A stretch of 64,000 nucleotides of DNA, taken from positions 18,064-82,063 of the forward strand of contig NZ_JACBAZ010000012.1 in NCBI RefSeq assembly GCF_013391475.1, read 5' to 3'. Shown piece after piece: positions 1-64,000 of this stretch. A program made the position numbers and the translations under genes. Origin of the DNA: Oceaniferula marina. GTDB taxonomy: Bacteria > Verrucomicrobiota > Verrucomicrobiia > Verrucomicrobiales > Akkermansiaceae. The notes beneath the pieces are model-generated. The model did no database searches and was not told where the DNA came from. It was given only the letters and a program-made list of their open reading frames with translations. How positions within the stretch are numbered: the stretch's first letter is position 1; each line of letters starts with the position of its first letter.

Positions 1-590
1 CTCGCACAGGCTTCACTGGCTAGCCATGCCTGGGTCTCCCGCAGTTGCCACGCCAAATCTTCAGCCTCCATCCGGGCCTGTTCCTCAGCCCAGGCATTTT
101 CCTCGGCTATCCACTCAGCCTCTTCCCTCAGGCGCTCAGCTTCTTCCCTCAGCTGCCGCTCCCGCAGCAGTTGGGCTTCTTTGATCTGGGCAATCTCCTG
201 GGCCTCACGTTCTGCCGCGATGGCAGCTTCCTGATCAGCCACATATGCCGTCTCAGCTTCACGTCGCCGGGCCTCCTCCTCCGCATACTCACGGACCCGC
301 TGCTCCATCGTCTCAATCAATACCTTTTCTCTCTCCATCGCTTGATTGGAGACCTCCAGTGCCCGTTGATCAGCCTCCAAGCGCTCCTGGGCAAGTTGTA
401 ACTCCAGCTCACGCTCTTTGTTTTCCAGCTCGATGATCCGGGCGTTCTGCTCCGCACGTTCCTGTTGCTCGGATGCCTTCATGGCAGGCTCTCCCTCTTT
501 GAGACCAGTTTCGGGTTTCTCCTGACAGGCACAGAACAAACTCACCATCAAGGTAAGGCTCATCATCGTCGCTATGGGTAATTTAAACAT
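1..590 (-). CDS. Coiled-coil lipoprotein, 3' end outside window
   Basis: I read this frame directly on the minus strand; it has no stop before the window edge, so the C-terminus is missing. It starts with MFKLPIATMM, has a hydrophobic signal segment and a probable lipobox (L-F-C-A-C, Cys at about residue 22). After about residue 45 it is almost entirely charged, rich in E, R, Q and A with short heptad-like repeats such as AERLREEAEW, which predicts a long coiled coil in the periplasm. Overlapping plus-strand frames are shadows of this low-complexity region. It may be an envelope scaffold or tether. No family is recognised. Confidence 0.7.
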   Translation of the reverse strand, partial: MFKLPIATMMSLTLMVSLFCACQEKPETGLKEGEPAMKASEQQERAEQNARIIELENKERELELQLAQERLEADQRALEVSNQAMEREKVLIETMEQRVREYAEEEARRREAETAYVADQEAAIAAEREAQEIAQIKEAQLLRERQLREEAERLREEAEWIAEENAWAEEQARMEAEDLAWQLRETQAWLASEACA

Positions 591-705
591 TTCTTTGATC
601 GTTTCTGCCACTGAGACGAATCCCCGTGATCATTCATTCAAATTAATTTATCGGGGCTTGGCAGTTGTCCCTTCTCCGGTTCTGGGTTAGAACCATGTCC
701 GAACC

Positions 706-2721
706 ATGATAGCATTTGCAGACGACAACGAAGGACGGTCATCCGGCGACCTGGTAAACGCCATGGAGCAAATGTTCTCAAGCTCGGGAAAACTTTCCTC
801 ATCCCCGGATTTTGAATACCGGGCGGAACAGCAGCAGATGTCCATGGCCGTGGCCGAAGCCTTGGAAAATACTCACGTCCTCTGCGCGGAGGCCGGAACC
901 GGGGTGGGAAAATCCCTCGCCTACCTCATCCCCGCCGCTAAATTCGCATTGGAAACCGGCCGAAAAGCGGTCATTTCAACCCACACCATCAACCTCCAGG
1001 AACAGCTGATCAACAAAGACATCCCGCTGGCGAATAAGATTCTTGGGGGAGAGCTCAAGGCCGCCCTACTCAAAGGGCGAGGGAATTACGTCTGCCCGCT
1101 CCGACTCAAACGTGCGATGCAGCAGACCGGTGATTTATTTAGCACCGGCGAGGCCGAGGAGCTGAAAGCTATTTGGGACTGGGCCGAAGGCACCCGGGAT
1201 GGAACCAAAAGCGATCTCAACTTCCAGCCCTCGGCCAAAGTCTGGAGTCAGGTCTGCTCTGACGGCAGCGTCTGCACCCACCGCACCTGCGGCCGCAATG
1301 GTAACTGTTTCTATCAAATTGCACGTAAACAGATGGAGGATGCCGACATCGTCGTGCTCAACCACACCTTGTTCTTCTCTCTGCTCGCGCTCGGAGAAAT
1401 CCCGGATGACGATCCCGGCTATCTCTTTGCCAACGATTTTGTCATCTTTGATGAGGCCCACACGCTGGAACAGGTTGCCGCTGTTCAGTTAGGGCTTCGC
1501 CAAAGTCACGCAGGACTCAAATTCGAGGTCCAACGCCTCTACAATCCACGCAACCGCAAAGGACTGCTTCGCGCAATGCACAACGCCCGGGCCATGAAAG
1601 CCGCCGAGCGCGTTCTGGATGAAGCCGAGGAGTTCTATCAAACCATCGCAGAACAAGTCGAATTCGGAAAATTCAGTAAAGAGTTCCGAGTCAGGCAACC
1701 CGACTTCGTCGATAACACACTCGGCGAGCCGCTCCGAGCCCTCTGGGGAGAGATCGAAGAAGCGGCAGATGCCTTGGAAAAAGACTCCACCACCCGAGCT
1801 GAACTCATGGACGGAGCTCGGAGAATGCGCGAAATCCACGCCGGTCTACGCCTGTTCCTCGACCAGGATGACGAAGACAGTGTCTACTGGGTGCAGAAAA
1901 GCGGACGGGACGACGACATGCTCAGCATTCACTCTGCGCCCATCAACGTTGCTGACCGCCTGCGCCGGATCATGTTTGGCCACGGTCGGACCTGTATCCT
2001 GACCAGCGCCACCCTCGGAACGGGAGATGAAGAACTTCTCTACTTTCGCAAACGTATCGGTGCTGAAAATGCCCTCGCCGTCAAAATTGGGTCTCCGTTC
2101 AATTACCAGGAACAGATGAAAATCTACGTGATCAAATCGATGCCGGAGCCATCACATAAGGATTACGAAAACGCCCTGGTTCACTGGATTGGCCGCGTGC
2201 TTAAATACACCGAAGGCAAGGCCTTTGTACTGTTTACCAGTTACCGGCTGATGCGAAATGTGGCAGCTGCCATGGACGATTTTTTTTACGACCACGACTG
2301 GCGTCTGCTTCTTCAAGGGGATGGTATGCCACGCCACAAGATGATCGATATTTTCCGCAAGGACACACACAGCGTTCTCTTTGGAACCGATAGCTTTTGG
2401 GCCGGGGTCGACGTCCCCGGTGAAGCTCTGTCCAATGTCATCATCACCCGACTACCCTTTGCCGTGCCCGACCACCCACTGGTGGAATCCCGCTTGGAAG
2501 CCATCATTGCCGATGGAGGCAATGCCTTCGTTGACTACTCGGTTCCCGAAGCGGTTCTCAAACTACGTCAAGGCGTCGGGCGACTGATCCGCACAGCCAA
2601 AGACAAAGGCATGGTTGTTCTGCTAGATAATCGTGTCGTCACCAAACCCTACGGAAAAACCTTTTTGGGGTCCCTGCCTCCGGCCCCAATCAAAATCGTC
2701 AACGAGCCGCTCAAGGATTAA
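706..2721 (+). CDS. dinG: DinG/YoaA-type ATP-dependent DNA helicase
   Basis: Superfamily 2, XPD-like helicase that unwinds damaged or structured DNA (family knowledge). Visible motifs: Walker A AEAGTGVGKS near residue 60, DEAH box FDEAHT near 248, and the C-terminal motif with GVGRLIR near 625. Cysteines near residue 129 and in a group of four near 184-200 fit the 4Fe-4S cluster of XPD/DinG enzymes. At 671 residues it is of normal family length. The ATG at 706 follows an out-of-frame ATG at 695. It stands alone in front of the DsrE-like gene, 40 bases away, and the two may be co-transcribed. Confidence 0.93.
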   Translation: MIAFADDNEGRSSGDLVNAMEQMFSSSGKLSSSPDFEYRAEQQQMSMAVAEALENTHVLCAEAGTGVGKSLAYLIPAAKFALETGRKAVISTHTINLQEQLINKDIPLANKILGGELKAALLKGRGNYVCPLRLKRAMQQTGDLFSTGEAEELKAIWDWAEGTRDGTKSDLNFQPSAKVWSQVCSDGSVCTHRTCGRNGNCFYQIARKQMEDADIVVLNHTLFFSLLALGEIPDDDPGYLFANDFVIFDEAHTLEQVAAVQLGLRQSHAGLKFEVQRLYNPRNRKGLLRAMHNARAMKAAERVLDEAEEFYQTIAEQVEFGKFSKEFRVRQPDFVDNTLGEPLRALWGEIEEAADALEKDSTTRAELMDGARRMREIHAGLRLFLDQDDEDSVYWVQKSGRDDDMLSIHSAPINVADRLRRIMFGHGRTCILTSATLGTGDEELLYFRKRIGAENALAVKIGSPFNYQEQMKIYVIKSMPEPSHKDYENALVHWIGRVLKYTEGKAFVLFTSYRLMRNVAAAMDDFFYDHDWRLLLQGDGMPRHKMIDIFRKDTHSVLFGTDSFWAGVDVPGEALSNVIITRLPFAVPDHPLVESRLEAIIADGGNAFVDYSVPEAVLKLRQGVGRLIRTAKDKGMVVLLDNRVVTKPYGKTFLGSLPPAPIKIVNEPLKD

Positions 2722-2761
2722 GCGCCCCTAACGACACACCCACACGCACAAATAAAAGACC

Positions 2762-3094
2762 ATGCAACGATCCGTCATCATCACTCGAAATGGCATGGGA
2801 GAAGGCGATCCCAAGCTCTCTCTCATCCTACTGGAAAAATATCTGACATCCTCACTGGAAAATGACGACATCAAGGACGTCTATGCCTTTTATAACAGTG
2901 GAGTCAAAGCCCCACTGGAGAACAAAAACATCTACCTGCTGCTCGAACAGGTCCAGAGCAAGGGAGCCGAGATCTATTTTTGCGGAACCTGCCTTGAGTT
3001 CTACGGGCTGGCTCAGGATGTCAACATTGGCAAGATTGCATGCATGAATGACATCCGTACGGTCATCAACAACAGCCGGGCTGATTTTTTATAA
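2762..3094 (+). CDS. DsrE-family protein, YedF C-terminal domain type
   Basis: A 110-residue cytoplasmic protein. The pattern of an N-terminal strand plus G-x-G-D (GMGEGD near 11-16), FYNSGVK near 43-49 and CGTCL at 74-78 matches the C-terminal DsrE-like domain of YedF, a family annotated in selenium metabolism and usually next to selD. The TusA-like N-terminal domain of full YedF is absent. C74 and C77 are candidate sulfur or selenium carriers. It follows dinG by 40 bases and is convergent with aroD. Because this window also holds a probable selenoprotein gene at 24385, a link to selenium handling is plausible but not shown. A plain DsrE sulfur-relay protein is the alternative. Confidence 0.75.
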   Translation: MQRSVIITRNGMGEGDPKLSLILLEKYLTSSLENDDIKDVYAFYNSGVKAPLENKNIYLLLEQVQSKGAEIYFCGTCLEFYGLAQDVNIGKIACMNDIRTVINNSRADFL

Positions 3095-3128
3095 GCGAAA
3101 TAGCAAGGGTTCAACGCAAGCCGGCGGC

Positions 3129-3150
3129 GGCTGATTGAGGCCAATCAGCC
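3129..3150. terminator. Hairpin between convergent genes
   Basis: A perfect 9-bp stem (GGCTGATTG / CAATCAGCC) with a 4-nt loop lies between the convergent dsrE-like and aroD genes. There is no T-run on either side, so it is a weak or factor-assisted bidirectional terminator at best. Confidence 0.35.
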
Positions 3151-3167
3151 CTACCGTTATCATCTCA

Positions 3168-3899
3168 TCACAATCCCTGAGGCTCGTTACTGGGAGCCTT
3201 GGTGATCGGATCCAGAGCCGCAATCGCTGTTTTCAACAATTCGGCAGGCCACTGGCCGGGAGCCGTAGGTTCACTTCCCAGATATCCGTAATTGAGCAAG
3301 GATCCGTGCTGGGCATAGAGCATACGCGACACCGGAGCGAGCGGCCCCATGCCCATGATCGCCATGGGATGTGTGTTGCGCTGCAGTAAACTGGTGCACA
3401 GAGGAAAATCCTTCACACTTTTATGATAGAGCGCCAACTTAACAATATCGGCTTCCTCTGCCATATCCACCATACGCTGAAGCTGAAATTCTTCCGGGGT
3501 ATGGTCAAAGTTGTGATAGGAAAGAATCAACCCTACCTCACGAGATCGAATCTCGTGGATGGTTTTTTCCAAACCATTGTATGATGCCAGCTCGACATCA
3601 ATCCAAGTTGCCCGGTCAGCCACCGCCATCAGCAACTCGGCTCGCTCCTCCAAACTAAGGACCGCAGCTCCCCCCTCCGCAGCACAGCGGGCAGTGAACA
3701 ACAAAGGAAAATCCTTAAAACGATCCAGCTCGAGCTCCAAAGCATCCATGTGCCCGGACATGGCATCGAGACGAATCTCCAACAAGTCACACTGCTGCGG
3801 CAACTCAACCGGCTGCAGGCAGGCAAGATGGTTCAATGAGGCAACAGATCCCACCACCAGTGGGCACTCAGGAATAGTCACTTGACGTTGGCTGGACAT
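3168..3899 (-). CDS. aroD: Type I 3-dehydroquinate dehydratase
   Basis: Third step of the shikimate pathway: dehydration of 3-dehydroquinate through a Schiff base. The 243-residue length fits the class I aldolase-type enzyme. Visible catalytic residues: E41 and R43 in LLEIRLD, H129 in SYHNF, and the Schiff-base lysine K154 in IVKLALYHKS. The C-terminal LLNYGYLGSEPTAPGQ loop matches the substrate-binding loop of the family. ATG at 3899. It is convergent with the dsrE-like gene and same-strand with the sulfatase upstream, separated by 82 bases. Confidence 0.92.
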   Translation of the reverse strand: MSSQRQVTIPECPLVVGSVASLNHLACLQPVELPQQCDLLEIRLDAMSGHMDALELELDRFKDFPLLFTARCAAEGGAAVLSLEERAELLMAVADRATWIDVELASYNGLEKTIHEIRSREVGLILSYHNFDHTPEEFQLQRMVDMAEEADIVKLALYHKSVKDFPLCTSLLQRNTHPMAIMGMGPLAPVSRMLYAQHGSLLNYGYLGSEPTAPGQWPAELLKTAIAALDPITKAPSNEPQGL

Positions 3900-3981
3900 G
3901 ACATCCGCATGTCACATCCAGCCGCATGATTTGTCAATGCGCGTTCGCAAGGAATCTTGCCATCCGCAGGCATCAAGTGCT

Positions 3982-5487
3982 TTATTTGTATTCTTTTTCC
4001 AGTGCTCCCATGGGGAACAACTTGTTTGGCACCCGTGCGTCGCGCATCAATTTTTCAATTTCCGCCACAACTTCGGGGTGCTGCTGGGCCACATCTTCGC
4101 TTTCTCCGATATCCTTGGCCAGATTGTAAAGCTTCAAGGGGGTCTTGCTTCCACTCTTCATCACATTCTCCCGGATTCCTTTCCAGTCACCCATACGGAT
4201 GACTTGCTGACCACGGGTCAAACGGCTCTCCCAATACAGGTATTTATGTTCTGGCTGATCTGCACCGGTCAACGCGGGAACAAAGGAAATGCCGTCGATT
4301 CCCGCAGGAGCTTTCACTCCGGCAATGTCACATGCCGTCGGTAAAAAGTCCCAGAGGGCGGCCACATGATCCGTGCTGCTGTTCGCTTTGATTTTCCCGG
4401 TCCATTTTACGACAGCGGGCACGCGGATGCCACCTTCATAGAGGTCGCATTTTTTACCACGCAAAAGGCCGTTCCCTTCAAAAAAGGCACGGTCATAGCC
4501 ACCGTTGAAGGTCGCTCCGTTATCGGAGGAAAAAATCACCACGGTCTTATCATCAAGATCCAATTCTTTGAGCAAGGTTCTCATTTTACCCAAGGTCCGG
4601 TCCATGCGGGTAATCATCGCAGCGTAGGTTGCCCTCGGTGTCTTATTCGGTAGATAACCAGCCCCTTTGACGTATGGTTCTTCTTTACCAAACTCCTTAC
4701 GGTATTTTGCCAGCGACGGTTCGTCTTCAGGAACCTGCAAGGCCACGTGGGGAACAGGCGTCGCATAATACAGGAAAAACGGTTTATCCTTACTGCGCTT
4801 GATAAAGGCAAGCGCCTCGTCCTCCATCACATCCGCAGCATAAGTCTCTCCGGTCAAACCACGGTCATTCCCTGGAAGCGTCACCTTCTGGTCATTCTTC
4901 CACAAGTAGGTGGGGTAATAGTTATGAGCGTTGCGCTGGCAAATATACCCATAAAAAAAGTCAAACCCGTGCCGGTGCGGGCTGCCCTCATCCTTGGGAT
5001 GACCCAAGCCCCACTTGCCGATACATGCGGTTGTATATCCCGCATCCTGCAAGAGTTCGGCCACCGTGGTTTCCGATGCCGGCATCGCCAGCTGCCCGGG
5101 GAAGCCGTCTTCTTGTTTATACTGCTGAAAGCGGCTTGCCGCCTTTTTCATATCGGGGTCCGAGTATTTCTCAGGCTTTCCTAACAAATGAGCCGAGTTC
5201 TCGCGGATCGCGGCATGACCCATATGCTTTCCTGTCAATAAAGCGCAACGTGACGGAGCACACACATTCTGACCGGAATAGAACTGGGTAAACTTCATTC
5301 CCTCTTCTGCCAACTGGTCAATATGCGGCGTCTTGATTTTCTTTTGCCCGTAACACCCCAGTTCGCCATAGCCGAGGTCATCGGCAAAGAAAAAGATGAT
5401 GTTTGGTTTATTGTTTTCCTTCGCTTGAAGGCCTGAGGCCGCCAGCAAGGATAATGCGATCGTGGATAATACGTGTGTGGTCTTCAT
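3982..5487 (-). CDS. Secreted formylglycine-type sulfatase
   Basis: Family S1 arylsulfatase-like enzyme that hydrolyses sulfate esters, probably on polysaccharides. Signal peptide MKTTHVLSTIALSLLAASG, then metal-binding ADDLGYGELG with D36 and D37, and the C-x-P-x-R signature CAPSR at 76-80, whose cysteine must be matured to formylglycine by an anaerobic or FGE-type enzyme not in this window. IGKWGLGHPK and FSSDNGAT are further family motifs. 501 residues. A terminator hairpin at 5540-5568 separates it from the PEP-CTERM gene upstream, so it probably has its own promoter in the 52-base gap before the start. The substrate cannot be told from sequence alone. Confidence 0.92.
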   Translation of the reverse strand: MKTTHVLSTIALSLLAASGLQAKENNKPNIIFFFADDLGYGELGCYGQKKIKTPHIDQLAEEGMKFTQFYSGQNVCAPSRCALLTGKHMGHAAIRENSAHLLGKPEKYSDPDMKKAASRFQQYKQEDGFPGQLAMPASETTVAELLQDAGYTTACIGKWGLGHPKDEGSPHRHGFDFFYGYICQRNAHNYYPTYLWKNDQKVTLPGNDRGLTGETYAADVMEDEALAFIKRSKDKPFFLYYATPVPHVALQVPEDEPSLAKYRKEFGKEEPYVKGAGYLPNKTPRATYAAMITRMDRTLGKMRTLLKELDLDDKTVVIFSSDNGATFNGGYDRAFFEGNGLLRGKKCDLYEGGIRVPAVVKWTGKIKANSSTDHVAALWDFLPTACDIAGVKAPAGIDGISFVPALTGADQPEHKYLYWESRLTRGQQVIRMGDWKGIRENVMKSGSKTPLKLYNLAKDIGESEDVAQQHPEVVAEIEKLMRDARVPNKLFPMGALEKEYK

Positions 5488-5539
5488 GAAAGTTAACGGA
5501 TGGTATCGAATACGTAGGGGAATGTTATTTCTTGGCGTT

Positions 5540-5568
5540 AAAAAACCCGGCCTTGATCCAAGACCGGG
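5540..5568 (-). terminator. Intrinsic terminator of the PEP-CTERM gene
   Basis: On the minus strand CCCGGTCTTG-GAT-CAAGGCCGGG forms a 10-bp stem with one G-U pair, followed by TTTTTT. It lies 23 bases after the stop of the PEP-CTERM gene. Confidence 0.75.
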
Positions 5569-5591
5569 GAAAAATTGAATCGGGTAGTCAT

Positions 5592-6317
5592 TTACTTCCG
5601 ACGGCGCAGGAACAACGCGACCCCAGACAAGCCAAGCAAAGCTGCTGATGAGGGCTCAGGCACTGTGGTGACATCAACTGAAATATTATCGATTCCATTT
5701 GTGAGTGTGCTGGCATGAAGACTCTGAATCCCGATACCATCTACGGTCAATTGCCCCGCAAATGTATAGGGAGCCAGTCCCGTTTCATTTGAATCTTCAA
5801 GCTTAATCGATGTGTTCGTGCCATCATAAGTAATAATGGCTTTAATGTTTTCTTCGGTTCCGCTGCTAGCAAAATTAATGAGATTAGATCCTGTCGCATT
5901 CGTTGTACCTGTAATATGAAGACCTACAGTTCCATTTTGCCTCTTGCCAATAAAATAAGTAAACCCAGATCCATTGAGAAGTTGTAATCCAATCCCCCGC
6001 CCACTCTGCGTCTCATTGCGAATGAGCGTAAAATCCACCGTCATCGTATCATTGACGCCTATTGTGATTGCGCCACCAGAAAAATCACGCTCATTGAGAC
6101 TAAAACCTCTTCCCAATGCTGCCCCAGATGTCACGACAAAATCTCCATCGCCCCCTGACCACGCCCCTGACCAGCCGGGCGTGCCACTTCCACCATTTTG
6201 ACCCCCTACATCTTCAGTGCTTGTGTAGCTATTAAAATTATCTTCCGCAATGATCACCGCCTGAGCTGCACCTATTGCTAGGCTCCCAATCATCATTGTT
6301 ATCACTGTTGTTTTCAT
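5592..6317 (-). CDS. PEP-CTERM sorted secreted protein
   Basis: Start chosen at the ATG at 6317 (MKTTVITMMIGSLAIGAAQA), which gives a clean signal peptide; the longer frame needs a TTG. The 241-residue product has a beta-rich body (AEDNFNSYT opening, GWSGAWSGG) typical of concanavalin-like extracellular domains. It ends with VPEPSSAALLGLSGVALF plus RRRK, a classic PEP-CTERM signal recognised by exosortase. It is divergent from the AraC/XylR-like regulator, with 128 bases between starts that contain an operator candidate. The role is unknown; presumably a surface or matrix protein. Confidence 0.82.
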   Translation of the reverse strand: MKTTVITMMIGSLAIGAAQAVIIAEDNFNSYTSTEDVGGQNGGSGTPGWSGAWSGGDGDFVVTSGAALGRGFSLNERDFSGGAITIGVNDTMTVDFTLIRNETQSGRGIGLQLLNGSGFTYFIGKRQNGTVGLHITGTTNATGSNLINFASSGTEENIKAIITYDGTNTSIKLEDSNETGLAPYTFAGQLTVDGIGIQSLHASTLTNGIDNISVDVTTVPEPSSAALLGLSGVALFLRRRK

Positions 6318-6415
6318 GTTTATGTATTTGGTTGTTTTAGTTGCTTTTTTCACTTCCACCCATCGGTGAAAGCAGACTCGATTATGCAAAACCATCCCAT
6401 CTTGTCGTTGCAATC

Positions 6416-6444
6416 TTGCGTATTATTTTTATGATTTTGCGCAA
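6416..6444 (+). promoter_or_regulatory. Operator candidate before the XylR-like regulator
   Basis: A 29-nt site with dyad character: left half TTGCGTATTAT, right half TTTTGCGCAA. It matches the site at 9512-9540 at 24 of 29 positions by eye. It ends one base before the ATG at 6446, so binding would block or control the regulator's own expression and could also affect the divergent PEP-CTERM gene. Confidence 0.55.
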
Positions 6445-6445
6445 T

Positions 6446-7612
6446 ATGAAACCCATAGATAAAAATCAGCGCCAATCCAAAGACTCTTCGTTCACACTCG
6501 GTCTGGTGATGGATTTTTTTAACCCGAAGCTGCTTGAGGGGGCTCGGGCCTACTGTGAAGAACAGCACATCCGTCTGGATGCGCGCTGGTCGGTGCGGGG
6601 GGACTGGCTTCCAGAAAAGCTCAGCTGGAATGGTGTTTTACACGGTCTGGTTGAAGCGTCCGCTGTCTCCGAACGCCTTGCGCAGACCACCCTGCCAGCA
6701 CTGGCACTTACAGCCGATGAATCCTCACTTGCGGTGATTCCTGACTACTATCGCTGCGGTCAACTTGCCGCTGAAGAACTCCTCTGCTATGGCGCGGAGC
6801 ACCTGCTTCTGGCCAAACTTAGTCACCGGTTCCTCGATCGTCGTTTTTTTGACGGAGCCCTCTCTGTGGCACAACAACATCAAATCCCCTTTACGGCATT
6901 CGATAATACGAGCAGGAGTTTCCGCCCCATGATCCGAAAACTGGTGAGAACCATCAAAAAACCTCCCTCCCCCCTTGGCTTTTGTTTAGCCCATGCTGCG
7001 GTCGCCCACTCCGTCACCAATGCGCTTGCATCCTCGGGCATACGTATCCCTGAAGAGGTCAGCATCGTGGTCATCGACAAGGATGTTCAACAAACGGCGG
7101 CTCTGGCAACAGTCCCTCTAACCAGCATCGAACTCAACGAATGGCACCGTGGATTTGTTGCAGCAGAAACCTTGCATCGCTGGTTACTGGACAAGCACAA
7201 ACCCGCCCATGACATCCAAATCCCCCCACGCGGAGTAAGAGGCAGGGCAAGCACCGGACACGTGGAGAGCCGGGATCCCGTCATGGCCAAGGCACTTGGA
7301 TATCTACGTGCTCACTTCAAACAAAGCATCGGGGTCCCCGAAATTGTCGCCGCCGCAGGAGCCTCGCGCAGACTGGTGGAGATGAGATTCCGTGAAGCCC
7401 TCAACCGAAGCATTCACGAAGAACTGCGAAGGCTGCGGATCGAACATGCCCAGCACCTTCTAAAAGAACAATCATTGAGTATCACAGAAATTGCCCGCAG
7501 CTGTGGTTTTGCCTCCGTTCACTATTTTTCTGCCGCGTTCAAACGAGAAATTGGGATCTCCCCCAAGCGATTCCAACAACAAAACCGAGACGCCTCATCG
7601 CGTGGTGAATGA
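6446..7612 (+). CDS. XylR-like AraC-family transcriptional regulator
   Basis: Start placed at the ATG at 6446 because the upstream frame opens with TTG and the candidate operator lies at 6416-6444; ATG 6431 is an alternative. The 388-residue length matches the E. coli XylR type: an N-terminal LacI-like periplasmic-binding-protein fold (FTLGLVMDFFNPKLLEGARA, and later IPEEVSIVVIDKD) and a C-terminal double helix-turn-helix (about 285-385, with VHYFSAAFKREIGISPKRF). Such proteins sense a sugar and switch on a nearby degradation gene. Its 3' end overlaps the convergent DUF3472 gene by 18 bases. The shared operator suggests it controls itself and that gene. Confidence 0.88.
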   Translation: MKPIDKNQRQSKDSSFTLGLVMDFFNPKLLEGARAYCEEQHIRLDARWSVRGDWLPEKLSWNGVLHGLVEASAVSERLAQTTLPALALTADESSLAVIPDYYRCGQLAAEELLCYGAEHLLLAKLSHRFLDRRFFDGALSVAQQHQIPFTAFDNTSRSFRPMIRKLVRTIKKPPSPLGFCLAHAAVAHSVTNALASSGIRIPEEVSIVVIDKDVQQTAALATVPLTSIELNEWHRGFVAAETLHRWLLDKHKPAHDIQIPPRGVRGRASTGHVESRDPVMAKALGYLRAHFKQSIGVPEIVAAAGASRRLVEMRFREALNRSIHEELRRLRIEHAQHLLKEQSLSITEIARSCGFASVHYFSAAFKREIGISPKRFQQQNRDASSRGE

Positions 7613-9466
7613 TCCCGAATCAAACATCCACATCTTCCCCCGCTCATTGAAGACGAGGGCGCGGTAATAGTACTTTGTCTTGGGTTTTAAATCGTCCAAT
7701 TTCACTGAATTGATACCATTTTTTAAAACCTCAACCTTCTGGGAATGAGGCCAAATACGATCATCCTTTAAGGTGGAATGTTTTCTTTCCGTACCTGATT
7801 TTTTGCGTGGAGCAAAGGTCAGGCAATCCTTTTCTCCATAGTAAACCACCGCACTGGCATCGTTGCCCGCATCTTCAACGCCTAAATGCAGCATCGCTGA
7901 ATTTTCGGCAGATACCACACGGTGCTCTGCAAAGGTCACCGGCAATTGATAGAGTTGTTTGACTTTGTCCGGAGAAAGGTAATCGGGGAGGGCTTCATCA
8001 TGAACAGAACCCGGCAGTTGGATCGGTTTCGCCGGTCCACTGAAGTGCTCCATACCGCCCATCTGGAAGACAAACCATCCATCCTTGGTCACACCCCAGA
8101 GTTTATTGTTATGCGTTCTTTTACCTGCAGGTAGAATATCCAACCGCTGCCACTTCCCTTCGGCATCCAAACACCACCCTTTACGAACAACCTTACGAAC
8201 AATGTCACCGCTGCGCTGCACCTGCGGAGGACCGGGAACCTCCACAAAAGATCCCGGCCACAAGGAGGCTTTGGCCTTTCTGCCTGATCGACCTCCTACC
8301 CACTTTCTCCCGACACAATACAATTTCCACCCGGCCAAATCCGGATCATAAAAATACCCATAATACGTATTGTAGGTTTGACCACGCTCAACTCGAAGGC
8401 TCTGCACCACTTCATGTGGCCGTGATGAAGCCAATGGCGACCAACCCCTTGGTTTTACCCCCGTGCCCTCATGGCCAAAACCGCTGAAATCCGCGCTGGG
8501 GTCCCCCAATGCCAGTAGATGAGCCTGCTGCTCCAGCGGGGCCGTTTCACGCGACCACATCGAAAAATTAAATCCTCCCTGAAACCTCTGGTCTGCATCA
8601 AAACTGCCACCATAATATCCGAACGGGGTGACAATCGGAGAATAGCTGCTCACGTGATTCAAGCTCTTGGATACCATCACCCACATCTTCGTCTCTTCGA
8701 CCCGCGAGGACCGATAGCTTCCATGCACAGCCGCAGGACGCCAGCGGGCGCGCAGTAACTTCGCACCCTCGATAGCAGAACCATACACATCAACGGTCGA
8801 AAGTTTTCCCAATGAGACCCCTTGTTCGGTATCCGCCGACAAGTTCAGTGTATGTTTTCCCGTATCAGAAACTTGGAACACCAGCCCCTCCTTCATCGCC
8901 TTGACATCTCTCATTTTGATTCGCTTCTTCTGCCCGGCAAAAGAAACCACCATACTGCCCTCAGGATTCTTTTGGTTGGCATCCAGACGAATCAACAACC
9001 TCACCTCCCCGGGCTTCGTCAAATACAGATGCCAACGCATGGATTGGCCCGGTTTGTCCCACCCGTCCAGATAGGCATAATCAGAAGCTATCAAGGGAGG
9101 GTGACCTTTGGCCGGTTTCCCCGCAGGGTGACCATTCGCAACATCCTTGTGAGCCGACGCACCTTTGGCCCGGATTCCACGGTCAAAAAATCCATTGCTC
9201 GCAGTGAGTATGATTTTTCCTCTGCCTGCCGCCTGGCCATGGTATTCAATGCGATCTCCAAATTCCCCCACGCCTGAGGTAAACCACTCGGCTGGCTCAC
9301 CCAACTGGCCTTGTCCGGCAGGAACTTCAACTGCCTGAGCCGGACCACCTAGGCCCAACAACAAAACCGACACCGTCGTAAGTAAAGCTCCCGTTCTCCC
9401 CCCATCCCTGGCTCTCCCCACTTTAATTGACTCTGCCACCATTCTCGTCTGTTTCATGATCTGCAT
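7595..9466 (-). CDS. Secreted DUF5077/DUF3472 domain protein
   Basis: Start at ATG 9466 (9457 also possible; the longest frame starts with TTG). A signal segment TTVSVLLLGLGGPAQA follows a long charged n-region. The N-terminal half has a carbohydrate-binding-like stretch (YLDGWDKPGQSMRWHLYL), as in DUF5077. The middle contains WGP-free DUF3472-type motifs (TYYGYFYDPDLAGWKLYCVG, KASLWPGSFVEV). The C-terminus is a fibronectin-III-like module ending LKPKTKYYYRALVFNE. Roughly 623 residues. The family is common in polysaccharide utilisation loci but has no proven activity. The operator candidate at 9512-9540 lies 46 bases before the start. Confidence 0.75.
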   Translation of the reverse strand: MQIMKQTRMVAESIKVGRARDGGRTGALLTTVSVLLLGLGGPAQAVEVPAGQGQLGEPAEWFTSGVGEFGDRIEYHGQAAGRGKIILTASNGFFDRGIRAKGASAHKDVANGHPAGKPAKGHPPLIASDYAYLDGWDKPGQSMRWHLYLTKPGEVRLLIRLDANQKNPEGSMVVSFAGQKKRIKMRDVKAMKEGLVFQVSDTGKHTLNLSADTEQGVSLGKLSTVDVYGSAIEGAKLLRARWRPAAVHGSYRSSRVEETKMWVMVSKSLNHVSSYSPIVTPFGYYGGSFDADQRFQGGFNFSMWSRETAPLEQQAHLLALGDPSADFSGFGHEGTGVKPRGWSPLASSRPHEVVQSLRVERGQTYNTYYGYFYDPDLAGWKLYCVGRKWVGGRSGRKAKASLWPGSFVEVPGPPQVQRSGDIVRKVVRKGWCLDAEGKWQRLDILPAGKRTHNNKLWGVTKDGWFVFQMGGMEHFSGPAKPIQLPGSVHDEALPDYLSPDKVKQLYQLPVTFAEHRVVSAENSAMLHLGVEDAGNDASAVVYYGEKDCLTFAPRKKSGTERKHSTLKDDRIWPHSQKVEVLKNGINSVKLDDLKPKTKYYYRALVFNERGKMWMFDSGSFTTR

Positions 9467-9511
9467 ACCGGAACTTACTCTATCCAAAATGGCTCCCGTG
9501 TCGTTACCAAA

Positions 9512-9540
9512 TTACGCATCATTTTTGTGATATTGCGCAA
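9512..9540 (-). promoter_or_regulatory. Operator candidate before the DUF3472 gene
   Basis: Near-copy of the 6416-6444 site: left half TTACGCATCATTTTTG and right half ATATTGCGCAA. It lies 46 bases upstream of the ATG at 9466. The match outside any coding sequence, in front of the regulator and of its neighbour, argues for a shared binding site. Confidence 0.55.
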
Positions 9541-9724
9541 GCATGATATCCGAATGTGTATTTTAAAGTAAAGGGCACTTGGCATAGGATCGCAGGAAAA
9601 ACCCACAATTTCTCTGACAAGGTCAAAAATCAGGCTACTTTACCCATCCATGCCGCATTTTACTCTTTTGCATCAGAGCAAGCTACGGCACAACCATCGG
9701 CGTCAACCCAGACACACACATATC

Positions 9725-11032
9725 ATGAATAAAACACTCGGCATAGGACTCGCAGGATTCGGCACCGTTGGAACCGGTGTATGGGAAACCCTGGAACGCA
9801 ACTTTGATCTCATTTCCAACCGGACCGGCGTCCGAACCGAAATGATGCGTATCGCCGTGCGTGACATTAACAAATCCCGCCCCGAGGGAGCACCTGTGGA
9901 AAAATTCACCACCGACTGGAAAGATGTCGTCAACGACCCGACCGTCGATATCGTTGTCGAACTCATCGGAGGAACCACAACCGCATTCGAAATTGTCGAA
10001 GCCGCGCTCAAGGCTCGCAAACCTGTGGTAACGGGCAATAAAGCCCTACTCGCTGAACGAGGCAAGGCTCTGTTCGCGCTCTCGCGCGAGATGAATACAC
10101 CCATTCATTTCGAAGCGGCCGTAGCCGGAGGTATCCCCATCATCAAAGCTGTCCAGGACTCCTTTGTCGGCAACCGCATCGAGACGATGGCCGGCATCAT
10201 CAATGGCACATCCAACTATATTCTCGAGCGGATGACCGATGCCGGACTCGGCTACCCCGAAGCGCTCAAAGAAGCTCAAGAACTAGGATACGCAGAAGCT
10301 GACCCCACCCTAGACGTCAACGGATGGGACGCCGCTCACAAAGCCATCCTACTGGCCACCCTGTCCTACGGATTTAGCATCGACCCCGCTGAGGTTTACG
10401 TGCGGGGCATTGAAATGGTCCGCGGTATCGACATTGAATTTGCCAAGCGTCTCGGCTTCGTGGTCAAACTTCTTTGTGTGGTGCGCGAGCACGAAAATGG
10501 CACGGTGGAAATCCGCACCCAACCCTCGTTCATCCCTCAAAGCCACGTTCTCTCGAGCGTCAATGGTGTCTTCAATGCGGTTGCCATCAATGGTGACGCA
10601 TCCGGTGAATCACTCTTCTACGGACGTGGCGCCGGCAAGGGGCCGACAGCATCATCGGTTGTCGCCGACATCGTAGAAGCCGCACGCGGGTTTGCCCAGG
10701 AAGCAGGCCACCGCGGCTTTCTCCCCTATCAGACAGAGGGACAACTTGTTCCGATCGAAGACACTGAAACCCCGTATTATGTCCGCTTCGATGTTACCGA
10801 CGAACCGGGCGTGATTGCCAAGATTGCCAATATCCTGGCTGATGCCGGCATCGGTATTTCCGGAACCCACTCACCAGTGAACGCCGATGACCCCGACGCC
10901 GACTTTGTCGACATGGTATTCCAACTGCACACCTGCAAGTTTGGTCTACTCAAAGACACCCTGAAGGAGATCGAAGCACTCAACTGCGTCAACTCCCGTC
11001 CGGTTGTGTTCCGAATTGAAAATTTAGGCTAA
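9725..11032 (+). CDS. hom: Homoserine dehydrogenase
   Basis: NAD(P)-dependent reduction of aspartate semialdehyde to homoserine in threonine and methionine synthesis. Start at ATG 9725 (MNKTLGIGLAGFGTVGTGV), which puts the Rossmann motif G-x-G-x-x-G at the N-terminus. Family motifs: GIINGTSNYIL, AEADPTLDVNGWDAAHK and a C-terminal ACT domain beginning near YVRFDVTDEPGVIAKIA, so feedback control by an amino acid is likely. 435 residues, normal length. The stop overlaps the convergent cysteine desulfurase stop by four bases. Confidence 0.95.
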   Translation: MNKTLGIGLAGFGTVGTGVWETLERNFDLISNRTGVRTEMMRIAVRDINKSRPEGAPVEKFTTDWKDVVNDPTVDIVVELIGGTTTAFEIVEAALKARKPVVTGNKALLAERGKALFALSREMNTPIHFEAAVAGGIPIIKAVQDSFVGNRIETMAGIINGTSNYILERMTDAGLGYPEALKEAQELGYAEADPTLDVNGWDAAHKAILLATLSYGFSIDPAEVYVRGIEMVRGIDIEFAKRLGFVVKLLCVVREHENGTVEIRTQPSFIPQSHVLSSVNGVFNAVAINGDASGESLFYGRGAGKGPTASSVVADIVEAARGFAQEAGHRGFLPYQTEGQLVPIEDTETPYYVRFDVTDEPGVIAKIANILADAGIGISGTHSPVNADDPDADFVDMVFQLHTCKFGLLKDTLKEIEALNCVNSRPVVFRIENLG

Positions 11033-12228
11033 GTAAAAATCTGCACAGGCCCCACTCCGGGGCCTCCCTGCACACGACGCAATTTGCCCACTGCCTTTTT
11101 CACAGCTTCCACAGCGGCATCGCACTCCTCGGAAGTCGTCAGAATGGACAAGGAAATACGCAGACTGCTTCTCGCCTGATCCGCAGGTATGCCCATGGCT
11201 GTCTGAACATGGGAAGGTTTCTGCTTTCCGGTCATGCAGGCACTTCCTGCCGAGCATTGCACGCCATACTCATCCAGCAAGATCAACAAGCCAGCGGCTT
11301 CACAGTCGTCAAAGGAAAGATGTGAGGTGTTCGCCGTCCGATAATCCATGGATCCATTCACCGTCACACCGGTGATCTCCGACAGAATTCGCTGCTCAAA
11401 ATGATCCCGCAAGCGAGCCACTCCGGCATGCCCATCGGCATCCAAACGGGACTTCATCAGCTCCGCAGCTTTTCCCAGCCCGACAATGGACGCTACATTC
11501 TCGGTGCCGCTTCGCCGCCCCCCTTCCTGCCCACCACCTCGCAGCATCGGTTCAAATGCCAACCCGCGACGGATATAGAGTGCGCCCACACCCTTCGGAG
11601 CGTGTAACTTATGCCCGGAAATCGATAAATAATCGACCGGCACCTCCCGCACATTCACCTCCGTTTTCCCCACCGCTTGGATGGCATCACTGTGCAACGG
11701 AACGCCAGCACTCCGAGCCACCTCGCAAGCCTCCGCCATCGGCTGAATCACTCCAGTTTCATTATTGGCCCACATCAGAGAGGAAAAGGCCACATCACCC
11801 AATGCGAGAGCATCCCGATACGCCTCGAGATCCAATCGGCCATCAGGCTGAACCCCCACTTTTTCCAACACAAAACCCTCCTGATCTTGCAAGTACTCGC
11901 CATAACGTAAAATCGCACTGTGCTCAATCGCACTGGTCACCACCCTCCGGCACTGCCCCCCCTGTCTCGCAGACACCCGAGCTAAAAACGACAGAGCCGC
12001 ATTATTCGCCTCCGTTCCACAGCCGGTAAAAATGATCTCCTCAGGATCTGCACCAATCAACGATGCCACTTGCTCGTGAGCCGTCTCCATGGCCGTTCTT
12101 ACGGCCTTTGCGGCTCGATACCCGCTGGAAGGATTATACCATTGATCCGTCAAATACGGCATCATCTCCTCCAGCACTTCGGGATGAATTTGAGTGGTTG
12201 CGTTGGAATCAAGGTAAACCATAGCCAT
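11029..12228 (-). CDS. Cysteine desulfurase, NifS/IscS family
   Basis: PLP enzyme that moves sulfur from cysteine to a persulfide for Fe-S or thiolation pathways; the same family can release selenium from selenocysteine. Start at ATG 12228 (MAMVYLDSNATT), with 12222 as alternative; the longer frame uses TTG. Visible: VYLDSNATT, FTGCGTEANNAAL, the PLP lysine in SISGHKLHAPKG, and the reactive cysteine loop CSAGSACMTG. About 399 residues. No iscU or suf genes adjoin it, so its partner is not known. Confidence 0.92.
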   Translation of the reverse strand: MAMVYLDSNATTQIHPEVLEEMMPYLTDQWYNPSSGYRAAKAVRTAMETAHEQVASLIGADPEEIIFTGCGTEANNAALSFLARVSARQGGQCRRVVTSAIEHSAILRYGEYLQDQEGFVLEKVGVQPDGRLDLEAYRDALALGDVAFSSLMWANNETGVIQPMAEACEVARSAGVPLHSDAIQAVGKTEVNVREVPVDYLSISGHKLHAPKGVGALYIRRGLAFEPMLRGGGQEGGRRSGTENVASIVGLGKAAELMKSRLDADGHAGVARLRDHFEQRILSEITGVTVNGSMDYRTANTSHLSFDDCEAAGLLILLDEYGVQCSAGSACMTGKQKPSHVQTAMGIPADQARSSLRISLSILTTSEECDAAVEAVKKAVGKLRRVQGGPGVGPVQIFT

Positions 12229-12296
12229 GAGGTAACGACTATCGGCCCCGGGGACAACCAAAATTCACGACCGCAAGCACAGCCAGGCACCCCTGG

Positions 12297-12812
12297 CTAC
12301 CACCAGGCAAACCAGGATTTCTTCTTGGCCTTTCTCTTATGTTTTCCATCACCCACGCTGACCACCTCGACTTCCACCTCGGTCAGGCCATGTTTTTTAA
12401 AGCCAAGCTTCGAGGCCGCGCGCGGAGTGACATCAATAATCCTGCCGTCAATAAACGGCCCCCGGTCATTGACCCGCATCTTCAACGAACGTCCATTGCT
12501 TAGGTTGGTCACTTTAACAACGCAAGGCAACGGCAAGGTCTTATGCGCGGCCGATACATGCCAGGGCATAACTTTCTCGCCAAGTGAGGTATTACCCCGC
12601 TTGAGACCAAAATACTTACTCTCGTCATACCACGACGCAATCCCGGTTTCACGGTACTGCAAAGCCTGCTCAACCTGCATCGGACGATAATGCCCGCCAC
12701 GAACCGTGTAGGAACGCGTCATGTACCCCTCATAACTCGGACCACAGGACACCAACACCATCGAGAGTATCGATACCCACATCATCATAAAAACTCGAGT
12801 GTTCCAAGCCAT
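12297..12812 (-). CDS. rlpA: RlpA-like septal lipoprotein
   Basis: Lipoprotein with signal and lipobox L-V-S-C (Cys 23) and one double-psi beta-barrel domain. Motifs GIASWYDESKYFGLKRGNTS, LGEKV, AAHKTLPLPCVVKVTNLSNG and RVNDRGPFIDGR match RlpA, a lytic transglycosylase acting on peptidoglycan lacking stem peptides at the septum. The C-terminal SPOR domain of the E. coli protein is absent; instead there is a Lys-rich tail ending KKSWFAWW. 171 residues. Gene symbol by domain only. Confidence 0.85.
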   Translation of the reverse strand: MAWNTRVFMMMWVSILSMVLVSCGPSYEGYMTRSYTVRGGHYRPMQVEQALQYRETGIASWYDESKYFGLKRGNTSLGEKVMPWHVSAAHKTLPLPCVVKVTNLSNGRSLKMRVNDRGPFIDGRIIDVTPRAASKLGFKKHGLTEVEVEVVSVGDGKHKRKAKKKSWFAWW

Positions 12813-12966
12813 GGGGCAAAGCTATCGCAAATCCGCCCAGCGGAAAACTTCAAAAGTCAGCACTGCATATCGGTATGACTCTGGCACGCACAGCCGTTCT
12901 TGACCTCCGGACATCCAGAGCCTATAAGCGCGGCGAACCAGACCAACAAATAACCTCAATCATCCA

Positions 12967-13077
12967 ATGACTCGTAAATCCATCGAAGCCTGGGCCAAAG
13001 CCTTCATCGTCGTCCTCTCCCTGACCTTTGTCTACTCGGCATATAAGGTGGGTGAAATGATCGGATGGTGGGGATAG
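12967..13077 (+). CDS. Possible 36-residue membrane protein
   Basis: Short frame starting MTRKSIEAWAKAF and ending VGEMIGWWG, with one hydrophobic segment (FIVVLSLTFVYSAY) flanked by positive residues at the N-terminus. It ends 21 bases before the mscS-like gene on the same strand. No clear Shine-Dalgarno site. The charge pattern and position support a real small membrane protein, but a chance frame cannot be ruled out. Confidence 0.4.
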   Translation: MTRKSIEAWAKAFIVVLSLTFVYSAYKVGEMIGWWG

Positions 13078-13098
13078 ACCCGTTGTAACCTGCCGACC

Positions 13099-13962
13099 AT
13101 GTCTCTGACCTTGCTTGCCGACCTTGCCGCAGATGCGGTTCACGCCTGGGAAAACGTTTGGCTGCAAACTGCAGTCGCCGTCGTCCTAACCTATATTGCC
13201 CATCTGGTTATTCGCGGGGTTTTACTCCGTCCACTCGAACGAATTGCGGATGCCACTAGCAATGACCTTGACGACCGACTCGTCCATTTCCTGAGAATTT
13301 TTTACAAAGTCGCTCTCGTTTTCGGGCTGTTTTTGGTTGTTCTTAAAATTCACGGCATCGCCATCACGCCACTGCTCGCCAGCGCCGGTATCGCAGGGAT
13401 CGCCATCGGCCTCGCAGCCAAGGAAACCCTCGCGGATATCCTCGCCGGCATTTTTCTCATCACCGACCGCCCGATCAAAATTGGTGACCGGGTGAAAATC
13501 GAACGGATCGGCAAACATTGGGGGGCCTGGGGCGACGTGCTCGACATCGGCCTACGCCGAACCTGCATCCGCAATACCGACGGCGTCGCCGTTAACTACC
13601 CCAACAACATCCTCGCCAATTCCATTATCACCAATTTTTCCCACGACGACGGACCAATGCGGGTCAGAGTGCGATTCCAGGTCGATCATGATGCCGATAT
13701 CGAACATGTATGCGATGTTGCCAAACTTGCGATTCAACGGACCGAACACGTCATCGATGAAAGCTCCGAGGTGGTTGTCCGCTCACTCTGGCACGACGAC
13801 GGAGGACATATGCACTCCGGCATTCTCGTCGAAGGGCGCTACCGCATCCCCAACATTCGCGAACGCACCCGCATCCGGTCGGCTGTTTTAAAGAATATCC
13901 TCGCCGACTTCAAAACGAACCGCATCCAACTCTCATCCCCCACGATCAAGGTAGGGGCTTAA
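13099..13962 (+). CDS. MscS-family small mechanosensitive channel
   Basis: Inner-membrane channel or channel-like protein that opens on hypo-osmotic stress. Three hydrophobic segments: near residues 15-40, 65-85, and the pore helix GIAGIAIGLAAKETLADILAGIFL, whose Gly/Ala pattern is typical of MscS TM3. The beta domain follows with DRPIKIGDRVKI and a cytoplasmic alpha/beta domain to the end. 287 residues, normal for the short MscS type. The 36-residue frame just upstream may be co-transcribed. Confidence 0.9.
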   Translation: MSLTLLADLAADAVHAWENVWLQTAVAVVLTYIAHLVIRGVLLRPLERIADATSNDLDDRLVHFLRIFYKVALVFGLFLVVLKIHGIAITPLLASAGIAGIAIGLAAKETLADILAGIFLITDRPIKIGDRVKIERIGKHWGAWGDVLDIGLRRTCIRNTDGVAVNYPNNILANSIITNFSHDDGPMRVRVRFQVDHDADIEHVCDVAKLAIQRTEHVIDESSEVVVRSLWHDDGGHMHSGILVEGRYRIPNIRERTRIRSAVLKNILADFKTNRIQLSSPTIKVGA

Positions 13963-14012
13963 AGGCGATACCAATCAGAGACGTAGAATCGCAGGGCGAA
14001 TGCACTAGCGGC

Positions 14013-14151
14013 TAACAGCCTGCGGCGCTGACAGAATTCACATGATTGAAGAGGATTTACAGGATTTTTCAGAAGTAAGCGAGCAGCTAGGTTTTGGGTA
14101 AAGCTTGATCTTCAAAATGAAAAATCCTGACCATCCTGTCTGCGCCGCAGG
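14013..14151. repeat. Dispersed element with inverted arms
   Basis: Arms 14019-14034 (CCTGCGGCGCTGACAG) and 14136-14151 are near-inverted, as are GGATTTTTC at 14062 and GAAAAATCC at 14119. The left 64 bases (14013-14076) recur reverse-complemented at 63753-63817 with few mismatches. It fills the gap between mscS and the export genes and codes for nothing visible. Confidence 0.7.
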
Positions 14152-14201
14152 CATCACTCAGATAAGCTCCCTCATGTAGGAGCCCTGAAAGCGGAGACTG
14201 G

Positions 14202-14786
14202 CTACTGGCCATCAAAAGGCCCCTTTTGAGGCACCACGATCAGGTCTCCTTCTTGCACTTTGACCCGCTTGCTTTCATCCTTACGCAGGTCATAGATCGT
14301 CTTTTTGTTTCCACGGTGCAACTCCACCCGTTTGATCGTACCAAACATATCAACACCACCTGCAGCTGCAATCGCTTTCAATAAGGTCATATCACGTTTA
14401 AAGGCAACAGGACCATTCCGGTTCACCCGACCGGTCACACTGACCTCTGCCGCATCGATACCTCCTTCTCCTTCATTTTTCTGAGAGACCACTGTAATAC
14501 GAGGATCCTGATAAATCCCAGCATCCTTGTATGCCGCTTCAATCCGCCGGGAAAGCTTGGCGCTATCGATTCCACTGGCCTGAATCCCCCCTTTGATCAT
14601 GGGCAAAAACAACTGGCCATCAGGGGTCACCATATAACGCCCGGTCACCCGGGCCTGCTCACCTTGGGGAATGCCACGGATCTCAACCGTTAAAAATTCT
14701 TTAGGTGAAATTGCCTGTGCTGAGGCAAAATTCAAACAAGCCAACAGCACCGTGGCCAAACATACGAATCCATGTAATTTTTTCAT
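14202..14786 (-). CDS. Wza-like polysaccharide export protein, copy 2
   Basis: Start at ATG 14786 (MKKLHGFVCLATVLLA), giving a signal peptide ending near ASAQA. A polysaccharide-export (Poly_export) stretch VTPDGQLFLPMIKGGIQASG is followed by an SLBB-like part with MTLLKAIAAAGGVDMFGTIK and EGDLIVVPQKG at the C-terminus. At 194 residues it is much shorter than Wza (about 380), so it may form only a periplasmic ring or work with the beta-barrel encoded at 18008. It is a tandem paralogue of the gene at 14953. A terminator after that gene suggests a separate transcript or partial read-through. Confidence 0.85.
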   Translation of the reverse strand: MKKLHGFVCLATVLLACLNFASAQAISPKEFLTVEIRGIPQGEQARVTGRYMVTPDGQLFLPMIKGGIQASGIDSAKLSRRIEAAYKDAGIYQDPRITVVSQKNEGEGGIDAAEVSVTGRVNRNGPVAFKRDMTLLKAIAAAGGVDMFGTIKRVELHRGNKKTIYDLRKDESKRVKVQEGDLIVVPQKGPFDGQ

Positions 14787-14891
14787 GATTAGGGAGGAGT
14801 AATTAACTCGATAAGCAACCTGCACCTGTATGATGCCATGTCAAATCATGCGGAGTCTTTTATTCACTTTTTTCTCCCATCCCCCATCAAT

Positions 14892-14924
14892 AAAAAAGCC
14901 GGTGAAGGAAAGCTCCCTCACCGG
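14892..14924 (-). terminator. Intrinsic terminator after export gene copy 1
   Basis: On the minus strand CCGGTGAGGGA / TTCCTTCACCGG pair to form a strong stem, followed by CTTTTTT. It lies 29 bases after the stop of the 14953 gene. Confidence 0.75.
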
Positions 14925-14952
14925 TTGTAAATTTTGGCCAACAATCTCTTAT

Positions 14953-15543
14953 CTATCGGCCTCGCCAATCCTTCTGAGGGACATTGATGGTATCTCCGGG
15001 ATAAACGCGAACAGTCATATGCTCTGTCTTTTTTAAATTATAAACAGTGCGACGACCTTTACGTATCAATTCCACCCTGTAGATCGATCCAAACGCCGTT
15101 TCGCCACCAGCAGCAGACACCGCCTGGAATAAAGTCATCCCTGAAATGAATGGCCGCTGGCCTGGGGATTTCACATATCCACCGATACTAACCACCTCGC
15201 GCTCACGCTGCTCGATCTGTCGGCTGTCTTGCCCGGAACTCACCGCAATGCGTGGATCAGTGTACATCCCTGCCGCTTTGTAGGCGGCTTCAATTTTTCG
15301 AGCCAAAGATGAATAACTCATCCCATTGGCTTTGATTCCGTTTTTCAAGAGAGGCATGTAAACGTAGCCCTTCGGATCAACATTATACTCTCCACTGACA
15401 CGGGACTGCTCGGATGCCGGCACACCCAGAATGCGAATGGTCAGCGACTCGTTCGCCGAAATACTTTGAGCCGTTGCAAAGCTCGAGCATAAAACAATGG
15501 CTGTGATCGTAGCCGCCAGTAGTTTAGTTATGGATTTCATCAT
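14953..15543 (-). CDS. Wza-like polysaccharide export protein, copy 1
   Basis: Starts at tandem ATGs 15543/15540 (MMKSITKLLAATITAIV), with a signal peptide ending near FATAQS. Body motifs VDPKGYVYMPLLKNGIKANG and GGYVKSPGQRPFISGMTL, and the SLBB-like ending VRVYPGDTINVPQKDW, place it in the polysaccharide export family. 196 residues. It shares the whole domain plan with the 14202 gene (LARKIEAAYKAAGMYTDPRI versus LSRRIEAAYKDAGIYQDPRI), so the two arose by tandem duplication. It lies downstream of the Wzc-like kinase on the same strand. Confidence 0.86.
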   Translation of the reverse strand: MMKSITKLLAATITAIVLCSSFATAQSISANESLTIRILGVPASEQSRVSGEYNVDPKGYVYMPLLKNGIKANGMSYSSLARKIEAAYKAAGMYTDPRIAVSSGQDSRQIEQREREVVSIGGYVKSPGQRPFISGMTLFQAVSAAGGETAFGSIYRVELIRKGRRTVYNLKKTEHMTVRVYPGDTINVPQKDWRGR

Positions 15544-15692
15544 ATGGTATGGAAAATGTGGGAAGGGAGCAATCAAACGTTAAAAAGGGAGTCAAAAGGG
15601 CAGTCACAAAGCCATGCTTGCCATATTGGCGATGACCAAGATACCCCTGCTCGGACCCTTGTCAACGGAATCACCGGCAATAAAACCTCAGT

Positions 15693-17843
15693 TTAGTAAA
15701 GATCGTCATCTTGCTCGGTCACCTTCTTCGGTTCGGCTGCGGCAGCCGTCTGCTTCTGTGACTGCTCGGTCGGGCTTTCATCTCCGGAAGGAGCATAGTA
15801 GGTGTAGTAGCTTGTGTAGTACTGGTATTGGTTGTCGCTGCGGACATCCACGTTGTTGAGCACCACACCGATGACGTGGCCGCCAACATTCTCGACAGCC
15901 TGCTTCACCCGCATCAGCATGTTACGAGGCAACTTGCGGTGCTGGACCACTATCATCGTCAAGTCCACCTCACTGGACAACACAGAGGCGTCACTGACAC
16001 CGAGAATTGGTGGGGAGTCAACCAAGACCAAGTCAAAGCGTTGCTTCACATCCTTGATCAGCTCGGACATACGACGCGAGTTCAGGATACCGGCGGCGTC
16101 AGCTGGCAGGATGCCTGATGGCATGAAATAGAGGTTGTCCACAGGTGTCTGGAGGATCACATCCTCGAGCAGCAAATCCGTGGTCAAGTAATTGGTCAAA
16201 CCAACCGAGTTGTTGATATCGAAGAAGGTATGCAATCGAGGACGGCGAAGGTCGGCATCGATCATCAGCGTGGTGTAACCACCTTGAGCACAAATGTAGG
16301 CCAGGTTCACCATCGTGGTGGACTTACCTTCACCCGCTCCACCGGATACCACTGTAATCGAGTTGTCCTCTGGGTTCTTGCGGTTGAATTCAATATTGGT
16401 TCGGAGGATACGATAAGCCTCGGCATCGGGGCTGGATCCAGCCTGCTTGTGTAGAACGCCCACATCCTTGGGAATCACAGCGAGCACGGGCACTTTAAGG
16501 AATCGTTCAACATCTTCCAAACTCTTCACTGAGGTGTCGAGATATTCGAGCGCGAAAGCAATACCCACACCGAAAATCAAACCAACCACCGCACCTAAAG
16601 CAAGGTTGAGTGGCACATTCGGGCTGACGGCATTGTCTTGGATTTGAGGATACTGATGCACCACAATATTCGTCATGGGCATTTCAAGTTTCGTTTTCTC
16701 GCGATCATATTGAATATCCATGTTGTCTTTGATTGCCAAAGCCGTCTGGTATTCTTTACGGGCAATATTGAACTCCTGAATATCACGAGCCGTTACGGTG
16801 CCCTCTTCCTTCTGAGCATTCACGACTTCCTGCATTTTTTCCACACGCCCTTCAAGCAAATCAAGTTTGTGCTTCAAAGAGTCACGCACATTATGAGCTC
16901 TTCTCTCCAAGCTTGCCTCCAACTCGGTAATCCCCGTTTTACGCATGACAATATCCGGGTGGTTCTCACCAAACCCTTGCGCCAGCATTTGCTGAAGCTC
17001 ACGCTTCGCTTCGATGTATTTATTGTAATATTCCTGAAAACCTACTTCAGGTAATTCAGCCGCGACTGCAATCAATTCTTCACGGCTCAATGTAAGTAAT
17101 TTATTCAACTGAAAGCTCAACTGCTCTTTGTCTCGCTTCGCCTGATAGAGCTCTTTCTCAGCAATTTCAACCAAGCCACTACTGATGCCCTGGGTATTAC
17201 CACCTTTTTCAGTTTCCCAGTAGATGATGCCTGACTTCTCTGCAATATCCATCAAGCGCTTCCGCAGCTCCGCCACCCGGTCACTTTTATTCTGAAGCTG
17301 CCCTTTAATCGCCTTCAGTTGATCATCACGAATTCCACGTTCAATCATTCTTCGGCGCTCTTCGTATGCCTCATACACCGCCTGCGCGACTATTTTTGCA
17401 TCGTCCTTCTTGCGATGCCTCACTGAAATTTCAATCAAGTCCGTTCCGCGACGCTGACTCGTTTTGATCATGCCTTTTAACAAAGCGATCACGGTTTTTC
17501 TGTTCTCACCCCAGCGTGTCTCCAACTGAACCTTGTCAATCGCCAGCTCGAGAGTTTCTTCAGCCACGATAATCTCAAACTGAGTGTTCATGAACTGACG
17601 TGTCATGGGAACAGCCGTTCCTCCAGCTGCGCGTGTCATCGTCGGATCAACTTCAACAATCGGTTTCACCTCAACCAGGGCCATACTCTCATATTTCTTT
17701 GGCATCACATAGGTGATCACCGCAGCAGTCAGAAACACCAAAAGGAAGGTCAGGAGAATAACACCGTAACGATTCTTCAACACCTGCCAATAATCAATGG
17801 CATGCAGATTCGCTTCGCTCTGGTTCGGGTCTGGATTTTGCAT
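15693..17843 (-). CDS. Wzc-like polysaccharide co-polymerase tyrosine kinase
   Basis: Inner-membrane protein that controls chain length and export of exopolysaccharide. Start at ATG 17843 (MQNPDPNQSEAN); the longer frame begins with TTG. Two membrane segments flank a long periplasmic Wzz/GNVR coiled-coil region: LLTFLLVFLTAAVITYVMP near the N-terminus and LALGAVVGLIFGVGIAFAL near residue 425. The cytoplasmic BY-kinase domain has Walker A GGAGEGKST, Walker A' LMIDADLRRP and Walker B LVLVDSPPIL. A tyrosine cluster near the C-terminus (QYQYYTSYYTYY) is the likely autophosphorylation site. 716 residues. It sits in the export block between the beta-barrel and Wza-like genes. Confidence 0.93.
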   Translation of the reverse strand: MQNPDPNQSEANLHAIDYWQVLKNRYGVILLTFLLVFLTAAVITYVMPKKYESMALVEVKPIVEVDPTMTRAAGGTAVPMTRQFMNTQFEIIVAEETLELAIDKVQLETRWGENRKTVIALLKGMIKTSQRRGTDLIEISVRHRKKDDAKIVAQAVYEAYEERRRMIERGIRDDQLKAIKGQLQNKSDRVAELRKRLMDIAEKSGIIYWETEKGGNTQGISSGLVEIAEKELYQAKRDKEQLSFQLNKLLTLSREELIAVAAELPEVGFQEYYNKYIEAKRELQQMLAQGFGENHPDIVMRKTGITELEASLERRAHNVRDSLKHKLDLLEGRVEKMQEVVNAQKEEGTVTARDIQEFNIARKEYQTALAIKDNMDIQYDREKTKLEMPMTNIVVHQYPQIQDNAVSPNVPLNLALGAVVGLIFGVGIAFALEYLDTSVKSLEDVERFLKVPVLAVIPKDVGVLHKQAGSSPDAEAYRILRTNIEFNRKNPEDNSITVVSGGAGEGKSTTMVNLAYICAQGGYTTLMIDADLRRPRLHTFFDINNSVGLTNYLTTDLLLEDVILQTPVDNLYFMPSGILPADAAGILNSRRMSELIKDVKQRFDLVLVDSPPILGVSDASVLSSEVDLTMIVVQHRKLPRNMLMRVKQAVENVGGHVIGVVLNNVDVRSDNQYQYYTSYYTYYAPSGDESPTEQSQKQTAAAAEPKKVTEQDDDLY

Positions 17844-17945
17844 AATCAATAGGTATTCAGGAGATAGAGCCTCTGGCGTGCTTATTCAAACAAGCCCAAG
17901 GAATTGAGGTAGAGATTTCTCGCTGAGAATCGATCGTTTGTAAAT

Positions 17946-17979
17946 GAAAAAGCTGCCGCAATGTCACATTGCGGCAGCT
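17946..17979 (-). terminator. Intrinsic terminator after the beta-barrel gene
   Basis: A 12-bp or longer perfect stem AGCTGCCGCAAT / ATTGCGGCAGCT with a short loop, followed on the minus strand by TTTTTC. It lies 28 bases after the stop of the 18008 gene. Confidence 0.8.
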
Positions 17980-18007
17980 AGCGTGTTCGGATTTTTCGAC
18001 AGGAAAA

Positions 18008-19237
18008 TTAGAACTCATAGCGAAGACCCAGAGACGCACGGTTCTGGCTGTAATCGCGGGAGTCAGCAGCGGCTGGCAAACCTCCACCGGACGAGCTGTC
18101 GGTGTAGTTGTAAGAACCAGTCACGTATACTGAATCATTGACCTTGTAGGAGAATCCGACATACAGATTCCAAAGGTCTTGATCAAGATCCGAGATGCCA
18201 GCAATGTTGGCATCTTGGTAGTCCGTCATGATGTAGTTCAAACCACCGTGCAGCGTCAGCTGAGGCGACACAATGTAGTCAGCGGAGATACCGAGACGGA
18301 AGGTGTCATTGAGGTCATAGTAGTAACCACCGAAGCTGGTTCCGTAGTCCTCCATGCTGTAACGGGCAAAGGCACGCACGCTGAACTGGTCGTTCACGCG
18401 GCTACGAAGCGCACCTTCAAAGAAGGGGCTGGTATTGTCGTCACCACTGTCGGAATCACGGAACTGAGCACCCGCCTTAAGCACACCAACGGTGTTCGGG
18501 CTGAAGCGATGTTCGATACCGGCAAGCAGGTAGTGACTGTCAGAATCTTCGGCTGTGCCGTCGGCTGAAGTCGCGCTGTAGCGGTAGTCCAGAGTCCAGA
18601 CTGTTTGCTCAGTGGAGCGATAGCGGAACTGGTTGTAAACCGACCATGTTGTCCGGTCGTTACCACTCGCGGCGGTATCATAATCGACACCGTGGAAAGT
18701 GAATCCAGTGTAAGTCGCAAAACGCTCAGTCCAACGGTAACCCACAGCATTGTCGGTGGTCCAGTGGAAGTAAGGATCGAGCTGACGGTCAAGGGTAAGG
18801 CCCCAGTTGTAGTCGGGCTCCATCTCATAGGCAACGTAGTTGCGGCTGGAGAAACGAAGACGCTCACTGACGCGGTGCGCCCAGTTGACGCCAAGACGAC
18901 CTTCACCATAGGCATCGCTGGACATGGCTGCTGGCTGGTCAAAGTAGTACGTTCCACCGATGCGGCCATACACATCCCAAGTGGTCTGGGGTGTGATGCT
19001 GACCCAAGCGGCACCAACATAGGCACTGACATAACCAGAGTCATCTTCGTAACCTTCACTTCCTTTGATCACCGTAGGGGTGACGTTATCGTCATAACCC
19101 ACGCTGATTCCTGCGGACCAGGTAATTGGCAAACTTTCGAGCGCATCATCGTTGGGTGCAAGGTCATACAACCCTTGCGCGCATGCCGCGCCAAGGGATG
19201 CGAGCATCACACCTCCTGCAATCATTTGTTTTTTCAT
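18008..19237 (-). CDS. Outer-membrane beta-barrel protein
   Basis: Signal peptide MKKQMIAGGVMLASLGAACA, then about 385 residues of alternating amphipathic strands rich in Y, W, G, D and S, ending in RYEF; a C-terminal aromatic is the usual assembly signal for outer-membrane barrels. It resembles the putative beta-barrel porin type found in exopolysaccharide loci (BBP2-like; inference). It lies upstream of the Wzc-like and Wza-like genes on the same strand. Because the Wza-like proteins are short, this barrel could be the outer-membrane exit pore. Confidence 0.82.
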   Translation of the reverse strand: MKKQMIAGGVMLASLGAACAQGLYDLAPNDDALESLPITWSAGISVGYDDNVTPTVIKGSEGYEDDSGYVSAYVGAAWVSITPQTTWDVYGRIGGTYYFDQPAAMSSDAYGEGRLGVNWAHRVSERLRFSSRNYVAYEMEPDYNWGLTLDRQLDPYFHWTTDNAVGYRWTERFATYTGFTFHGVDYDTAASGNDRTTWSVYNQFRYRSTEQTVWTLDYRYSATSADGTAEDSDSHYLLAGIEHRFSPNTVGVLKAGAQFRDSDSGDDNTSPFFEGALRSRVNDQFSVRAFARYSMEDYGTSFGGYYYDLNDTFRLGISADYIVSPQLTLHGGLNYIMTDYQDANIAGISDLDQDLWNLYVGFSYKVNDSVYVTGSYNYTDSSSGGGLPAAADSRDYSQNRASLGLRYEF

Positions 19238-19284
19238 AATCGTAATCTTAATTTATCAATGAATAATATCCTTAGAAAGCTATC

Positions 19285-19884
19285 TTAGGTTTCTGGGTTT
19301 TCAACAACATCTTCAGCAGTGGAAGAAGATGGAGTCACGGTAGGAGGAGTATCAACTGGAGGCAGAAGCGGGAATCCGCCGGGACCACCAGGAGTAGGGC
19401 CAACGGGGTTGTCGGCAGTTCCTCCGTTCGGGAAATCGAGTGGGTTTTGAGCAACCGGTGGCACAACCACAGGCTTACCTCCTTTTTCGTCACCTCCTTT
19501 GGCGCTGTATCCGGAATCACCACCGACTGCAGTCAGTTTGGTCACCACGGCATTCACCTGGGCAAGGGCATCAGGAGCAACAGCAACGGCACACTGGCCG
19601 ATGATGCGAAGTTTGCTTGGAGCAGCGGTAGCAGCAGCATCAACGATACTTGCAACCATGGCCTTATCAGCATCGGAAGCCACAATGGCAGCTTTCACGA
19701 TTTCACAGGCACATGCCTCGTTCTGGCCAATCTGGGCAGCGACGAGTTCAAGAACCTTATCGGGCTGGGCAGCTACGGCTCTTTTGACAACCGCAGATAC
19801 ATTTTGACAATCAGGCGCATCTGCGAAGGCTGGCGTAGCGGCCAGCACAGCACCGAACAGCGCATATTTAATAGTATTTTTCAT
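19285..19884 (-). CDS. Secreted protein of unknown function, EPS locus
   Basis: Signal peptide MKNTIKYALFGAVLAATPAFA, then an Ala/Val-rich helical part (about 25-125) with three cysteines (C26, and C58/C60 in EACACEI) plus C98. The tail from about residue 135 is Gly/Pro-rich and probably disordered (GPTPGGPGGFPLLPPV). It ends 47 bases before the start of the beta-barrel gene, so the two are probably co-transcribed. I do not recognise the family. It could be a periplasmic or surface partner of the export machinery. Confidence 0.7.
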   Translation of the reverse strand: MKNTIKYALFGAVLAATPAFADAPDCQNVSAVVKRAVAAQPDKVLELVAAQIGQNEACACEIVKAAIVASDADKAMVASIVDAAATAAPSKLRIIGQCAVAVAPDALAQVNAVVTKLTAVGGDSGYSAKGGDEKGGKPVVVPPVAQNPLDFPNGGTADNPVGPTPGGPGGFPLLPPVDTPPTVTPSSSTAEDVVENPET

Positions 19885-19972
19885 AATAATTTCCTTTCTG
19901 GATCGAAACGATTCTTTCGACCGTTTTTAGTTTTTCCTGTTTGTTTGTTCTGTCTTTTTTCCTGTCAGGGAG

Positions 19973-20043
19973 AGCGGGTAGCGGGAATCGAACCCGCATA
20001 ATCAGCTTGGAAGGCTGGAGCTTTACCATTAAGCTATACCCGC
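19973..20043 (-). tRNA. tRNA-Gly (TCC anticodon)
   Basis: Cloverleaf read on the minus strand: acceptor GCGGGTA / TACCCGC, anticodon loop CTTCCAA with anticodon TCC, T-loop GGTTCGATTCC. 71 nt; CCA is not encoded. It lies 88 bases upstream of the EPS-locus secreted protein. Confidence 0.95.
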
Positions 20044-20273
20044 AATGGTGAGAGTATTTAATCGAGAATATGAAAGCCTAGCAAGCATTAAATTGACTTT
20101 TTTAAAACATTTCTTTTCTTTTTCAAACATTGTTTAAGAGTCTTAAATCCACGATTTTGCTTTGATTGGAGCAATAGGGACGACCTGCACACGCCATTGA
20201 AGAATCAGTTAGAAAGCGAGCGAGGCGACCACAAACATAAATGAATATGCAAGGGCATCGTGTGATGCAATTG

Positions 20274-21029
20274 TTACAATCCTGTCGAATGAGGAAGAAA
20301 CACGGAGTCCACACCGAACTTTTCAGCAACTTGTGCCGACAGAGCGCGCACGCCGAAGGTTTCGGTCGCATAATGACCTGCGTAAAACACATTCAGGCCC
20401 AGCTCTTCAGCCAAGGGGTAACTCCAATGAGGCCCCTCACCGGTGATGAATGTATCAACGCCACACTCGGCAACAGCCGCCACCTCGCTACCAGCGCCGC
20501 CGGTAATCACCCCCACGGTTCCGACCGGGTCACTTCCTGCCGGACAATGGTGCACAGGGGCATCCACCGCACGGCCAACCCTCTCAAGCAATGCTTCACG
20601 AGACAGCGACATCGACTGCTTCAATCCAAGCTGAATCCCCTTCCAATCAAAAAAAGGCTCGGGATCAGACATTCCGATTGCCCGTGCCAGACAGGCGTTG
20701 TTTCCGAGAAAGGGATGCACATCGAGGGGAATATGCGCACTATAGATTGCCAGACCGTGGTCCATGGCCAGCTTGATTTTACGATACACCGGCCCTGTCA
20801 CACGTTGCGTCCCTTGCCAAAACATCCCGTGATGAACCAACAACAGGTCAACTCCCTCGGCCACGGCCTTCTCCATGACGGGTAACGATGCATCCACGGC
20901 AGCCCCGACTTTGGAAACAGAACCTCCATTCTCAAGCTGCAAACCATTCAGAGCCCCGGGGTAGTCGGGGATGACATCCAGGCTCAACTCTTCGTCCATC
21001 CATGCACACACATCCTTGAGTTTGGTCAT
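20274..21029 (-). CDS. Nif3-like dinuclear metal centre protein
   Basis: YbgI/Nif3 family, annotated as GTP cyclohydrolase I type 2-like; the true role is unsettled. Motifs: ALNGLQLENGG near residue 27, the metal-ligand LLLVHHGMFW (two adjacent His), SAHIPLDVHP with its His and Asp, and a C-terminal GHYATETFGV. 251 residues, normal length. ATG at 21029. It follows the VKOR-DsbA gene by 55 bases and is probably the last gene of a three-gene unit. Confidence 0.9.
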   Translation of the reverse strand: MTKLKDVCAWMDEELSLDVIPDYPGALNGLQLENGGSVSKVGAAVDASLPVMEKAVAEGVDLLLVHHGMFWQGTQRVTGPVYRKIKLAMDHGLAIYSAHIPLDVHPFLGNNACLARAIGMSDPEPFFDWKGIQLGLKQSMSLSREALLERVGRAVDAPVHHCPAGSDPVGTVGVITGGAGSEVAAVAECGVDTFITGEGPHWSYPLAEELGLNVFYAGHYATETFGVRALSAQVAEKFGVDSVFLPHSTGL

Positions 21030-21084
21030 GCATTACCCAGTAACAAATTCCAGATGAAATCCCACCTCTAATTTGCGGGCCAGC

Positions 21085-22305
21085 CTATTTCAAGCCAAGG
21101 TATTTCTCGAGCAGCGCATCCAAGGTTGCCTTATCGGCAACGAGCCCTTGAACCACCACTTTATCCACAATCAGCAGTTTAGGCATCACCGGGGTGCTCT
21201 GGACAAACACCCGGTAGTCGGCAACATTGCGCTTCAATAGTTCATCCACCCACTCGGAATCGCTGACAATCGCCTGCTCACCAACCATGCCAATTGCCAG
21301 AGACTCCACCACCTCCAGCGGCATACCCTCACTTTCAAACAACTGCCGATGAAAATCGGCAAACTTTGAGGGGTCGGCCCGCCAAACCTTCAGTGCCAAG
21401 CGAGCCAACTCACAGGCATGCTGGTGGTTCTTCGCGCCTTCGGGAAGATACTGGTTGCATGAGCGGTTCAAAGGGACGGGAAGGACGATCACAGCCAATT
21501 CCCCGGGATGCCGGGCCATTTCCTGCTCCAGCAGTTCGTGCATCTCGCGACAAGCGGCACAGGTATAATCAAAATACTTCACCAGCACGTGAGTAGCATC
21601 AGCGGAGCCCAAATGCGGCAAGGCCTTCACCCGGTAGGATTTCCCTCCATTTAAAAACTGCACCAGCCGCCCCTCCCCGCGGGCATGAATGTCCTTTGCC
21701 TTATGCTCAGAAAGATCAGCCGAAGGCTTACCGCCACCATGCAGCTGCAACACATCCACCCGGTGGGTTTCCGGCTCGGGCCCAAGATGCTGGATCAATG
21801 CCAAACTCAACACCGCCAGCATCGCCAAACCGGCACAAAACCACGCAACCATTCGCCGCTGCTTACCCCGCTCTCCAACAAGTAGACACAACCCCAGCAG
21901 AGAACCCAATGCGTGAGACGTCATGCAATACGGGCAGAACTGATCGAGAACAAACAACTGCAAGGCCGTAAACCAACACGCCGCCCAAAGACACAACCAG
22001 GCAGCACAACAACGAAATTTTCGCGCCAAATGCGACGCCGACCAAGGCCCCCAAAGGCTCGCCCATATCGCCAAATACAGCCCAAGCGAAAACAAACTCA
22101 CCGGAACCACCGCCCAGACCATCGACCACTTACTCCCCAACACATTGGAACAGCCGCTACCCGCCCCACAACCGGCCAGACTATCAATCCGTCCACTCAA
22201 TTTTTCGATCGACAGCCAGAGGCTCAATCCGGCAGCAAACACACACAAAACCGAAGCCGTCCAGCGCACACCCCTCCCCAGCCCTTTGTCGTGCGTTTCA
22301 GACAT
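21085..22305 (-). CDS. VKOR domain fused to DsbA-like thioredoxin domain
   Basis: Membrane disulfide-forming enzyme. Residues 15-170 are a four- or five-helix vitamin K epoxide reductase domain with loop cysteines C46 and C52 and the quinone-side active site CPYC at 124-127. Residues 235-406 are a periplasmic DsbA/thioredoxin-like domain with CAAC at 249-252 and a cis-Pro region STPVMPKLLI. The VKOR half would re-oxidise its own thioredoxin half. 406 residues. Its ATG directly abuts the TGA of the 22306 gene, so translation is coupled. It could shape the periplasmic redox state in which the secreted thioredoxin at 24385 works. Confidence 0.9.
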   Translation of the reverse strand: MSETHDKGLGRGVRWTASVLCVFAAGLSLWLSIEKLSGRIDSLAGCGAGSGCSNVLGSKWSMVWAVVPVSLFSLGLYLAIWASLWGPWSASHLARKFRCCAAWLCLWAACWFTALQLFVLDQFCPYCMTSHALGSLLGLCLLVGERGKQRRMVAWFCAGLAMLAVLSLALIQHLGPEPETHRVDVLQLHGGGKPSADLSEHKAKDIHARGEGRLVQFLNGGKSYRVKALPHLGSADATHVLVKYFDYTCAACREMHELLEQEMARHPGELAVIVLPVPLNRSCNQYLPEGAKNHQHACELARLALKVWRADPSKFADFHRQLFESEGMPLEVVESLAIGMVGEQAIVSDSEWVDELLKRNVADYRVFVQSTPVMPKLLIVDKVVVQGLVADKATLDALLEKYLGLK

Positions 22306-22623
22306 TCAACCTTTTGTCGCAGATTGCTTATCCGTTGTGGACCGCTCAGACACACCCAGAGGTCTGCCCTGATCATCCAGAGTCACCCAGTCGTCACCCT
22401 CGCGCATTCTGCGCCACCCGTTGATACCCAAAAGCAAGGTCAATGCCAGACATGCCAGCGTCGTCTCCATCAGGAAAGGGCTGGTAACCATCGCCAGATA
22501 GAGCCGCCCTACTTCTCCTGAGAAACCAGGCAAATATGCCGCCGCGGCAATCCCTCCAAGGCAAATGAAGAAAAACACAATGATCGCCATACCGATCGCG
22601 ATCTGTTTCTTCCGTGAATCCAT
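22306..22623 (-). CDS. Two-helix membrane protein of unknown function
   Basis: 105 residues with two predicted membrane segments: AIGMAIIVFFFICLGGIAAA (about 9-28) and FLMETTLACLALTLLLGI (about 50-67). A polar tail ends DKQSATKG. Its TGA is immediately followed by the ATG of the VKOR-DsbA gene, so it heads that operon. I do not recognise the family; a partner of the disulfide enzyme is possible by position only. Confidence 0.7.
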   Translation of the reverse strand: MDSRKKQIAIGMAIIVFFFICLGGIAAAAYLPGFSGEVGRLYLAMVTSPFLMETTLACLALTLLLGINGWRRMREGDDWVTLDDQGRPLGVSERSTTDKQSATKG

Positions 22624-22753
22624 AACAATGATGACAAGGTATAATAGGGGTAAACAGGCTGTATTTCAACGCTCCATCCAGAAAATTCGACAGCCGTGGC
22701 TGAACCAATGGCTGAAAGCATAAGAAAAACGGAACAACAGCAACAGAGGAAAG

Positions 22754-22836
22754 TACCGGGAACAGGGGTCGAACCTGCACGCCCTAGGGGCACCAGATCC
22801 TAAATCTGGCGTGTCTACCAATTCCACCATCCCGGC
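22754..22836 (-). tRNA. tRNA-Leu (TAG anticodon)
   Basis: Minus-strand cloverleaf with acceptor GCCGGGA / TCCCGGT, D-arm with TGGTAGACACG, anticodon loop TTTAGGA (anticodon TAG), a class II long variable arm, and T-loop GGTTCGACCCC. 83 nt; CCA is not encoded. Confidence 0.95.
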
Positions 22837-22926
22837 CTGACACGCCGCGACTATAGAAATCAACTCCCACTTGGCAACCGTATTTTTATCCGATCTCTAT
22901 GAAAAATACGTCATGCGCCGCGATGC

Positions 22927-24210
22927 TCACACATTGGCCAAACTGGCGGCCATTGCCTCCAATGTCCGGTCAATTTCCAGCTCTCCGTGTGCCACGCTGA
23001 TAAAGCCGGTCTCATAAGGGCTGGGAGCCATATAAACTCCCTGCTCGAGCATTGAGGTGAAAAAGCTGCGGAAAGCCGCCTTATCCGCCGTCATCACCGA
23101 GTCCAGATCCACAATTTCCTCACCTGTAAAAAACAGGCAGAACATCGATCCCACACGGTTAAAGCGGTAATCCAGCCCCTTCTCAGCCAACAAAGCCCTC
23201 ACTCCTTGCTCCAGCCGTGCCCCGAGTTGCTCCAGACGTGCGTAACCATCCACACGCTCCATTTCTCGCAGTTGGGCCAAGCCCGCAGCCATCGCAAGAG
23301 GGTTACCACTTAAGGTTCCAGCCTGATACACGGGACCATCAGGCGCCAGGTAGTCCATGATTTCAGCCTTACCGCCAAAAGCCCCCACCGGCAAACCGCC
23401 GCCGATCACCTTCCCCATCGCCGTCAAATCGGGAATCAGCCCTTCCAGCTCCTGCACGCCTCCTTTGGCCACCCGGAACCCCGTCATCACCTCATCAAAA
23501 ATAAACACCGAGCCATACTCCGAGGTAAGCTCTCTCAAACCACGTAAAAAACCCTCCACGGGAAAAATCAACCCGGCATTCGCAGGGTAACTTTCCACAA
23601 TCACGGCTGCGATTTCATCACCCCATTTTTCAAACACCTCACGCAACATCTCCAGATTATTGTACGGAAGTGTGATCGTTTCAGCCGCAAATCCCGCAGG
23701 CACCCCCGCCGAATCCGGCTTGCCGTGAGTCAAGGCCCCCGACCCTGCAGCCACCAACAAACTGTCCACATGCCCATGGTAACATCCGACAAATTTGACC
23801 ACCTTATCCCGTCCGGTAAACCCTCGGGCCAGACGGATTGCACTCATCGTGGCCTCCGTTCCCGAATTCACCATCCTTACCTTTTCCACCGAAGGAACCC
23901 AATCGACAATCAACTCTGCCATTTCCACCTCATAAGGGTTGGGAATACCAAACGACACCCCGGCCGCTGCGGCCTTGGTCACGGCCTCGGTCACGCACTC
24001 CGGCGCATGCCCGAGAATCGCCGGCCCCCAGGTCCCAACGTAATCAATCAATTCATTGCCATCGACGTCCTCAATCCGGCACCCCTTGGCGCGGTTGACA
24101 AAAAACGGCTCACCATCAACATTACGAAAAGCTCTGACCGGAGAATTCACTCCTCCCGGAATCACATGCTTGGCTTTCTGAAACAACTGCTTGGATTTAT
24201 CTGTCTTCAT
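22927..24210 (-). CDS. hemL: Glutamate-1-semialdehyde 2,1-aminomutase
   Basis: PLP enzyme of the C5 heme pathway making 5-aminolevulinate. Start at ATG 24210 (MKTDKSKQLFQKAKHVIPGG); the 42 residues upstream in frame are not family-like. Motifs: PGGVNSPVRAF, NSGTEATMSAIRLARGFTGR, FVGCYHGHVDSLL, IFDEVMTGFRV and the PLP lysine in MGKVIGGGLPVGAFGG. 427 residues, normal length. It stands alone, divergent from the selenoprotein-like gene with a 174-base gap. Confidence 0.96.
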   Translation of the reverse strand: MKTDKSKQLFQKAKHVIPGGVNSPVRAFRNVDGEPFFVNRAKGCRIEDVDGNELIDYVGTWGPAILGHAPECVTEAVTKAAAAGVSFGIPNPYEVEMAELIVDWVPSVEKVRMVNSGTEATMSAIRLARGFTGRDKVVKFVGCYHGHVDSLLVAAGSGALTHGKPDSAGVPAGFAAETITLPYNNLEMLREVFEKWGDEIAAVIVESYPANAGLIFPVEGFLRGLRELTSEYGSVFIFDEVMTGFRVAKGGVQELEGLIPDLTAMGKVIGGGLPVGAFGGKAEIMDYLAPDGPVYQAGTLSGNPLAMAAGLAQLREMERVDGYARLEQLGARLEQGVRALLAEKGLDYRFNRVGSMFCLFFTGEEIVDLDSVMTADKAAFRSFFTSMLEQGVYMAPSPYETGFISVAHGELEIDRTLEAMAASLANV

Positions 24211-24384
24211 AGGCAAGGATCTGAGCATGGCCACTCGAAGCAAAATTGGCAAGCTCTGCAAACAAGAATCACATGCCGGTCCGCTTCCTGAGCAAAGCCT
24301 GATATTCAGAAAAAAAACATCCACCCAATCCCACACTCGACAATCCCCCCGGAATCGATCATCTCTCTGTTAACACCTACCATC

Positions 24385-25068
24385 ATGAACATCCATTCCA
24401 CCATCACGGCCATCACCCTGGCCCTGACCGTAGCCTCGGCCCAGGCAAGAACCTGGACCAGCGCCGACGGCGCCAAAACCTTCGAAGGAGAATACGTCAG
24501 CCATACCGATCTCTCCGTCACCGTCATCAAAAACGGCCGTAAAGTAACCTTCAAACAGGATCTCATCTCCGAAGCAGACCGAACCTGGATCAAGGAAGAA
24601 GCAAAAAAAGCGGCTGAAGCCACCGAAGAATCCACCAGCTTGGACGATCAGGTGATCGGCAAAAAAATCAAAGGGAAAACCGTCCGGACCGGCGACAAAA
24701 AATTCATCACCGAAGATACCACCAAGGTCCCTCAATACTACTTCCTCTATTTTTCAGCCAGCTGGTGAGGCCCCTGTAAAACCCACGCTCCACAGTTGGT
24801 GGAGTATTACAACAAAAGCATCGCCGACAACGACAAGGTGGAATTCCTCCACGTCAGTCAGGATGACAGCCGGCGCGACGCCCTCAACTGGGCTCGCTCA
24901 GCCAAATTCCCCTGGCTCACCGTGCTCAGTTCCAAATCCAAAACCTCGGGGCTGGCGAAATACGATTCGGGCACTCCCAGCTACATCCTGATCGACAAAG
25001 ATGGCAACGTCCTCGCCAGCGATGAGAAAAAGTGCATCAAAAAAATCAAGGAACTCACCGGTAAATAG
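24385..25068 (+). CDS. Secreted thioredoxin-like protein, probable selenoprotein (in-frame TGA = Sec)
   Basis: Signal peptide MNIHSTITAITLALTVASAQA. Residues about 22-70 are an SHD1-like module (RTWTSADGAKTFEGEYV, ISEADRTWI). A thioredoxin-like domain follows to residue 227. Codon 128 (24766-24768) is TGA in the context S-A-S-W-TGA-G-P-C-K, exactly where thioredoxins have the first Cys of WCGPCK. The frame then stays open for 99 codons to TAG at 25066 and keeps the cis-Pro motif GTPSYILIDKDGNV. Downstream composition matches upstream. A hairpin at 24788-24804 fits a bacterial SECIS. I infer a periplasmic reductase with a Sec128/Cys131 pair. Alternatives: a sequencing error of TGT/TGC, or a recent nonsense mutation. 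Automatic callers would split it at 24768 or start late. Confidence 0.8.
24788..24804 (+). promoter_or_regulatory. Candidate bacterial SECIS hairpin
   Basis: CTCCAC (24788-24793), loop AGTTG, GTGGAG (24799-24804): a perfect 6-bp stem extendable by one G-U pair. The loop starts 25 nt after the TGA and has G as its second base. Known bacterial SECIS rules ask for a loop roughly 16-37 nt after the UGA, 3-14 nt long, with a G in the first two loop positions. It lies within coding sequence, as bacterial SECIS elements do. Confidence 0.65.
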
Positions 25069-25274
25069 CGGCCAGCCGGAAAGCCTCCCGCACCGATCCG
25101 CCTTGTCCGAGCCCTCGCCCGGGCACTCCAAACCTCTGAATCGCACCCCCGTAAAATTCAGATTGAATATTTTTCTTTGCTCCCCCGTCTCACCCGGCAC
25201 GCGTGCCACGGTGGACATTCCCTGCTGGAGTTTTCGACCGAGCGCGCTATCTTAACGTTTATCTCATTAACTCC

Positions 25275-26009
25275 ATGAAACGAGCCACCCTACATCGACT
25301 CCTATCAGCCATCGCCGTTCTGGCTTCCCTTGCCCTCGCATCTCCCAGCTTCGCTGCGCCAAGAAAGTCACTGCTCGATAACGACCCGGAAGTGGTCTAC
25401 ATCAACGAGCACCTCGATCGCACCATCCACCTGATGGTGGCGCAACCCGCCGCCGCTTATTCTTCGAAAAACGGAGGACGCAAACTCGGAACCTTCCCGG
25501 CAAACACCAAAGTCGAACTCCTCGCCATCGGAGGAGAAAATGCCTACCGGGTCAAAGGCAAAACCAAAAACAGCACCGTCTCAGGCTGGGTGTCTCCAAA
25601 GCTCCTCGCATCCAAAGACAAAAACTTCATCGCCAACCTGAAGCAACTCTACAAACGTCAGATGACGGTCAAGGAGCTGATCGAAAATCAGGATGTCGCC
25701 ATCGGTATGACTCTCGATGAAGTTAAGCTGTCTCTGGGAGAGCCGACTAAAACCGAAGTCAAACAAACCCGCAAGGGCTCATCCGGCAAATGGGAATACA
25801 TCATCACGGAAGAAGAAAAACACTACCAAACCATCAGAGATCCACGCACGGGTCGCACCTATCGCCAGGTTACCCATATCACCACCGAGGAACGCGAACG
25901 CACCACCCTTGAGTTCGAAGACGACGTGGTCACCTCCGTCACCCGTAAGCGGGATAACGGTCCAGGGAAGGTCCGCATCATCCCTGTGCCCATCGTCTGG
26001 GGCTGGTAA
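25275..26009 (+). CDS. Secreted SH3-like / BamE-like protein
   Basis: Start at ATG 25275, which gives signal peptide MKRATLHRLLSAIAVLASLA ending at SFAAP; 24 upstream in-frame residues are ignored. About residues 50-110 look like a bacterial SH3 fold (TKVELLAIGGENAYRVKG, GWVSPKLLA). The second half has IGMTLDEVKLSLGEPTKTE, the BamE/SmpA pattern, followed by a charged strand region. 244 residues. It follows the selenoprotein-like gene by 206 bases. Function unknown; it is probably a periplasmic envelope protein. Confidence 0.7.
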   Translation: MKRATLHRLLSAIAVLASLALASPSFAAPRKSLLDNDPEVVYINEHLDRTIHLMVAQPAAAYSSKNGGRKLGTFPANTKVELLAIGGENAYRVKGKTKNSTVSGWVSPKLLASKDKNFIANLKQLYKRQMTVKELIENQDVAIGMTLDEVKLSLGEPTKTEVKQTRKGSSGKWEYIITEEEKHYQTIRDPRTGRTYRQVTHITTEERERTTLEFEDDVVTSVTRKRDNGPGKVRIIPVPIVWGW

Positions 26010-26010
26010 A

Positions 26011-26211
26011 ACCAAGTAGTAAAACAGACGGGACGATAGCCGAGATGAATGAGTTCTTTGGTAAGGCGCGACGAAGGAATGGTGCGGGCACCATGACTAA
26101 GGAGAAACAAAGCCAAAGGAGTCATTCATCCGGAACTCTCATGGATCACGCAGTGCTTTTCCACATACCTCAACAACGATCAATCGTCTCGTCTGTTTTG
26201 CGGAGTGGTAT
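26011..26211. repeat. 201-bp dispersed MITE-like element, copy 1
   Basis: Terminal inverted repeats of about 28 bp (ACCA....AAAACAGACGGGACGAT at the left; its near-complement at the right). Nested inside are AATGAGTTCTTTGG / CCAAAGGAGTCATT arms and a central 16-nt palindrome at 26079-26094. The same 201-bp sequence lies at 63551-63751 in the same orientation with few differences. It starts one base after the stop of the preceding gene. No coding potential. Confidence 0.85.
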
Positions 26212-26287
26212 AACACTCCTAGCCCGGCCTTGAGCCCCCCCCCTTCTACGCGCACATAGCGCACTGGAACAGGGCCAGATGACCGAC

Positions 26288-26953
26288 TCAGCAGCTTGTC
26301 CCCTCAAGCAAATGCTTGTCGTATCCGATACCGATAAGCAGGCGCATCGCCTCATGCACCTCTTCGGGAACATTCTGTTCGATCATATACCCCATCTTGG
26401 GATACTCGATAATGCGCTGCAGGTCTCCGACCATGATCGCAATCACCTCATCCCTTGGTATTTCCTCATTGCAGTAATGCTCGAAATCGAGCTGCGGGGA
26501 GGTCACCTGAACGTCCAATTCCGGCCATTGGGCCCGGATTGTTGCATAGGTTCTGCGCTCCATGTATGGTTTCTGCACCGCAATCGCGGTCAGCACCTTG
26601 ACATCGGATTGGTCCAGCACCTTGCGGGTCAACGATACGTTCTCCCCGGTATTGGTGGATAGGTTTTCAATCAAGATCACCTCTTCGGGCACGCCCAGCT
26701 CCATCGCGCGCTCGGCAAAGAGATTCGCTTCCGGCTTTAAAAACACCCCTTCGGTAAAATTACCAAGACCTCCGGACATCACCACCAACGGCGCCATACC
26801 CGCATGCCACAACTCCGCGACCCGGTCGGCAACCCTCAGATCATGGCTGCCGAGAGCCCAGATAATACCGGCCCGCTCCAGATGGTGGCCCATCTGGTGA
26901 TAATTCCAAATATGCTCTATGGCCTCGCGTTCTGTCATATTCATACCCACCAT
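26288..26953 (-). CDS. YdcF-like DUF218 family protein
   Basis: DUF218 proteins (YdcF, SanA, ElyC) are linked to envelope or S-adenosylmethionine-related roles. Seen: AGIIWALGSHDLRVADRVAE, VVMSGGLGNF, and an acidic/basic core ENLSTNTGENV where the family has E-x-x-S-x-N-T-x-E-N. No signal peptide or membrane segment, so it is cytoplasmic like YdcF. 221 residues. Its ATG overlaps the TAA of the sialate esterase gene (TAATG), so translation is coupled; ATGs at 26944 and 26938 are alternatives. Confidence 0.82.
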   Translation of the reverse strand: MVGMNMTEREAIEHIWNYHQMGHHLERAGIIWALGSHDLRVADRVAELWHAGMAPLVVMSGGLGNFTEGVFLKPEANLFAERAMELGVPEEVILIENLSTNTGENVSLTRKVLDQSDVKVLTAIAVQKPYMERRTYATIRAQWPELDVQVTSPQLDFEHYCNEEIPRDEVIAIMVGDLQRIIEYPKMGYMIEQNVPEEVHEAMRLLIGIGYDKHLLEGTSC

Positions 26954-29160
26954 TATTCCTGTTTCAATCTTGCTGCGGTCTGTTCCGCAATCACCTTGGC
27001 CCCGTCCGCATTCGGATGAATATGGTCGGGAAACAACGCCCCCTTCCCTTCGAAGGGAGTCGACATATCGATGGTTTCGACGTGCTCCGCCTTGGCTACT
27101 TGCGCGATAGCAGCATTGATCGCATCCACACGGGCATCCCCAAAGTACCGCTGCCCCTTGAACAATGGTGCCAACTTATGCCAGATAATTACTCGCGGAT
27201 GACTGTCCAACTGCTTGTAAGCCTGGATCAGCTCACGGTAATTGGGAACAAACTCGGCCTTACCGTAGCGCCCCCAATCCATGATGTCATTGATACCCAA
27301 ATTACAAATCACAATATCGGGTCTGAATTTAAGCGCCTGGGCGTGCTCGGGCATAAACAAATAAGCCCGCTTACCTTTGCCGCGTTTCGATTTTTTCAGA
27401 ATGCCACGCCCCGAGTTACCAAAATTGCGAACCTCATACTGATCTCCCAGCAGCTGCTGCAGCTGGGCCGGGTAGCTGTTCTCCTCACGGTTTGCGATCC
27501 CGGCTCCAAACGTAATGCTGTCACCGATACAGGCAACCCGGATCACCGCTGCCTTTTGTTTGGCCGCCGTATCCGCAGCTCTCTTACTTCCATTCGTATT
27601 CATAGTTCCTGATGATTGATCGCCACCACCCAGCTGCGTCCGAAACGGACTGGCCGGCAAGCCCTCCGCATTCACCAGATTGCAGTCTGGATTGTTGGCC
27701 CAAGCGTAACGCAACGAGGCCGGCTTGCGCACCGCAGCACTGGTAAGTGTAAGATACGCTCCCTGAACATTCGCCTGCGCCGGATGAAAAATCCGATCCT
27801 TGCCTGCCAACTCAAAGCCTCGGATACGACCGCCATCCGACGGCTTCATACCCTGCCCATGCTCAAAATCAAGAATCACTTTACTCCCCTTGACCACACT
27901 GCGCCGATAAAGCGGACCGTTGGCCACCAGGTCCTTCCCATACGCCCCGGCCAAAGCGAGTCGGGCCAACCGCTCACCGACGGGCTTTTTATCCCCCGGA
28001 TGCACATTGGTCGGATGCCCTACATCAATCGTCACCGCCATACCGACATGTTTAATCTCACGGCTGGCCTGCAACTGCATCTCTCGAAACTCCGGCCACT
28101 GGCGGTTCAATCCCGGCAACTGCACATAATACACCGGCAGCTCCGGTGCATTCCACGCCTGCCGCCAACTCTTCACCAGAGACTTGAACTTCCGCTTGTT
28201 CAAAGCTGCATCCACCGGAGCGCCACCGGCACCATCCACCGTGGCATTCGACTCCCCCTGGTACCAGATCACCCCCTTCACTGGCAGGGGTAAATAGCGT
28301 GCAATCCCGGCATCCCACAAGTAATGCGGAGCAAAAGGGTGAGGAGGAGCCTTTGCTTTCAGCTTTGGGTCCGCCAGCCAATGCGTCAAATTCAAAGCCG
28401 CCCGTTCCCGGCACCACTGCGGGTAATCCTTGTTTTTCCACCACTCGTTCAAAAGCGGCTTCAAGACCGAATCCGAAGCCATCACCTCCGGTGAAAGATG
28501 AGCCTCAATCGGCGTTCCCCCCACCGCATAGTTCACCAGACCAATCGGCACGTTCAACTCACGACGCAGCTTTTGACCAAAAAAGTAAGCCACTCCCGAA
28601 AACGATGCCGAACTGGCCGGAGCACAGGGCTGCCAGCCAGAACTCGCATAGTAATTCTCCATCGTCATGTTCTTGAGGAAGTCCACCGCGAATTTTTTGC
28701 CCCCTGGATGCAGCGTCCCCCGATGATTCAATAATCGCAGCCCGGCATCCTCCGAAGCGGCTATCGCCTCCTTCCCTCCCTTGCTTTGCTTGAGCATCCA
28801 TTGCATATTGGACTGTCCGGTCGCAATCCACACATCCCCAAGCAACACATCCTTGAGCACCACACTCTCCTGCCCGGAAGAAACCTGCAGCTCCCGCCCA
28901 TCAGCAGACGCTGGCATGGCCCCCAATGTGACATTCCAATCTCCCCCGGCATCAGCCACTGTTTCCTTCTCCCGATCCCCAAACTGCACCACCACCTTCT
29001 GCCCCGCATCCGCCTGCCCCCAGACCGGGATGACTTTGCCACGCTGCAACACCATGTGGTCTGAAAACACATCCGCCAATTGCAATTCTGCAAGAGCCGG
29101 ATGTACCGTACACAACAAGCCCAGCAAACAGAAGAAAGGACGGCCAAACAACGATTTCAT
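26953..29160 (-). CDS. Sialate O-acetylesterase fused to GDSL hydrolase
   Basis: Secreted esterase of 735 residues. Signal peptide MKSLFGRPFFCLLGLLCTVH to ALAE. Residues about 25-520 are a sialate O-acetylesterase-like domain with DVFSDHMVLQRGKVIPVWG and ATGQSNMQW (nucleophile Ser) and GVIWYQGESNA. After a Gly/Ser/Asn linker near 520-540, a GDSL/SGNH domain begins: VACIGDSITFGAGI, GNSGRG, NLGINDI and a C-terminal FPDHIHPNADG (Asp-His). Two deacetylase domains on one chain suggest removal of acetyl groups from different positions of a glycan before sulfatases and glycosidases act. Coupled to the YdcF-like gene. Confidence 0.88.
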   Translation of the reverse strand: MKSLFGRPFFCLLGLLCTVHPALAELQLADVFSDHMVLQRGKVIPVWGQADAGQKVVVQFGDREKETVADAGGDWNVTLGAMPASADGRELQVSSGQESVVLKDVLLGDVWIATGQSNMQWMLKQSKGGKEAIAASEDAGLRLLNHRGTLHPGGKKFAVDFLKNMTMENYYASSGWQPCAPASSASFSGVAYFFGQKLRRELNVPIGLVNYAVGGTPIEAHLSPEVMASDSVLKPLLNEWWKNKDYPQWCRERAALNLTHWLADPKLKAKAPPHPFAPHYLWDAGIARYLPLPVKGVIWYQGESNATVDGAGGAPVDAALNKRKFKSLVKSWRQAWNAPELPVYYVQLPGLNRQWPEFREMQLQASREIKHVGMAVTIDVGHPTNVHPGDKKPVGERLARLALAGAYGKDLVANGPLYRRSVVKGSKVILDFEHGQGMKPSDGGRIRGFELAGKDRIFHPAQANVQGAYLTLTSAAVRKPASLRYAWANNPDCNLVNAEGLPASPFRTQLGGGDQSSGTMNTNGSKRAADTAAKQKAAVIRVACIGDSITFGAGIANREENSYPAQLQQLLGDQYEVRNFGNSGRGILKKSKRGKGKRAYLFMPEHAQALKFRPDIVICNLGINDIMDWGRYGKAEFVPNYRELIQAYKQLDSHPRVIIWHKLAPLFKGQRYFGDARVDAINAAIAQVAKAEHVETIDMSTPFEGKGALFPDHIHPNADGAKVIAEQTAARLKQE

Positions 29161-29349
29161 ACCCCACTATCTACCAGAAAACACCACGCAATCAAACCCA
29201 GGACACTGGTATCACAAACCAACCTGATCGACCCAAAAAAGCCTAACATCACCCTACTTTGCATCATTTTTTCAAGACTATGCATATCTTGCTGTAAAGC
29301 CCTTTCGCCTTGCCAACTGACAAGATATAGGGGTATTATTTTTAAACAC

Positions 29350-29417
29350 ATACAACATATTGTATGCAGAACGCATTCTTTAAAGTCAAAAACAACCTCC
29401 GCCACAATATATTGCCC
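29350..29417 (+). promoter_or_regulatory. Pair of NrdR-box-like sites before nrdJ
   Basis: Two 16-nt sites fit the NrdR consensus core CwAtATaTwG: ATACAACATATTGTAT at 29350-29365 (core 9 of 10, part of an 18-bp palindrome 29349-29366) and CCACAATATATTGCCC at 29402-29417 (core 10 of 10). They are 52 bases apart, about five helical turns. The second ends 59 bases before the nrdJ ATG. This is the only notable content of the 316-base gap 29161-29476 apart from a weak TGCAT-type dyad at 29258-29286. Confidence 0.5.
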
Positions 29418-29476
29418 ATATCCGGTATTCATACCCATCCGAATCATCTGAACCACCATTAACCTACATAAGCACC

Positions 29477-32400
29477 ATGTCAGTCCCTCCAGTCACTGCC
29501 GACGCTCCCAAATCAAAGAAATCCAAATCCTCTGGACCTACAACACCGTCCAAGGCCCTGAGCTTTAAAGCAACGTTCGCCACCCCCGGTATCTGCCCAT
29601 TCGATGACATTGAATGGTCCGACCGCACCGCTGAAATCACCGACGACTCCGGCGGCATCATGTTCCGTCAGGAAAACGTCCAGGTTCCAGCCTCCTGGAG
29701 TGAACTTTCTGCAAAAATTGCCGTTTCCAAGTATTTTTACGGAGACATTGCCAAAGGAACCGACCCATCTACAGGGGGGCGTGAAACATCCATTAAACAA
29801 CTCGTCCACCGCGTCACCCGCACCATCGCGGATTGGGGACTCGAAGACGGATACTTCGCCGACAAGGAATCGACCGAAGTGTTTTACAACGATCTCACCT
29901 GGCTCTGCCTGAACCAATACGGAGCTTTCAACTCACCGGTCTGGTTTAACGTCGGTCTCTATCAGGAATACGGCGTCGGCAAAGACGGCGGACAAGGCAA
30001 CTGGCGCTGGTCAGACGAAAACAATGAAGCCATCCGTGCCACCACCCAGTATGAATACCCACAGGGAAGCGCCTGTTTCATCCAAAGCGTAGAAGACAAC
30101 ATGGAAGACATCATGCGCCTTGCCACCTCCGAAGCCATGCTCTTCAAATATGGCTCCGGCACAGGTTCCGATCTCTCCACCCTGCGCTCCACCCGCGAAA
30201 AACTCACCGGCGGCGGCCACCCATCCGGCCCGCTCTCCTTCCTCCGCGTTTACGACCAGGTCGCCAACGTCGTCAAATCCGGCGGCAAAACCAGGCGAGC
30301 GGCAAAAATGAACACCCTGAAAGACTGGCACCCGGACATCGAGGAATTCATTGAAGCCAAAACCATCGAAGAGAAAAAAGCCTGGGCACTCATCGAACAA
30401 GGATACGATGGATCCTACAACGGCGACGCCTACGGCTCCGTGATGTATCAAAATGAAAACCTCACGGTGCGCGTCGGGGATGAATTCATGAACGCCGCCA
30501 TCGAAGGTAAGGACTACTGGACCCGCAACGTCAGCGACGGCGACCCTTGCGAAAAGAAAAACGCCCGTGAGATCCTGCGTAAAATTGCCGAAGGCACCCA
30601 CATCTGTGGTGACCCCGGCATGCAGTTCGATACCACCATCCACACCTGGCACACCTGCAAGGCATCCGGACGCCAACACTCGACCAACCCCTGCTCCGAG
30701 TTCCTCTTCCTCAACGACACCGCCTGTAACCTCGCCTCACTCAACCTGATGCGCTTCAAGGACGCCGACGGCAGTTTCGATACCAAACGCTTCTCCGCCG
30801 CCTGTAAACTCTTCATCACGGCACAGGAAATCATTGTCGACCGAGCCAGCTACCCGATCAAAAACATCGCGGAAAACTCCCACCTCTTCCGCCCGCTCGG
30901 ACTCGGCTACGCCAACATCGGTGCCCTGATCATGAGCTACGGCCTGGCCTACGACTCCGATGAAGCACGCCACCTCGCCGGCTCCATCACCGCCCTCATG
31001 GCCGGTGCCTCCTATGAGCAAAGCGCAGATATGGCAGCCGCCCGCTCGGCCTTCCCCTGCTACTTCAATTCCGCCTACCCGTCCAACCCCAACCCGGAAG
31101 AAACATCCAATGAAACCGCCATGCTCGAGGTCATCGAACACCACCGGTCGAAACTGGATAACTTGGCACCCGAAGCCCGCTTTGCCAACATCACCGCCGC
31201 CGCCCGCAAATCCTGGGATGCCGCCCTCGAAAAAGGCAAACAATTCGGCTACCGCAACTCCCAGGTCACCCTGCTTGCGCCCACCGGCACGATCGGTTTC
31301 CTGATGGACTGTGATACCACCGGAATCGAACCCGACATCGCCCTGGTGAAATACAAACTGCTGGCCGGCGGAGGTATGCTGAAAATTGTCAACCAAACCG
31401 TCGCCCCGGCACTGCAGTATCTCGGATACTCGAAACCGGAAATCACCGACATCCTCGCCCACATCGAGAAATACGATACCATCGAGGATGTAGTCGACGA
31501 ACAAACCGGAGAGCCCGTCTGCAGTCACCTCAAGCCCGAGCACCTGCCGGTCTTCGACTGCGCCTTCAAGGCCCACCAAGGCAAACGTAGTCTCCACTAC
31601 CTCGGCCACATCCGCATGATGGCCGCGACCCAACCATTCCTCTCTGGAGCGATCTCCAAAACGGTCAACCTTCCGGAGGAAGCCACCATCGAGGATATCA
31701 TGGAAACCTACATCGAAGGATGGAAACTCGGCCTCAAAGCCATCGCCATCTACCGTGACGGATCCAAACGCTCCGCCCCACTCAATACCAAGAAAACCGA
31801 AGGCATGGGCGGAGAGGCTGACAAGGTCGGAACCAGCAGCGACAAAGATGATCTGATCGCCAAACTCGAAAACAGCATGGCCGAACTCGCCATCGAAAAC
31901 GAGAAGCTTCAGAAAAAAGCCAACGAGCCGGTCCGCCAATACATGCCGGACACCCGCCAGTCCATCACCCACAAATTCGAAGTCGCCGGACACGAAGGCT
32001 ACATCACCGTCGGCCTCTTCGATAACGGCCAACCCGGTGAACTCTTTGTCCAAATGGCCAAGGAAGGTAGCACCATCGGCGGCCTGATGGACTCCATGGG
32101 AGCCCTCACGTCGATGGCCTTGCAATACGGTGTGCCACTGGAACGCTTGGTCAAGAAATTCGCCTACCAGCGATTCGAGCCTAGCGGATTCACCAAGAAC
32201 CCGGATATTCGCAACGCTTTCTCGCTGACCGACTACGTCTTCCGTTGGATGGGATGCTCCTTCATCCCCGGCTACCGCGAAATGACCTCCCCTAACCAGG
32301 GACAAACCGAACTCCCCATGCCCGAAATCGAGACCATGGAGAAAAAGGCCGTCAACCGCCCGGTTCCCGAGCTCATTACCGACACCGCGGCTGAGCGAAA

Positions 32401-32554
32401 AGCAGCCCAAGCCACCGCAACCAAACGGGTGGATACGGCCATCGGCCACGCCTACATGGAAACCCCATGCACCAACTGCGGCAGCGACAAGGTCATCCGA
32501 GCCGGAGCCTGCGGCTGCTGCACCGAGTGCGGAACCTCCCAAGGCTGCAGCTAA
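29477..32554 (+). CDS. nrdJ: Class II (B12-dependent) ribonucleotide reductase
   Basis: Adenosylcobalamin-dependent reduction of ribonucleotides, working with or without oxygen. 1025 residues, normal for the large monomeric/dimeric NrdJ. Seen: WFNVGLYQEYG and the active-site loop NPCSEFLFLNDTACNLASLN near 403-422, and a TLLAPTGTIGFLMDCDTTG substrate loop. The C-terminus has a zinc-ribbon-like CTNCG....CGCCTECGTSQGCS that carries the redox cysteines. No cobalamin riboswitch is seen upstream; NrdR-like boxes are. A 612-residue antisense frame across it is a shadow. Confidence 0.96.
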   Translation: MSVPPVTADAPKSKKSKSSGPTTPSKALSFKATFATPGICPFDDIEWSDRTAEITDDSGGIMFRQENVQVPASWSELSAKIAVSKYFYGDIAKGTDPSTGGRETSIKQLVHRVTRTIADWGLEDGYFADKESTEVFYNDLTWLCLNQYGAFNSPVWFNVGLYQEYGVGKDGGQGNWRWSDENNEAIRATTQYEYPQGSACFIQSVEDNMEDIMRLATSEAMLFKYGSGTGSDLSTLRSTREKLTGGGHPSGPLSFLRVYDQVANVVKSGGKTRRAAKMNTLKDWHPDIEEFIEAKTIEEKKAWALIEQGYDGSYNGDAYGSVMYQNENLTVRVGDEFMNAAIEGKDYWTRNVSDGDPCEKKNAREILRKIAEGTHICGDPGMQFDTTIHTWHTCKASGRQHSTNPCSEFLFLNDTACNLASLNLMRFKDADGSFDTKRFSAACKLFITAQEIIVDRASYPIKNIAENSHLFRPLGLGYANIGALIMSYGLAYDSDEARHLAGSITALMAGASYEQSADMAAARSAFPCYFNSAYPSNPNPEETSNETAMLEVIEHHRSKLDNLAPEARFANITAAARKSWDAALEKGKQFGYRNSQVTLLAPTGTIGFLMDCDTTGIEPDIALVKYKLLAGGGMLKIVNQTVAPALQYLGYSKPEITDILAHIEKYDTIEDVVDEQTGEPVCSHLKPEHLPVFDCAFKAHQGKRSLHYLGHIRMMAATQPFLSGAISKTVNLPEEATIEDIMETYIEGWKLGLKAIAIYRDGSKRSAPLNTKKTEGMGGEADKVGTSSDKDDLIAKLENSMAELAIENEKLQKKANEPVRQYMPDTRQSITHKFEVAGHEGYITVGLFDNGQPGELFVQMAKEGSTIGGLMDSMGALTSMALQYGVPLERLVKKFAYQRFEPSGFTKNPDIRNAFSLTDYVFRWMGCSFIPGYREMTSPNQGQTELPMPEIETMEKKAVNRPVPELITDTAAERKAAQATATKRVDTAIGHAYMETPCTNCGSDKVIRAGACGCCTECGTSQGCS

Positions 32555-32607
32555 CCCAGCAACTCCATCCACCATTCCTTTTTGGCGACCCGTTCGCTCA
32601 ATGGCAA

Positions 32608-32638
32608 CCAGTCGGCATACCCTGTGTGTGTCGGCTGG
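32608..32638. repeat. Hairpin repeat CCAGTCGGC...CGGCTGG, copy A
   Basis: CCAGTCGGC and GTCGGCTGG arms flank a short variable loop, preceded by GGCAA. It is related to copy B at 32856-32886, with compensated arms. Confidence 0.55.
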
Positions 32639-32677
32639 TGATCGGGGGGAGAACTAACACCCCTCTAACACATCACC

Positions 32678-32738
32678 AGAAAGTAGGACAGGTTTCCCAA
32701 CCTGTCGGCTAGCCATGTGAACCTAGCAGCCACAAAGG
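32678..32738. repeat. 61-bp direct repeat, copy 1
   Basis: Begins AGAAAGTAGGACAGG and ends CCACAAAGG. It contains the palindrome GACAGGTT-TCCC-AACCTGTC and the motif GGCTAGCCATGTGAACCT. Nearly identical to 34159-34219 in the same orientation; together they flank the A+T-rich gene at 32940. Confidence 0.8.
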
Positions 32739-32855
32739 TTCAGGAAGGAATCATACCCTATCCTCACTTACCGTGGCATGGAGGAAGAATCGAGAGATTC
32801 AAATACTTAGTCAACACCTCTCATGCACCTTATCTATTCCTCTATTTCTTGGCAA

Positions 32856-32886
32856 CCAGCCGGCATACTGCTCGTGCGCCGGCTGG
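32856..32886. repeat. Hairpin repeat CCAGCCGGC...GCCGGCTGG, copy B
   Basis: Perfect 9-bp arms CCAGCCGGC / GCCGGCTGG around a 13-nt loop. Where copy A has T in the left arm it has the matching change on the right, so pairing is kept (G-U or G-C). Confidence 0.55.
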
Positions 32887-32939
32887 CAACAACCAATTAA
32901 CCAAGGGACCACACCTTCAATCAACCCATCATTTACTGC

Positions 32940-33890
32940 ATGAAAACATTCAAACGAAATCTAATAAAATTACTGCTCACATCTATTCTGTTAGCATTTG
33001 GATCAACACAATCTCACGCTGACAGCGCGAACACGAATCAAATACATATGGCAAATGATCAATTTTCACTAACTTGCCATATCCCCATAGTCATCGAAGC
33101 TGATGAAAAGCTATACTTTTACTACAAATGCACTCTGAAGAACACGTCCAACGAAAAAATACGCATACATAAGCAAGCTCAAACTCATGCGACAAAAGAT
33201 GGGAAGTATTCCAAATTCAAGCGGTATGCACATCAAATACATCAAGAGTTAGCCCCTGGAGAATCCACAACTTGGATGCAACATGCAGTGGCAACCTCTG
33301 AAGGAGACTTCAAATTGAAGGTCAGTATGGACACCTTCAAAAACATAAAGACTTCGGAAACAACCGCACAAATCAAAAAAGTCAAGCATCCTGAATATGA
33401 AATTAATTTTCTTAACAAGGAAATCCAGAAGAACGCAGACAACTTCCCTCTCATAAAAGCAAACACAGATGAAACCCTTGGCTCTTTTCATAAGTTTAGC
33501 TTCACCAACAAACCTGTAAAAGTCGGCAACTATATGGTTAATGCTTTTATCTTTGAGGCTCCAAAGGAAGAACGGGATTTGGTTTGGAGCTTTAACAGCG
33601 AAGGATTTTCAGGTGTATGGTATATACTACCGGTAAAAGGTACAATGAAAGGGTTTACTCATTTCCACAAAAGACAACTAACCGAAAACAACAAAACCAT
33701 CGGGAAAATAGGAGACAAGATGATTTTGCAAATCCTACCTGCTCACAGAATGACCCCTGGAGAAAAATACATTCTCTGGTTTAACAATAAGATCATGCCC
33801 TACTCCTTTAAGCATGTCACATTGTCGCTTAACTTCCCCCCCTTGGGTAAAAGCTCATACAAAGATGTTTTTCCTCGTGGAGTCTATTAA
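32940..33890 (+). CDS. Secreted protein of unknown function, A+T-rich
   Basis: Signal peptide with KRNLIKLLLTSILLAFGS, cut near SHADS. The 316-residue mature part is Lys-rich and beta-rich, with CHIPIVIEADEKLYFYYKC (two cysteines) near 46-64 and a C-terminal half containing WSFNSEGFSGVWYILPV. I recognise no family. Base use is clearly more A+T-rich than all neighbours, and the gene lies alone between two copies of a 61-bp direct repeat. That suggests recent acquisition or insertion as a unit. Confidence 0.65.
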   Translation: MKTFKRNLIKLLLTSILLAFGSTQSHADSANTNQIHMANDQFSLTCHIPIVIEADEKLYFYYKCTLKNTSNEKIRIHKQAQTHATKDGKYSKFKRYAHQIHQELAPGESTTWMQHAVATSEGDFKLKVSMDTFKNIKTSETTAQIKKVKHPEYEINFLNKEIQKNADNFPLIKANTDETLGSFHKFSFTNKPVKVGNYMVNAFIFEAPKEERDLVWSFNSEGFSGVWYILPVKGTMKGFTHFHKRQLTENNKTIGKIGDKMILQILPAHRMTPGEKYILWFNNKIMPYSFKHVTLSLNFPPLGKSSYKDVFPRGVY

Positions 33891-34311
33891 TGGACACAAT
33901 CACGTAAAAAAAAACATCCAAGTTAGGGTGCAACCATGGCCTAGCCATTATCTGAGAACCTCAAGCCAAGCCTAAAGGGCACCGCAATCTGCACCCGTTC
34001 TTCCGGAGCCTTGTTAAGGCTCAGTCTCGACACCAAAGCACTTCTCCATCGTCGATGTATTGATAATTCCGGGATTCTGGAGACTACCCTAAGAGACTAA
34101 GGAGAAGGGGGCGAGAAGGGGTCGGTTCATACCTTTGGCCCTTTCCTCTAACAACCGAAGAAAGTAGGACAGGTTTCCCAACCTGTCGGCTAGCCATGTG
34201 AACCTGTCAGCCACAAAGGGACATTCCTTCCTGGCCTTTTTTATTCAATGCAACCAATCGCTTCCTGAACTCTTATCCACGCTGTTTCAATTATTTGTTA
34301 GCACGTTAGAA
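33891..34311. other. 421-base gap with one 61-bp repeat
   Basis: Contains the second 61-bp direct repeat (34159-34219). The rest shows no coding frame, RNA gene or terminator I can support. Confidence 0.5.
34159..34219. repeat. 61-bp direct repeat, copy 2
   Basis: Same sequence as 32678-32738 with a change near ACCTGTCAGCC versus ACCTAGCAGCC. Carries the same GACAGGTT...AACCTGTC palindrome. Confidence 0.8.
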
Positions 34312-35361
34312 TTACTTTGTGGGCTTGATTTCCGGCAAGGACCAAGAACCATCAAGGATCTCCTTGCGCGGCTGGTACATCCGCACGGCATAGTTCCAAC
34401 CTTTAGTGATCGGCAGGTAATTTACATTTTTGGGATCACCGCCGAAATGGAACGTGAAGGAGCCGTCTTCGTTAGGTTTGGCGGAAAAATTGTTGTAGCT
34501 GTTCACCCCGAGGTCGTTTGCCTCGAGATACCCGTCGGCATTGTAGATTGTGATCGACCAGAAGGCGTCCACAGGGACGTCTTTAACAGTCACCACATGT
34601 GGGGTGTTGCCATCGTTCTCATCGACGCTGCTCAAAATATAGAGAGCGGCCTTGCTCGGTAGTCCTCCCCATCCAGCGGCAGCACCAAGCAAATAATCCA
34701 CTGGTCGGACCTCCTCTTTACGACCGAATGCATAGGTGGTCTCAAAGCCAAGAGCCGCCAGATCGTTAAGCGATTTGCGTGCCACCGCGAGTTGATCCGT
34801 GTCCCAGTTTGGAGCCTCAAATGGACCGCTGCCACCGCCGCTCATGCTGAGTTTGTCCTGAACCGCGTGGGCCTTGACCAGGTCATCGGGGTCGCCGGCA
34901 TTGTAAAATGTGCGGATGGCAGCGAGGGCAAAGCGCGTGCCCACCTGCTTCTCAGTCAGCTCGTAGGTTCCCGGTTTCGACTCCACGAACATGTAATGAT
35001 CCTGGTTCACCACATGCATGGACATGTAACGTTTACCTACCTCCGGCAGTGTAATTTTCACGGGTTGGGATAGATCCAGCAGCACTCCCGAGTAGAGCGT
35101 GTCTTGGTTCATGCGGATCACAGGCTGATTTTCCGGTGTTGTGGGCTCGCGGAGATGCGTGAATTTGCCTAATTTAACATCCATCATCTTCATGTTCTGG
35201 CGGATCATGTGATCTGATTCGGCTCGCACAAAGTTGGATACGTTGACTGGTTCTTTGCTCTCATCGGCGAGAACCGTTGAGCCAAGGATTGTTGCTGCGT
35301 AGACGGCAATGCTAGTGGTAATCGTTGTTTTCATCATTTGTTTTTTGTGGTTAAATTTCAT
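34312..35361 (-). CDS. Secreted DUF1254/DUF1214 protein, short paralogue
   Basis: Signal segment TTITTSIAVYAATILGSTVLA after a basic start; ATG 35361 used, 35337/35334 possible. The N-terminal part has VIRMNQDTLYSGVLLDLSQP (DUF1254-like: NxDTxYS). The C-terminal DUF1214 part has VPVDAFWSITIYNADGYLE and NYLPITKGWNYAVRMYQPRKEILDGSW. 349 residues. Function unknown; the family is widespread, often in tandem. It lies 9 bases after the 35371 gene, so the two form an operon. Confidence 0.85.
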   Translation of the reverse strand: MKFNHKKQMMKTTITTSIAVYAATILGSTVLADESKEPVNVSNFVRAESDHMIRQNMKMMDVKLGKFTHLREPTTPENQPVIRMNQDTLYSGVLLDLSQPVKITLPEVGKRYMSMHVVNQDHYMFVESKPGTYELTEKQVGTRFALAAIRTFYNAGDPDDLVKAHAVQDKLSMSGGGSGPFEAPNWDTDQLAVARKSLNDLAALGFETTYAFGRKEEVRPVDYLLGAAAGWGGLPSKAALYILSSVDENDGNTPHVVTVKDVPVDAFWSITIYNADGYLEANDLGVNSYNNFSAKPNEDGSFTFHFGGDPKNVNYLPITKGWNYAVRMYQPRKEILDGSWSLPEIKPTK

Positions 35362-35370
35362 CTATTCATC

Positions 35371-36780
35371 TCATTGAACTTTTTTTGCCTTGGGCGGCGA
35401 CCAGGTGCCGTCAAGGGCATCTTGCTTGGGCCAGTAAAGGCGCATCACCAAGAAAAACGGACCGTTTGGTGCGGGCAACCAGTTGGACTCCTTGTCTTTG
35501 CCGGGTGAATCCTTTTGCACGTAGAGAGTGATGCCGCCATCAGCGTCCTTCTTGAGATCGGGCAGCATCGGCGAATTGATTAGATAACGGTTGATCGGAT
35601 TCGCGGTGAGCAGGCTTGACGGCAGTTCATACATGGTCAGTGACCAGAACGCATTGACCGGCGGCAACTGGCCCGGTGCAAACCGCATCGAGTATCGATT
35701 TTTTGACGCATCCAGTTTCTGACCGGTCGCATCAACGAAATAAATTGGATACATCGCCTCTTCTGCCGAATTGCCATAAATACCGCCCACGGCACCAGCC
35801 ATGCGTAAGAGGTAATCGTTTTTCAACGTTTCCCGTGTCCCGAAGGCATCGCTCGCTGTCACCTCGCCGGCGTCAACACGTTTCATCAGCCTATCGTGCT
35901 CTTTCCATGCATCGGCCATGCCGTCCTCTACCGCCTTGCGGATTTCGAGGGAAAGCGTTGCTTCATCAAAGGACTTGCCCGCACCGATCCCCAGCTTTGC
36001 AAATCGGGCCATGAGGTCCTTCTCGGAGGAATGCGTGGGACAGAACTGCAGAGCAAAGTTCAGGATTTGAAAGAACTTGATCGATGTGCGCTGCTGCTCG
36101 GGCGTGAGCGGATTGATGAAGTCAATCGCTGGCGCGGCCTTGGGCGTGGGCTTACCTAGAAACTGCGACAACGTTTGCACCTTGTAGCCAGCTTGCACTT
36201 TCTTCACATTATCGAGATCCTCGGGGTTAATGAGTTGAGTTCGATAGATTGCAAAAACCAGTTCTGTCTCAGACTTGATCACCGCTTTGATGCCCTCCGG
36301 CTTCTCACCCTTCCAGTCCGGGCCGGCGATAAGGAAACGACCGCCATCGTGTCCAGTGGTGCGGCTTCCAAGGTAGGCGAAGTTGTGGGTATAAGTATCG
36401 ATCAACTGCACAGAGAAATAGCGGCTCTTATCGATGACTGGCAGCGTTAGAACGATTGGCTCAGTCCGTAGATCCATGCCGAGCATGGAATAGGGGGTGT
36501 CAGAGTTAGGTGTCTGAATCGTCTTGTCTTCGGGCGTGTAAACACGGGGCGTGCTATTGATCTGATTCCATGGTGCTTGAAACTCAGGGTTGTCGCGATC
36601 CACGAAGTAGGCGTGTTGAACGCGATAGTTGTCCACGATGGAGTAGCCGTAAATGTATGCATCCTTGGCGATGGTGCGGGCTTCAGTTGGCGTGACGTCG
36701 GTTTGAGCGCTCACGTGCAGGGAGCAAACCGCTAGAGCTAGCACAGTCAGGCTGGATTTTATGATAGGCTTGGTATTCAT
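35371..36780 (-). CDS. Secreted DUF1254/DUF1214 protein, long paralogue
   Basis: Start at ATG 36780 (MNTKPIIKSSLTVLALAVCS), signal peptide ending near HVSAQ; the longer frame adds 19 unlikely residues. N-terminal DUF1254: AYIYGYSIVDNYRVQHAYF and TIQTPNSDTPYSMLGMDL. C-terminal DUF1214: LPPVNAFWSLTMYELPSSLL and NWLPAPNGPFFLVMRLYWPK. 469 residues. The ending LDGTWSPPK repeats in the 34312 product (LDGSWSLPE), confirming paralogy. No enzymatic role can be assigned. Confidence 0.87.
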   Translation of the reverse strand: MNTKPIIKSSLTVLALAVCSLHVSAQTDVTPTEARTIAKDAYIYGYSIVDNYRVQHAYFVDRDNPEFQAPWNQINSTPRVYTPEDKTIQTPNSDTPYSMLGMDLRTEPIVLTLPVIDKSRYFSVQLIDTYTHNFAYLGSRTTGHDGGRFLIAGPDWKGEKPEGIKAVIKSETELVFAIYRTQLINPEDLDNVKKVQAGYKVQTLSQFLGKPTPKAAPAIDFINPLTPEQQRTSIKFFQILNFALQFCPTHSSEKDLMARFAKLGIGAGKSFDEATLSLEIRKAVEDGMADAWKEHDRLMKRVDAGEVTASDAFGTRETLKNDYLLRMAGAVGGIYGNSAEEAMYPIYFVDATGQKLDASKNRYSMRFAPGQLPPVNAFWSLTMYELPSSLLTANPINRYLINSPMLPDLKKDADGGITLYVQKDSPGKDKESNWLPAPNGPFFLVMRLYWPKQDALDGTWSPPKAKKVQ

Positions 36781-37016
36781 GATTCTGACGGAGTATAAAT
36801 TGAGGTCGCCATTAATTGACCGTATTAGATACATCATCCATTATTGACAATGTCAATGCAGACTGTTGATGGCATAAAAGCTTCAGGGTTCCCTCACTTC
36901 AATTGTTCCTGTCTGGACACCGAAACGGATCAATCCCAAAGCTCGCGAGCAAAAACACCTCATTCCTCGTTTTGTGATCGACCCATCGTAAAGTCCCTCT
37001 CTACACTCCGCCTGCC

Positions 37017-37469
37017 ATGAAAACCAAATCCACACTCCTCGCGATCTGCCTCGTCCTCACTTCTTTGACCGCTTGCGCCAAAGAAAAGGTAGATCCTCTC
37101 AAGGCTCCAGCCGACGTTGCCGCCGCCCCTGCTGATGCCAAAGCCACCGCCTCAGGCTTGAAATCAAAGGTGCTCAAAAAAGGAACCGGCAAGAAGAAGC
37201 CTACCGCCACCGACACCGTGACAGTGCACTACTCCGGTTGGACCACCGACGGAAAATTATTCGATAGCTCCTACAAGCGGAACCAGAAAGCCAGCTTCCC
37301 GCTCAACCGCGTGATCAAAGGCTGGACCGAAGGACTTCAGCTCATGGTCGTGGGTGAAAAGCGCCGCTTCTGGATTCCGGCTGAACTCGCCTACGGCCCA
37401 GCCGTCCCTGGTAGCGGTCGCCCCGGCGGGATGCTCGTCTTTGACGTGGAACTTTTTGAAATCAAATAA
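37017..37469 (+). CDS. FKBP-type peptidyl-prolyl isomerase lipoprotein
   Basis: Speeds cis-trans isomerisation at proline in the envelope. Signal with lipobox L-T-A-C (Cys 20), linker PADVAAAPADAKATASG, then one FKBP domain: VHYSGWTTDGKLFDSSY, FPLNRVIKGWTEGLQLMVVG, and AYGPAVPGSGRPGGMLVF. 150 residues. Its FKBP domain is nearly the same as domains 1 and 3 of the three-domain protein at 38151, so these genes are products of local duplication. Confidence 0.92.
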   Translation: MKTKSTLLAICLVLTSLTACAKEKVDPLKAPADVAAAPADAKATASGLKSKVLKKGTGKKKPTATDTVTVHYSGWTTDGKLFDSSYKRNQKASFPLNRVIKGWTEGLQLMVVGEKRRFWIPAELAYGPAVPGSGRPGGMLVFDVELFEIK

Positions 37470-37664
37470 TCCACTCGCGCATCGGGACCATTCGCGCATT
37501 GGTGGGACGGACTCTTTTTGATCGAGAGCCTTGCCAGCGCTGTTACGGTGATGGTGCTGCCGAGCTGCCGGCGTCACACTTCAGGACGGTCCGGCAGCAG
37601 CAAAAAGCGGCGACCCTGAACAGGGTCACCGCTTGTAAAATGGAGATGGGGCTCGGTTCCGACA
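37470..37664. other. Short gap holding a terminator
   Basis: Apart from the hairpin at 37601-37634 I see nothing here that codes for protein or RNA. Confidence 0.4.
37601..37634 (-). terminator. Hairpin terminator for the small basic protein gene
   Basis: On the minus strand AAGCGGTGACCCTG / CAGGGTCGCCGCTT pair with one mismatch around TT, then TTTTTG. On the plus strand the T-run is missing, so it mainly serves the 37731 gene. Confidence 0.65.
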
Positions 37665-37730
37665 CTATCTCCCTAGGCGCTCGATCAGAGCGAGACCAAC
37701 CAGGCCGAGAAGCGCCGGTGAGGAGGAAAA
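37665..37730 (-). pseudogene. PEP-CTERM-tail-like remnant
   Basis: Directly after the TAA of the small basic protein gene and in the same frame, 21 codons read FSSPALLGLVGLALIERLGR up to TAG (the first residue included). This resembles a PEP-CTERM tail (PSSxALLGLxGLALxLRRRK) without the PEP and with a decayed basic end. It may be the last trace of a lost gene or chance. Confidence 0.3.
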
Positions 37731-37931
37731 TTATCCCTGATGAGCTGCAATTACCTTTTTGGGGTGCTTAAGCAGAGTGCGAACTTCCGTTGAGTTCATT
37801 GCTGCAACAGTCGCTTCGTCCACGCCGAGAGCGACAAGGCGGCGGCTTTGCACTTTTTGGCGCTGCTTTCTTGCGCCGGCTGATTTTGTAGGACGAGTTC
37901 TGTTGTTGTTACGCTGTAATGATGTAGCCAT
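37731..37931 (-). CDS. Small basic protein, possibly ribosome-associated
   Basis: 66 residues, MATSLQRNNNRTRPTKSAGA then KQRQKVQSRRL, strongly basic in the first half, with a short helical C-terminus (ATVAAMNSTEVRTLLKHP). It has the composition of a ribosomal or nucleic-acid-binding protein but matches no ribosomal protein I know. ATG at 37931; a terminator-like hairpin follows. It is convergent with the 37017 FKBP gene. I believe it is real because of its clean composition and terminator. Confidence 0.65.
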   Translation of the reverse strand: MATSLQRNNNRTRPTKSAGARKQRQKVQSRRLVALGVDEATVAAMNSTEVRTLLKHPKKVIAAHQG

Positions 37932-38150
37932 AATAGTAGTTTAGATTGATAGTTGAAGAGGTTAAGATCCGTCTGATCGACAGGCGCGAATCAGCTCGGT
38001 CCGGAGACTACTAGTCGACCAACTAAGCTCAGTCAACTGGAAACCAATCCCAAGTACGGAGCGGAGTCAGCAAGTCCGTGGACTGATCGATCATGGGATC
38101 GTCAGCCTATAAGAGGAGGCAAAAATGAATGGCAGAAAGCCAGCCCGCGT

Positions 38151-39260
38151 CTAGCGGACGATTTCGAGGAACTCGATGTCGAAAACGAGCATCCCGCCTG
38201 GGCGACCGCTGCCAGGGACGGCTGGGCCGTAGGCAAGCTCGGCCGGAATCCAGAAACGACGTTTTTCACCGGTGACCATCAGTTGCACCCCTTCGGTCCA
38301 GCCTTTGATCACACCGTTCAGTGGGAACTCCGTGGGTTCCCCACGAGTCACTGAGCTATCAAACATTTCTCCGTCGGTGGTCCATCCAGAGTAGTGAACT
38401 TTCACGGTGTCGGTGGCCTTGGGCTTCTCTTCTCCCTTTCCTGCGCTGAGCACTTTATGGGCAAGTCCGCTGTCGGTCTTCTCGGCATCGGCAGGAACCG
38501 CTGCCACATCCTCAGGAACCGCTGGTGCAGGAGGAGCTTGTTTGAAGGAAACGAGTTCAAGGTCTGCAACGATGAATCCACCGGGAGCCTGGGGCTCGGG
38601 CAACCATGCCTGGCGCTGCTCTGCGGTATCCATCTCGGCAAGAATCTCCGCAAGAACCGGCGGCAGTTTATCAAGTGGCATACTTGGAGGCGACTGCTCT
38701 TTACGGGTATCCTGCACGGTTTCTCCTGCCATCGTCTTGGCGGTAAAATGGAAAGTGACGACGCTATCTGCACCCGGCTTTTCGCCGGAACCTTGTTTGA
38801 TGATTTTGTAGGCCACTCCCCCGGCGGTTTTCTCGGCATCCGCAGGTGGCTTCGCAATTTCTTTGATAGCGAGAAGCTCCACATCAAAGCAAAGCATGCC
38901 ACCTGGGCGACCGCTACCAGCAACAACAGGACCGTAGGCCAGATCTTCAGGAATCCAGAAGCGGCGTTTCTCCCCGACCACCATCAGCTGCAGACCTTCG
39001 GTCCAACCGGCAATCACCTGACCGAGCGGAAAACTGGTTGGCTCACCGCGGCTCACCGAGCTATCGAACATTTTTCCGTCCGTGGTCCAGCCAGAGTAGT
39101 GGACGGTCACCGCGTCTGTGGCGCTTGGTTTTACATCGCCGGTTCCGGCTTGGAGGACTTTCGATGCGAGACCGCTCTCGGTCACGATGGAATCAGCGGG
39201 GGCGGCGGCGACATCAGCAGGTGTTTCTGGCATATTATTTTTAGGTTGGGCCGCTTCCAT
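38151..39260 (-). CDS. Three-domain FKBP isomerase with degenerate middle domain
   Basis: 369 residues with no signal peptide visible (starts MEAAQPKNNMPETPADVAAA; ATG 39233 is an alternative), so cytoplasmic unless exported otherwise. Domain 1 (about 20-130) and domain 3 (about 255-369) are full FKBPs: VHYSGWTTDGKMFDSS, GEKRRFWIPEDLAYGP, and the equivalent in domain 3. The middle domain (about 140-245) keeps GVAYKIIKQGSGEKPGADS but has lost the AYG flap and the GWxEGLQ motif, so it is probably a non-catalytic spacer or chaperone module. Each domain starts with a PxDVAAxPADxxxTxSGL-like linker. Confidence 0.88.
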   Translation of the reverse strand: MEAAQPKNNMPETPADVAAAPADSIVTESGLASKVLQAGTGDVKPSATDAVTVHYSGWTTDGKMFDSSVSRGEPTSFPLGQVIAGWTEGLQLMVVGEKRRFWIPEDLAYGPVVAGSGRPGGMLCFDVELLAIKEIAKPPADAEKTAGGVAYKIIKQGSGEKPGADSVVTFHFTAKTMAGETVQDTRKEQSPPSMPLDKLPPVLAEILAEMDTAEQRQAWLPEPQAPGGFIVADLELVSFKQAPPAPAVPEDVAAVPADAEKTDSGLAHKVLSAGKGEEKPKATDTVKVHYSGWTTDGEMFDSSVTRGEPTEFPLNGVIKGWTEGVQLMVTGEKRRFWIPAELAYGPAVPGSGRPGGMLVFDIEFLEIVR

Positions 39261-39560
39261 TATCGAGGCGGCGGGGTGATGGTGTCCGGAGTATCCCCGT
39301 CATTCGCAATGACCGACATCACTGAATCGCTTCAGCAGTCATCAATGGTCTTGATAAGGGATAAGCTTGGGATTTTGATTGGGGGGGGGCAAGCATCCAT
39401 ACGAGAAACCATCTGTCAACCACCCGCTGGGCTAAATACCAAGAGATGGAAAGGGGGGCAGAAAAGCACGCTCCCCCCCTCCCCGCCCGAGATCATTCTC
39501 CAATCAACGCAGCAATATCTTGTTCAATGCATTTCATCGATGACGATATCAAATGCGAAC
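39261..39560. other. 300-base gap, nothing recognised
   Basis: No gene, repeat or terminator that I can support. There is a run of nine or ten G near 39382 and a C-rich tract near 39473. Confidence 0.4.
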
Positions 39561-40265
39561 TCAAGGGGCCGTCAGCGCCTGGCCGTTGTCGGATGCATCC
39601 AATCCAAGCAAGAAGGGAGCGGCAGCAGCGGCCCACTCTTCCGGGCTCCTATGGTGTCCAGCCTCCTCACCAAAGCACTTCTGTAACATCGGCGTATTGA
39701 TGATCCCCGGATTCAAAGCCACCACAGCCAAGCCTGCGGGCAACTCCTGGGCCAAGGCTTGAGACAAGCCTTCAACCGCCCATTTGCTGGCACAGTAGGG
39801 TGCTACTTCAGGGGAAGTCGACCTACCCCAGCCGGAAGAATAATTGACAATCACCCCCTTGCCCGCTTCCTGCATCAACGGCACACTGTGGCGGATCAGG
39901 TTGGCCGTGCCGTTGATATTGACGGCCGTCAGCGCATCAAACTCTTCCGCTGTAATCTCCCACAACGGAGCCGGACGATTCACAAGCGCCGCATTGTTGA
40001 CGAGCAGATCCGGGGGACCGAAACGTTGGTAAGCTTTCTCACAAAACCTCGCCACCTGACCGTCATCCGCCACATCCACCACAGCCAACCATGTCTGGTC
40101 TGGATACGCATGCTTCAGTTCCTCGATCACGTCCTCATTCCGGCCGCAACCGCAAACCCGATGGCCAGATTGGATAAAAACATCAAGCAATGCCCTGCCC
40201 AAACCGGACGTGCATCCGGTCAACCAAATCACCCTGGTATCGTTCTTCCTTTTTCTATCAATCAT
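39561..40265 (-). CDS. Short-chain dehydrogenase/reductase
   Basis: Start at ATG 40265 (MIDRKRKNDTRVIWLTGCTS); ATGs further upstream (40283, 40310) are possible but add non-family sequence. Rossmann motif TGCTSGLG at 16-23, NNAA at 90-93, catalytic S143/S144 region, and Y157-x-x-x-K161 in YCASK. 234 residues. A classical SDR with unknown substrate. It stands alone, divergent from the PEP-CTERM F5/8C gene. Confidence 0.88.
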   Translation of the reverse strand: MIDRKRKNDTRVIWLTGCTSGLGRALLDVFIQSGHRVCGCGRNEDVIEELKHAYPDQTWLAVVDVADDGQVARFCEKAYQRFGPPDLLVNNAALVNRPAPLWEITAEEFDALTAVNINGTANLIRHSVPLMQEAGKGVIVNYSSGWGRSTSPEVAPYCASKWAVEGLSQALAQELPAGLAVVALNPGIINTPMLQKCFGEEAGHHRSPEEWAAAAAPFLLGLDASDNGQALTAP

Positions 40266-40455
40266 AGCGCACTGATACCCCATTTTTATAACGATTGCCA
40301 GCCCGTTCATCCAAGAAGGATTCTCCTTGACCTCATGCAAACAGATTCGCTTTAATACCTAGCACAATCTTTTGCATACAAGCATCGAAGTTCCTAACCT
40401 TCTCTCCATACTGGCCTCACCCTCCCTCTCCATCTTCCTCAAGCTTTATCCCGAC

Positions 40456-41520
40456 ATGACCTCAAAACTAACGCTCCTTTGTTCACTCGCAGCTGCCGGG
40501 GCCTCGTCCGCAGCCCTCATCACCGGCACTTCGGTCCTCAACAAAACCAACTGGGCCCTCGACCCCGGAGCCTCGGCCAGCCAATCGAGCACCGCATCAG
40601 GCGGCACCGCTAATCGAGCGATCGACGGCAACACAAGCGGAGCCTGGAACAACGGCTCGGTCACACACACCGCCCCAACGGACACCACAGCCAACTGGAC
40701 CGTCGACCTCGGTCAGGACCGGGCGATCAACCAGATCGTGATCTACAACCGGACCGATTGTTGTGGCAACCGCCTGTCAAACGTATCACTACTCACCAGC
40801 ACCAGCCCAGCCTTTGATTCGACCACCTACGACTCAGGTAATATTGCCGGCAACCTGGGAAACCGATCATATTGGTCAGTGAATTCCACCGGGCGTTATG
40901 TTCGCATTCAACGCGACGGCCCGAGCACTGGCGGAGAAAACATCATCTCTCTGGCCGAGGTCCAAATCTTCGGAGGCTCTCAATTCGGATACAATAATCT
41001 TGCACCAAATGGCACGGCCACCCAGTCCAGCACACTGGTCAACGGAGCCAATCCCGCCGCAGCCAAAGCCATCGACGGCAACCTCAACGATAATTTCAAC
41101 AGCGGATCCACCACCCACACAGCAGCAGGCGGGGGCACCCCCGTCTTCTGGGAAGTCAGCTTCACCGAACTCACCAACATCAACGAAATCGCCCTCTACA
41201 ACCGAGGCGACTGCTGCCCGGAACGTCTGAGTAACTTTCGGGTCTCGGTCTTCGATGGAGACACCGAAGTCTGGGGAGAAAACTACTTCGAAGGCAGTGG
41301 CCAGGCAGAAGATATTTTAAGCATCCAGGAGGACACCGGAGCCTTTTTTGCAAGTGGGGACCGCGTCCGGGTGGAACTGATCGGAGGCTCCAATAATGCC
41401 GGGAACGACATTCTCTCATTACGCGAAGTCGAAATCTACGGCACCGTTGTCCCCGAAACATCCAGCGCGGCCCTGATTGGACTCGCTGGTCTGGCCCTGA
41501 TCCTGCGACGCAAAAAATAA
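40456..41520 (+). CDS. PEP-CTERM protein with two F5/8C-like domains
   Basis: Start at ATG 40456 (MTSKLTLLCSLAAAGASSAA), signal peptide. Two discoidin-like carbohydrate-binding repeats: first with ASQSSTASGGTANRAIDGNT and IVIYNRTDCCGNRLSNVSL, second with ATQSSTLVNGANPAAAKAID and IALYNRGDCCPERLSNFRV. Both carry the D-C-C pair, so adjacent cysteines are conserved between repeats. It ends VVPETSSAALIGLAGLALIL plus RRKK, a PEP-CTERM tail with PET in place of PEP. 354 residues. Probably a sorted surface lectin-like protein. A strong terminator follows. Confidence 0.87.
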   Translation: MTSKLTLLCSLAAAGASSAALITGTSVLNKTNWALDPGASASQSSTASGGTANRAIDGNTSGAWNNGSVTHTAPTDTTANWTVDLGQDRAINQIVIYNRTDCCGNRLSNVSLLTSTSPAFDSTTYDSGNIAGNLGNRSYWSVNSTGRYVRIQRDGPSTGGENIISLAEVQIFGGSQFGYNNLAPNGTATQSSTLVNGANPAAAKAIDGNLNDNFNSGSTTHTAAGGGTPVFWEVSFTELTNINEIALYNRGDCCPERLSNFRVSVFDGDTEVWGENYFEGSGQAEDILSIQEDTGAFFASGDRVRVELIGGSNNAGNDILSLREVEIYGTVVPETSSAALIGLAGLALILRRKK

Positions 41521-41547
41521 GCAATTCTCGGGAACGATCTCTGATTC

Positions 41548-41583
41548 ACCGAATGCGGGCCTACTCGCATTCGGTCTTTTTTT
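41548..41583 (+). terminator. Intrinsic terminator after the F5/8C PEP-CTERM gene
   Basis: Perfect 10-bp stem ACCGAATGCG / CGCATTCGGT with an 8-nt loop, followed by CTTTTTTT. It starts 27 bases after the stop. Confidence 0.88.
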
Positions 41584-41601
41584 GTCTGGCTCCCGTTCAA
41601 A

Positions 41602-42276
41602 TCAAGACTCGAACTCAAGAGTATACCCCAGCCCCCGCCTGGTCTTGATCGGATCCTCACCTCCACTGGAACGGATTTTGGCACGCAAGGACTTGATGTG
41701 CGCATCCACCGTTCGGTCCATCGCCGAGCCCGGGTCATCCCACGCTTTCTCCAACAACTGCTCGCGGGTAAAAATCCTCCCCGGCTGCGACATCAAAGCG
41801 ACTAATAATTTATATTCGTGTGCCGTCAATGGCAGGCACTCACCACAGCAATGCACCTGCATCGACTCCGGATCGTGAACCAGACAGCCGACTTGCTCGG
41901 GAATGGTCGTCGGCCGCCCCGAGGTCCGGCGCAACACTGCCCTCACCCGGGCACAAACTTCACGGGGGCTGAACGGCTTGGTGACATAGTCATCCCCACC
42001 GAGCTCCAGCCCCAAAACCCGGTCAATTTCAGAATCCCGTGCAGTTAAAAACAAAACGGGCACCGCCGAGAAAGTCCTGATCTTGCGACATAAATCAAAG
42101 CCTGACATATCCGGCAAACCCACGTCCAGGATCGCAAAATCAATCCCCTGCTCAAACACAGGCAACGCTTTCCCGGCGGTGGTAACATGAATAACCTCAA
42201 AATGCTCGGTTTCCAAAGCATACACCAAGGTGTCCGCAATCGACACCTCATCCTCAACGAGCAGAACACGTGGCAT
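41602..42276 (-). CDS. OmpR-family response regulator, CreB-like
   Basis: Start at ATG 42276 (MPRVLLVEDEVSIADTLVYA). Receiver domain: E9/D10 pocket, phosphoacceptor D51 in FAILDVGLPDMSGFDLCRKI, T in FLTARD, K in YVTKPFSPREVCARVRAVL. Winged-helix DNA-binding domain with PGRIFTREQLLEKAWD and DRTVDAHIKSLRAKIR. The wording closely follows E. coli CreB (LDVGLPD.SGF.LCR, KPFSPREVCARVR). 224 residues. No histidine kinase is adjacent, so it is an orphan in this window. Confidence 0.9.
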   Translation of the reverse strand: MPRVLLVEDEVSIADTLVYALETEHFEVIHVTTAGKALPVFEQGIDFAILDVGLPDMSGFDLCRKIRTFSAVPVLFLTARDSEIDRVLGLELGGDDYVTKPFSPREVCARVRAVLRRTSGRPTTIPEQVGCLVHDPESMQVHCCGECLPLTAHEYKLLVALMSQPGRIFTREQLLEKAWDDPGSAMDRTVDAHIKSLRAKIRSSGGEDPIKTRRGLGYTLEFES

Positions 42277-42441
42277 GTCCCAAGACTCCGGAATCCCATG
42301 CTCCGAGTCAAGAACTGAACCCGAAGTGCCCAAACATTCCATCACACGCGGACAAGACAAATTTTCCGTGCCAAATAAACCGCTGGACAGGGGCAGAATG
42401 TGCCCCTAGGTTTGCCGCCCATTATCAGTAATACTCGATTT

Positions 42442-43344
42442 ATGAAAAATAAGCATATCGCCTCCGTCATCGGAGTTATCGGGCTCGCCGGCATCACCGG
42501 AATGAGCACCCTCAACGCGCAAACGCCTACCCCACCAGCACCGGCTCCCGTACCAACTCCAGCCCTGCCGGAACTCTCCGAGGCAGAAGTCAAAGAAATC
42601 AGCTCCTTCCTGCTCGGATTCCAACAAGGTCAAGGCCTTGGAGGCAACGGCCTGACTGCTGCAGACGTCAGCACCGATGACCTCGTCAAAGGATTCCTCG
42701 CCGGCCTCAAAGGTGGACGCCCTGAAATCCCGGAAGAAAAAATCCGCGCAGCCATGCAGGCACTCAGCAAAGCCGTTGGCGACCGTGAAGCCAAAAAAGG
42801 TGAGGCCAACCTCGCTGCCGGCAAAGCATTTCTCGAAAAAAATGGCAAACGTGAAGGTGTCACCACCACCCCTAGCGGCCTCCAGTACGAAATCCTCAAT
42901 AAAGGAGGTAGCGAAAAATACGCCGCCCCAGCCGGAGGAGCCCAGGACACTGGAACCAAATTCCTGGTGAACTATCGTGGCACCCTGATTGACGGAACCG
43001 AATTCGACAAGTCACCAGAAGGATCCCCCTTCCCGATGACCCTCCAGGTCATCCCAGGCTTCAAAGAAGCCCTGACCACCATGCCCGTCGGAGCAAAATG
43101 GAAACTCTTCATCCCATCGGAACTCGCCTATGGCCCACGCGCCGCTGGTCCGAAAATCGGAGCCAATAGCACCCTGATCTTCGAACTCGAGCTGCTGGAA
43201 ATCCAAAAGGCCCCAGCCGCACTGCCACCGGTTCCGGTCCCGACACCTGGTGCCGCACCCATCAAACCCAAGGCAACGGCCGTCACACCACCAGTGAAGG
43301 TTCCCGTTCCTCCCAAGGAAAAGAAATCCGAGAAGGCCGAATAA
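42442..43344 (+). CDS. Secreted FKBP isomerase with N-terminal dimer domain
   Basis: Start at ATG 42442 (MKNKHIASVIGVIGLAGITG), signal peptide ending near STLNA. A Pro-rich linker, an FkpA/Mip-like N-terminal helical domain (ELSEAEVKEISSFLLGFQQG to EANLAAGKAFLEKNGKREGV), then one FKBP domain: GVTTTPSGLQYEIL, FLVNYRGTLIDGTEFDKS, ELAYGPRAAGPKIGANSTLI. A Pro/Lys tail ends KEKKSEKAE. 300 residues. Periplasmic folding helper; third FKBP gene within 7 kb but not a recent copy of the other two. Confidence 0.92.
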   Translation: MKNKHIASVIGVIGLAGITGMSTLNAQTPTPPAPAPVPTPALPELSEAEVKEISSFLLGFQQGQGLGGNGLTAADVSTDDLVKGFLAGLKGGRPEIPEEKIRAAMQALSKAVGDREAKKGEANLAAGKAFLEKNGKREGVTTTPSGLQYEILNKGGSEKYAAPAGGAQDTGTKFLVNYRGTLIDGTEFDKSPEGSPFPMTLQVIPGFKEALTTMPVGAKWKLFIPSELAYGPRAAGPKIGANSTLIFELELLEIQKAPAALPPVPVPTPGAAPIKPKATAVTPPVKVPVPPKEKKSEKAE

Positions 43345-43385
43345 TCCCGGAGATTCCGGTATTGCCAAACAAGCTCATTTATCCA

Positions 43386-43418
43386 AGACTGTCGGACATA
43401 CTCCGACAGTCTTTTTTT
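43386..43418 (+). terminator. Intrinsic terminator after fkp gene
   Basis: Perfect 11-bp stem AGACTGTCGGA / TCCGACAGTCT with loop CATAC, followed by TTTTTT, 41 bases after the FKBP stop. Confidence 0.92.
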
Positions 43419-43487
43419 GGGGCCCGCGCCAGAGCCCGCCAGAGTCTAACACCCATCTCAATCAACCAGCCAACCAAGCTTCTAACC

Positions 43488-44183
43488 ATGACTAATCTCA
43501 CCTACTACGGACACGCCTGTTTTTCGGTAGAAATTGCCGGCAAAACTCTACTCTTTGATCCCTTTATCACCCCCAACCCACTGGCACAGGAGATCGACAT
43601 CAACAGCATTCAGGCTGATTACGTCCTGATCAGCCACGGCCATGAAGACCACGTGGCCGACGCCCTGGACATCCTGAAACGCACCGGTGCCACCCTGATC
43701 TCGAACTTTGAAATCGTTACCTGGTTCGGCCAACAAGGCATCACCAACGCCCACCCGCTCAACCACGGCGGCAAAGCCCACTTCCCTTTCGGATCTGTCA
43801 AATACGTCAACGCAGTGCACTCGTCCATCCTTCCCGACGGCACCTACGGAGGCAACCCCGGCGGTTTCGTCATCGAATCCGACCAAGATCATTTCTACTT
43901 TTCCGGCGACACCGCCCTCACCCTCGATATGACCCTGCTTGGAGAACTTCACCAGCTCGACTGGGCGGTGCTCTGCGTCGGAGATAACTTCACCATGGGC
44001 CCCGAAGACGCCGCCATCTGTGCCGAATGGGCCAGAGTGAAGGAAGTTGTGGGCGTTCACTTCGACACCTTCCCCTATGTGGAAATCGACCACGCCCAAG
44101 CCAAGGCCGCTTTTGCGGACAAGGGCATCACCCTGCACTTGCCCGGCATCGGCAAAACCCTGCCACTCAACGCTTCAAGCTAG
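43488..44183 (+). CDS. UPF0173-type metal-dependent hydrolase
   Basis: Start at ATG 43488 (MTNLTYYGHACFSVEIAGKT). Metallo-beta-lactamase fold: LLFDPFITPNPLA, metal motif SHGHEDH (H50, H52, D54, H55), NAVHSS, FSGDTALT and the C-terminal VGVHFDTFP. 231 residues, normal length for the UPF0173 (YtkL-like) family, whose substrate is unknown. It is followed after 19 bases by ispF on the same strand and they probably share a transcript with radC. Confidence 0.9.
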   Translation: MTNLTYYGHACFSVEIAGKTLLFDPFITPNPLAQEIDINSIQADYVLISHGHEDHVADALDILKRTGATLISNFEIVTWFGQQGITNAHPLNHGGKAHFPFGSVKYVNAVHSSILPDGTYGGNPGGFVIESDQDHFYFSGDTALTLDMTLLGELHQLDWAVLCVGDNFTMGPEDAAICAEWARVKEVVGVHFDTFPYVEIDHAQAKAAFADKGITLHLPGIGKTLPLNASS

Positions 44184-44202
44184 TCCACAACCCAACTATC
44201 CC

Positions 44203-44682
44203 ATGTATCGCACAGGACTTGGATATGATGTCCACCAATTTGCCCTCGACCGTCCACTCATCCTCGGAGGAGTGGAAATCCCTCACACCCACGGCCTCGC
44301 AGGGCACTCGGATGCCGACGTGCTTTGTCACGCCATCGCCGATGCCTTGCTCGGAGCGCTCGGACTCCCCGATATCGGCCACTACTTCCCACCTACCGAT
44401 GACAGCATCGAAGGCATTTCCTCGTTAGAAATCCTCGAAAAATGTCGCGAGCTTCTGGCAGAACGCCAGGCCGTCATCCAGAACATCGATTCCTCCATGA
44501 TTGCCGAAGCCCCGAAAGTCCTGCCTCACGCCGAGGATATGAAAATCAAAATGGCAGAGGCTCTTTCCATTCAACCCAGCCAAATCGGCATCAAGGCAAC
44601 CACCAATGAAACCATGGGATTTGTCGGTCGAAAAGAAGGCATCGCAGCCCTCGCCAATGCCCTGATTTACATCCCGGATTGA
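44203..44682 (+). CDS. ispF: 2-C-methyl-D-erythritol 2,4-cyclodiphosphate synthase
   Basis: MEP isoprenoid pathway step that makes the cyclic diphosphate. Start at ATG 44203. Metal ligands D9, H11 (GYDVH) and H43 (AGHSDADVLCHAIADALLGA). Further motifs DIGHYFPPTD and KATTNETMGFVGRKEGIAA. 159 residues, exact family length. The overlapping longer frame from 44047 is a shadow of the MBL gene. Confidence 0.97.
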   Translation: MYRTGLGYDVHQFALDRPLILGGVEIPHTHGLAGHSDADVLCHAIADALLGALGLPDIGHYFPPTDDSIEGISSLEILEKCRELLAERQAVIQNIDSSMIAEAPKVLPHAEDMKIKMAEALSIQPSQIGIKATTNETMGFVGRKEGIAALANALIYIPD

Positions 44683-44714
44683 TTTCCAGCAGTCTAACTG
44701 CTAGAACAATCCCC

Positions 44715-45407
44715 ATGTCCACCATCCCAGACCTCCCTGAAGATGAGCGCCCGCGTGAACGTCTAGCCCGCCTGGGCGCCAGCGCTCTTAGCGATGCCGA
44801 GCTCTTGGCGATTTTTTTGAGAGTCGGAGTCAAAGGGTGCAGCGCCATCGAGGTAGGTCGCCAACTACTCAGTAAGTATGGCAGTCTGAACGCACTGGGC
44901 GGTCTCAGCATCCCCGAACTGGCCAGCGAACACGGATTGGGGCCGGCAAAAGCAGCCCAACTCAAGGCCGCCTTCGAGTTAGGTATCCGCTGTGCCCAAG
45001 AAAAAATGGCGAGTCAAGTCATGAACAGCGCCGATGCCATTTATCAGGCCATCGCTCCTCGTCTGGCCCACGAACGCCACGAACACATCCTGATTATCCT
45101 GCTCAACACCAAGCTCCAGGCCACCCAAACCATCGAGCTAAGCAAGGGCAATGCCAACACCGCTTTGTGCGAACCCCGCGACGTGCTCCACCACGTCCTG
45201 CTCGGCCAGGCACCGGCCTTTGTCCTGATCCACAACCACCCGTCCGGAGACCCAAGCCCGAGCCGCCAGGACATCAGCTTGACAAAAAAAATCCAGCAAG
45301 CCTGCGAAACCATGCACCTGCGATTTGTCGATCACGTCATCATCGGCCGCCCGGGAGACCAGCGCCCGCAACCATACTATTCGTTTGCCGGGGCCGGATT
45401 GCTCTAA
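44715..45407 (+). CDS. radC: RadC family JAMM-fold protein
   Basis: Start at ATG 44715 (MSTIPDLPEDERPRERLARL), the usual RadC beginning. Helix-hairpin-helix region (LSIPELASEHGLGPAKAAQL), then a JAMM/MPN+ metalloprotease-like domain with HNHPSGDPSPSRQD (H173, H175, D186). 230 residues. Despite its name, a DNA-repair role for RadC is not established. It lies 32 bases after ispF. Confidence 0.94.
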   Translation: MSTIPDLPEDERPRERLARLGASALSDAELLAIFLRVGVKGCSAIEVGRQLLSKYGSLNALGGLSIPELASEHGLGPAKAAQLKAAFELGIRCAQEKMASQVMNSADAIYQAIAPRLAHERHEHILIILLNTKLQATQTIELSKGNANTALCEPRDVLHHVLLGQAPAFVLIHNHPSGDPSPSRQDISLTKKIQQACETMHLRFVDHVIIGRPGDQRPQPYYSFAGAGLL

Positions 45408-45489
45408 GGAAATCCAAAATCCGGCAGGATTCTGACACACGCGAAGAAATATGGCGCGCCTGCTAGATGTATGCTATACCCAGCACGTC

Positions 45490-46950
45490 ATGAAACACTT
45501 CTTGCTTTCTCTCAGCGCCGCAACTGCACTATTTGCACCACTCAGCGCAGCGGATAAACCGAACATCGTTTTTATCCTCGCCGATGACCTCGGATACTCT
45601 GAGCTCGGTTGCTACGGCCAAAAGAAAATTAAAACACCACACGTCGACAAGCTCGCCAAAGAGGGCATGCGTTTCACTCAGCACTATACCGGAGCCCCGG
45701 TCTGCGCCCCGGCCCGTTGCGTCCTTCTGACAGGTAAACATCTGGCTCATGCTGAAATCCGGGGCAACCGGGACTCGGGCAACGGCCAACGCTTCCCCGG
45801 GCAATGGCCTCTGTCCGATCAGGCCCTGACCATCGCCGAGGTCTTAAAAGAGCAAGGGTATGCCACCGGTGCATTCGGCAAATGGGGGCTCGGCCCCACC
45901 CAATCCAGTGGAGCTCCGAACAAGCAAGGTTTTAACCGCTTCTACGGGTTTATCTGCCAGCGCAACGCCCACAGCTACTACCCACCCTACCTCGACAGCG
46001 ACGACAAAGAAATCACGATCAATGAGCATCCCATCCCGGGCCACAAGCGACAAAAAGAAGGAACCGTCAAAGCCGAAGACTACCGCGCTGAACATTACGC
46101 CCCCGACCTCGTGCTCAAAGAAGCTCTCGACTTTATTGATACCCACAAAGACCAACCCTTTTTCCTCTACCTCCCCTTTATCGAGCCTCATGTCGCCATC
46201 CAGCCACCCCAGGAGTGGATCGACAAGTATCCAAAAGGCTGGGACAACAAACCCTACCGCGGCGAGCGAGGCTACCTCCCGCACCCCCGCCCGAATGCCG
46301 GTTACGCAGCCATGATCTCGGACCTCGACGAACACGTCGGAGCCATCATCCAACGCCTCGACCAACACGGACTGAGCAACAACACCCTGGTGATTTTTAC
46401 ATCGGATAACGGCCCTACGCATAACGTCGGCGGCGTCACCACCGAGTTCTTTAACTCCACCCTCAACCTCCGGGGGAAAAAAGGCAGCTGCTACGAAGGT
46501 GGCCTGCGCATCCCCTGCATCGTTCGCTGGCCGGGGAAAGTCAAAGCAGGTAGCCAAACAGACGCGGCAAGCTACTTCCCCGACTGGTTCCCCACCCTCT
46601 GCGATATCTCCGGAAGCAAACGCCCGGACACCAACCTCGACGGCGTCACGCTCGCCCCCGTGCTCGAAGGAGGCGAGCTCCCGGAACGACACGAACCGAT
46701 GATCTGGGAGTTCAGCGGCTACGGAGGAATCATCGCCATCCGCCACGGCAAATGGAAAGCCATCAAACGTGGGCTAAAACGGAAGGGCAAACCCGGCAAA
46801 TGGGAACTCTACGACATCGAAAAAGACCGGGCAGAAAGCAAGGACCTCGCCGACAAATATCCGGAAACCATCAAGCAGATCGAACAACGGTGGCTACGGA
46901 CCCGAACCGTCGAACCCGACTTCCCGCTCCCGGACATCGACCGCAAGTAA
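45490..46950 (+). CDS. Secreted formylglycine-type sulfatase
   Basis: Start at ATG 45490 (MKHFLLSLSAATALFAPLSA), signal peptide. Metal ligands D32, D33 (ILADDLGYSELGCYG) and C-x-P-x-R signature CAPAR at 72-76, with Ala where the consensus usually has Ser, a tolerated change. FGKWGLGPTQ and FTSDNGPTHN are the other core motifs. 486 residues. Close in plan to the 3982 sulfatase (CYGQKKIKTPHVDKLAKEGM versus CYGQKKIKTPHIDQLAEEGM), so they are paralogues. The substrate is probably a sulfated polysaccharide. Confidence 0.93.
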   Translation: MKHFLLSLSAATALFAPLSAADKPNIVFILADDLGYSELGCYGQKKIKTPHVDKLAKEGMRFTQHYTGAPVCAPARCVLLTGKHLAHAEIRGNRDSGNGQRFPGQWPLSDQALTIAEVLKEQGYATGAFGKWGLGPTQSSGAPNKQGFNRFYGFICQRNAHSYYPPYLDSDDKEITINEHPIPGHKRQKEGTVKAEDYRAEHYAPDLVLKEALDFIDTHKDQPFFLYLPFIEPHVAIQPPQEWIDKYPKGWDNKPYRGERGYLPHPRPNAGYAAMISDLDEHVGAIIQRLDQHGLSNNTLVIFTSDNGPTHNVGGVTTEFFNSTLNLRGKKGSCYEGGLRIPCIVRWPGKVKAGSQTDAASYFPDWFPTLCDISGSKRPDTNLDGVTLAPVLEGGELPERHEPMIWEFSGYGGIIAIRHGKWKAIKRGLKRKGKPGKWELYDIEKDRAESKDLADKYPETIKQIEQRWLRTRTVEPDFPLPDIDRK

Positions 46951-46993
46951 TCCTCCGAGCCCGTATCCATAACCCAGCGCTTCATCCATTTTC

Positions 46994-48499
46994 ATGCACC
47001 AGTCCTTCAGTCGTTTTCTGATTCTGCTCGCCGTCTTTTTTGCCGCCTTCCTCGGGGTAATCCTCGTTCGAAAGGCAAAAAACGGCGATGACCTGTTCCA
47101 TTTCCTTAAAAACAACGATCCGGTCACAGCCAGCCCCAACGGCGACTACACCCTGCGTCGCGACCCCGCTGTGGACCTCAACGACGTTCGCGTCCTGGCT
47201 GCGATCAATGCAGAGAGTGCCGCCTTGGTTCGTTCAGTAATGCCCTCGGTGGTCAGCATCGATACCGCCGGAGTTCGCCATGAACGCCGGCGCGACTTCT
47301 GGGGGCGCACATGGGTACAGCCCCGAACCGTTCAGGGGCAAGGCTCCGGGGTGATCGTCTCCAAGGAAGGCCACGTGCTGACCAACCACCACGTCATCAC
47401 CGGCAACCCAAGAATCCGTCTGACCATGCACGACGGCTCGGTGCACTCCGCCAAAATCATCGGCTCCGACCCCACGGTCGATATCGCCGTGCTGAAAATC
47501 GAAAGCCCGGGACCATTCAAGGCTCTCAAATTCGGCAACTCGGAAAAAACCGAAGTCGGCAATGTGGTATTTGCCATCGGCAGCCCCTTCGGACTCGGTG
47601 AAACGGTCACCGACGGCCGAATCTCAGCCAAAAAACGATCATTCTCAGACAGTCAGGTCGACCTCCTACAGACTTCCGCCGCCATCAACCCCGGCAACTC
47701 AGGCGGACCGCTGGTCAACATCCAGGGAGAAATCATCGGCATCAATTCACGCATTTACTCCACCGACCGCAAAAACCCCGGGTTCCAAGGCATTAGTTTT
47801 GCCGTGCCGTCCAATGCCGCACTGGTCACCATGCGCCACATCCTAGCCCGGGGCCGCCCGGTTCGTGGCTTTCTCGGTATGGCCTTGGAAAACGTCGACA
47901 GAAGCGCCCGAAAGGAACTCAAATATGATCAACCCGGAGGAGTACGCGTCATGGGAGTGGCCCCGGATGCCCCGGCACTCAAAGCCGGCATCAAGAAAAA
48001 CGACATCATCACCCACTTCAACAAGGACACCGTCGGCAATACCCGCGAACTCATCCGCTTCATTCAACAAAGCAAAGTGGGAACGGAAGTCACGCTGATG
48101 GTTTGGCGGGACAACGCCCAGGAAAGCATCACCGCCACCATCGGCGATGCCGAAAAATTCAATCAACAACTGCTTCAAAATGAAGGGGGCAACGGCATCC
48201 AAAAAATCGACACCAAAGCCATCCTCAATGCGATCGGCCTGATCGTCCGCAACCCGAATAGCCGGGAACAAGAGCAAGGAATCCGGGGTGTCTTTATCGA
48301 ACAAATCCTACCGGAAAGCCAACTCAAGGGCAAACTGCTCACCGGCGACCTCATCCGCGCCGTCAATGGCCGCCAGGTCACCGACAAAAACGATTTTTTC
48401 CAACGCTTGGTTGTCTCGCTCAGCGTTCAGAATACCGAACTCTTCATTCAACGAGGGAAGAACTCCATCCGTTTGACACTCTCGCCGATGAAACAATAA
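46994..48499 (+). CDS. HtrA/DegP-type serine protease with two PDZ domains
   Basis: Periplasmic quality-control protease anchored by an N-terminal segment (FLILLAVFFAAFLGVILV, no clear cleavage site). Trypsin-like triad: His in VLTNHHVITG near 132, Asp in DPTVDIAVLKI near 163, Ser in INPGNSGGPLVN near 237. PDZ1 about 285-385 (GFLGMALENV, PALKAGIKKNDII) and PDZ2 about 410-500 (LKGKLLTGDLIRAVNG). 501 residues. It follows the sulfatase by 43 bases and may share its transcript. Confidence 0.94.
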   Translation: MHQSFSRFLILLAVFFAAFLGVILVRKAKNGDDLFHFLKNNDPVTASPNGDYTLRRDPAVDLNDVRVLAAINAESAALVRSVMPSVVSIDTAGVRHERRRDFWGRTWVQPRTVQGQGSGVIVSKEGHVLTNHHVITGNPRIRLTMHDGSVHSAKIIGSDPTVDIAVLKIESPGPFKALKFGNSEKTEVGNVVFAIGSPFGLGETVTDGRISAKKRSFSDSQVDLLQTSAAINPGNSGGPLVNIQGEIIGINSRIYSTDRKNPGFQGISFAVPSNAALVTMRHILARGRPVRGFLGMALENVDRSARKELKYDQPGGVRVMGVAPDAPALKAGIKKNDIITHFNKDTVGNTRELIRFIQQSKVGTEVTLMVWRDNAQESITATIGDAEKFNQQLLQNEGGNGIQKIDTKAILNAIGLIVRNPNSREQEQGIRGVFIEQILPESQLKGKLLTGDLIRAVNGRQVTDKNDFFQRLVVSLSVQNTELFIQRGKNSIRLTLSPMKQ

Positions 48500-48514
48500 A
48501 CCCCGGAAACAAAC

Positions 48515-48712
48515 TCAGGGCTTTTTCTCTGCGGGCTTGGCAGGCTGCGGGTAAGGCGAAGGCTTGTTGCCACTCCACCCGGTTCCGTAACCGGTATTTT
48601 GGATCCCCTCACCCAACTTCTGGATATCACGCCCCATTCCGATATAGGTGTTGCAGGAACTCAAACTCCCGACACCCACTGACAAAGCCATCAATAGAAA
48701 CAACTTCTTCAT
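48515..48712 (-). CDS. Entericidin-like small lipoprotein
   Basis: 65 residues; start at ATG 48712 (MKKLFLLMALSVGVGSLSSC) with lipobox L-S-S-C (Cys 20). Mature part NTYIGMGRDIQKLGEGIQNT matches the entericidin A/B pattern (CNTxxGxGxDIxxxGxxI). A Pro-rich tail (PSPYPQPAKPAEKKP) is longer than in entericidins. Entericidins are stress-related toxin/antidote lipoproteins in E. coli, but in other phyla the role is unknown. Convergent with htrA. Confidence 0.82.
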   Translation of the reverse strand: MKKLFLLMALSVGVGSLSSCNTYIGMGRDIQKLGEGIQNTGYGTGWSGNKPSPYPQPAKPAEKKP

Positions 48713-48789
48713 ACGCGTGATCCCTAACCTCTCCGTCACGATTTGCAACTGCAATTTGACTCGACCTACCCGGAGCTCGGTCCGGCAGC

Positions 48790-49245
48790 CTAGCCCAGGT
48801 ACTCTGCCCAGGAACTCGTCGTTTCCCAGACCCGGATCTTGTATAGTCTGACCTCGGGGCGCACTGGGTATTCCGGATCGGGTTGCTCAACAAAACGCTG
48901 GAGCGCCGCAGTGGTGTGCTCGTAAATCGTCCGGGCCATCACTTCCGTCGTCGGATCCTCCCCTTCAAATCCAATAATCCGGTCCCCATAGGTTTGCTGG
49001 AAAAAAGCATACTGGGGGTCCTCGGTATTCATGCACAACGCATGGTCGTATTCATCGAGAAAATCGCCGATCATCCGCCCGATCAGCTTAAAATCGAAAA
49101 TCATTTCCCGGTTATCCAAGCTATCCGCCTCAAAAACCAGCTCCACCTTGCGGGTGTGCCCGTGAGGGAATCGGCATTTATCCGGGTGCTTCGAGAGCAG
49201 GTGGCCGTTCTCCACCTCGATCATTTTACAAATTCGGTAAGGCAT
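48790..49245 (-). CDS. queD: 6-carboxytetrahydropterin synthase family protein
   Basis: Pterin enzyme of the queuosine and 7-deazaguanine pathway (or 6-pyruvoyl-tetrahydropterin synthase-like). Zinc ligands H15 (ENGHLL), H28 and H30 (FPHGHT); catalytic C24 in DKCRF; FDFKLIGRMI and a late VWETTSSWAEY with the Glu substrate anchor. 151 residues. No other queuosine genes adjoin it, so the exact product is inferred from family only. Confidence 0.88.
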   Translation of the reverse strand: MPYRICKMIEVENGHLLSKHPDKCRFPHGHTRKVELVFEADSLDNREMIFDFKLIGRMIGDFLDEYDHALCMNTEDPQYAFFQQTYGDRIIGFEGEDPTTEVMARTIYEHTTAALQRFVEQPDPEYPVRPEVRLYKIRVWETTSSWAEYLG

Positions 49246-49426
49246 ATCTCGCTATGGGGTGTCTTTCGCGAGATCCTACACGCATCCACTCTGATTGCAA
49301 CCTATTGCAAGAACATGAGCAAGCGATGCAAGTCATCGGATTGACAATCCAACATGAAAAAAGCCGATCATTACCAAAACCGCAGACCAAAACCGCAGAC
49401 CGATGCCCCACGGCCAGACGTCCCCT

Positions 49427-50245
49427 TTATTTCGCCCGTCGGAGGATCAGGATCAGAGCGCCGAGGCCAAGAAGGGCTGAAGATGAAGGTTCAGGGATGG
49501 CCGCAGCTTGAATTTCAGCAGCAGTGAGAACCGTATCAAAATACTTAACTTCATCCATATGACCATCAAAGTTTTCCGTTCCCCCAGCCCGGCCACCGAA
49601 TTTCGTATCCGCCCCGGTTTCTTCTTTATAGCCACTGACGGTTGCCGTTCCCTGAGACACACCGTTCACAAAATATTCGACACTCCCATTGTTGTAGGTC
49701 ATGGCCACATACTGCCAGGTATTGGTAAGCAGATCCGTGGATGAACGGGTTCCGTCCAACACACCGAAGGCCGTAAACCTAAGTTTGCTGGAATTGATCG
49801 CAAATTTCCATCCGTTGCTGCCGGTTCCTGCAGCGGCAATCACATGCGTTCCGGTGATGACGTCCGGGTTGATCCATGCGGCCACCGTCATCTGCCCAAC
49901 TCCGTTTCCGCTTGACTCGTTAATCAGGTTATTGATCACCGACGGATTACCAGTAATCGCGTAGTTGCCAGCGCTTGGATTATTGAGCTCGGCCGCAGTG
50001 CCAAAGCTCGCAGCCGTGCCAGCGGAAACAACGATAGGACCATAGGTTCCGGCCGTCACACTAGATTCACCTAGAATCGGAACTCCCGCTCGAGTTGCGG
50101 TGCCCGCATTCGCTACGGCATCCTCAACGGTGTTGCTTCCAACAGCCTCATCCAATTTATAATGTGCAATAAGTGCCCCATGTGCCACAAGTCCCAAGCC
50201 CAAGGAGAACATCATAGCCAACGCGCTTGTTTTAGTTTTCATCAT
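49427..50245 (-). CDS. PEP-CTERM protein with LamG-like domain
   Basis: Start at tandem ATGs 50245/50242 (MMKTKTSALAMMFSLGLGLV), signal peptide. Concanavalin-like LamG/laminin-G fold: LIAHYKLDEAVGSNTVEDAV, MTVAAWINPDVITGTHVI, VAMTYNNGSVEYFVNGVSQG, HMDEVKYFDTVLTAAEI. It ends IPEPSSSALLGLGALILIL plus RRAK, a PEP-CTERM tail. 272 residues. A surface-sorted, probably glycan-binding protein of unknown partner. Confidence 0.88.
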   Translation of the reverse strand: MMKTKTSALAMMFSLGLGLVAHGALIAHYKLDEAVGSNTVEDAVANAGTATRAGVPILGESSVTAGTYGPIVVSAGTAASFGTAAELNNPSAGNYAITGNPSVINNLINESSGNGVGQMTVAAWINPDVITGTHVIAAAGTGSNGWKFAINSSKLRFTAFGVLDGTRSSTDLLTNTWQYVAMTYNNGSVEYFVNGVSQGTATVSGYKEETGADTKFGGRAGGTENFDGHMDEVKYFDTVLTAAEIQAAAIPEPSSSALLGLGALILILRRAK

Positions 50246-50634
50246 TTTTCTAATATCGTTTGACGTTTTGACTGACGAGACCACATCCTTACGCAGTTCA
50301 TAATCGATGTCAATCTAGATAAAAAACTTCGTATTCCCACTCTACGCACAGATCCATAACTCACTCAAAATTAATCAATTAAACCCAAGATCTCACAAAC
50401 ACACAGTCCTAACTGCTGTCATTTTTTCCGGCGGCGACAAACCAGCCCAGCCCCGGCCCCGGCCACTACGAGCAAAAAGAGCGGGCCGGGCGGCTCCAGA
50501 CAGCGACCGAGTCCAAGGCCCTCCCCCGAGATCAAGATCAACCTACCTAGACTCAATATGACGGCCTCATACGCAACACACGGTTTCAAATCTCATAGAT
50601 ATACCCCGCGTCATCAGATGCTTGCCCCTTGGTC
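50246..50634. other. 389-base gap with a PEP-CTERM remnant
   Basis: Lies between two minus-strand genes. The only structured content I see is the open stretch 50419-50592 described separately. The A+T-rich part near 50300-50400 probably carries the promoter of the LamG gene. Confidence 0.5.
50419..50592 (-). pseudogene. Orphan PEP-CTERM tail, remnant downstream of GH89 gene
   Basis: A start-less minus-strand frame of 57 codons ends LEPPGPLFLLVVAGAGAGL then VCRRRKK and TGA, which has every part of a PEP-CTERM signal (E-P-P, hydrophobic stretch, basic cluster). It is in the same frame as the GH89 gene upstream but is separated from it by TAA and three TGA codons. It is probably the end of a decayed sorted protein, or a tail once fused to the enzyme. 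Confidence 0.5.
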
Positions 50635-53175
50635 TTACTGAACCAAAAGGATCATACCATTGGAACTCACGCCTTTCGTGGTGCGCACCTCCGCTCGCAA
50701 ACGGATGGTATTATTGACCTGCATCCCGGCTGGCAGCGCAACGTCATACTTGTTGTTGCGGTGAAAATCGCCAGCCTCTCCCGGATGACGGTCGAGCGCA
50801 ACTTGCTGGCCATCCGCAATGAGGGCCACTGAACGAATATCCAGTCGGTGATGGCCACCCGTAAAAACAAACCTGACACCCTTCATACGTTTTAACTGTT
50901 CCGTTGTAACGGGCAGGTCCAACGTGACCCATGTATCTTTTTTTAGATCATTGGGGGCCCAATAGGCAACCGCATCAAGTTTGGAGGCCTTGGTCCGAGG
51001 GACCTTTTGTTTCATGGCTCGCTCAACCAGTTCCGCAGCTTGAACGGCGGGATTGGCATAGACGGCCACTTTGCTCACCCCCGGGTTCTGTAGCCATGTG
51101 GCTTCCCAAGCACGACGGTCAAATGGTTCTCCTTGTATCCGTGATGCGATCACCTTCTGTATCCTAGGTACGTAAAAATCCCGGATTAATCCCGACCACA
51201 TCCGGCAAGCATAGTCGTTTACAGGTGGCCCCCAGGTCGTAATGATTTGCTTCGCATTAGTCTCATAAAAATCACTCTGCCGATCTGATGTGCTGTGCGC
51301 TCGCGCTAAATCAATCCAGCGGTCCAGACGGTGAAGTGAGTGCGATTGCAGTAACCGGTCCGCATCCAACAACAGTTCAACACCTCGCTTCGCTGCCCGA
51401 TCCGCCACAGCCATATCACCTAACGAAACCGAATGAGCAATGGCTGCAAAATAATCTTCCGCATGCAAACTTAACACAATCGCCGACATCTCTACCGCGT
51501 CGTCCCTGTAATTCGCATTCTCAGCATGCTGATCCGCCACGGAGAGGAAGGTTTGCACAGCCCGGAAAAATTTGGGGTCACGGTAAACATTGCCTCGACC
51601 TAACTTCATTTTTTGCCACCCAAACGCGGGATGAGGTGTAAACCATGAATAAACGCTTTGGTGAAGTTGCTGCCACGCCTGAGCCAATGCTGGATCATCT
51701 GACTGATAGCGATTTTTGGCGTAATCTTTCAACCATGGCCCAAGCTCCACGGCCTGCTTTGACCAAGCGGTGTCACTCATCAACTCATAAAGTACCTCGT
51801 TATTTTCCAAACCTTCCCCCGAAATGGTAAAGCCGACCAAGTTCCCTTTTCCAGAATGCTGCAATGTTTTGGCCACCTGACTGGCATAAAAGTTCATTTT
51901 TCCGCAATAGGGAGTTTTCCCTCCCATGTTAGGAACATAACCCATGACCCAGCTTCTGCCATGGAAGCCTGAAAAATCATCCCAGTTCGGGTTATAATCA
52001 TTAGCATAATCAAGAACCAGTAATCGGTCATTTGGCACCGACTCTAGCAAAGCTTTCACCGTATCCTTATTCCAAATATAACGCTGGTAATTAAACATCC
52101 ACCCCTGAAGCGTCCAAATGGCATCAGGTGCCGCCGCGGTTATCGCCTCATAAGTGCGTTTACCATAATTGGCGAGCATTTCCGTGGCCGGAACTCCCGT
52201 CTTCGGCAACTTCATCTCGTTGAACGAATCCACCAGAATATATTTGGCCTCGCCAAACTCATTCTGCCACTCGATCAAGTAGTCCTTGGTAATCGCAGCA
52301 AAAACAGGATGATCAGGCAGCATCACCACCGGCCGTTGAGACTCCGGAAAGCCTCCATTCCAGTGGGTAGTGTGTAATTCGATCTCGGGATGAATACGCT
52401 TAATTGCAGGGGGAACAAATCCTGCAAACCCTTGCACCACCGGTTCAATACCGATCTCGCGCATGCGCTTCAGAACATGATGCTGAAGCTTGATTTGTGA
52501 TTGGTGCCAATCCGCGCTCAGCTTACCACCGACTTGACGAATACAGCCCATACGGTGAAACGGCAAATGCGCGGGACCAGTCTGATAGGCTTCGATTTCC
52601 TGCCGACTCAATCCCATCTTCAGCCAAACTCTCTCGAGAATCGCTTCAGACGCAATCGGGTTGAGGATCATGTTGTAGCCATGCATCGCCAGCCAATCAA
52701 GCTCCTGACTCCATCGTTCCACAGTCCAATACGGAGTTGTATAACCAAAGGTAACAGCATTGTAACAGTGCCGAATTTTAAACGGGGTTTCACCTCGGAT
52801 TGGTGAACAATCAGGCCACTGGTCAGGGATGTTCAATCTCGCCCCCGCCCAACCGACTGTTCCCATATGATGGGCGCGTAGATAGTCATAGACACCACGG
52901 CAAATCGCTACCACGGAGCTGCCCCTGATGCTAAGCAAGTCCGGTGACGACTGATATTCATATTGATCTCTCCCATCGACCTGAGGCAATACACCCAAGC
53001 TGATACGTGAAGCTACGTGCTCTCCCATCACGCGGGAGAGCACGCCTTTGGCAGCTTCCGTCACCTTCGCTCTCTGACCTGCAGTAATCTCTGCAGCCTC
53101 CGCAATGTCTGCAGCCAATAAAATCGGCATCAATAGAACAGCCGTTAGAATAGAGGTCGTTAAACGAAACATCAT
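50635..53175 (-). CDS. Alpha-N-acetylglucosaminidase, GH89
   Basis: NAGLU-type exo-glycosidase removing terminal alpha-GlcNAc from heparan sulfate-like or mucin-like glycans. Signal peptide MMFRLTTSILTAVLLMPILL to ADIAEAA. GH89 motifs: MGTVGWAGARL, RHCYNAVTFGYTTPYWTVER, MHGYNMILNP, and likely catalytic glutamates in VDSFNEMKLP near 319 and ISGEGLENNEV near 451, at spacings like human NAGLU (E316, E446). The last 130 residues look like an added beta-sandwich (DTWVTLDLPVTTEQLKRMKG). 846 residues. It is the last gene of an operon with the PEP-CTERM and GATase-like genes. Confidence 0.93.
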   Translation of the reverse strand: MMFRLTTSILTAVLLMPILLAADIAEAAEITAGQRAKVTEAAKGVLSRVMGEHVASRISLGVLPQVDGRDQYEYQSSPDLLSIRGSSVVAICRGVYDYLRAHHMGTVGWAGARLNIPDQWPDCSPIRGETPFKIRHCYNAVTFGYTTPYWTVERWSQELDWLAMHGYNMILNPIASEAILERVWLKMGLSRQEIEAYQTGPAHLPFHRMGCIRQVGGKLSADWHQSQIKLQHHVLKRMREIGIEPVVQGFAGFVPPAIKRIHPEIELHTTHWNGGFPESQRPVVMLPDHPVFAAITKDYLIEWQNEFGEAKYILVDSFNEMKLPKTGVPATEMLANYGKRTYEAITAAAPDAIWTLQGWMFNYQRYIWNKDTVKALLESVPNDRLLVLDYANDYNPNWDDFSGFHGRSWVMGYVPNMGGKTPYCGKMNFYASQVAKTLQHSGKGNLVGFTISGEGLENNEVLYELMSDTAWSKQAVELGPWLKDYAKNRYQSDDPALAQAWQQLHQSVYSWFTPHPAFGWQKMKLGRGNVYRDPKFFRAVQTFLSVADQHAENANYRDDAVEMSAIVLSLHAEDYFAAIAHSVSLGDMAVADRAAKRGVELLLDADRLLQSHSLHRLDRWIDLARAHSTSDRQSDFYETNAKQIITTWGPPVNDYACRMWSGLIRDFYVPRIQKVIASRIQGEPFDRRAWEATWLQNPGVSKVAVYANPAVQAAELVERAMKQKVPRTKASKLDAVAYWAPNDLKKDTWVTLDLPVTTEQLKRMKGVRFVFTGGHHRLDIRSVALIADGQQVALDRHPGEAGDFHRNNKYDVALPAGMQVNNTIRLRAEVRTTKGVSSNGMILLVQ

Positions 53176-53208
53176 CAGTATAAAAGGTCACCTTTTCATC
53201 CAATCGCA

Positions 53209-53886
53209 TCAGACCGACGCCATTCTTCTGCGATGCAGCAGCAGACCAGAACAAGAAATGAGCAAAAGCGAAGCCGCACCGGGCTCGGGAACGGGTTGTG
53301 TTTGAAATGCCACCTCGTTAATCCCTCCCACATACTCCCCAAAGCTGTCAACATTAGCCTGATTCAATGATATGGAAACTTCTGACACATTGCTTAGATT
53401 GTAACTACTTAAATCGATCAAGTCGGCGACATGGCTTGTTTGACTCAAGTCAGGGGTACTTATATTAAATGTTCCGATGGTGCTTAATCCGCTCCCAGTA
53501 TTCACAGCAACCGTAATAGACGAGGCATGACTATTAGGTCTATTAGCCTGGGTATAACTCCAAAATGCCAAGGTCGTGAGCTGATCTTCAATAGCAGTAG
53601 TAAAACTATAGGTGACAGTCACATCCAATACATCGGGTGCTCCTGCGTTCTGGGTTAAATACTGGATATCTCTATTATATCCTCTCTCATGTGTGACAGT
53701 GCTCAGGTTAGCATCCGTCAAGGTAGCTGAAAGCCCGGACCCATCAATAGTATGGTCAATACCCGTGTTGCTTGCGGGATTTGAATGTGCTCCTGCAAGG
53801 CTTACAGCATCAGGTATAACAATTGCGGCTGATAAACTCGCGGACATTGCCGACAAGGCACATAGGGTAACATTTACTCTTTTCAT
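53209..53886 (-). CDS. PEP-CTERM sorted secreted protein
   Basis: Start at ATG 53886 (MKRVNVTLCALSAMSASLSA), signal peptide; 67 residues of upstream frame overlap the previous gene and are not real. A beta-rich body (VTYSFTTAIEDQLTTLAFWS) and the ending PVPEPGAASLLLISCSGLLL plus HRRR. 225 residues. It lies 20 bases after the GATase-like gene and 33 before the GH89 gene, so it is part of that operon. Confidence 0.85.
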   Translation of the reverse strand: MKRVNVTLCALSAMSASLSAAIVIPDAVSLAGAHSNPASNTGIDHTIDGSGLSATLTDANLSTVTHERGYNRDIQYLTQNAGAPDVLDVTVTYSFTTAIEDQLTTLAFWSYTQANRPNSHASSITVAVNTGSGLSTIGTFNISTPDLSQTSHVADLIDLSSYNLSNVSEVSISLNQANVDSFGEYVGGINEVAFQTQPVPEPGAASLLLISCSGLLLHRRRMASV

Positions 53887-53906
53887 AATTTTTTGTTGTT
53901 TTGTAT

Positions 53907-54722
53907 TTAGCTCAGCAAATACTTCATCGCATTGAGCCAAAATCTGGCATAGTCGTCCCAATAGACAAAATTGCAGCCCCAATGAGGCGCAGGATCTGAA
54001 GTGTAGGCCAGACTCCGGCCAGCTCCAAATGTTCCAACTGCAAGCATAGGATCTGAAGAGCCCTCCCAGCACGCCAGTACTTGGCACTCTTCCTTGGGCA
54101 AAACGCGATTGTATCCAAGAATAGGAGGAGTGTGATGAATATCAATCCCATTGAAAATCATATGCTCGGGCTTCTTAACCAAACCTCTAAACCCTTCTGT
54201 GCTTTCCACCAAGTCTTCTACCGATAGGCACTCCACTGGCAAGATCTCAGCCAATCTCGACCTTCCCCACCCCCCTTTGCCCATTTCTCCATTGAAACTC
54301 AACCAACCACCTAAAAACATCATGTGTGTTCCCGCATGCATGGCCTCCACCGTCAGACGCACACGATCAGGGAAGGTCAAGGGCTCACCACCGAACTGGG
54401 AGCGATCAAAAAAGCTAGGAGCCAGTTGGAAGTTCTTCAACTCCACATCCGAAAAAATAATCGTATCATAAGACTCGAGGATTTGCTCCCATTCACCTGG
54501 AGCCATACGATAAAAGTCCCAGGTCGGCACACTGGTCACTTCATACTCGCCGGACGACTCAAGAGCGGCCTGCAGATATTTACCATAATTAAACATCTCC
54601 ACCCCCTTCATCGCATTATTGAATGGCGTTTCCGCAAAATAAGGCCCAAGCATTACCGCCCAGTCACCAATGTAATATATTTTCTTCTTTGTCATCAAAT
54701 CATTCACCTCAAACCTGCCCAT
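53907..54722 (-). CDS. Class I glutamine amidotransferase-like protein
   Basis: 271 residues, no signal peptide, matching the putative GATase-like family (PF07090 type): KKIYYIGDWAVMLGPYFAET, TIIFSDVELKNF, HAGTHMMFLGGWLSFNGE (where a Cys nucleophile would stand in true amidotransferases, none is visible), and GRSLAYTSDPAPHWGCNFVY. These proteins often sit in polysaccharide or sugar-acid loci with unknown activity. First gene of an operon ending in GH89. ATG 54722, 54695 possible. Confidence 0.82.
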   Translation of the reverse strand: MGRFEVNDLMTKKKIYYIGDWAVMLGPYFAETPFNNAMKGVEMFNYGKYLQAALESSGEYEVTSVPTWDFYRMAPGEWEQILESYDTIIFSDVELKNFQLAPSFFDRSQFGGEPLTFPDRVRLTVEAMHAGTHMMFLGGWLSFNGEMGKGGWGRSRLAEILPVECLSVEDLVESTEGFRGLVKKPEHMIFNGIDIHHTPPILGYNRVLPKEECQVLACWEGSSDPMLAVGTFGAGRSLAYTSDPAPHWGCNFVYWDDYARFWLNAMKYLLS

Positions 54723-54824
54723 TCATCAAGCAAGCGCAAGAATGATACCCCCTGCCCGGACAACGGGCTATACGTGAGATGTCTCAATTCCTCGAAAAGA
54801 TGTCGCAAAAAAAACCTAACCAAA

Positions 54825-55652
54825 TTACAAGTTTACAAATCGACTCTGGGCAAACTGATTGCGTAACATCGTTGGTGAGCAACCAAATACAAGATCGCAA
54901 TCGCGAGAAAGGTCCTGAACCCGGCGGTAGCCTGTCTGGTAGGCTATCTCAGATACACTCAGGTTACTGGACACCAGTAACCCACGGACATGACTCATGC
55001 GAATCGCTCTAAGCCGCCTACCGGGAGGCAGCCCCGTAGCCTGTCGACACACCTGGGACAGTTGCTTACCCGTCACATGATAACGCTTGCTCAATTCACA
55101 AAGTTTGGGTAGTGGAGCATCGACAGCCCGACTGTAATCGCGCTCAATCTGCCACCACAGCGAAACGTCCCCCGTGAATGCCTGCGATTGCTTAGTTGAC
55201 GGGTAGGCCTGAGCTATCAGTTCAAGCACACGTGCCCCGATCCGAGCCTGATTAGCAATATTATCCAAGCTGAGAGTGTTCCAGTCGTGAAGAAGGCTAT
55301 CTGCAAGATCCAGTGCGGCAGGCACGACATCGACAACACGTTGATCAGGCAACACTGCAGGAAGCTCTGGGCATTCGAAATTGACGGTAATAAACGACCA
55401 AGGGCCCTGGGTCACCTGCCCCCTGACCAAGACATTGGCGGGATACCAAACAGCCTGCCCTACTGACAACACCTGTCGCACCCCCCCGACCTCCTGTTCG
55501 ACTTCCCCCTCTGTGATGAAGTGGATCAAGTGACCAGATAATGAGGATGACCGAAAACGCAGTGCTTCTGTGCGAACGATTTTCGCAACAAAATAAACAC
55601 GCGGTATAGAAGGAATATCCAACGATCGGGTCTGACGATAATCACCACTCAT
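54825..55652 (-). CDS. AraC-family transcriptional regulator
   Basis: 275 residues. N-terminal cupin-like sensing domain (HLIHFITEGEVEQEVGGVRQ, AVWYPANVLVRGQ), C-terminal double helix-turn-helix with LSVSEIAYQTGYRRVQDLSR and VFGCSPTMLRNQF. ATG at 55652. It lies 102 bases upstream of, and on the same strand as, the GATase / PEP-CTERM / GH89 operon and is its likely activator, sensing a GlcNAc-containing sugar (inference). The 29-nt motif of the other regulator is not seen near it. Confidence 0.9.
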   Translation of the reverse strand: MSGDYRQTRSLDIPSIPRVYFVAKIVRTEALRFRSSSLSGHLIHFITEGEVEQEVGGVRQVLSVGQAVWYPANVLVRGQVTQGPWSFITVNFECPELPAVLPDQRVVDVVPAALDLADSLLHDWNTLSLDNIANQARIGARVLELIAQAYPSTKQSQAFTGDVSLWWQIERDYSRAVDAPLPKLCELSKRYHVTGKQLSQVCRQATGLPPGRRLRAIRMSHVRGLLVSSNLSVSEIAYQTGYRRVQDLSRDCDLVFGCSPTMLRNQFAQSRFVNL

Positions 55653-55988
55653 AAGTTCTCCGAGGTAGATACGGGTTTAACCTTCCATCATTCTCTCAAA
55701 TGTCACAATGGTATTACCCAGCATGCAACAAAATCCTCTCATCAAATTGTAACTGCGACATGGATAGCCAAGCGGCCTCCCACGCTCGGTCTGCATCAGA
55801 AGTATGATAGCAACACATTTGATTTTTCTCCGATTTACCTTACTTCATGCAGTTCAAAATCGCAGTAATTCAAGATCTCAGGATGACTTGATTTCCAAAG
55901 ATGGTGATTGCCATTGCCGAGGATTCACACTACCGCGTGCCCTTCCCAACGGCGTTCCGCGCGCCGCCAACAGCTTTCCTAACTCACT
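55653..55988. other. 336-base divergent promoter region
   Basis: Lies between the divergent araC-type gene and the SulP gene. I see no RNA gene, repeat or clear operator. Short frames here have no coding character. Confidence 0.5.
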
Positions 55989-57569
55989 ATGTTTCATCTC
56001 TTCAGCAAAAAAAATGGCAACCTCAAGGACGACTCCCTGTCGGGTTTAACCGTCGCCTTGGCCCTGGTTCCCGAAGCGATTGCCTTCTCCTTCATTGCCG
56101 GAGTCGACCCTCTGGTCGGCCTTTGGGCCGCGGTGTTCATGGGCTTTATTACCTCCGCCCTGGGTGGCCGCCCGGGAATGATTTCCGGAGCGACTGGTGC
56201 CATCGCCGTTGTGGCGGGATCCGCGGTCAAGTTTGGTAACGATCTGGGTGACGATCTCGGCATTCAGTATCTCTTTGCCGTCATCATCGTTGCAGGAGTG
56301 ATCCAAATCCTCTTCGGAATATTAAAACTTGCGCGATTCATCCGCCTGGTTCCCCATCCGGTGATGATCGGCTTTGTCAACGGTCTGGCAATTGTGATCG
56401 CCGAAGGCCAATTCGGATTTTTTAAAGCCAGCGGTGAATGGCTCTCCGGCCAACCACTCTACCTGATGGTCGGACTGGTTATCCTGACCATGCTGATCAT
56501 TCAGTTTTTTCCAAAACTCACCAAAGCCGTTCCATCCACGCTGGTGGCCATCATTGTCGTTGGCTTGATCAGCGCCTTTGGAATGGACGCCCGCACCATT
56601 GCGGATGTCCTCAAAGACGGCGGAGGCACCGGGTCTCTCAGCGGGGACTTCCCTCCCTTTGCTTTCCCAAGCGATGTCAATTGGGGCGCCCACTGGCAGT
56701 TTATTCTCAAAACCGGATTTGTGGTCGCCATGGTCGGCATCATTGAATCCCTGATGACCCTGCAGCTGATCGATGAAATCACCGAAACCCGGGGACAAGG
56801 CAACCGTGAAAGTATTGCTCAGGGAACCGCCAATATCCTCTCCGGACTCTTCCACGGCATGGGAGGTTGCGCCATGATCGGACAGTCGCTGATCAACATC
56901 AAATCCGGTGGACGCGGCCGAACCTCCGGTGTAGTGGCAGCTGTCGCCCTGGCCCTCTTCATCATGGTCGGAGGCCCGCTGATCGTACAAATCCCCATCG
57001 CAGCCTTGGTCGGCGTCATGTTTATGGTCGTGATCGGCACCTTCGAATGGTCCACCTTCAAGAGCTTCGGCAAAATTGCTCACACGGAGATGATTGTCAT
57101 CATCGCCGTCACCCTGGTGACAGCCATCATGCACGACCTCGCCCTGGCCGTCTTTGTCGGCGTGGTTCTCTCCGCCTTGATTTTTGCCTGGGAAAGCTCC
57201 AAGCACATCACCGTGACCATGCACAAAGACACCCCGGAGGAGCGGATCTACGGCGTCGAAGGCATGCTCTATTTCGGCTCCGTGCGCGAGTTCTCCGATC
57301 GCTTCCAAGCAAAATCCGATGTCCCGAACATCGTCATCGATTTCGAAGACGCCCGCGTTTGTGACCTCTCCGGTCTCGAAGCCATCAACGCCCTCGGGGA
57401 ACGCTACCGCAATGCGGGGAAAACCCTCAAATTGCGTCACCTCTCGAAAGACTGCCGCCGCATGCTCGACCGCGCTGGCAAACTGGTCGAGATCGAGGTC
57501 CTACCTGATGACCCCACTTACTCGGTGGCTCGCCTGCGCAGCGAGGACAGCAAGATCATCAGCGCCTAA
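55989..57569 (+). CDS. SulP-family anion transporter with STAS domain
   Basis: Inner-membrane importer of sulfate, bicarbonate or another anion. About ten to twelve hydrophobic segments over residues 15-400, opening with the SulP signature-like LSGLTVALALVPEAIAFSFI and GRPGMISGATGAIAVVAGSA. A cytoplasmic STAS domain near 410-520 (VPNIVIDFEDARVCDLSGLE, the usual position of the regulatory Ser or Asp-Leu-Ser). 526 residues. Sulfate released by the sulfatases here could be a substrate, but SulP proteins of this type in aquatic bacteria also carry bicarbonate. Confidence 0.92.
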   Translation: MFHLFSKKNGNLKDDSLSGLTVALALVPEAIAFSFIAGVDPLVGLWAAVFMGFITSALGGRPGMISGATGAIAVVAGSAVKFGNDLGDDLGIQYLFAVIIVAGVIQILFGILKLARFIRLVPHPVMIGFVNGLAIVIAEGQFGFFKASGEWLSGQPLYLMVGLVILTMLIIQFFPKLTKAVPSTLVAIIVVGLISAFGMDARTIADVLKDGGGTGSLSGDFPPFAFPSDVNWGAHWQFILKTGFVVAMVGIIESLMTLQLIDEITETRGQGNRESIAQGTANILSGLFHGMGGCAMIGQSLINIKSGGRGRTSGVVAAVALALFIMVGGPLIVQIPIAALVGVMFMVVIGTFEWSTFKSFGKIAHTEMIVIIAVTLVTAIMHDLALAVFVGVVLSALIFAWESSKHITVTMHKDTPEERIYGVEGMLYFGSVREFSDRFQAKSDVPNIVIDFEDARVCDLSGLEAINALGERYRNAGKTLKLRHLSKDCRRMLDRAGKLVEIEVLPDDPTYSVARLRSEDSKIISA

Positions 57570-57693
57570 ACACCGGGTCGATCGGCTTGATAACCAACTT
57601 CGCCCCCGGAATGCGAAATTAAACCCCCGTTCTGCCACCCGGTAACGGCGTGTTCATGTTGCCCCGAGCCTGGTTTTAGCCTAAAATCCGGGC

Positions 57694-60600
57694 ATGATCT
57701 CGGTGACTTGCCCCAACTGCCAGCAAAGCTTCGACATTGATGCATCACTCGTCGGCCGCCACGGTCGCTGTGACCACTGCCAAACGAAGTTCGAACTCAA
57801 GCCGGACCATTCCAGCCCTGAGCCGGTCCGGAACAACGGTGAAATTCAAGAGCCGGAAGCAAGCCAACAATCGAGCCCCCCGGCAAAACCAGGTAAAGCC
57901 GTCGGCCTGATCGCGGCCACCATTGCAATCGTAGCCGGAGCCGGAATTTACCTCCAGCAACAGCAGCCTCCCGAAACCAAACAAAGCGATACCGCCCAGA
58001 AACCGGCAACAACGCCCGCAAGCGACGCTCTCGATTCGACCAAACCACAGGCCAAATCCGAAGAAGGCCAAGCTACCCCCACTCCAGCAACAGGCGCACT
58101 ACCCGCACTGGCTGAGACTTTTCCCGTCAAAACCCAATTTGGGGCCATCGACATCCGGGCTTACCTCAAGACCTACCCGAATGTGCACCAGGGCTGGATG
58201 CCATCGAAACCCGAGCAAGCGGACGAAGCCAAACAATGGGGGTCGCACCTCGGGCCACTGGGTGTTCGCATCCGCTCGCACGCCCCCCAGATGCAAGGAC
58301 GCCCTGCCTTTGCCGCCAATGTCCCGCACTGCCTGCGTGCCGAAGACGGAAAACTGGCACTGACGGCAGCTGAAGTGGTCAGCATCGCCCCCGGTTCTCC
58401 TGCAGAAAACCACCTACAAGTCGGCGACCTGATCATTGGTATTGAGGGAGAAGACCTCAAATCCGGGAATCAGTACCGCCCCGAGTGGCAGACCATGCAC
58501 AAAGACGCTCGCGAACTCCAACTGATGCTCGGAGAAAAAATCGACCAAGCCCAAGGGCGCGGCGATATCCGCCTCACCGTCATGCGCTACCCCGAAGACA
58601 GCGTACAGGCCTTCGCTCGTAAACTGAAACTCAGCGACGGCCGCATCCTCGTCGATCCCATTGCCGTCAAAGCTGGCGATACCATCCATCTCATTGTCGA
58701 TCCCGACGGCAATAATGCCCACGATCACCTTGCCTGGCTTAGCCCGCAACTCACCGGAAACGGTCAATCCACGCTCGACCTCACTGATACAGCACAAATC
58801 ACGCCGGATCAGGCCACCACCGGTTGGGGAGAGGTCTCCCGGAATAAAGATCTAAGCGGTAAGGACCTCGGAGAAAAAGGCCTCGCTGTGCACGCCGCCT
58901 CCCACGTCACCTTCACTGTGCCGACCGGCTACACAAGCTTCCAAACGGCAATAAAAGCCACTCACGCCAATAGCGACGTCACCGCCATCATCAAGGTGAA
59001 TACCAGACAACAAGCACTACCCGTCCGCAGCAAAGAGATCTGGGCTGGAAAAGGAGGGAACCAATCCGTCGGAGCCCAAAGCTTTGATGTCGAAGTCCCC
59101 GGAGACGGATACATTTCGCTCGTCAGCGACAAGTTCGATGACAATATCCACGGCGATGGCACCTCCTGGTTCGATGTCACTCTGGAAGGGAGTTACGGCA
59201 GCAAGGAGCTGTTAGCGATGCCTAACGAAGGAGCCCACGCCGGCTACGGCCGCCCTCATTTCACCACCGACAAAGCCACGGAACACAAAGGTGTCACCTA
59301 TCAACAAGCACTCAACCTGCACGCCCACGGCGTCGCCACCTGGCGCCTGCCCAAGGGAACCACCCGGATCAAAGGAAGCTTTGCAGCCCTGAGCCACGGT
59401 AAAGTCCAACCCCGGATCGAGTTCACCAACCTCGCCCGCCCACTTTCCGGTATTCACAAAGAGAAACTTGTTGAACTCCGCTTCCCGATCGGAAAAGCCG
59501 GGAGCTTCAGTAGCACCTACCCGAAAGATTGCGCCAAATCCGAGCTCACCGTCCGCCGCCACACCGAATGGCTTGCGGCCCAACAGCAACAAGATGGCTC
59601 CTGGCCACGGCTCGCCGGTTATACCACCAATGGATGGGACACCTCCTTCTGCGCCCTCGCTCTGATGTCCAGTGGTGACCCCAAATACAATGATCAAATC
59701 AAACGCGCCGCTTACCTCATGGCCTACGATAGCGCCCCCAGCGAGTGGACGGCAGAACGTGCCATGCGCGTCATCTTCCTCGCTGAGTATTATCTGAAAA
59801 CCAAAGACCAAGCCATTCTCGCCGGTCTGCAATCTTCCTACGTCCAGCTGATGGCAACCGCCAAAACCGACTTCATGGCCGGCCACAAAGTCAATGGCTT
59901 CGGCTACGGAATCGCCGGCCAGCACTACGGCACCGGACACCTCGCCCTAGGGATCGCCTTGGCATCCCGCACCCCGATCTCCGTCGATAAGGAACTCGTT
60001 GACGGCATTCTTCGACACGCAGGTGAAGTCTGTGTCAATGGAACCTACGCCTATGGTCGCGGCCGCCGGCTCGCCCGCGATGACAGCCGCTATCACGGTG
60101 GAGGTAATGCCATGGTCGGCCCCGGCATTCTCGGCGCCATGATCGGGGGAGGACATGAAGCCTCCATCCAGGAGGCCCTTGAACGCTGGTCCGCATCTGC
60201 CGGTGACGGCGACAACTCCCACGCCACCAGCTCGCTTGCCTTTATCTTCGCCTCGCTCGCCATGGCCTGTGGCGACGAAGATGTCTTTCTCAAGCACATG
60301 CAACATTTCCGCTACAAAATGACTCTGGATGACAACTGGGAAGGTGGTATTCTCAAGTCAGCCTTCCCTCTGGACTTCCAAGGTGGAGAAGGAGTCACGG
60401 CCACCTGGATTCGTAGTGCCGGAAGCATCCTCGTCTTTAATGCACTGAAAAAGAACCTCGCCATCACAGGCAACCAATCCCACTACGCCAAACAGAGAAT
60501 CAAAGAACAAGCGGTCAGCGAATGGGGAGGCCAGATCCACTCCTACTACCTGCGAAACTGGTGCCTTGCCAAAGAAGTTCTCGGCCCGAAAGCCCCCACC

Positions 60601-61836
60601 GAAATTGAAGCCGGCATCGCGGCGATGGAAAAGCTGCCACGCACCACCGCGCTGGTTCCGGAAACAAAAACCATCGTCACACAGCTCGCCCCTGGATTGA
60701 TCCAAACCATCGCCAAAGACAGATCACTGAGCGAAATCCAGCGTGCCTACGCGATCGAATTACTCTGCGGTCTGGATTTCCGCCTCTTTGCCAGCCTCGA
60801 CGGAAAAAATCAAAAAATTGACCTCACCATCAACCACCCGCTGCACCAGCTCAATTGGTTGGAGGAAGACAAACAAGCGATCCTATCCAAGCCGGAATTC
60901 AATCTCCAAGCATCATTGGAAATCACCGCGGATAACCTGGCAAAACCCCTCACCTTTTCAGCCAGCTCAAAGAAAGGGTTCAATCCGGAAAGCGGTGAAC
61001 TCAAAACCAGTATGAAGTCTGAGCTTAAAAACCCGGGAACCCCCAAGTTCAAAGGACAAGCCAAGATCTCCTTCCAACTCGGCGACACCACAATCGCCTA
61101 CACCCGACCACTCTGGTTCAACACCGAGTTCGCCCATTCCAACAACATCAATCTGCGCCGCCTCAACCTGAAACTCAAAGTTGCCCCACGAGCTTACTTT
61201 CAGAGCCAGCCATTGATGATTGCAGGCCGAGCCTTCGATTGTATGTATCCAAAAGAACGCATGCTCGAGGTCAAAGGCCCGGAACCGGGGACCGTCAACA
61301 TCCACGAGGGCGACAGCGTGCTGGTCAACCTCGCCAGCGAAAATTTCATCTGCCCATGGGTGCTTTCCATGACCTTCCCCGAGATGACCCAAGTGCGGGT
61401 CGCCAAAGCTAAAAACCACCATGCCAGCCAGGGCTCGGTCGATGGCGACTGGGAAAACCTCTACGACTTCGATGACAACACCGGCGTCGAGATCAAACCA
61501 AGTGATGGAAAAACCGTGATCGCATACGACTTTGGTAAAGCCGTCACTCTGAACGGCTTGGACGTCCGCTACCAGCACGGAAACTTTGTTCGAGTCAGCT
61601 ACCAACGCAACGGCCAGTGGATTCCTCTCGTTTGGGACCGCTATTCACCTCACACCGGCCATAACCCACGTTTCCCCGACACCGAAGCCCAACACTGGAA
61701 AGTTGAACTGCAACATGGACGGAATGCCAAACTCAGCACCCTGCGGTTCTATCACAACCCGAACCGGATCCTAAACTCTCCAGCCTATATCCAGAGCCAA
61801 CAACCTGATAGCTTCCCGCAAGCATCAGCCAATTAA
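57694..61836 (+). CDS. Giant membrane-anchored PDZ / NPCBM-like / DUF6288-type protein
   Basis: 1380 residues. N-terminal zinc ribbon (CPNCQQSF....CDHCQTKFEL, four Cys near 5-31, MJ0042 type) in the cytoplasm, one membrane segment near 68-87 (VGLIAATIAIVAGAGIYL), then a periplasmic chain. A PDZ-like part about 220-300 (VVSIAPGSPAENHLQVGDLI), an NPCBM-like sugar-binding module about 375-505 (GLAVHAASHVTFTVPTGYTS), and an alpha/alpha-toroid-like region about 610-960 (EWLAAQQQQDGSWP, TSFCALALMSSGDPKYN). The end, about 1245-1360, is F5/8C-like. I think this is the DUF6288 type seen in Verrucomicrobiota. Activity unknown. The YdjY lipoprotein follows after three bases. Confidence 0.78.
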   Translation: MISVTCPNCQQSFDIDASLVGRHGRCDHCQTKFELKPDHSSPEPVRNNGEIQEPEASQQSSPPAKPGKAVGLIAATIAIVAGAGIYLQQQQPPETKQSDTAQKPATTPASDALDSTKPQAKSEEGQATPTPATGALPALAETFPVKTQFGAIDIRAYLKTYPNVHQGWMPSKPEQADEAKQWGSHLGPLGVRIRSHAPQMQGRPAFAANVPHCLRAEDGKLALTAAEVVSIAPGSPAENHLQVGDLIIGIEGEDLKSGNQYRPEWQTMHKDARELQLMLGEKIDQAQGRGDIRLTVMRYPEDSVQAFARKLKLSDGRILVDPIAVKAGDTIHLIVDPDGNNAHDHLAWLSPQLTGNGQSTLDLTDTAQITPDQATTGWGEVSRNKDLSGKDLGEKGLAVHAASHVTFTVPTGYTSFQTAIKATHANSDVTAIIKVNTRQQALPVRSKEIWAGKGGNQSVGAQSFDVEVPGDGYISLVSDKFDDNIHGDGTSWFDVTLEGSYGSKELLAMPNEGAHAGYGRPHFTTDKATEHKGVTYQQALNLHAHGVATWRLPKGTTRIKGSFAALSHGKVQPRIEFTNLARPLSGIHKEKLVELRFPIGKAGSFSSTYPKDCAKSELTVRRHTEWLAAQQQQDGSWPRLAGYTTNGWDTSFCALALMSSGDPKYNDQIKRAAYLMAYDSAPSEWTAERAMRVIFLAEYYLKTKDQAILAGLQSSYVQLMATAKTDFMAGHKVNGFGYGIAGQHYGTGHLALGIALASRTPISVDKELVDGILRHAGEVCVNGTYAYGRGRRLARDDSRYHGGGNAMVGPGILGAMIGGGHEASIQEALERWSASAGDGDNSHATSSLAFIFASLAMACGDEDVFLKHMQHFRYKMTLDDNWEGGILKSAFPLDFQGGEGVTATWIRSAGSILVFNALKKNLAITGNQSHYAKQRIKEQAVSEWGGQIHSYYLRNWCLAKEVLGPKAPTEIEAGIAAMEKLPRTTALVPETKTIVTQLAPGLIQTIAKDRSLSEIQRAYAIELLCGLDFRLFASLDGKNQKIDLTINHPLHQLNWLEEDKQAILSKPEFNLQASLEITADNLAKPLTFSASSKKGFNPESGELKTSMKSELKNPGTPKFKGQAKISFQLGDTTIAYTRPLWFNTEFAHSNNINLRRLNLKLKVAPRAYFQSQPLMIAGRAFDCMYPKERMLEVKGPEPGTVNIHEGDSVLVNLASENFICPWVLSMTFPEMTQVRVAKAKNHHASQGSVDGDWENLYDFDDNTGVEIKPSDGKTVIAYDFGKAVTLNGLDVRYQHGNFVRVSYQRNGQWIPLVWDRYSPHTGHNPRFPDTEAQHWKVELQHGRNAKLSTLRFYHNPNRILNSPAYIQSQQPDSFPQASAN

Positions 61837-61839
61837 CTC

Positions 61840-62730
61840 ATGCTAAACCCCGCCTCCATCTGGCTGGTGACACTCGCGTGCCTGCTGGCCATGACTTCCT
61901 GCAATCGTCCCCCAAGCGAGAAGCCAAACAAAGAGAGCAAGCAGGATAACTCGCCACAGGCCGCCCACCCGTCAGAAAAACTCACTAGCCGTCAACTCAA
62001 GGAAGTATTTCCGCTCTATCCCTTGGTCGAAGCCAAACGATGGCAGGAGCTACTAAGGCTGGAACAGCTTGTGTCCAATCCGGAGATGGATCAGGCAACT
62101 CGTCGTGAGAGCCAAAAGCAAATCGACAAACTTGCGGCTCAGCTGCAACAACTCCACCCCTTCAGCCAAGACGAGGACAGCGTCACCCTTGGTCTCATCA
62201 CCTACAATCGACACAACGGCTCCATCGAAGTGATGGCCGAGGTCAACGATCCGGCGTCCCATCAACAGAGTCGTGAAGATATCGAGGTCATTCTCTGCAC
62301 GCCCAAAGGGCGCACCCATGAAAGCCTCTTCATAACGGATGCCCGCCCGCTCCACCTCGAACTCCTACTCCTCCTAACAGGCTACAGCAATGCCAACACG
62401 GAGGAAGCGCCCCCAGCCCGCTTCGCCATCCAGGTGTCCCTACCAAACCAAGCCCCCATACCTCTCCACCATTTATTAAGCACCCAAGATCAAAAACAGC
62501 TCGCCACCCCCATGCTCTGGGAGTTCACCGGCAGCCCATTTGACGGGCTCTACCGGCCTGACCTGACAGGAGACCTCATCATCAGCTGGCACGCCCACGA
62601 TGCCGTGCTCGTCAGTGCCAACAAGCCTATTGCCAGCAATCAAACCAGGCTGCAGGCGAAATCACACCCGGCCCTGACTTCTGGCATCAAAGTCAAACTG
62701 CTGCTCATTGCTGAAAACGGGCAACCGTAA
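61840..62730 (+). CDS. YdjY-domain lipoprotein
   Basis: Lipoprotein signal with lipobox M-T-S-C (Cys 21), a charged linker, then a helical part (REVEAKRWQELLRLEQ-like, residues 50-105). From about 115 a YdjY-like domain: IEVMAEVNDPASHQQSREDI, VILCTPKGRTHESLFITDAR, LHLELLLLLTGYSNANT. 296 residues. It starts 3 bases after the stop of the 1380-residue protein, so they are one operon and may act together at the envelope. The role of YdjY domains is unknown. Confidence 0.8.
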   Translation: MLNPASIWLVTLACLLAMTSCNRPPSEKPNKESKQDNSPQAAHPSEKLTSRQLKEVFPLYPLVEAKRWQELLRLEQLVSNPEMDQATRRESQKQIDKLAAQLQQLHPFSQDEDSVTLGLITYNRHNGSIEVMAEVNDPASHQQSREDIEVILCTPKGRTHESLFITDARPLHLELLLLLTGYSNANTEEAPPARFAIQVSLPNQAPIPLHHLLSTQDQKQLATPMLWEFTGSPFDGLYRPDLTGDLIISWHAHDAVLVSANKPIASNQTRLQAKSHPALTSGIKVKLLLIAENGQP

Positions 62731-62783
62731 TGCCGCAAAGCACATGAAAGAGAATATGCTCTGATAACGTAATTGCTTCCCGT

Positions 62784-63437
62784 ATGAAAAAACTCGCATC
62801 CCTACTCGCGGCCAGCGTTTTGGCCAGCCCTCTACTTTCAGCCGAAGACACTGGCTTCACCAGCATCTTCGACGGCAAAACACTCAATGGCTGGACCCAG
62901 AAAAATGGCACCGCCACCTATGAGGTGAAAGATGGAACCATCGTCGGAACCACCAAAAAAGGTAGCCCGAACTCCTTCCTCTGCACCGATAAACTCTACG
63001 GCGACTTCGAACTCACCTTCGAGGTCAAAGTCGACAACGAACTGAACTCCGGTGTCCAGATCCGATCCCAAACCAAGGGCGACAAACCCACGGGCCGCGT
63101 CAACGGACCCCAGGTGGAAATCGAAGCCACCAACATCAAAAACGGAGGTGAAGGTGGCTACATTTACGGTGAGTCAGCCGGTGGGTGGCGCACTCCGGCC
63201 AAGGACCGCAAACCACACAAGCACTTCAAGGATGGCGAGTGGAACAGCTACCGGATCGTCGCCAAAGGACCTCAAATTCAAGTCTGGATCAATGGCCAGC
63301 AGGTCAGCGACCTCAACGATGAAAAAATCTTCAAGTCGCACCCAAAGGGTTTCATCGGCCTACAGGTCCATGGTGTCGGCAACCGCGGTCCTTTTACCGT
63401 GGCATGGAAAAATATTAAGATCAAAGAGCTGAAGTAA
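62784..63437 (+). CDS. Secreted DUF1080 protein (3-keto-disaccharide hydrolase family)
   Basis: Signal peptide MKKLASLLAASVLASPLLSA. Single DUF1080 concanavalin-like domain: FTSIFDGKTLNGWTQKNG, ELNSGVQIRSQT, GPQVEIEATN and VAWKNIKIKEL at the end. 217 residues. Family members hydrolyse 3-keto-glycosides or bind glycans. A strong terminator follows. 53 bases separate it from the YdjY gene. Confidence 0.9.
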   Translation: MKKLASLLAASVLASPLLSAEDTGFTSIFDGKTLNGWTQKNGTATYEVKDGTIVGTTKKGSPNSFLCTDKLYGDFELTFEVKVDNELNSGVQIRSQTKGDKPTGRVNGPQVEIEATNIKNGGEGGYIYGESAGGWRTPAKDRKPHKHFKDGEWNSYRIVAKGPQIQVWINGQQVSDLNDEKIFKSHPKGFIGLQVHGVGNRGPFTVAWKNIKIKELK

Positions 63438-63455
63438 AGATGCTTCCCCTCATCA

Positions 63456-63497
63456 GGGTGGAGTGGAAGGTTACCCCTTTCACTCCACCCTTTTTTT
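63456..63497 (+). terminator. Intrinsic terminator after the DUF1080 gene
   Basis: Stem GGGTGGAGTG / CACTCCACCC extended inside by AAGG/CCTT-like pairing, then TTTTTTT, 18 bases after the stop. Confidence 0.9.
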
Positions 63498-63550
63498 GTA
63501 CGCTTCTTTGTATTTCAATGATCAAGGTTTGCCCAAAGCCTATCGCTTAT

Positions 63551-63751
63551 ACCAAGTAGTAAAACAGACGGGACGATAGCCGAGAGGAATGAGTTCTTTG
63601 GCAAGGCGCGACGAAGGAATGGTGCGGGCACCATGACTAAGGAGAAACAAAGCCAAAGGAGTCATTCATCCGGAACGCTCATGGATCACGCAGTGCTCTT
63701 CCAAATACCTCAACAATGATCAATCGTCTCGTCTGTTTTACGGAGTGGTAT
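63551..63751. repeat. 201-bp dispersed MITE-like element, copy 2
   Basis: Same 201-bp sequence and orientation as 26011-26211, including the terminal inverted repeats and internal palindrome. The left end is preceded by TT-A and the right end followed by TTAC, compatible with insertion at TA (inference). Confidence 0.85.
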
Positions 63752-63752
63752 T

Positions 63753-63817
63753 ACTTCTAAAAAAATCCTGCAACCCCTCTTCCATCATGTGAATCCTGTC
63801 AGCGCCGCAGGCTGTTA
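63753..63817. repeat. Dispersed repeat, inverted copy of 14013-14076
   Basis: Reads as the reverse complement of 14013-14076 with only a handful of differences, including CCTGTCAGCGCCGCAGGCTG. Starts two bases after the 201-bp element ends. Confidence 0.75.
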
Positions 63818-63818
63818 T

Positions 63819-63849
63819 ACCATTCTCCCAGTTAAATTGGCAGAATGGT
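63819..63849. repeat. 31-nt near-perfect palindrome
   Basis: ACCATTCT / AGAATGGT outer arms with CCCAG...TTGGC inside; nearly its own reverse complement over 31 nt. It directly follows a TAT and may be the end of another ACCA...TGGT element. Confidence 0.5.
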
Positions 63850-63879
63850 TTGAGTTTAATATGATGAGTCAGTCAGCAA

Positions 63880-64000
63880 GCTGAACGGCAAGGGGGCACT
63901 GAATCTTTTAGATTTTACCGTTGTTGCGCGTCGGTTGCATAGCCCGCTATGCGCCTTCCTTGCGCCTAGTTAAAATCGAAAACCTTCAGTGCCATTCAGC
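63880..64000. repeat. 121-bp palindromic element at window edge
   Basis: Outer arms GCTGAACGGCA and its near-complement TGCCATTCAGC at the very end. Inner arms CACTGAATCTTTTAGATTTTA and its near-complement. Central perfect hairpin GCATAG-CCCG-CTATGC at 63937-63952. The whole piece can fold into one long hairpin. It may run on beyond the window. Confidence 0.6.

What the first reader, a model, noticed from the sequence alone, without database searches (positions are those of the whole stretch)
24385..25068. Probable new selenoprotein: secreted SHD1-thioredoxin with UGPC active site
Seen: one open frame broken only by TGA at 24766, in the context S-A-S-W-TGA-G-P-C-K; it continues in frame for 99 codons with a cis-Pro motif (GTPSY) as in thioredoxins. 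Known: Sec often replaces the first Cys of thioredoxin-fold CxxC sites, and UGA is decoded with SelB, tRNA-Sec and a SECIS. Inference: the protein is a signal-peptide-bearing, periplasmic Sec-thioredoxin with an SHD1-like domain in a verrucomicrobium. I know of no described selenoprotein with this domain order. Standard gene callers would report two broken fragments.
Basis: partly seen in the sequence, partly recalled or inferred. Interest (0 to 1): 0.95.

Follow-up and report, generated by a model that had tools for sequence, protein, structure and literature searches.

The report
Overlooked exported selenium thioredoxin family
A bacterial gene that databases cut short at an internal UGA codon is likely read through with selenocysteine and would make a predicted exported thioredoxin-like enzyme with a predicted SHD1-type domain; 24 related genomes carry the same UGA, so a lineage-wide selenium protein family appears to have been overlooked.

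Summary
The frame 24385-25068 is open except for TGA 24766 (residue 128 of 227). The window's own genome has tRNA-Sec, SelA, SelB and SelD above their curated cut-offs, and SelD itself has an in-frame TGA. Of 58 genomes searched, 25 (own included) have a family copy with this TGA. All 25 are among the 33 SelB-positive genomes; no listed match in the 25 SelB-negative genomes has it, and the eight read there have Cys.

A hairpin 19 nt after the UGA (CUCCAC-AGUUR-GUGGAG) is kept in Sec forms with compensatory changes and frozen synonymous codons, and is absent from Cys forms. Sequence after the UGA is under purifying selection. Of 120 listed database relatives, 31 (window's own included) stop exactly at the residue before the Sec position.

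The parts
24385..25068 (+). Whole gene: 227 codons with Sec at UGA, then TAG
   Evidence: homologues over residues 1-227
24385..24447 (+). Probable signal peptide, residues 1-21 (A-Q-A before R22)
   Evidence: Inspection of the sequence; low model confidence at residues 1-16; no prediction program run
24448..24624 (+). SHD1-type domain, residues 22-80: small beta-barrel plus helix
24646..25065 (+). Thioredoxin-fold domain, residues 88-227
24766..24768 (+). UGA, predicted selenocysteine 128 (first active-site residue, U-G-P-C)
   Evidence: same TGA in 24 other genomes; Cys in other homologues
24775..24777 (+). Cys131, predicted resolving residue
   Evidence: Invariant in 24 of 24 rows of A3; absent from one Sec form outside A3, L030 (U-P-S-A)
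24788..24804 (+). SECIS hairpin: stem 24788-24793 with 24799-24804, loop AGUUG 24794-24798
   Evidence: Compensatory changes in 28 Sec rows, 0/500 shuffles; absent in 12 Cys rows; frozen codons
24976..24978 (+). Pro198, the cis-Pro of thioredoxin folds (GTPSY)
   Evidence: At least 90% conserved in A3; that it is cis is recalled family knowledge

Best explanation
The gene at 24385-25068 has one in-frame UGA, at codon 128 in the active-site motif of a thioredoxin-like domain, which is likely read as selenocysteine, so that the gene would make a 227-residue, predicted exported protein with a predicted SHD1-type domain followed by a thioredoxin domain with the active site Sec-Gly-Pro-Cys. SelA and SelD would charge tRNA-Sec, and SelB would bring it to the UGA by binding the hairpin just downstream (the parts are shown; the act is inferred from the E. 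coli paradigm, recalled). After export, Sec128 would attack a disulfide or oxidised thiol of an envelope protein, Cys131 would resolve the adduct through a selenenylsulfide, and a membrane thiol donor not identified here would reduce it again. The SHD1 domain would hold or select the client protein. The relatives examined that lack SelB use Cys at this position, so Sec is likely a catalytic upgrade and not a structural need.
For: Own genome: tRNA-Sec 51.7 bits, cut-off 47, ARAGORN tRNA-SeC with anticodon TCA; SelB 306.6 bits, cut-off 242.25; SelA 514.6, cut-off 267.9; SelD 375.3, cut-off 125, with one in-frame TGA. TGA copies in 25 of 58 genomes, 25 of 33 SelB-positive and 0 (listed matches) of 25 SelB-negative (Fisher 1.5e-9, relatedness ignored). 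Hairpin: 89.3% of cells paired, both-side changes in 5 of 6 pairs, 0/500 shuffles; not in 12 Cys rows. Frozen codons: UUR 27 of 27 Leu, CAG 27 of 27 Gln, GUG 26 of 27 Val, CCA 23 of 25 Pro, against 18, 47, 25 and 24% elsewhere in the same genes. dN/dS after the UGA 0-0.36. Confident thioredoxin-fold model and SHD1 fold.
Against: No direct evidence of selenium. The hairpin's folding energy in the window is not unusual (z -0.22) and Rfam has no match there. Four of the 25 TGA genomes (81-92% complete) show no tRNA-Sec over the cut-off. One Sec form, L030, has U-P-S-A and so lacks the second active-site Cys. Pfam does not call SHD1 in this protein, and more relatives match the RimP SH3 model weakly (17 of 31) than SHD1 (10 of 31). 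Donor, client and export were not tested; gene order gives no partner.
Confidence: 0.82

Rival explanations
1. The UGA is a true stop and the product is a 127-residue secreted SHD1-domain protein; the rest is a decayed or separately translated remnant.
For: Annotation treats it so: 31 of 120 listed proteins end at the residue before this position. UGA is a normal stop elsewhere in the window. A TTG-started 90-aa frame exists downstream.
Against: Purifying selection after the UGA, invariant active-site column and C131 in 24 rows, perfect restriction to SelB-positive genomes among listed matches, hairpin conservation. The downstream frame alone lacks the first strands and the active site of the thioredoxin fold.
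Confidence: 0.03
2. UGA at this site is decoded, but as cysteine or tryptophan (suppressor or variant tRNA), not as selenocysteine.
For: Cys homologues work with TGC/TGT at this position; Cys-charged tRNA-Sec variants are known in some bacteria (recalled).
Against: SelA and a Sec-type SelD are present with strong scores, and the codon context is a SelB-type hairpin. UGA ends other genes, which speaks against general suppression.
Confidence: 0.04
3. Same selenoprotein, other job: a tryparedoxin-like electron donor to an exported peroxidase or methionine sulfoxide reductase, or a disulfide isomerase paired with the VKOR-thioredoxin fusion, rather than a general client-selecting disulfide reductase.
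For: Closest solved sequences and folds are tryparedoxins, which feed peroxidases (recalled). A VKOR-thioredoxin fusion lies about 2 kb away.
Against: Of 17 fetched regions that hold the gene, the VKOR gene was found in two, both of the same genus. I looked for no peroxidase or Msr gene. Fold similarity does not fix the substrate.
Confidence: 0.35

Closest known systems
Thioredoxin-fold UxxC selenoproteins of bacteria (Sec-thioredoxin PF00085; thiol-disulfide isomerase-like cd02966; redoxin PF08534; Prx-like thiol:disulfide oxidoreductase PF00578), Table 1 of PMC13188914 (section 7 read)
   Same: Sec as first residue of a U-x-x-C site in a thioredoxin fold, Cys homologues; this protein passes the Pfam cut-offs of PF00085, PF08534 and PF00578
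   Different: SHD1-type domain in front, predicted export, tryparedoxin-type fold; no SHD1 or tryparedoxin-type entry and no mention of Verrucomicrobia in that paper
Tryparedoxin / nucleoredoxin / Thioredoxin_8 (PF13905; 4fyu, 1fg4, 9fov)
   Same: Thioredoxin domain by sequence and fold
   Different: Those solved chains have no SHD1 domain in the match; Sec in place of the first Cys; the eukaryotic ones are not predicted to be exported (recalled)
ResA / StoA / DsbE (TlpA-like) envelope thiol-disulfide oxidoreductases
   Same: Fold and predicted compartment
   Different: Scores far below the NCBIfam cut-offs (dsbE 33.3 of 123.15; StoA 31.5 of 210; ResA 25.8 of 170)
SHD1 of yeast Sla1 (PF03983, 2hbp)
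   Different: 20% identity over 56 residues; no Pfam hit for this protein; bacterial exported context
redoxin_TUGYCR (NCBIfam NF053656)
   Same: Thioredoxin-fold (seleno)protein
   Different: 16 bits against a cut-off of 100; different motif

Membership tests
Bacterial selenoprotein | In-frame UGA with conserved coding sequence after it | tested here: met
Bacterial selenoprotein | Cys homologues at the Sec position | tested here: met
   12 Cys rows, 8 of them full length in A3
Bacterial selenoprotein | SelA, SelB, tRNA-Sec and SelD in the genome | tested here: met
Bacterial selenoprotein | SECIS hairpin just after the UGA | tested here: met
   but folding z -0.22 and no Rfam match
Bacterial selenoprotein | Selenium in the protein | not testable with these tools
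   Needs 75Se labelling or mass spectrometry
Thioredoxin_8 / tryparedoxin-type thioredoxin fold | Profile score and fold | tested here: met
SHD1 (PF03983) | Pfam gathering score in this protein | tested here: not met
   No hit at E <= 1; relative P0101 passes, 24.5 of 23.7 bits
SHD1 (PF03983) | SHD1 fold | tested here: met
Classical thioredoxin (TIGR01068) | NCBIfam cut-off | tested here: not met
   25.8 bits, cut-off 96.8
redoxin_TUGYCR (NF053656) | NCBIfam cut-off | tested here: not met
   16 bits, cut-off 100
Exported protein | Cleavable signal peptide | tested here: inconclusive
   Hydrophobic N-terminus with A-Q-A seen by eye and similar N-termini in relatives; no predictor run

The most novel reading that the evidence does not exclude
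Verrucomicrobiales carry an unrecognised envelope selenoprotein family in which an SHD1 adaptor domain steers a Sec-tryparedoxin to chosen exported clients: a targeted, selenium-powered redox-repair enzyme that lineages upgrade from Cys to Sec, or downgrade again, as they gain or lose the Sec machinery.
Probability: 0.3. Interest if true: 0.75.

Novelty: new variant of a known kind. Interest (0 to 1): 0.6.

Why it matters
It adds a domain architecture (SHD1-type domain plus Sec-tryparedoxin fold, predicted exported) to the selenoproteome of a phylum that the 2026 inventory I read does not name. It shows that annotation cuts this family at its catalytic residue: 31 of 120 listed proteins, one of them named after its SHD1 half, lack the catalytic domain. 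The tight hairpin with frozen codons is a ready signature for finding more members. Repeated Sec/Cys switches (7 by parsimony, at least 4 forced) offer natural pairs for asking what Sec buys an envelope thioredoxin.

Tried and rejected
Sequencing error: rejected, the TGA recurs in 24 other genomes. Global UGA reassignment: rejected, UGA ends three neighbouring frames. Partner from gene order: of 18 regions fetched, 17 hold the gene; hemL lies next to it in four (G002, G007, G008, G012) and the VKOR fusion in two (G002, G012), all of the same genus, so no partner is claimed. Folding energy as proof of a SECIS: not significant. Rfam: nothing at this place. The hairpin core CACAGTTRGTG in the own genome: 5 sites, against 4 for the reversed-pattern control; only this gene has a TGA upstream with long open frames on both sides, so it found no further selenoprotein. 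The named-genome scan used a pattern that demands Cys, so its 80 Cys and 0 TGA sites in 78 of 80 loci say nothing on how common Sec is. The protein-database search scored only 7999 candidates and listed 120 of 248 hits.

Rows dropped: of 31 TGA rows listed, alignment A1 holds 28; two (L024, L029) equal another row over the first 60 nt, and the second G028 copy was missed by my motif. A2 holds 12 Cys rows that my motifs found in fetched loci, not all Cys homologues. The tree left out L060, P0014 and P0024 because my motif missed them; its bootstrap had not settled and its root is unknown, so the direction of the Sec/Cys changes is open. The listing is cut: the weak best hits (E 6e-5 to 8.5e-4) of G003, G039, G047 and G055 were not seen; G003 and G055 are SelB-negative.

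Full report
OBSERVATION. The frame 24385-25068 (+) is open from ATG to TAG except for TGA 24766-24768, residue 128 of 227, in the context YFSASW-TGA-GPCK; 99 codons follow. Three of ten neighbouring frames checked end in TGA, so UGA is a normal stop in this genome.

MACHINERY. The window lies in a 5.07 Mb genome, 97% complete. It has tRNA-Sec (51.7 bits, cut-off 47; ARAGORN tRNA-SeC, anticodon TCA), SelB (306.6 bits, cut-off 242.25), SelA (514.6, cut-off 267.9) and SelD (375.3, cut-off 125). SelD itself is interrupted by one in-frame TGA, in the context SSAAG-U-AAKL, which fits the UxxK motif listed for selenophosphate synthetase in PMC13188914 (Table 1).

DISTRIBUTION. A search of 58 genomes (own plus relatives of genus, family and order) found in-frame TGA copies in 25. 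All 25 are among the 33 genomes with SelB over the cut-off; no listed match in the other 25 genomes has a TGA (Fisher p 1.5e-9, which ignores relatedness). The tRNA-Sec model rings weakly in all 14 control genomes and over the cut-off in 5, so only matches over the cut-off were used: 21 of the 25 TGA genomes have one, of 89-93 nt; the four without (G005, G007, G010, G011) are 81-92% complete. Eight homologues read from SelB-negative genomes have TGC or TGT, with CGPC, CPPC or once CHVC. SelB-positive genomes can have Cys forms too: G051 (L033), G043 (L040, L065), and the own genome has a shorter CGPC paralogue (L002). On a tree of 51 thioredoxin domains (30 Sec, 21 Cys) the label needs 7 changes, at least 4 forced by starred branches (bootstrap not settled).

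SECIS. 28 Sec rows align without gaps over 51 nt. The stem CUCCAC/GUGGAG with loop AGUUR, 19 nt after the UGA, pairs in 89.3% of cells with both-side changes in 5 of 6 pairs; 0 of 500 shuffles reach any of the five measures, and slid versions pair at 28-60%. Twelve Cys rows give 47.2% and no signal. The codons under the upper stem and loop are nearly fixed in Sec forms: CCA 23 of 25 Pro, CAG 27 of 27 Gln, UUR 27 of 27 Leu, GUG 26 of 27 Val; elsewhere in the same genes (30 rows) these make up 24, 47, 18 and 25% of the codons for their amino acid. Selection on the protein alone would not fix synonymous codons in this way. Against: the folding energy of the window's own stretch is ordinary (z -0.22), and Rfam has no match. 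SelB binding of such hairpins and the G in the loop as a bacterial SECIS feature are recalled knowledge.

SELECTION. dN/dS after the UGA is 0, 0.10, 0.13, 0.18, 0.20, 0.30 and 0.36 in seven pairs of TGA forms; in the eighth dS is saturated (pN/pS 0.45). Where both halves could be measured (5 pairs) it is lower than upstream in 4 and higher in 1; several pairs have dS over 1, so those values are rough. In 24 full-length members position 128, P130, C131, P136, L138 and G207 are invariant and P198 is at least 90% conserved. One Sec form outside that alignment, L030, has U-P-S-A.

ANNOTATION. In the protein-database search, 31 of the 120 listed hits (248 found) are 123-146 aa long and end at the residue before the Sec position, the window's own 127-aa fragment included. 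The stop codon itself was seen as TGA for two of them (P0065 = L001, P0064 = L015); the others are judged by their ends. P0064, from Sulfuriroseicoccus oceanibius, is called hypothetical protein by one source and SLA1 homology domain-containing by another. The six listed hits with 50% identity or more to the window's protein (P0064-P0067, P0072, P0097) are all such fragments.

MECHANISM. Shown: gene, UGA, machinery, hairpin, conservation, truncated annotation; by model: the two folds. Inferred: Sec insertion, export, chemistry at Sec128/Cys131, client choice by SHD1. A reductase of envelope disulfides or oxidised thiols is the simplest reading; donor and client are unknown. I put Sec decoding at about 0.93 and the envelope-reductase role at about 0.5.

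NOVELTY. I read section 7 of PMC13188914 in full and passages of it, and passages of PMC12013277, PMC5029168 and PMC4807772; supplements were not read, and the planctomycete selenoprotein list of PMC4807772 is in one. The inventory of 119 families/subfamilies has broad UxxC thioredoxin-fold entries but no SHD1 or tryparedoxin-type entry. Literature searches (listings, apart from the papers named; an open-licence library only) showed no report of this protein. Since this protein also passes the Pfam cut-offs of the broad entries, kin may be hidden there; hence new variant of a known kind.

TAXON. Unnamed relatives of the same family (G029) and order (G038 apart; G043, G051, G052, G057) share exact 200-base stretches with records titled Akkermansiaceae, Verrucomicrobiales, Verrucomicrobiaceae, Verrucomicrobium and Akkermansia (five of five pairs tested), so a verrucomicrobial host is right.

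Noticed in passing
21085-22305 (-): VKOR-thioredoxin fusion (Pfam VKOR 45.2 bits, Thioredoxin_4 27 bits) about 2 kb from the gene; an envelope disulfide-forming enzyme by family. Found near the gene also in G002 and G012.
   Followed up: partly
L072 (G000:C1:756478-757398): SelD of the own genome is itself a predicted selenoprotein: one in-frame TGA in SSAAG-U-AAKL.
   Followed up: partly
L053 1216-1929, and TGA sites at 4093 and 4588: G040 carries three Sec-thioredoxin genes within 3.6 kb: one with the SHD1-type domain, one short, and one with a C-terminal hydrophobic helix.
   Followed up: no
L023, L024, L030: Sec forms in open frames of about 400 residues with an extra N-terminal part that starts with a hydrophobic stretch: possibly membrane-anchored versions.
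   Followed up: no
L055 937-987, L056 936-986: Distant Sec forms with U-G-G-C and U-G-A-C sites; L055 keeps the hairpin with an altered stem (CGAAAC/GUUUCG).
   Followed up: partly
L030: A Sec form whose site reads U-P-S-A, without the second active-site Cys; real change or sequence error, not resolved.
   Followed up: no
25281-26009 (+): Next gene downstream, a secreted-looking protein with a weak BamE-domain match below the Pfam cut-off (17.4 of 23.2 bits); a 66% identical homologue follows the gene in G008.
   Followed up: no
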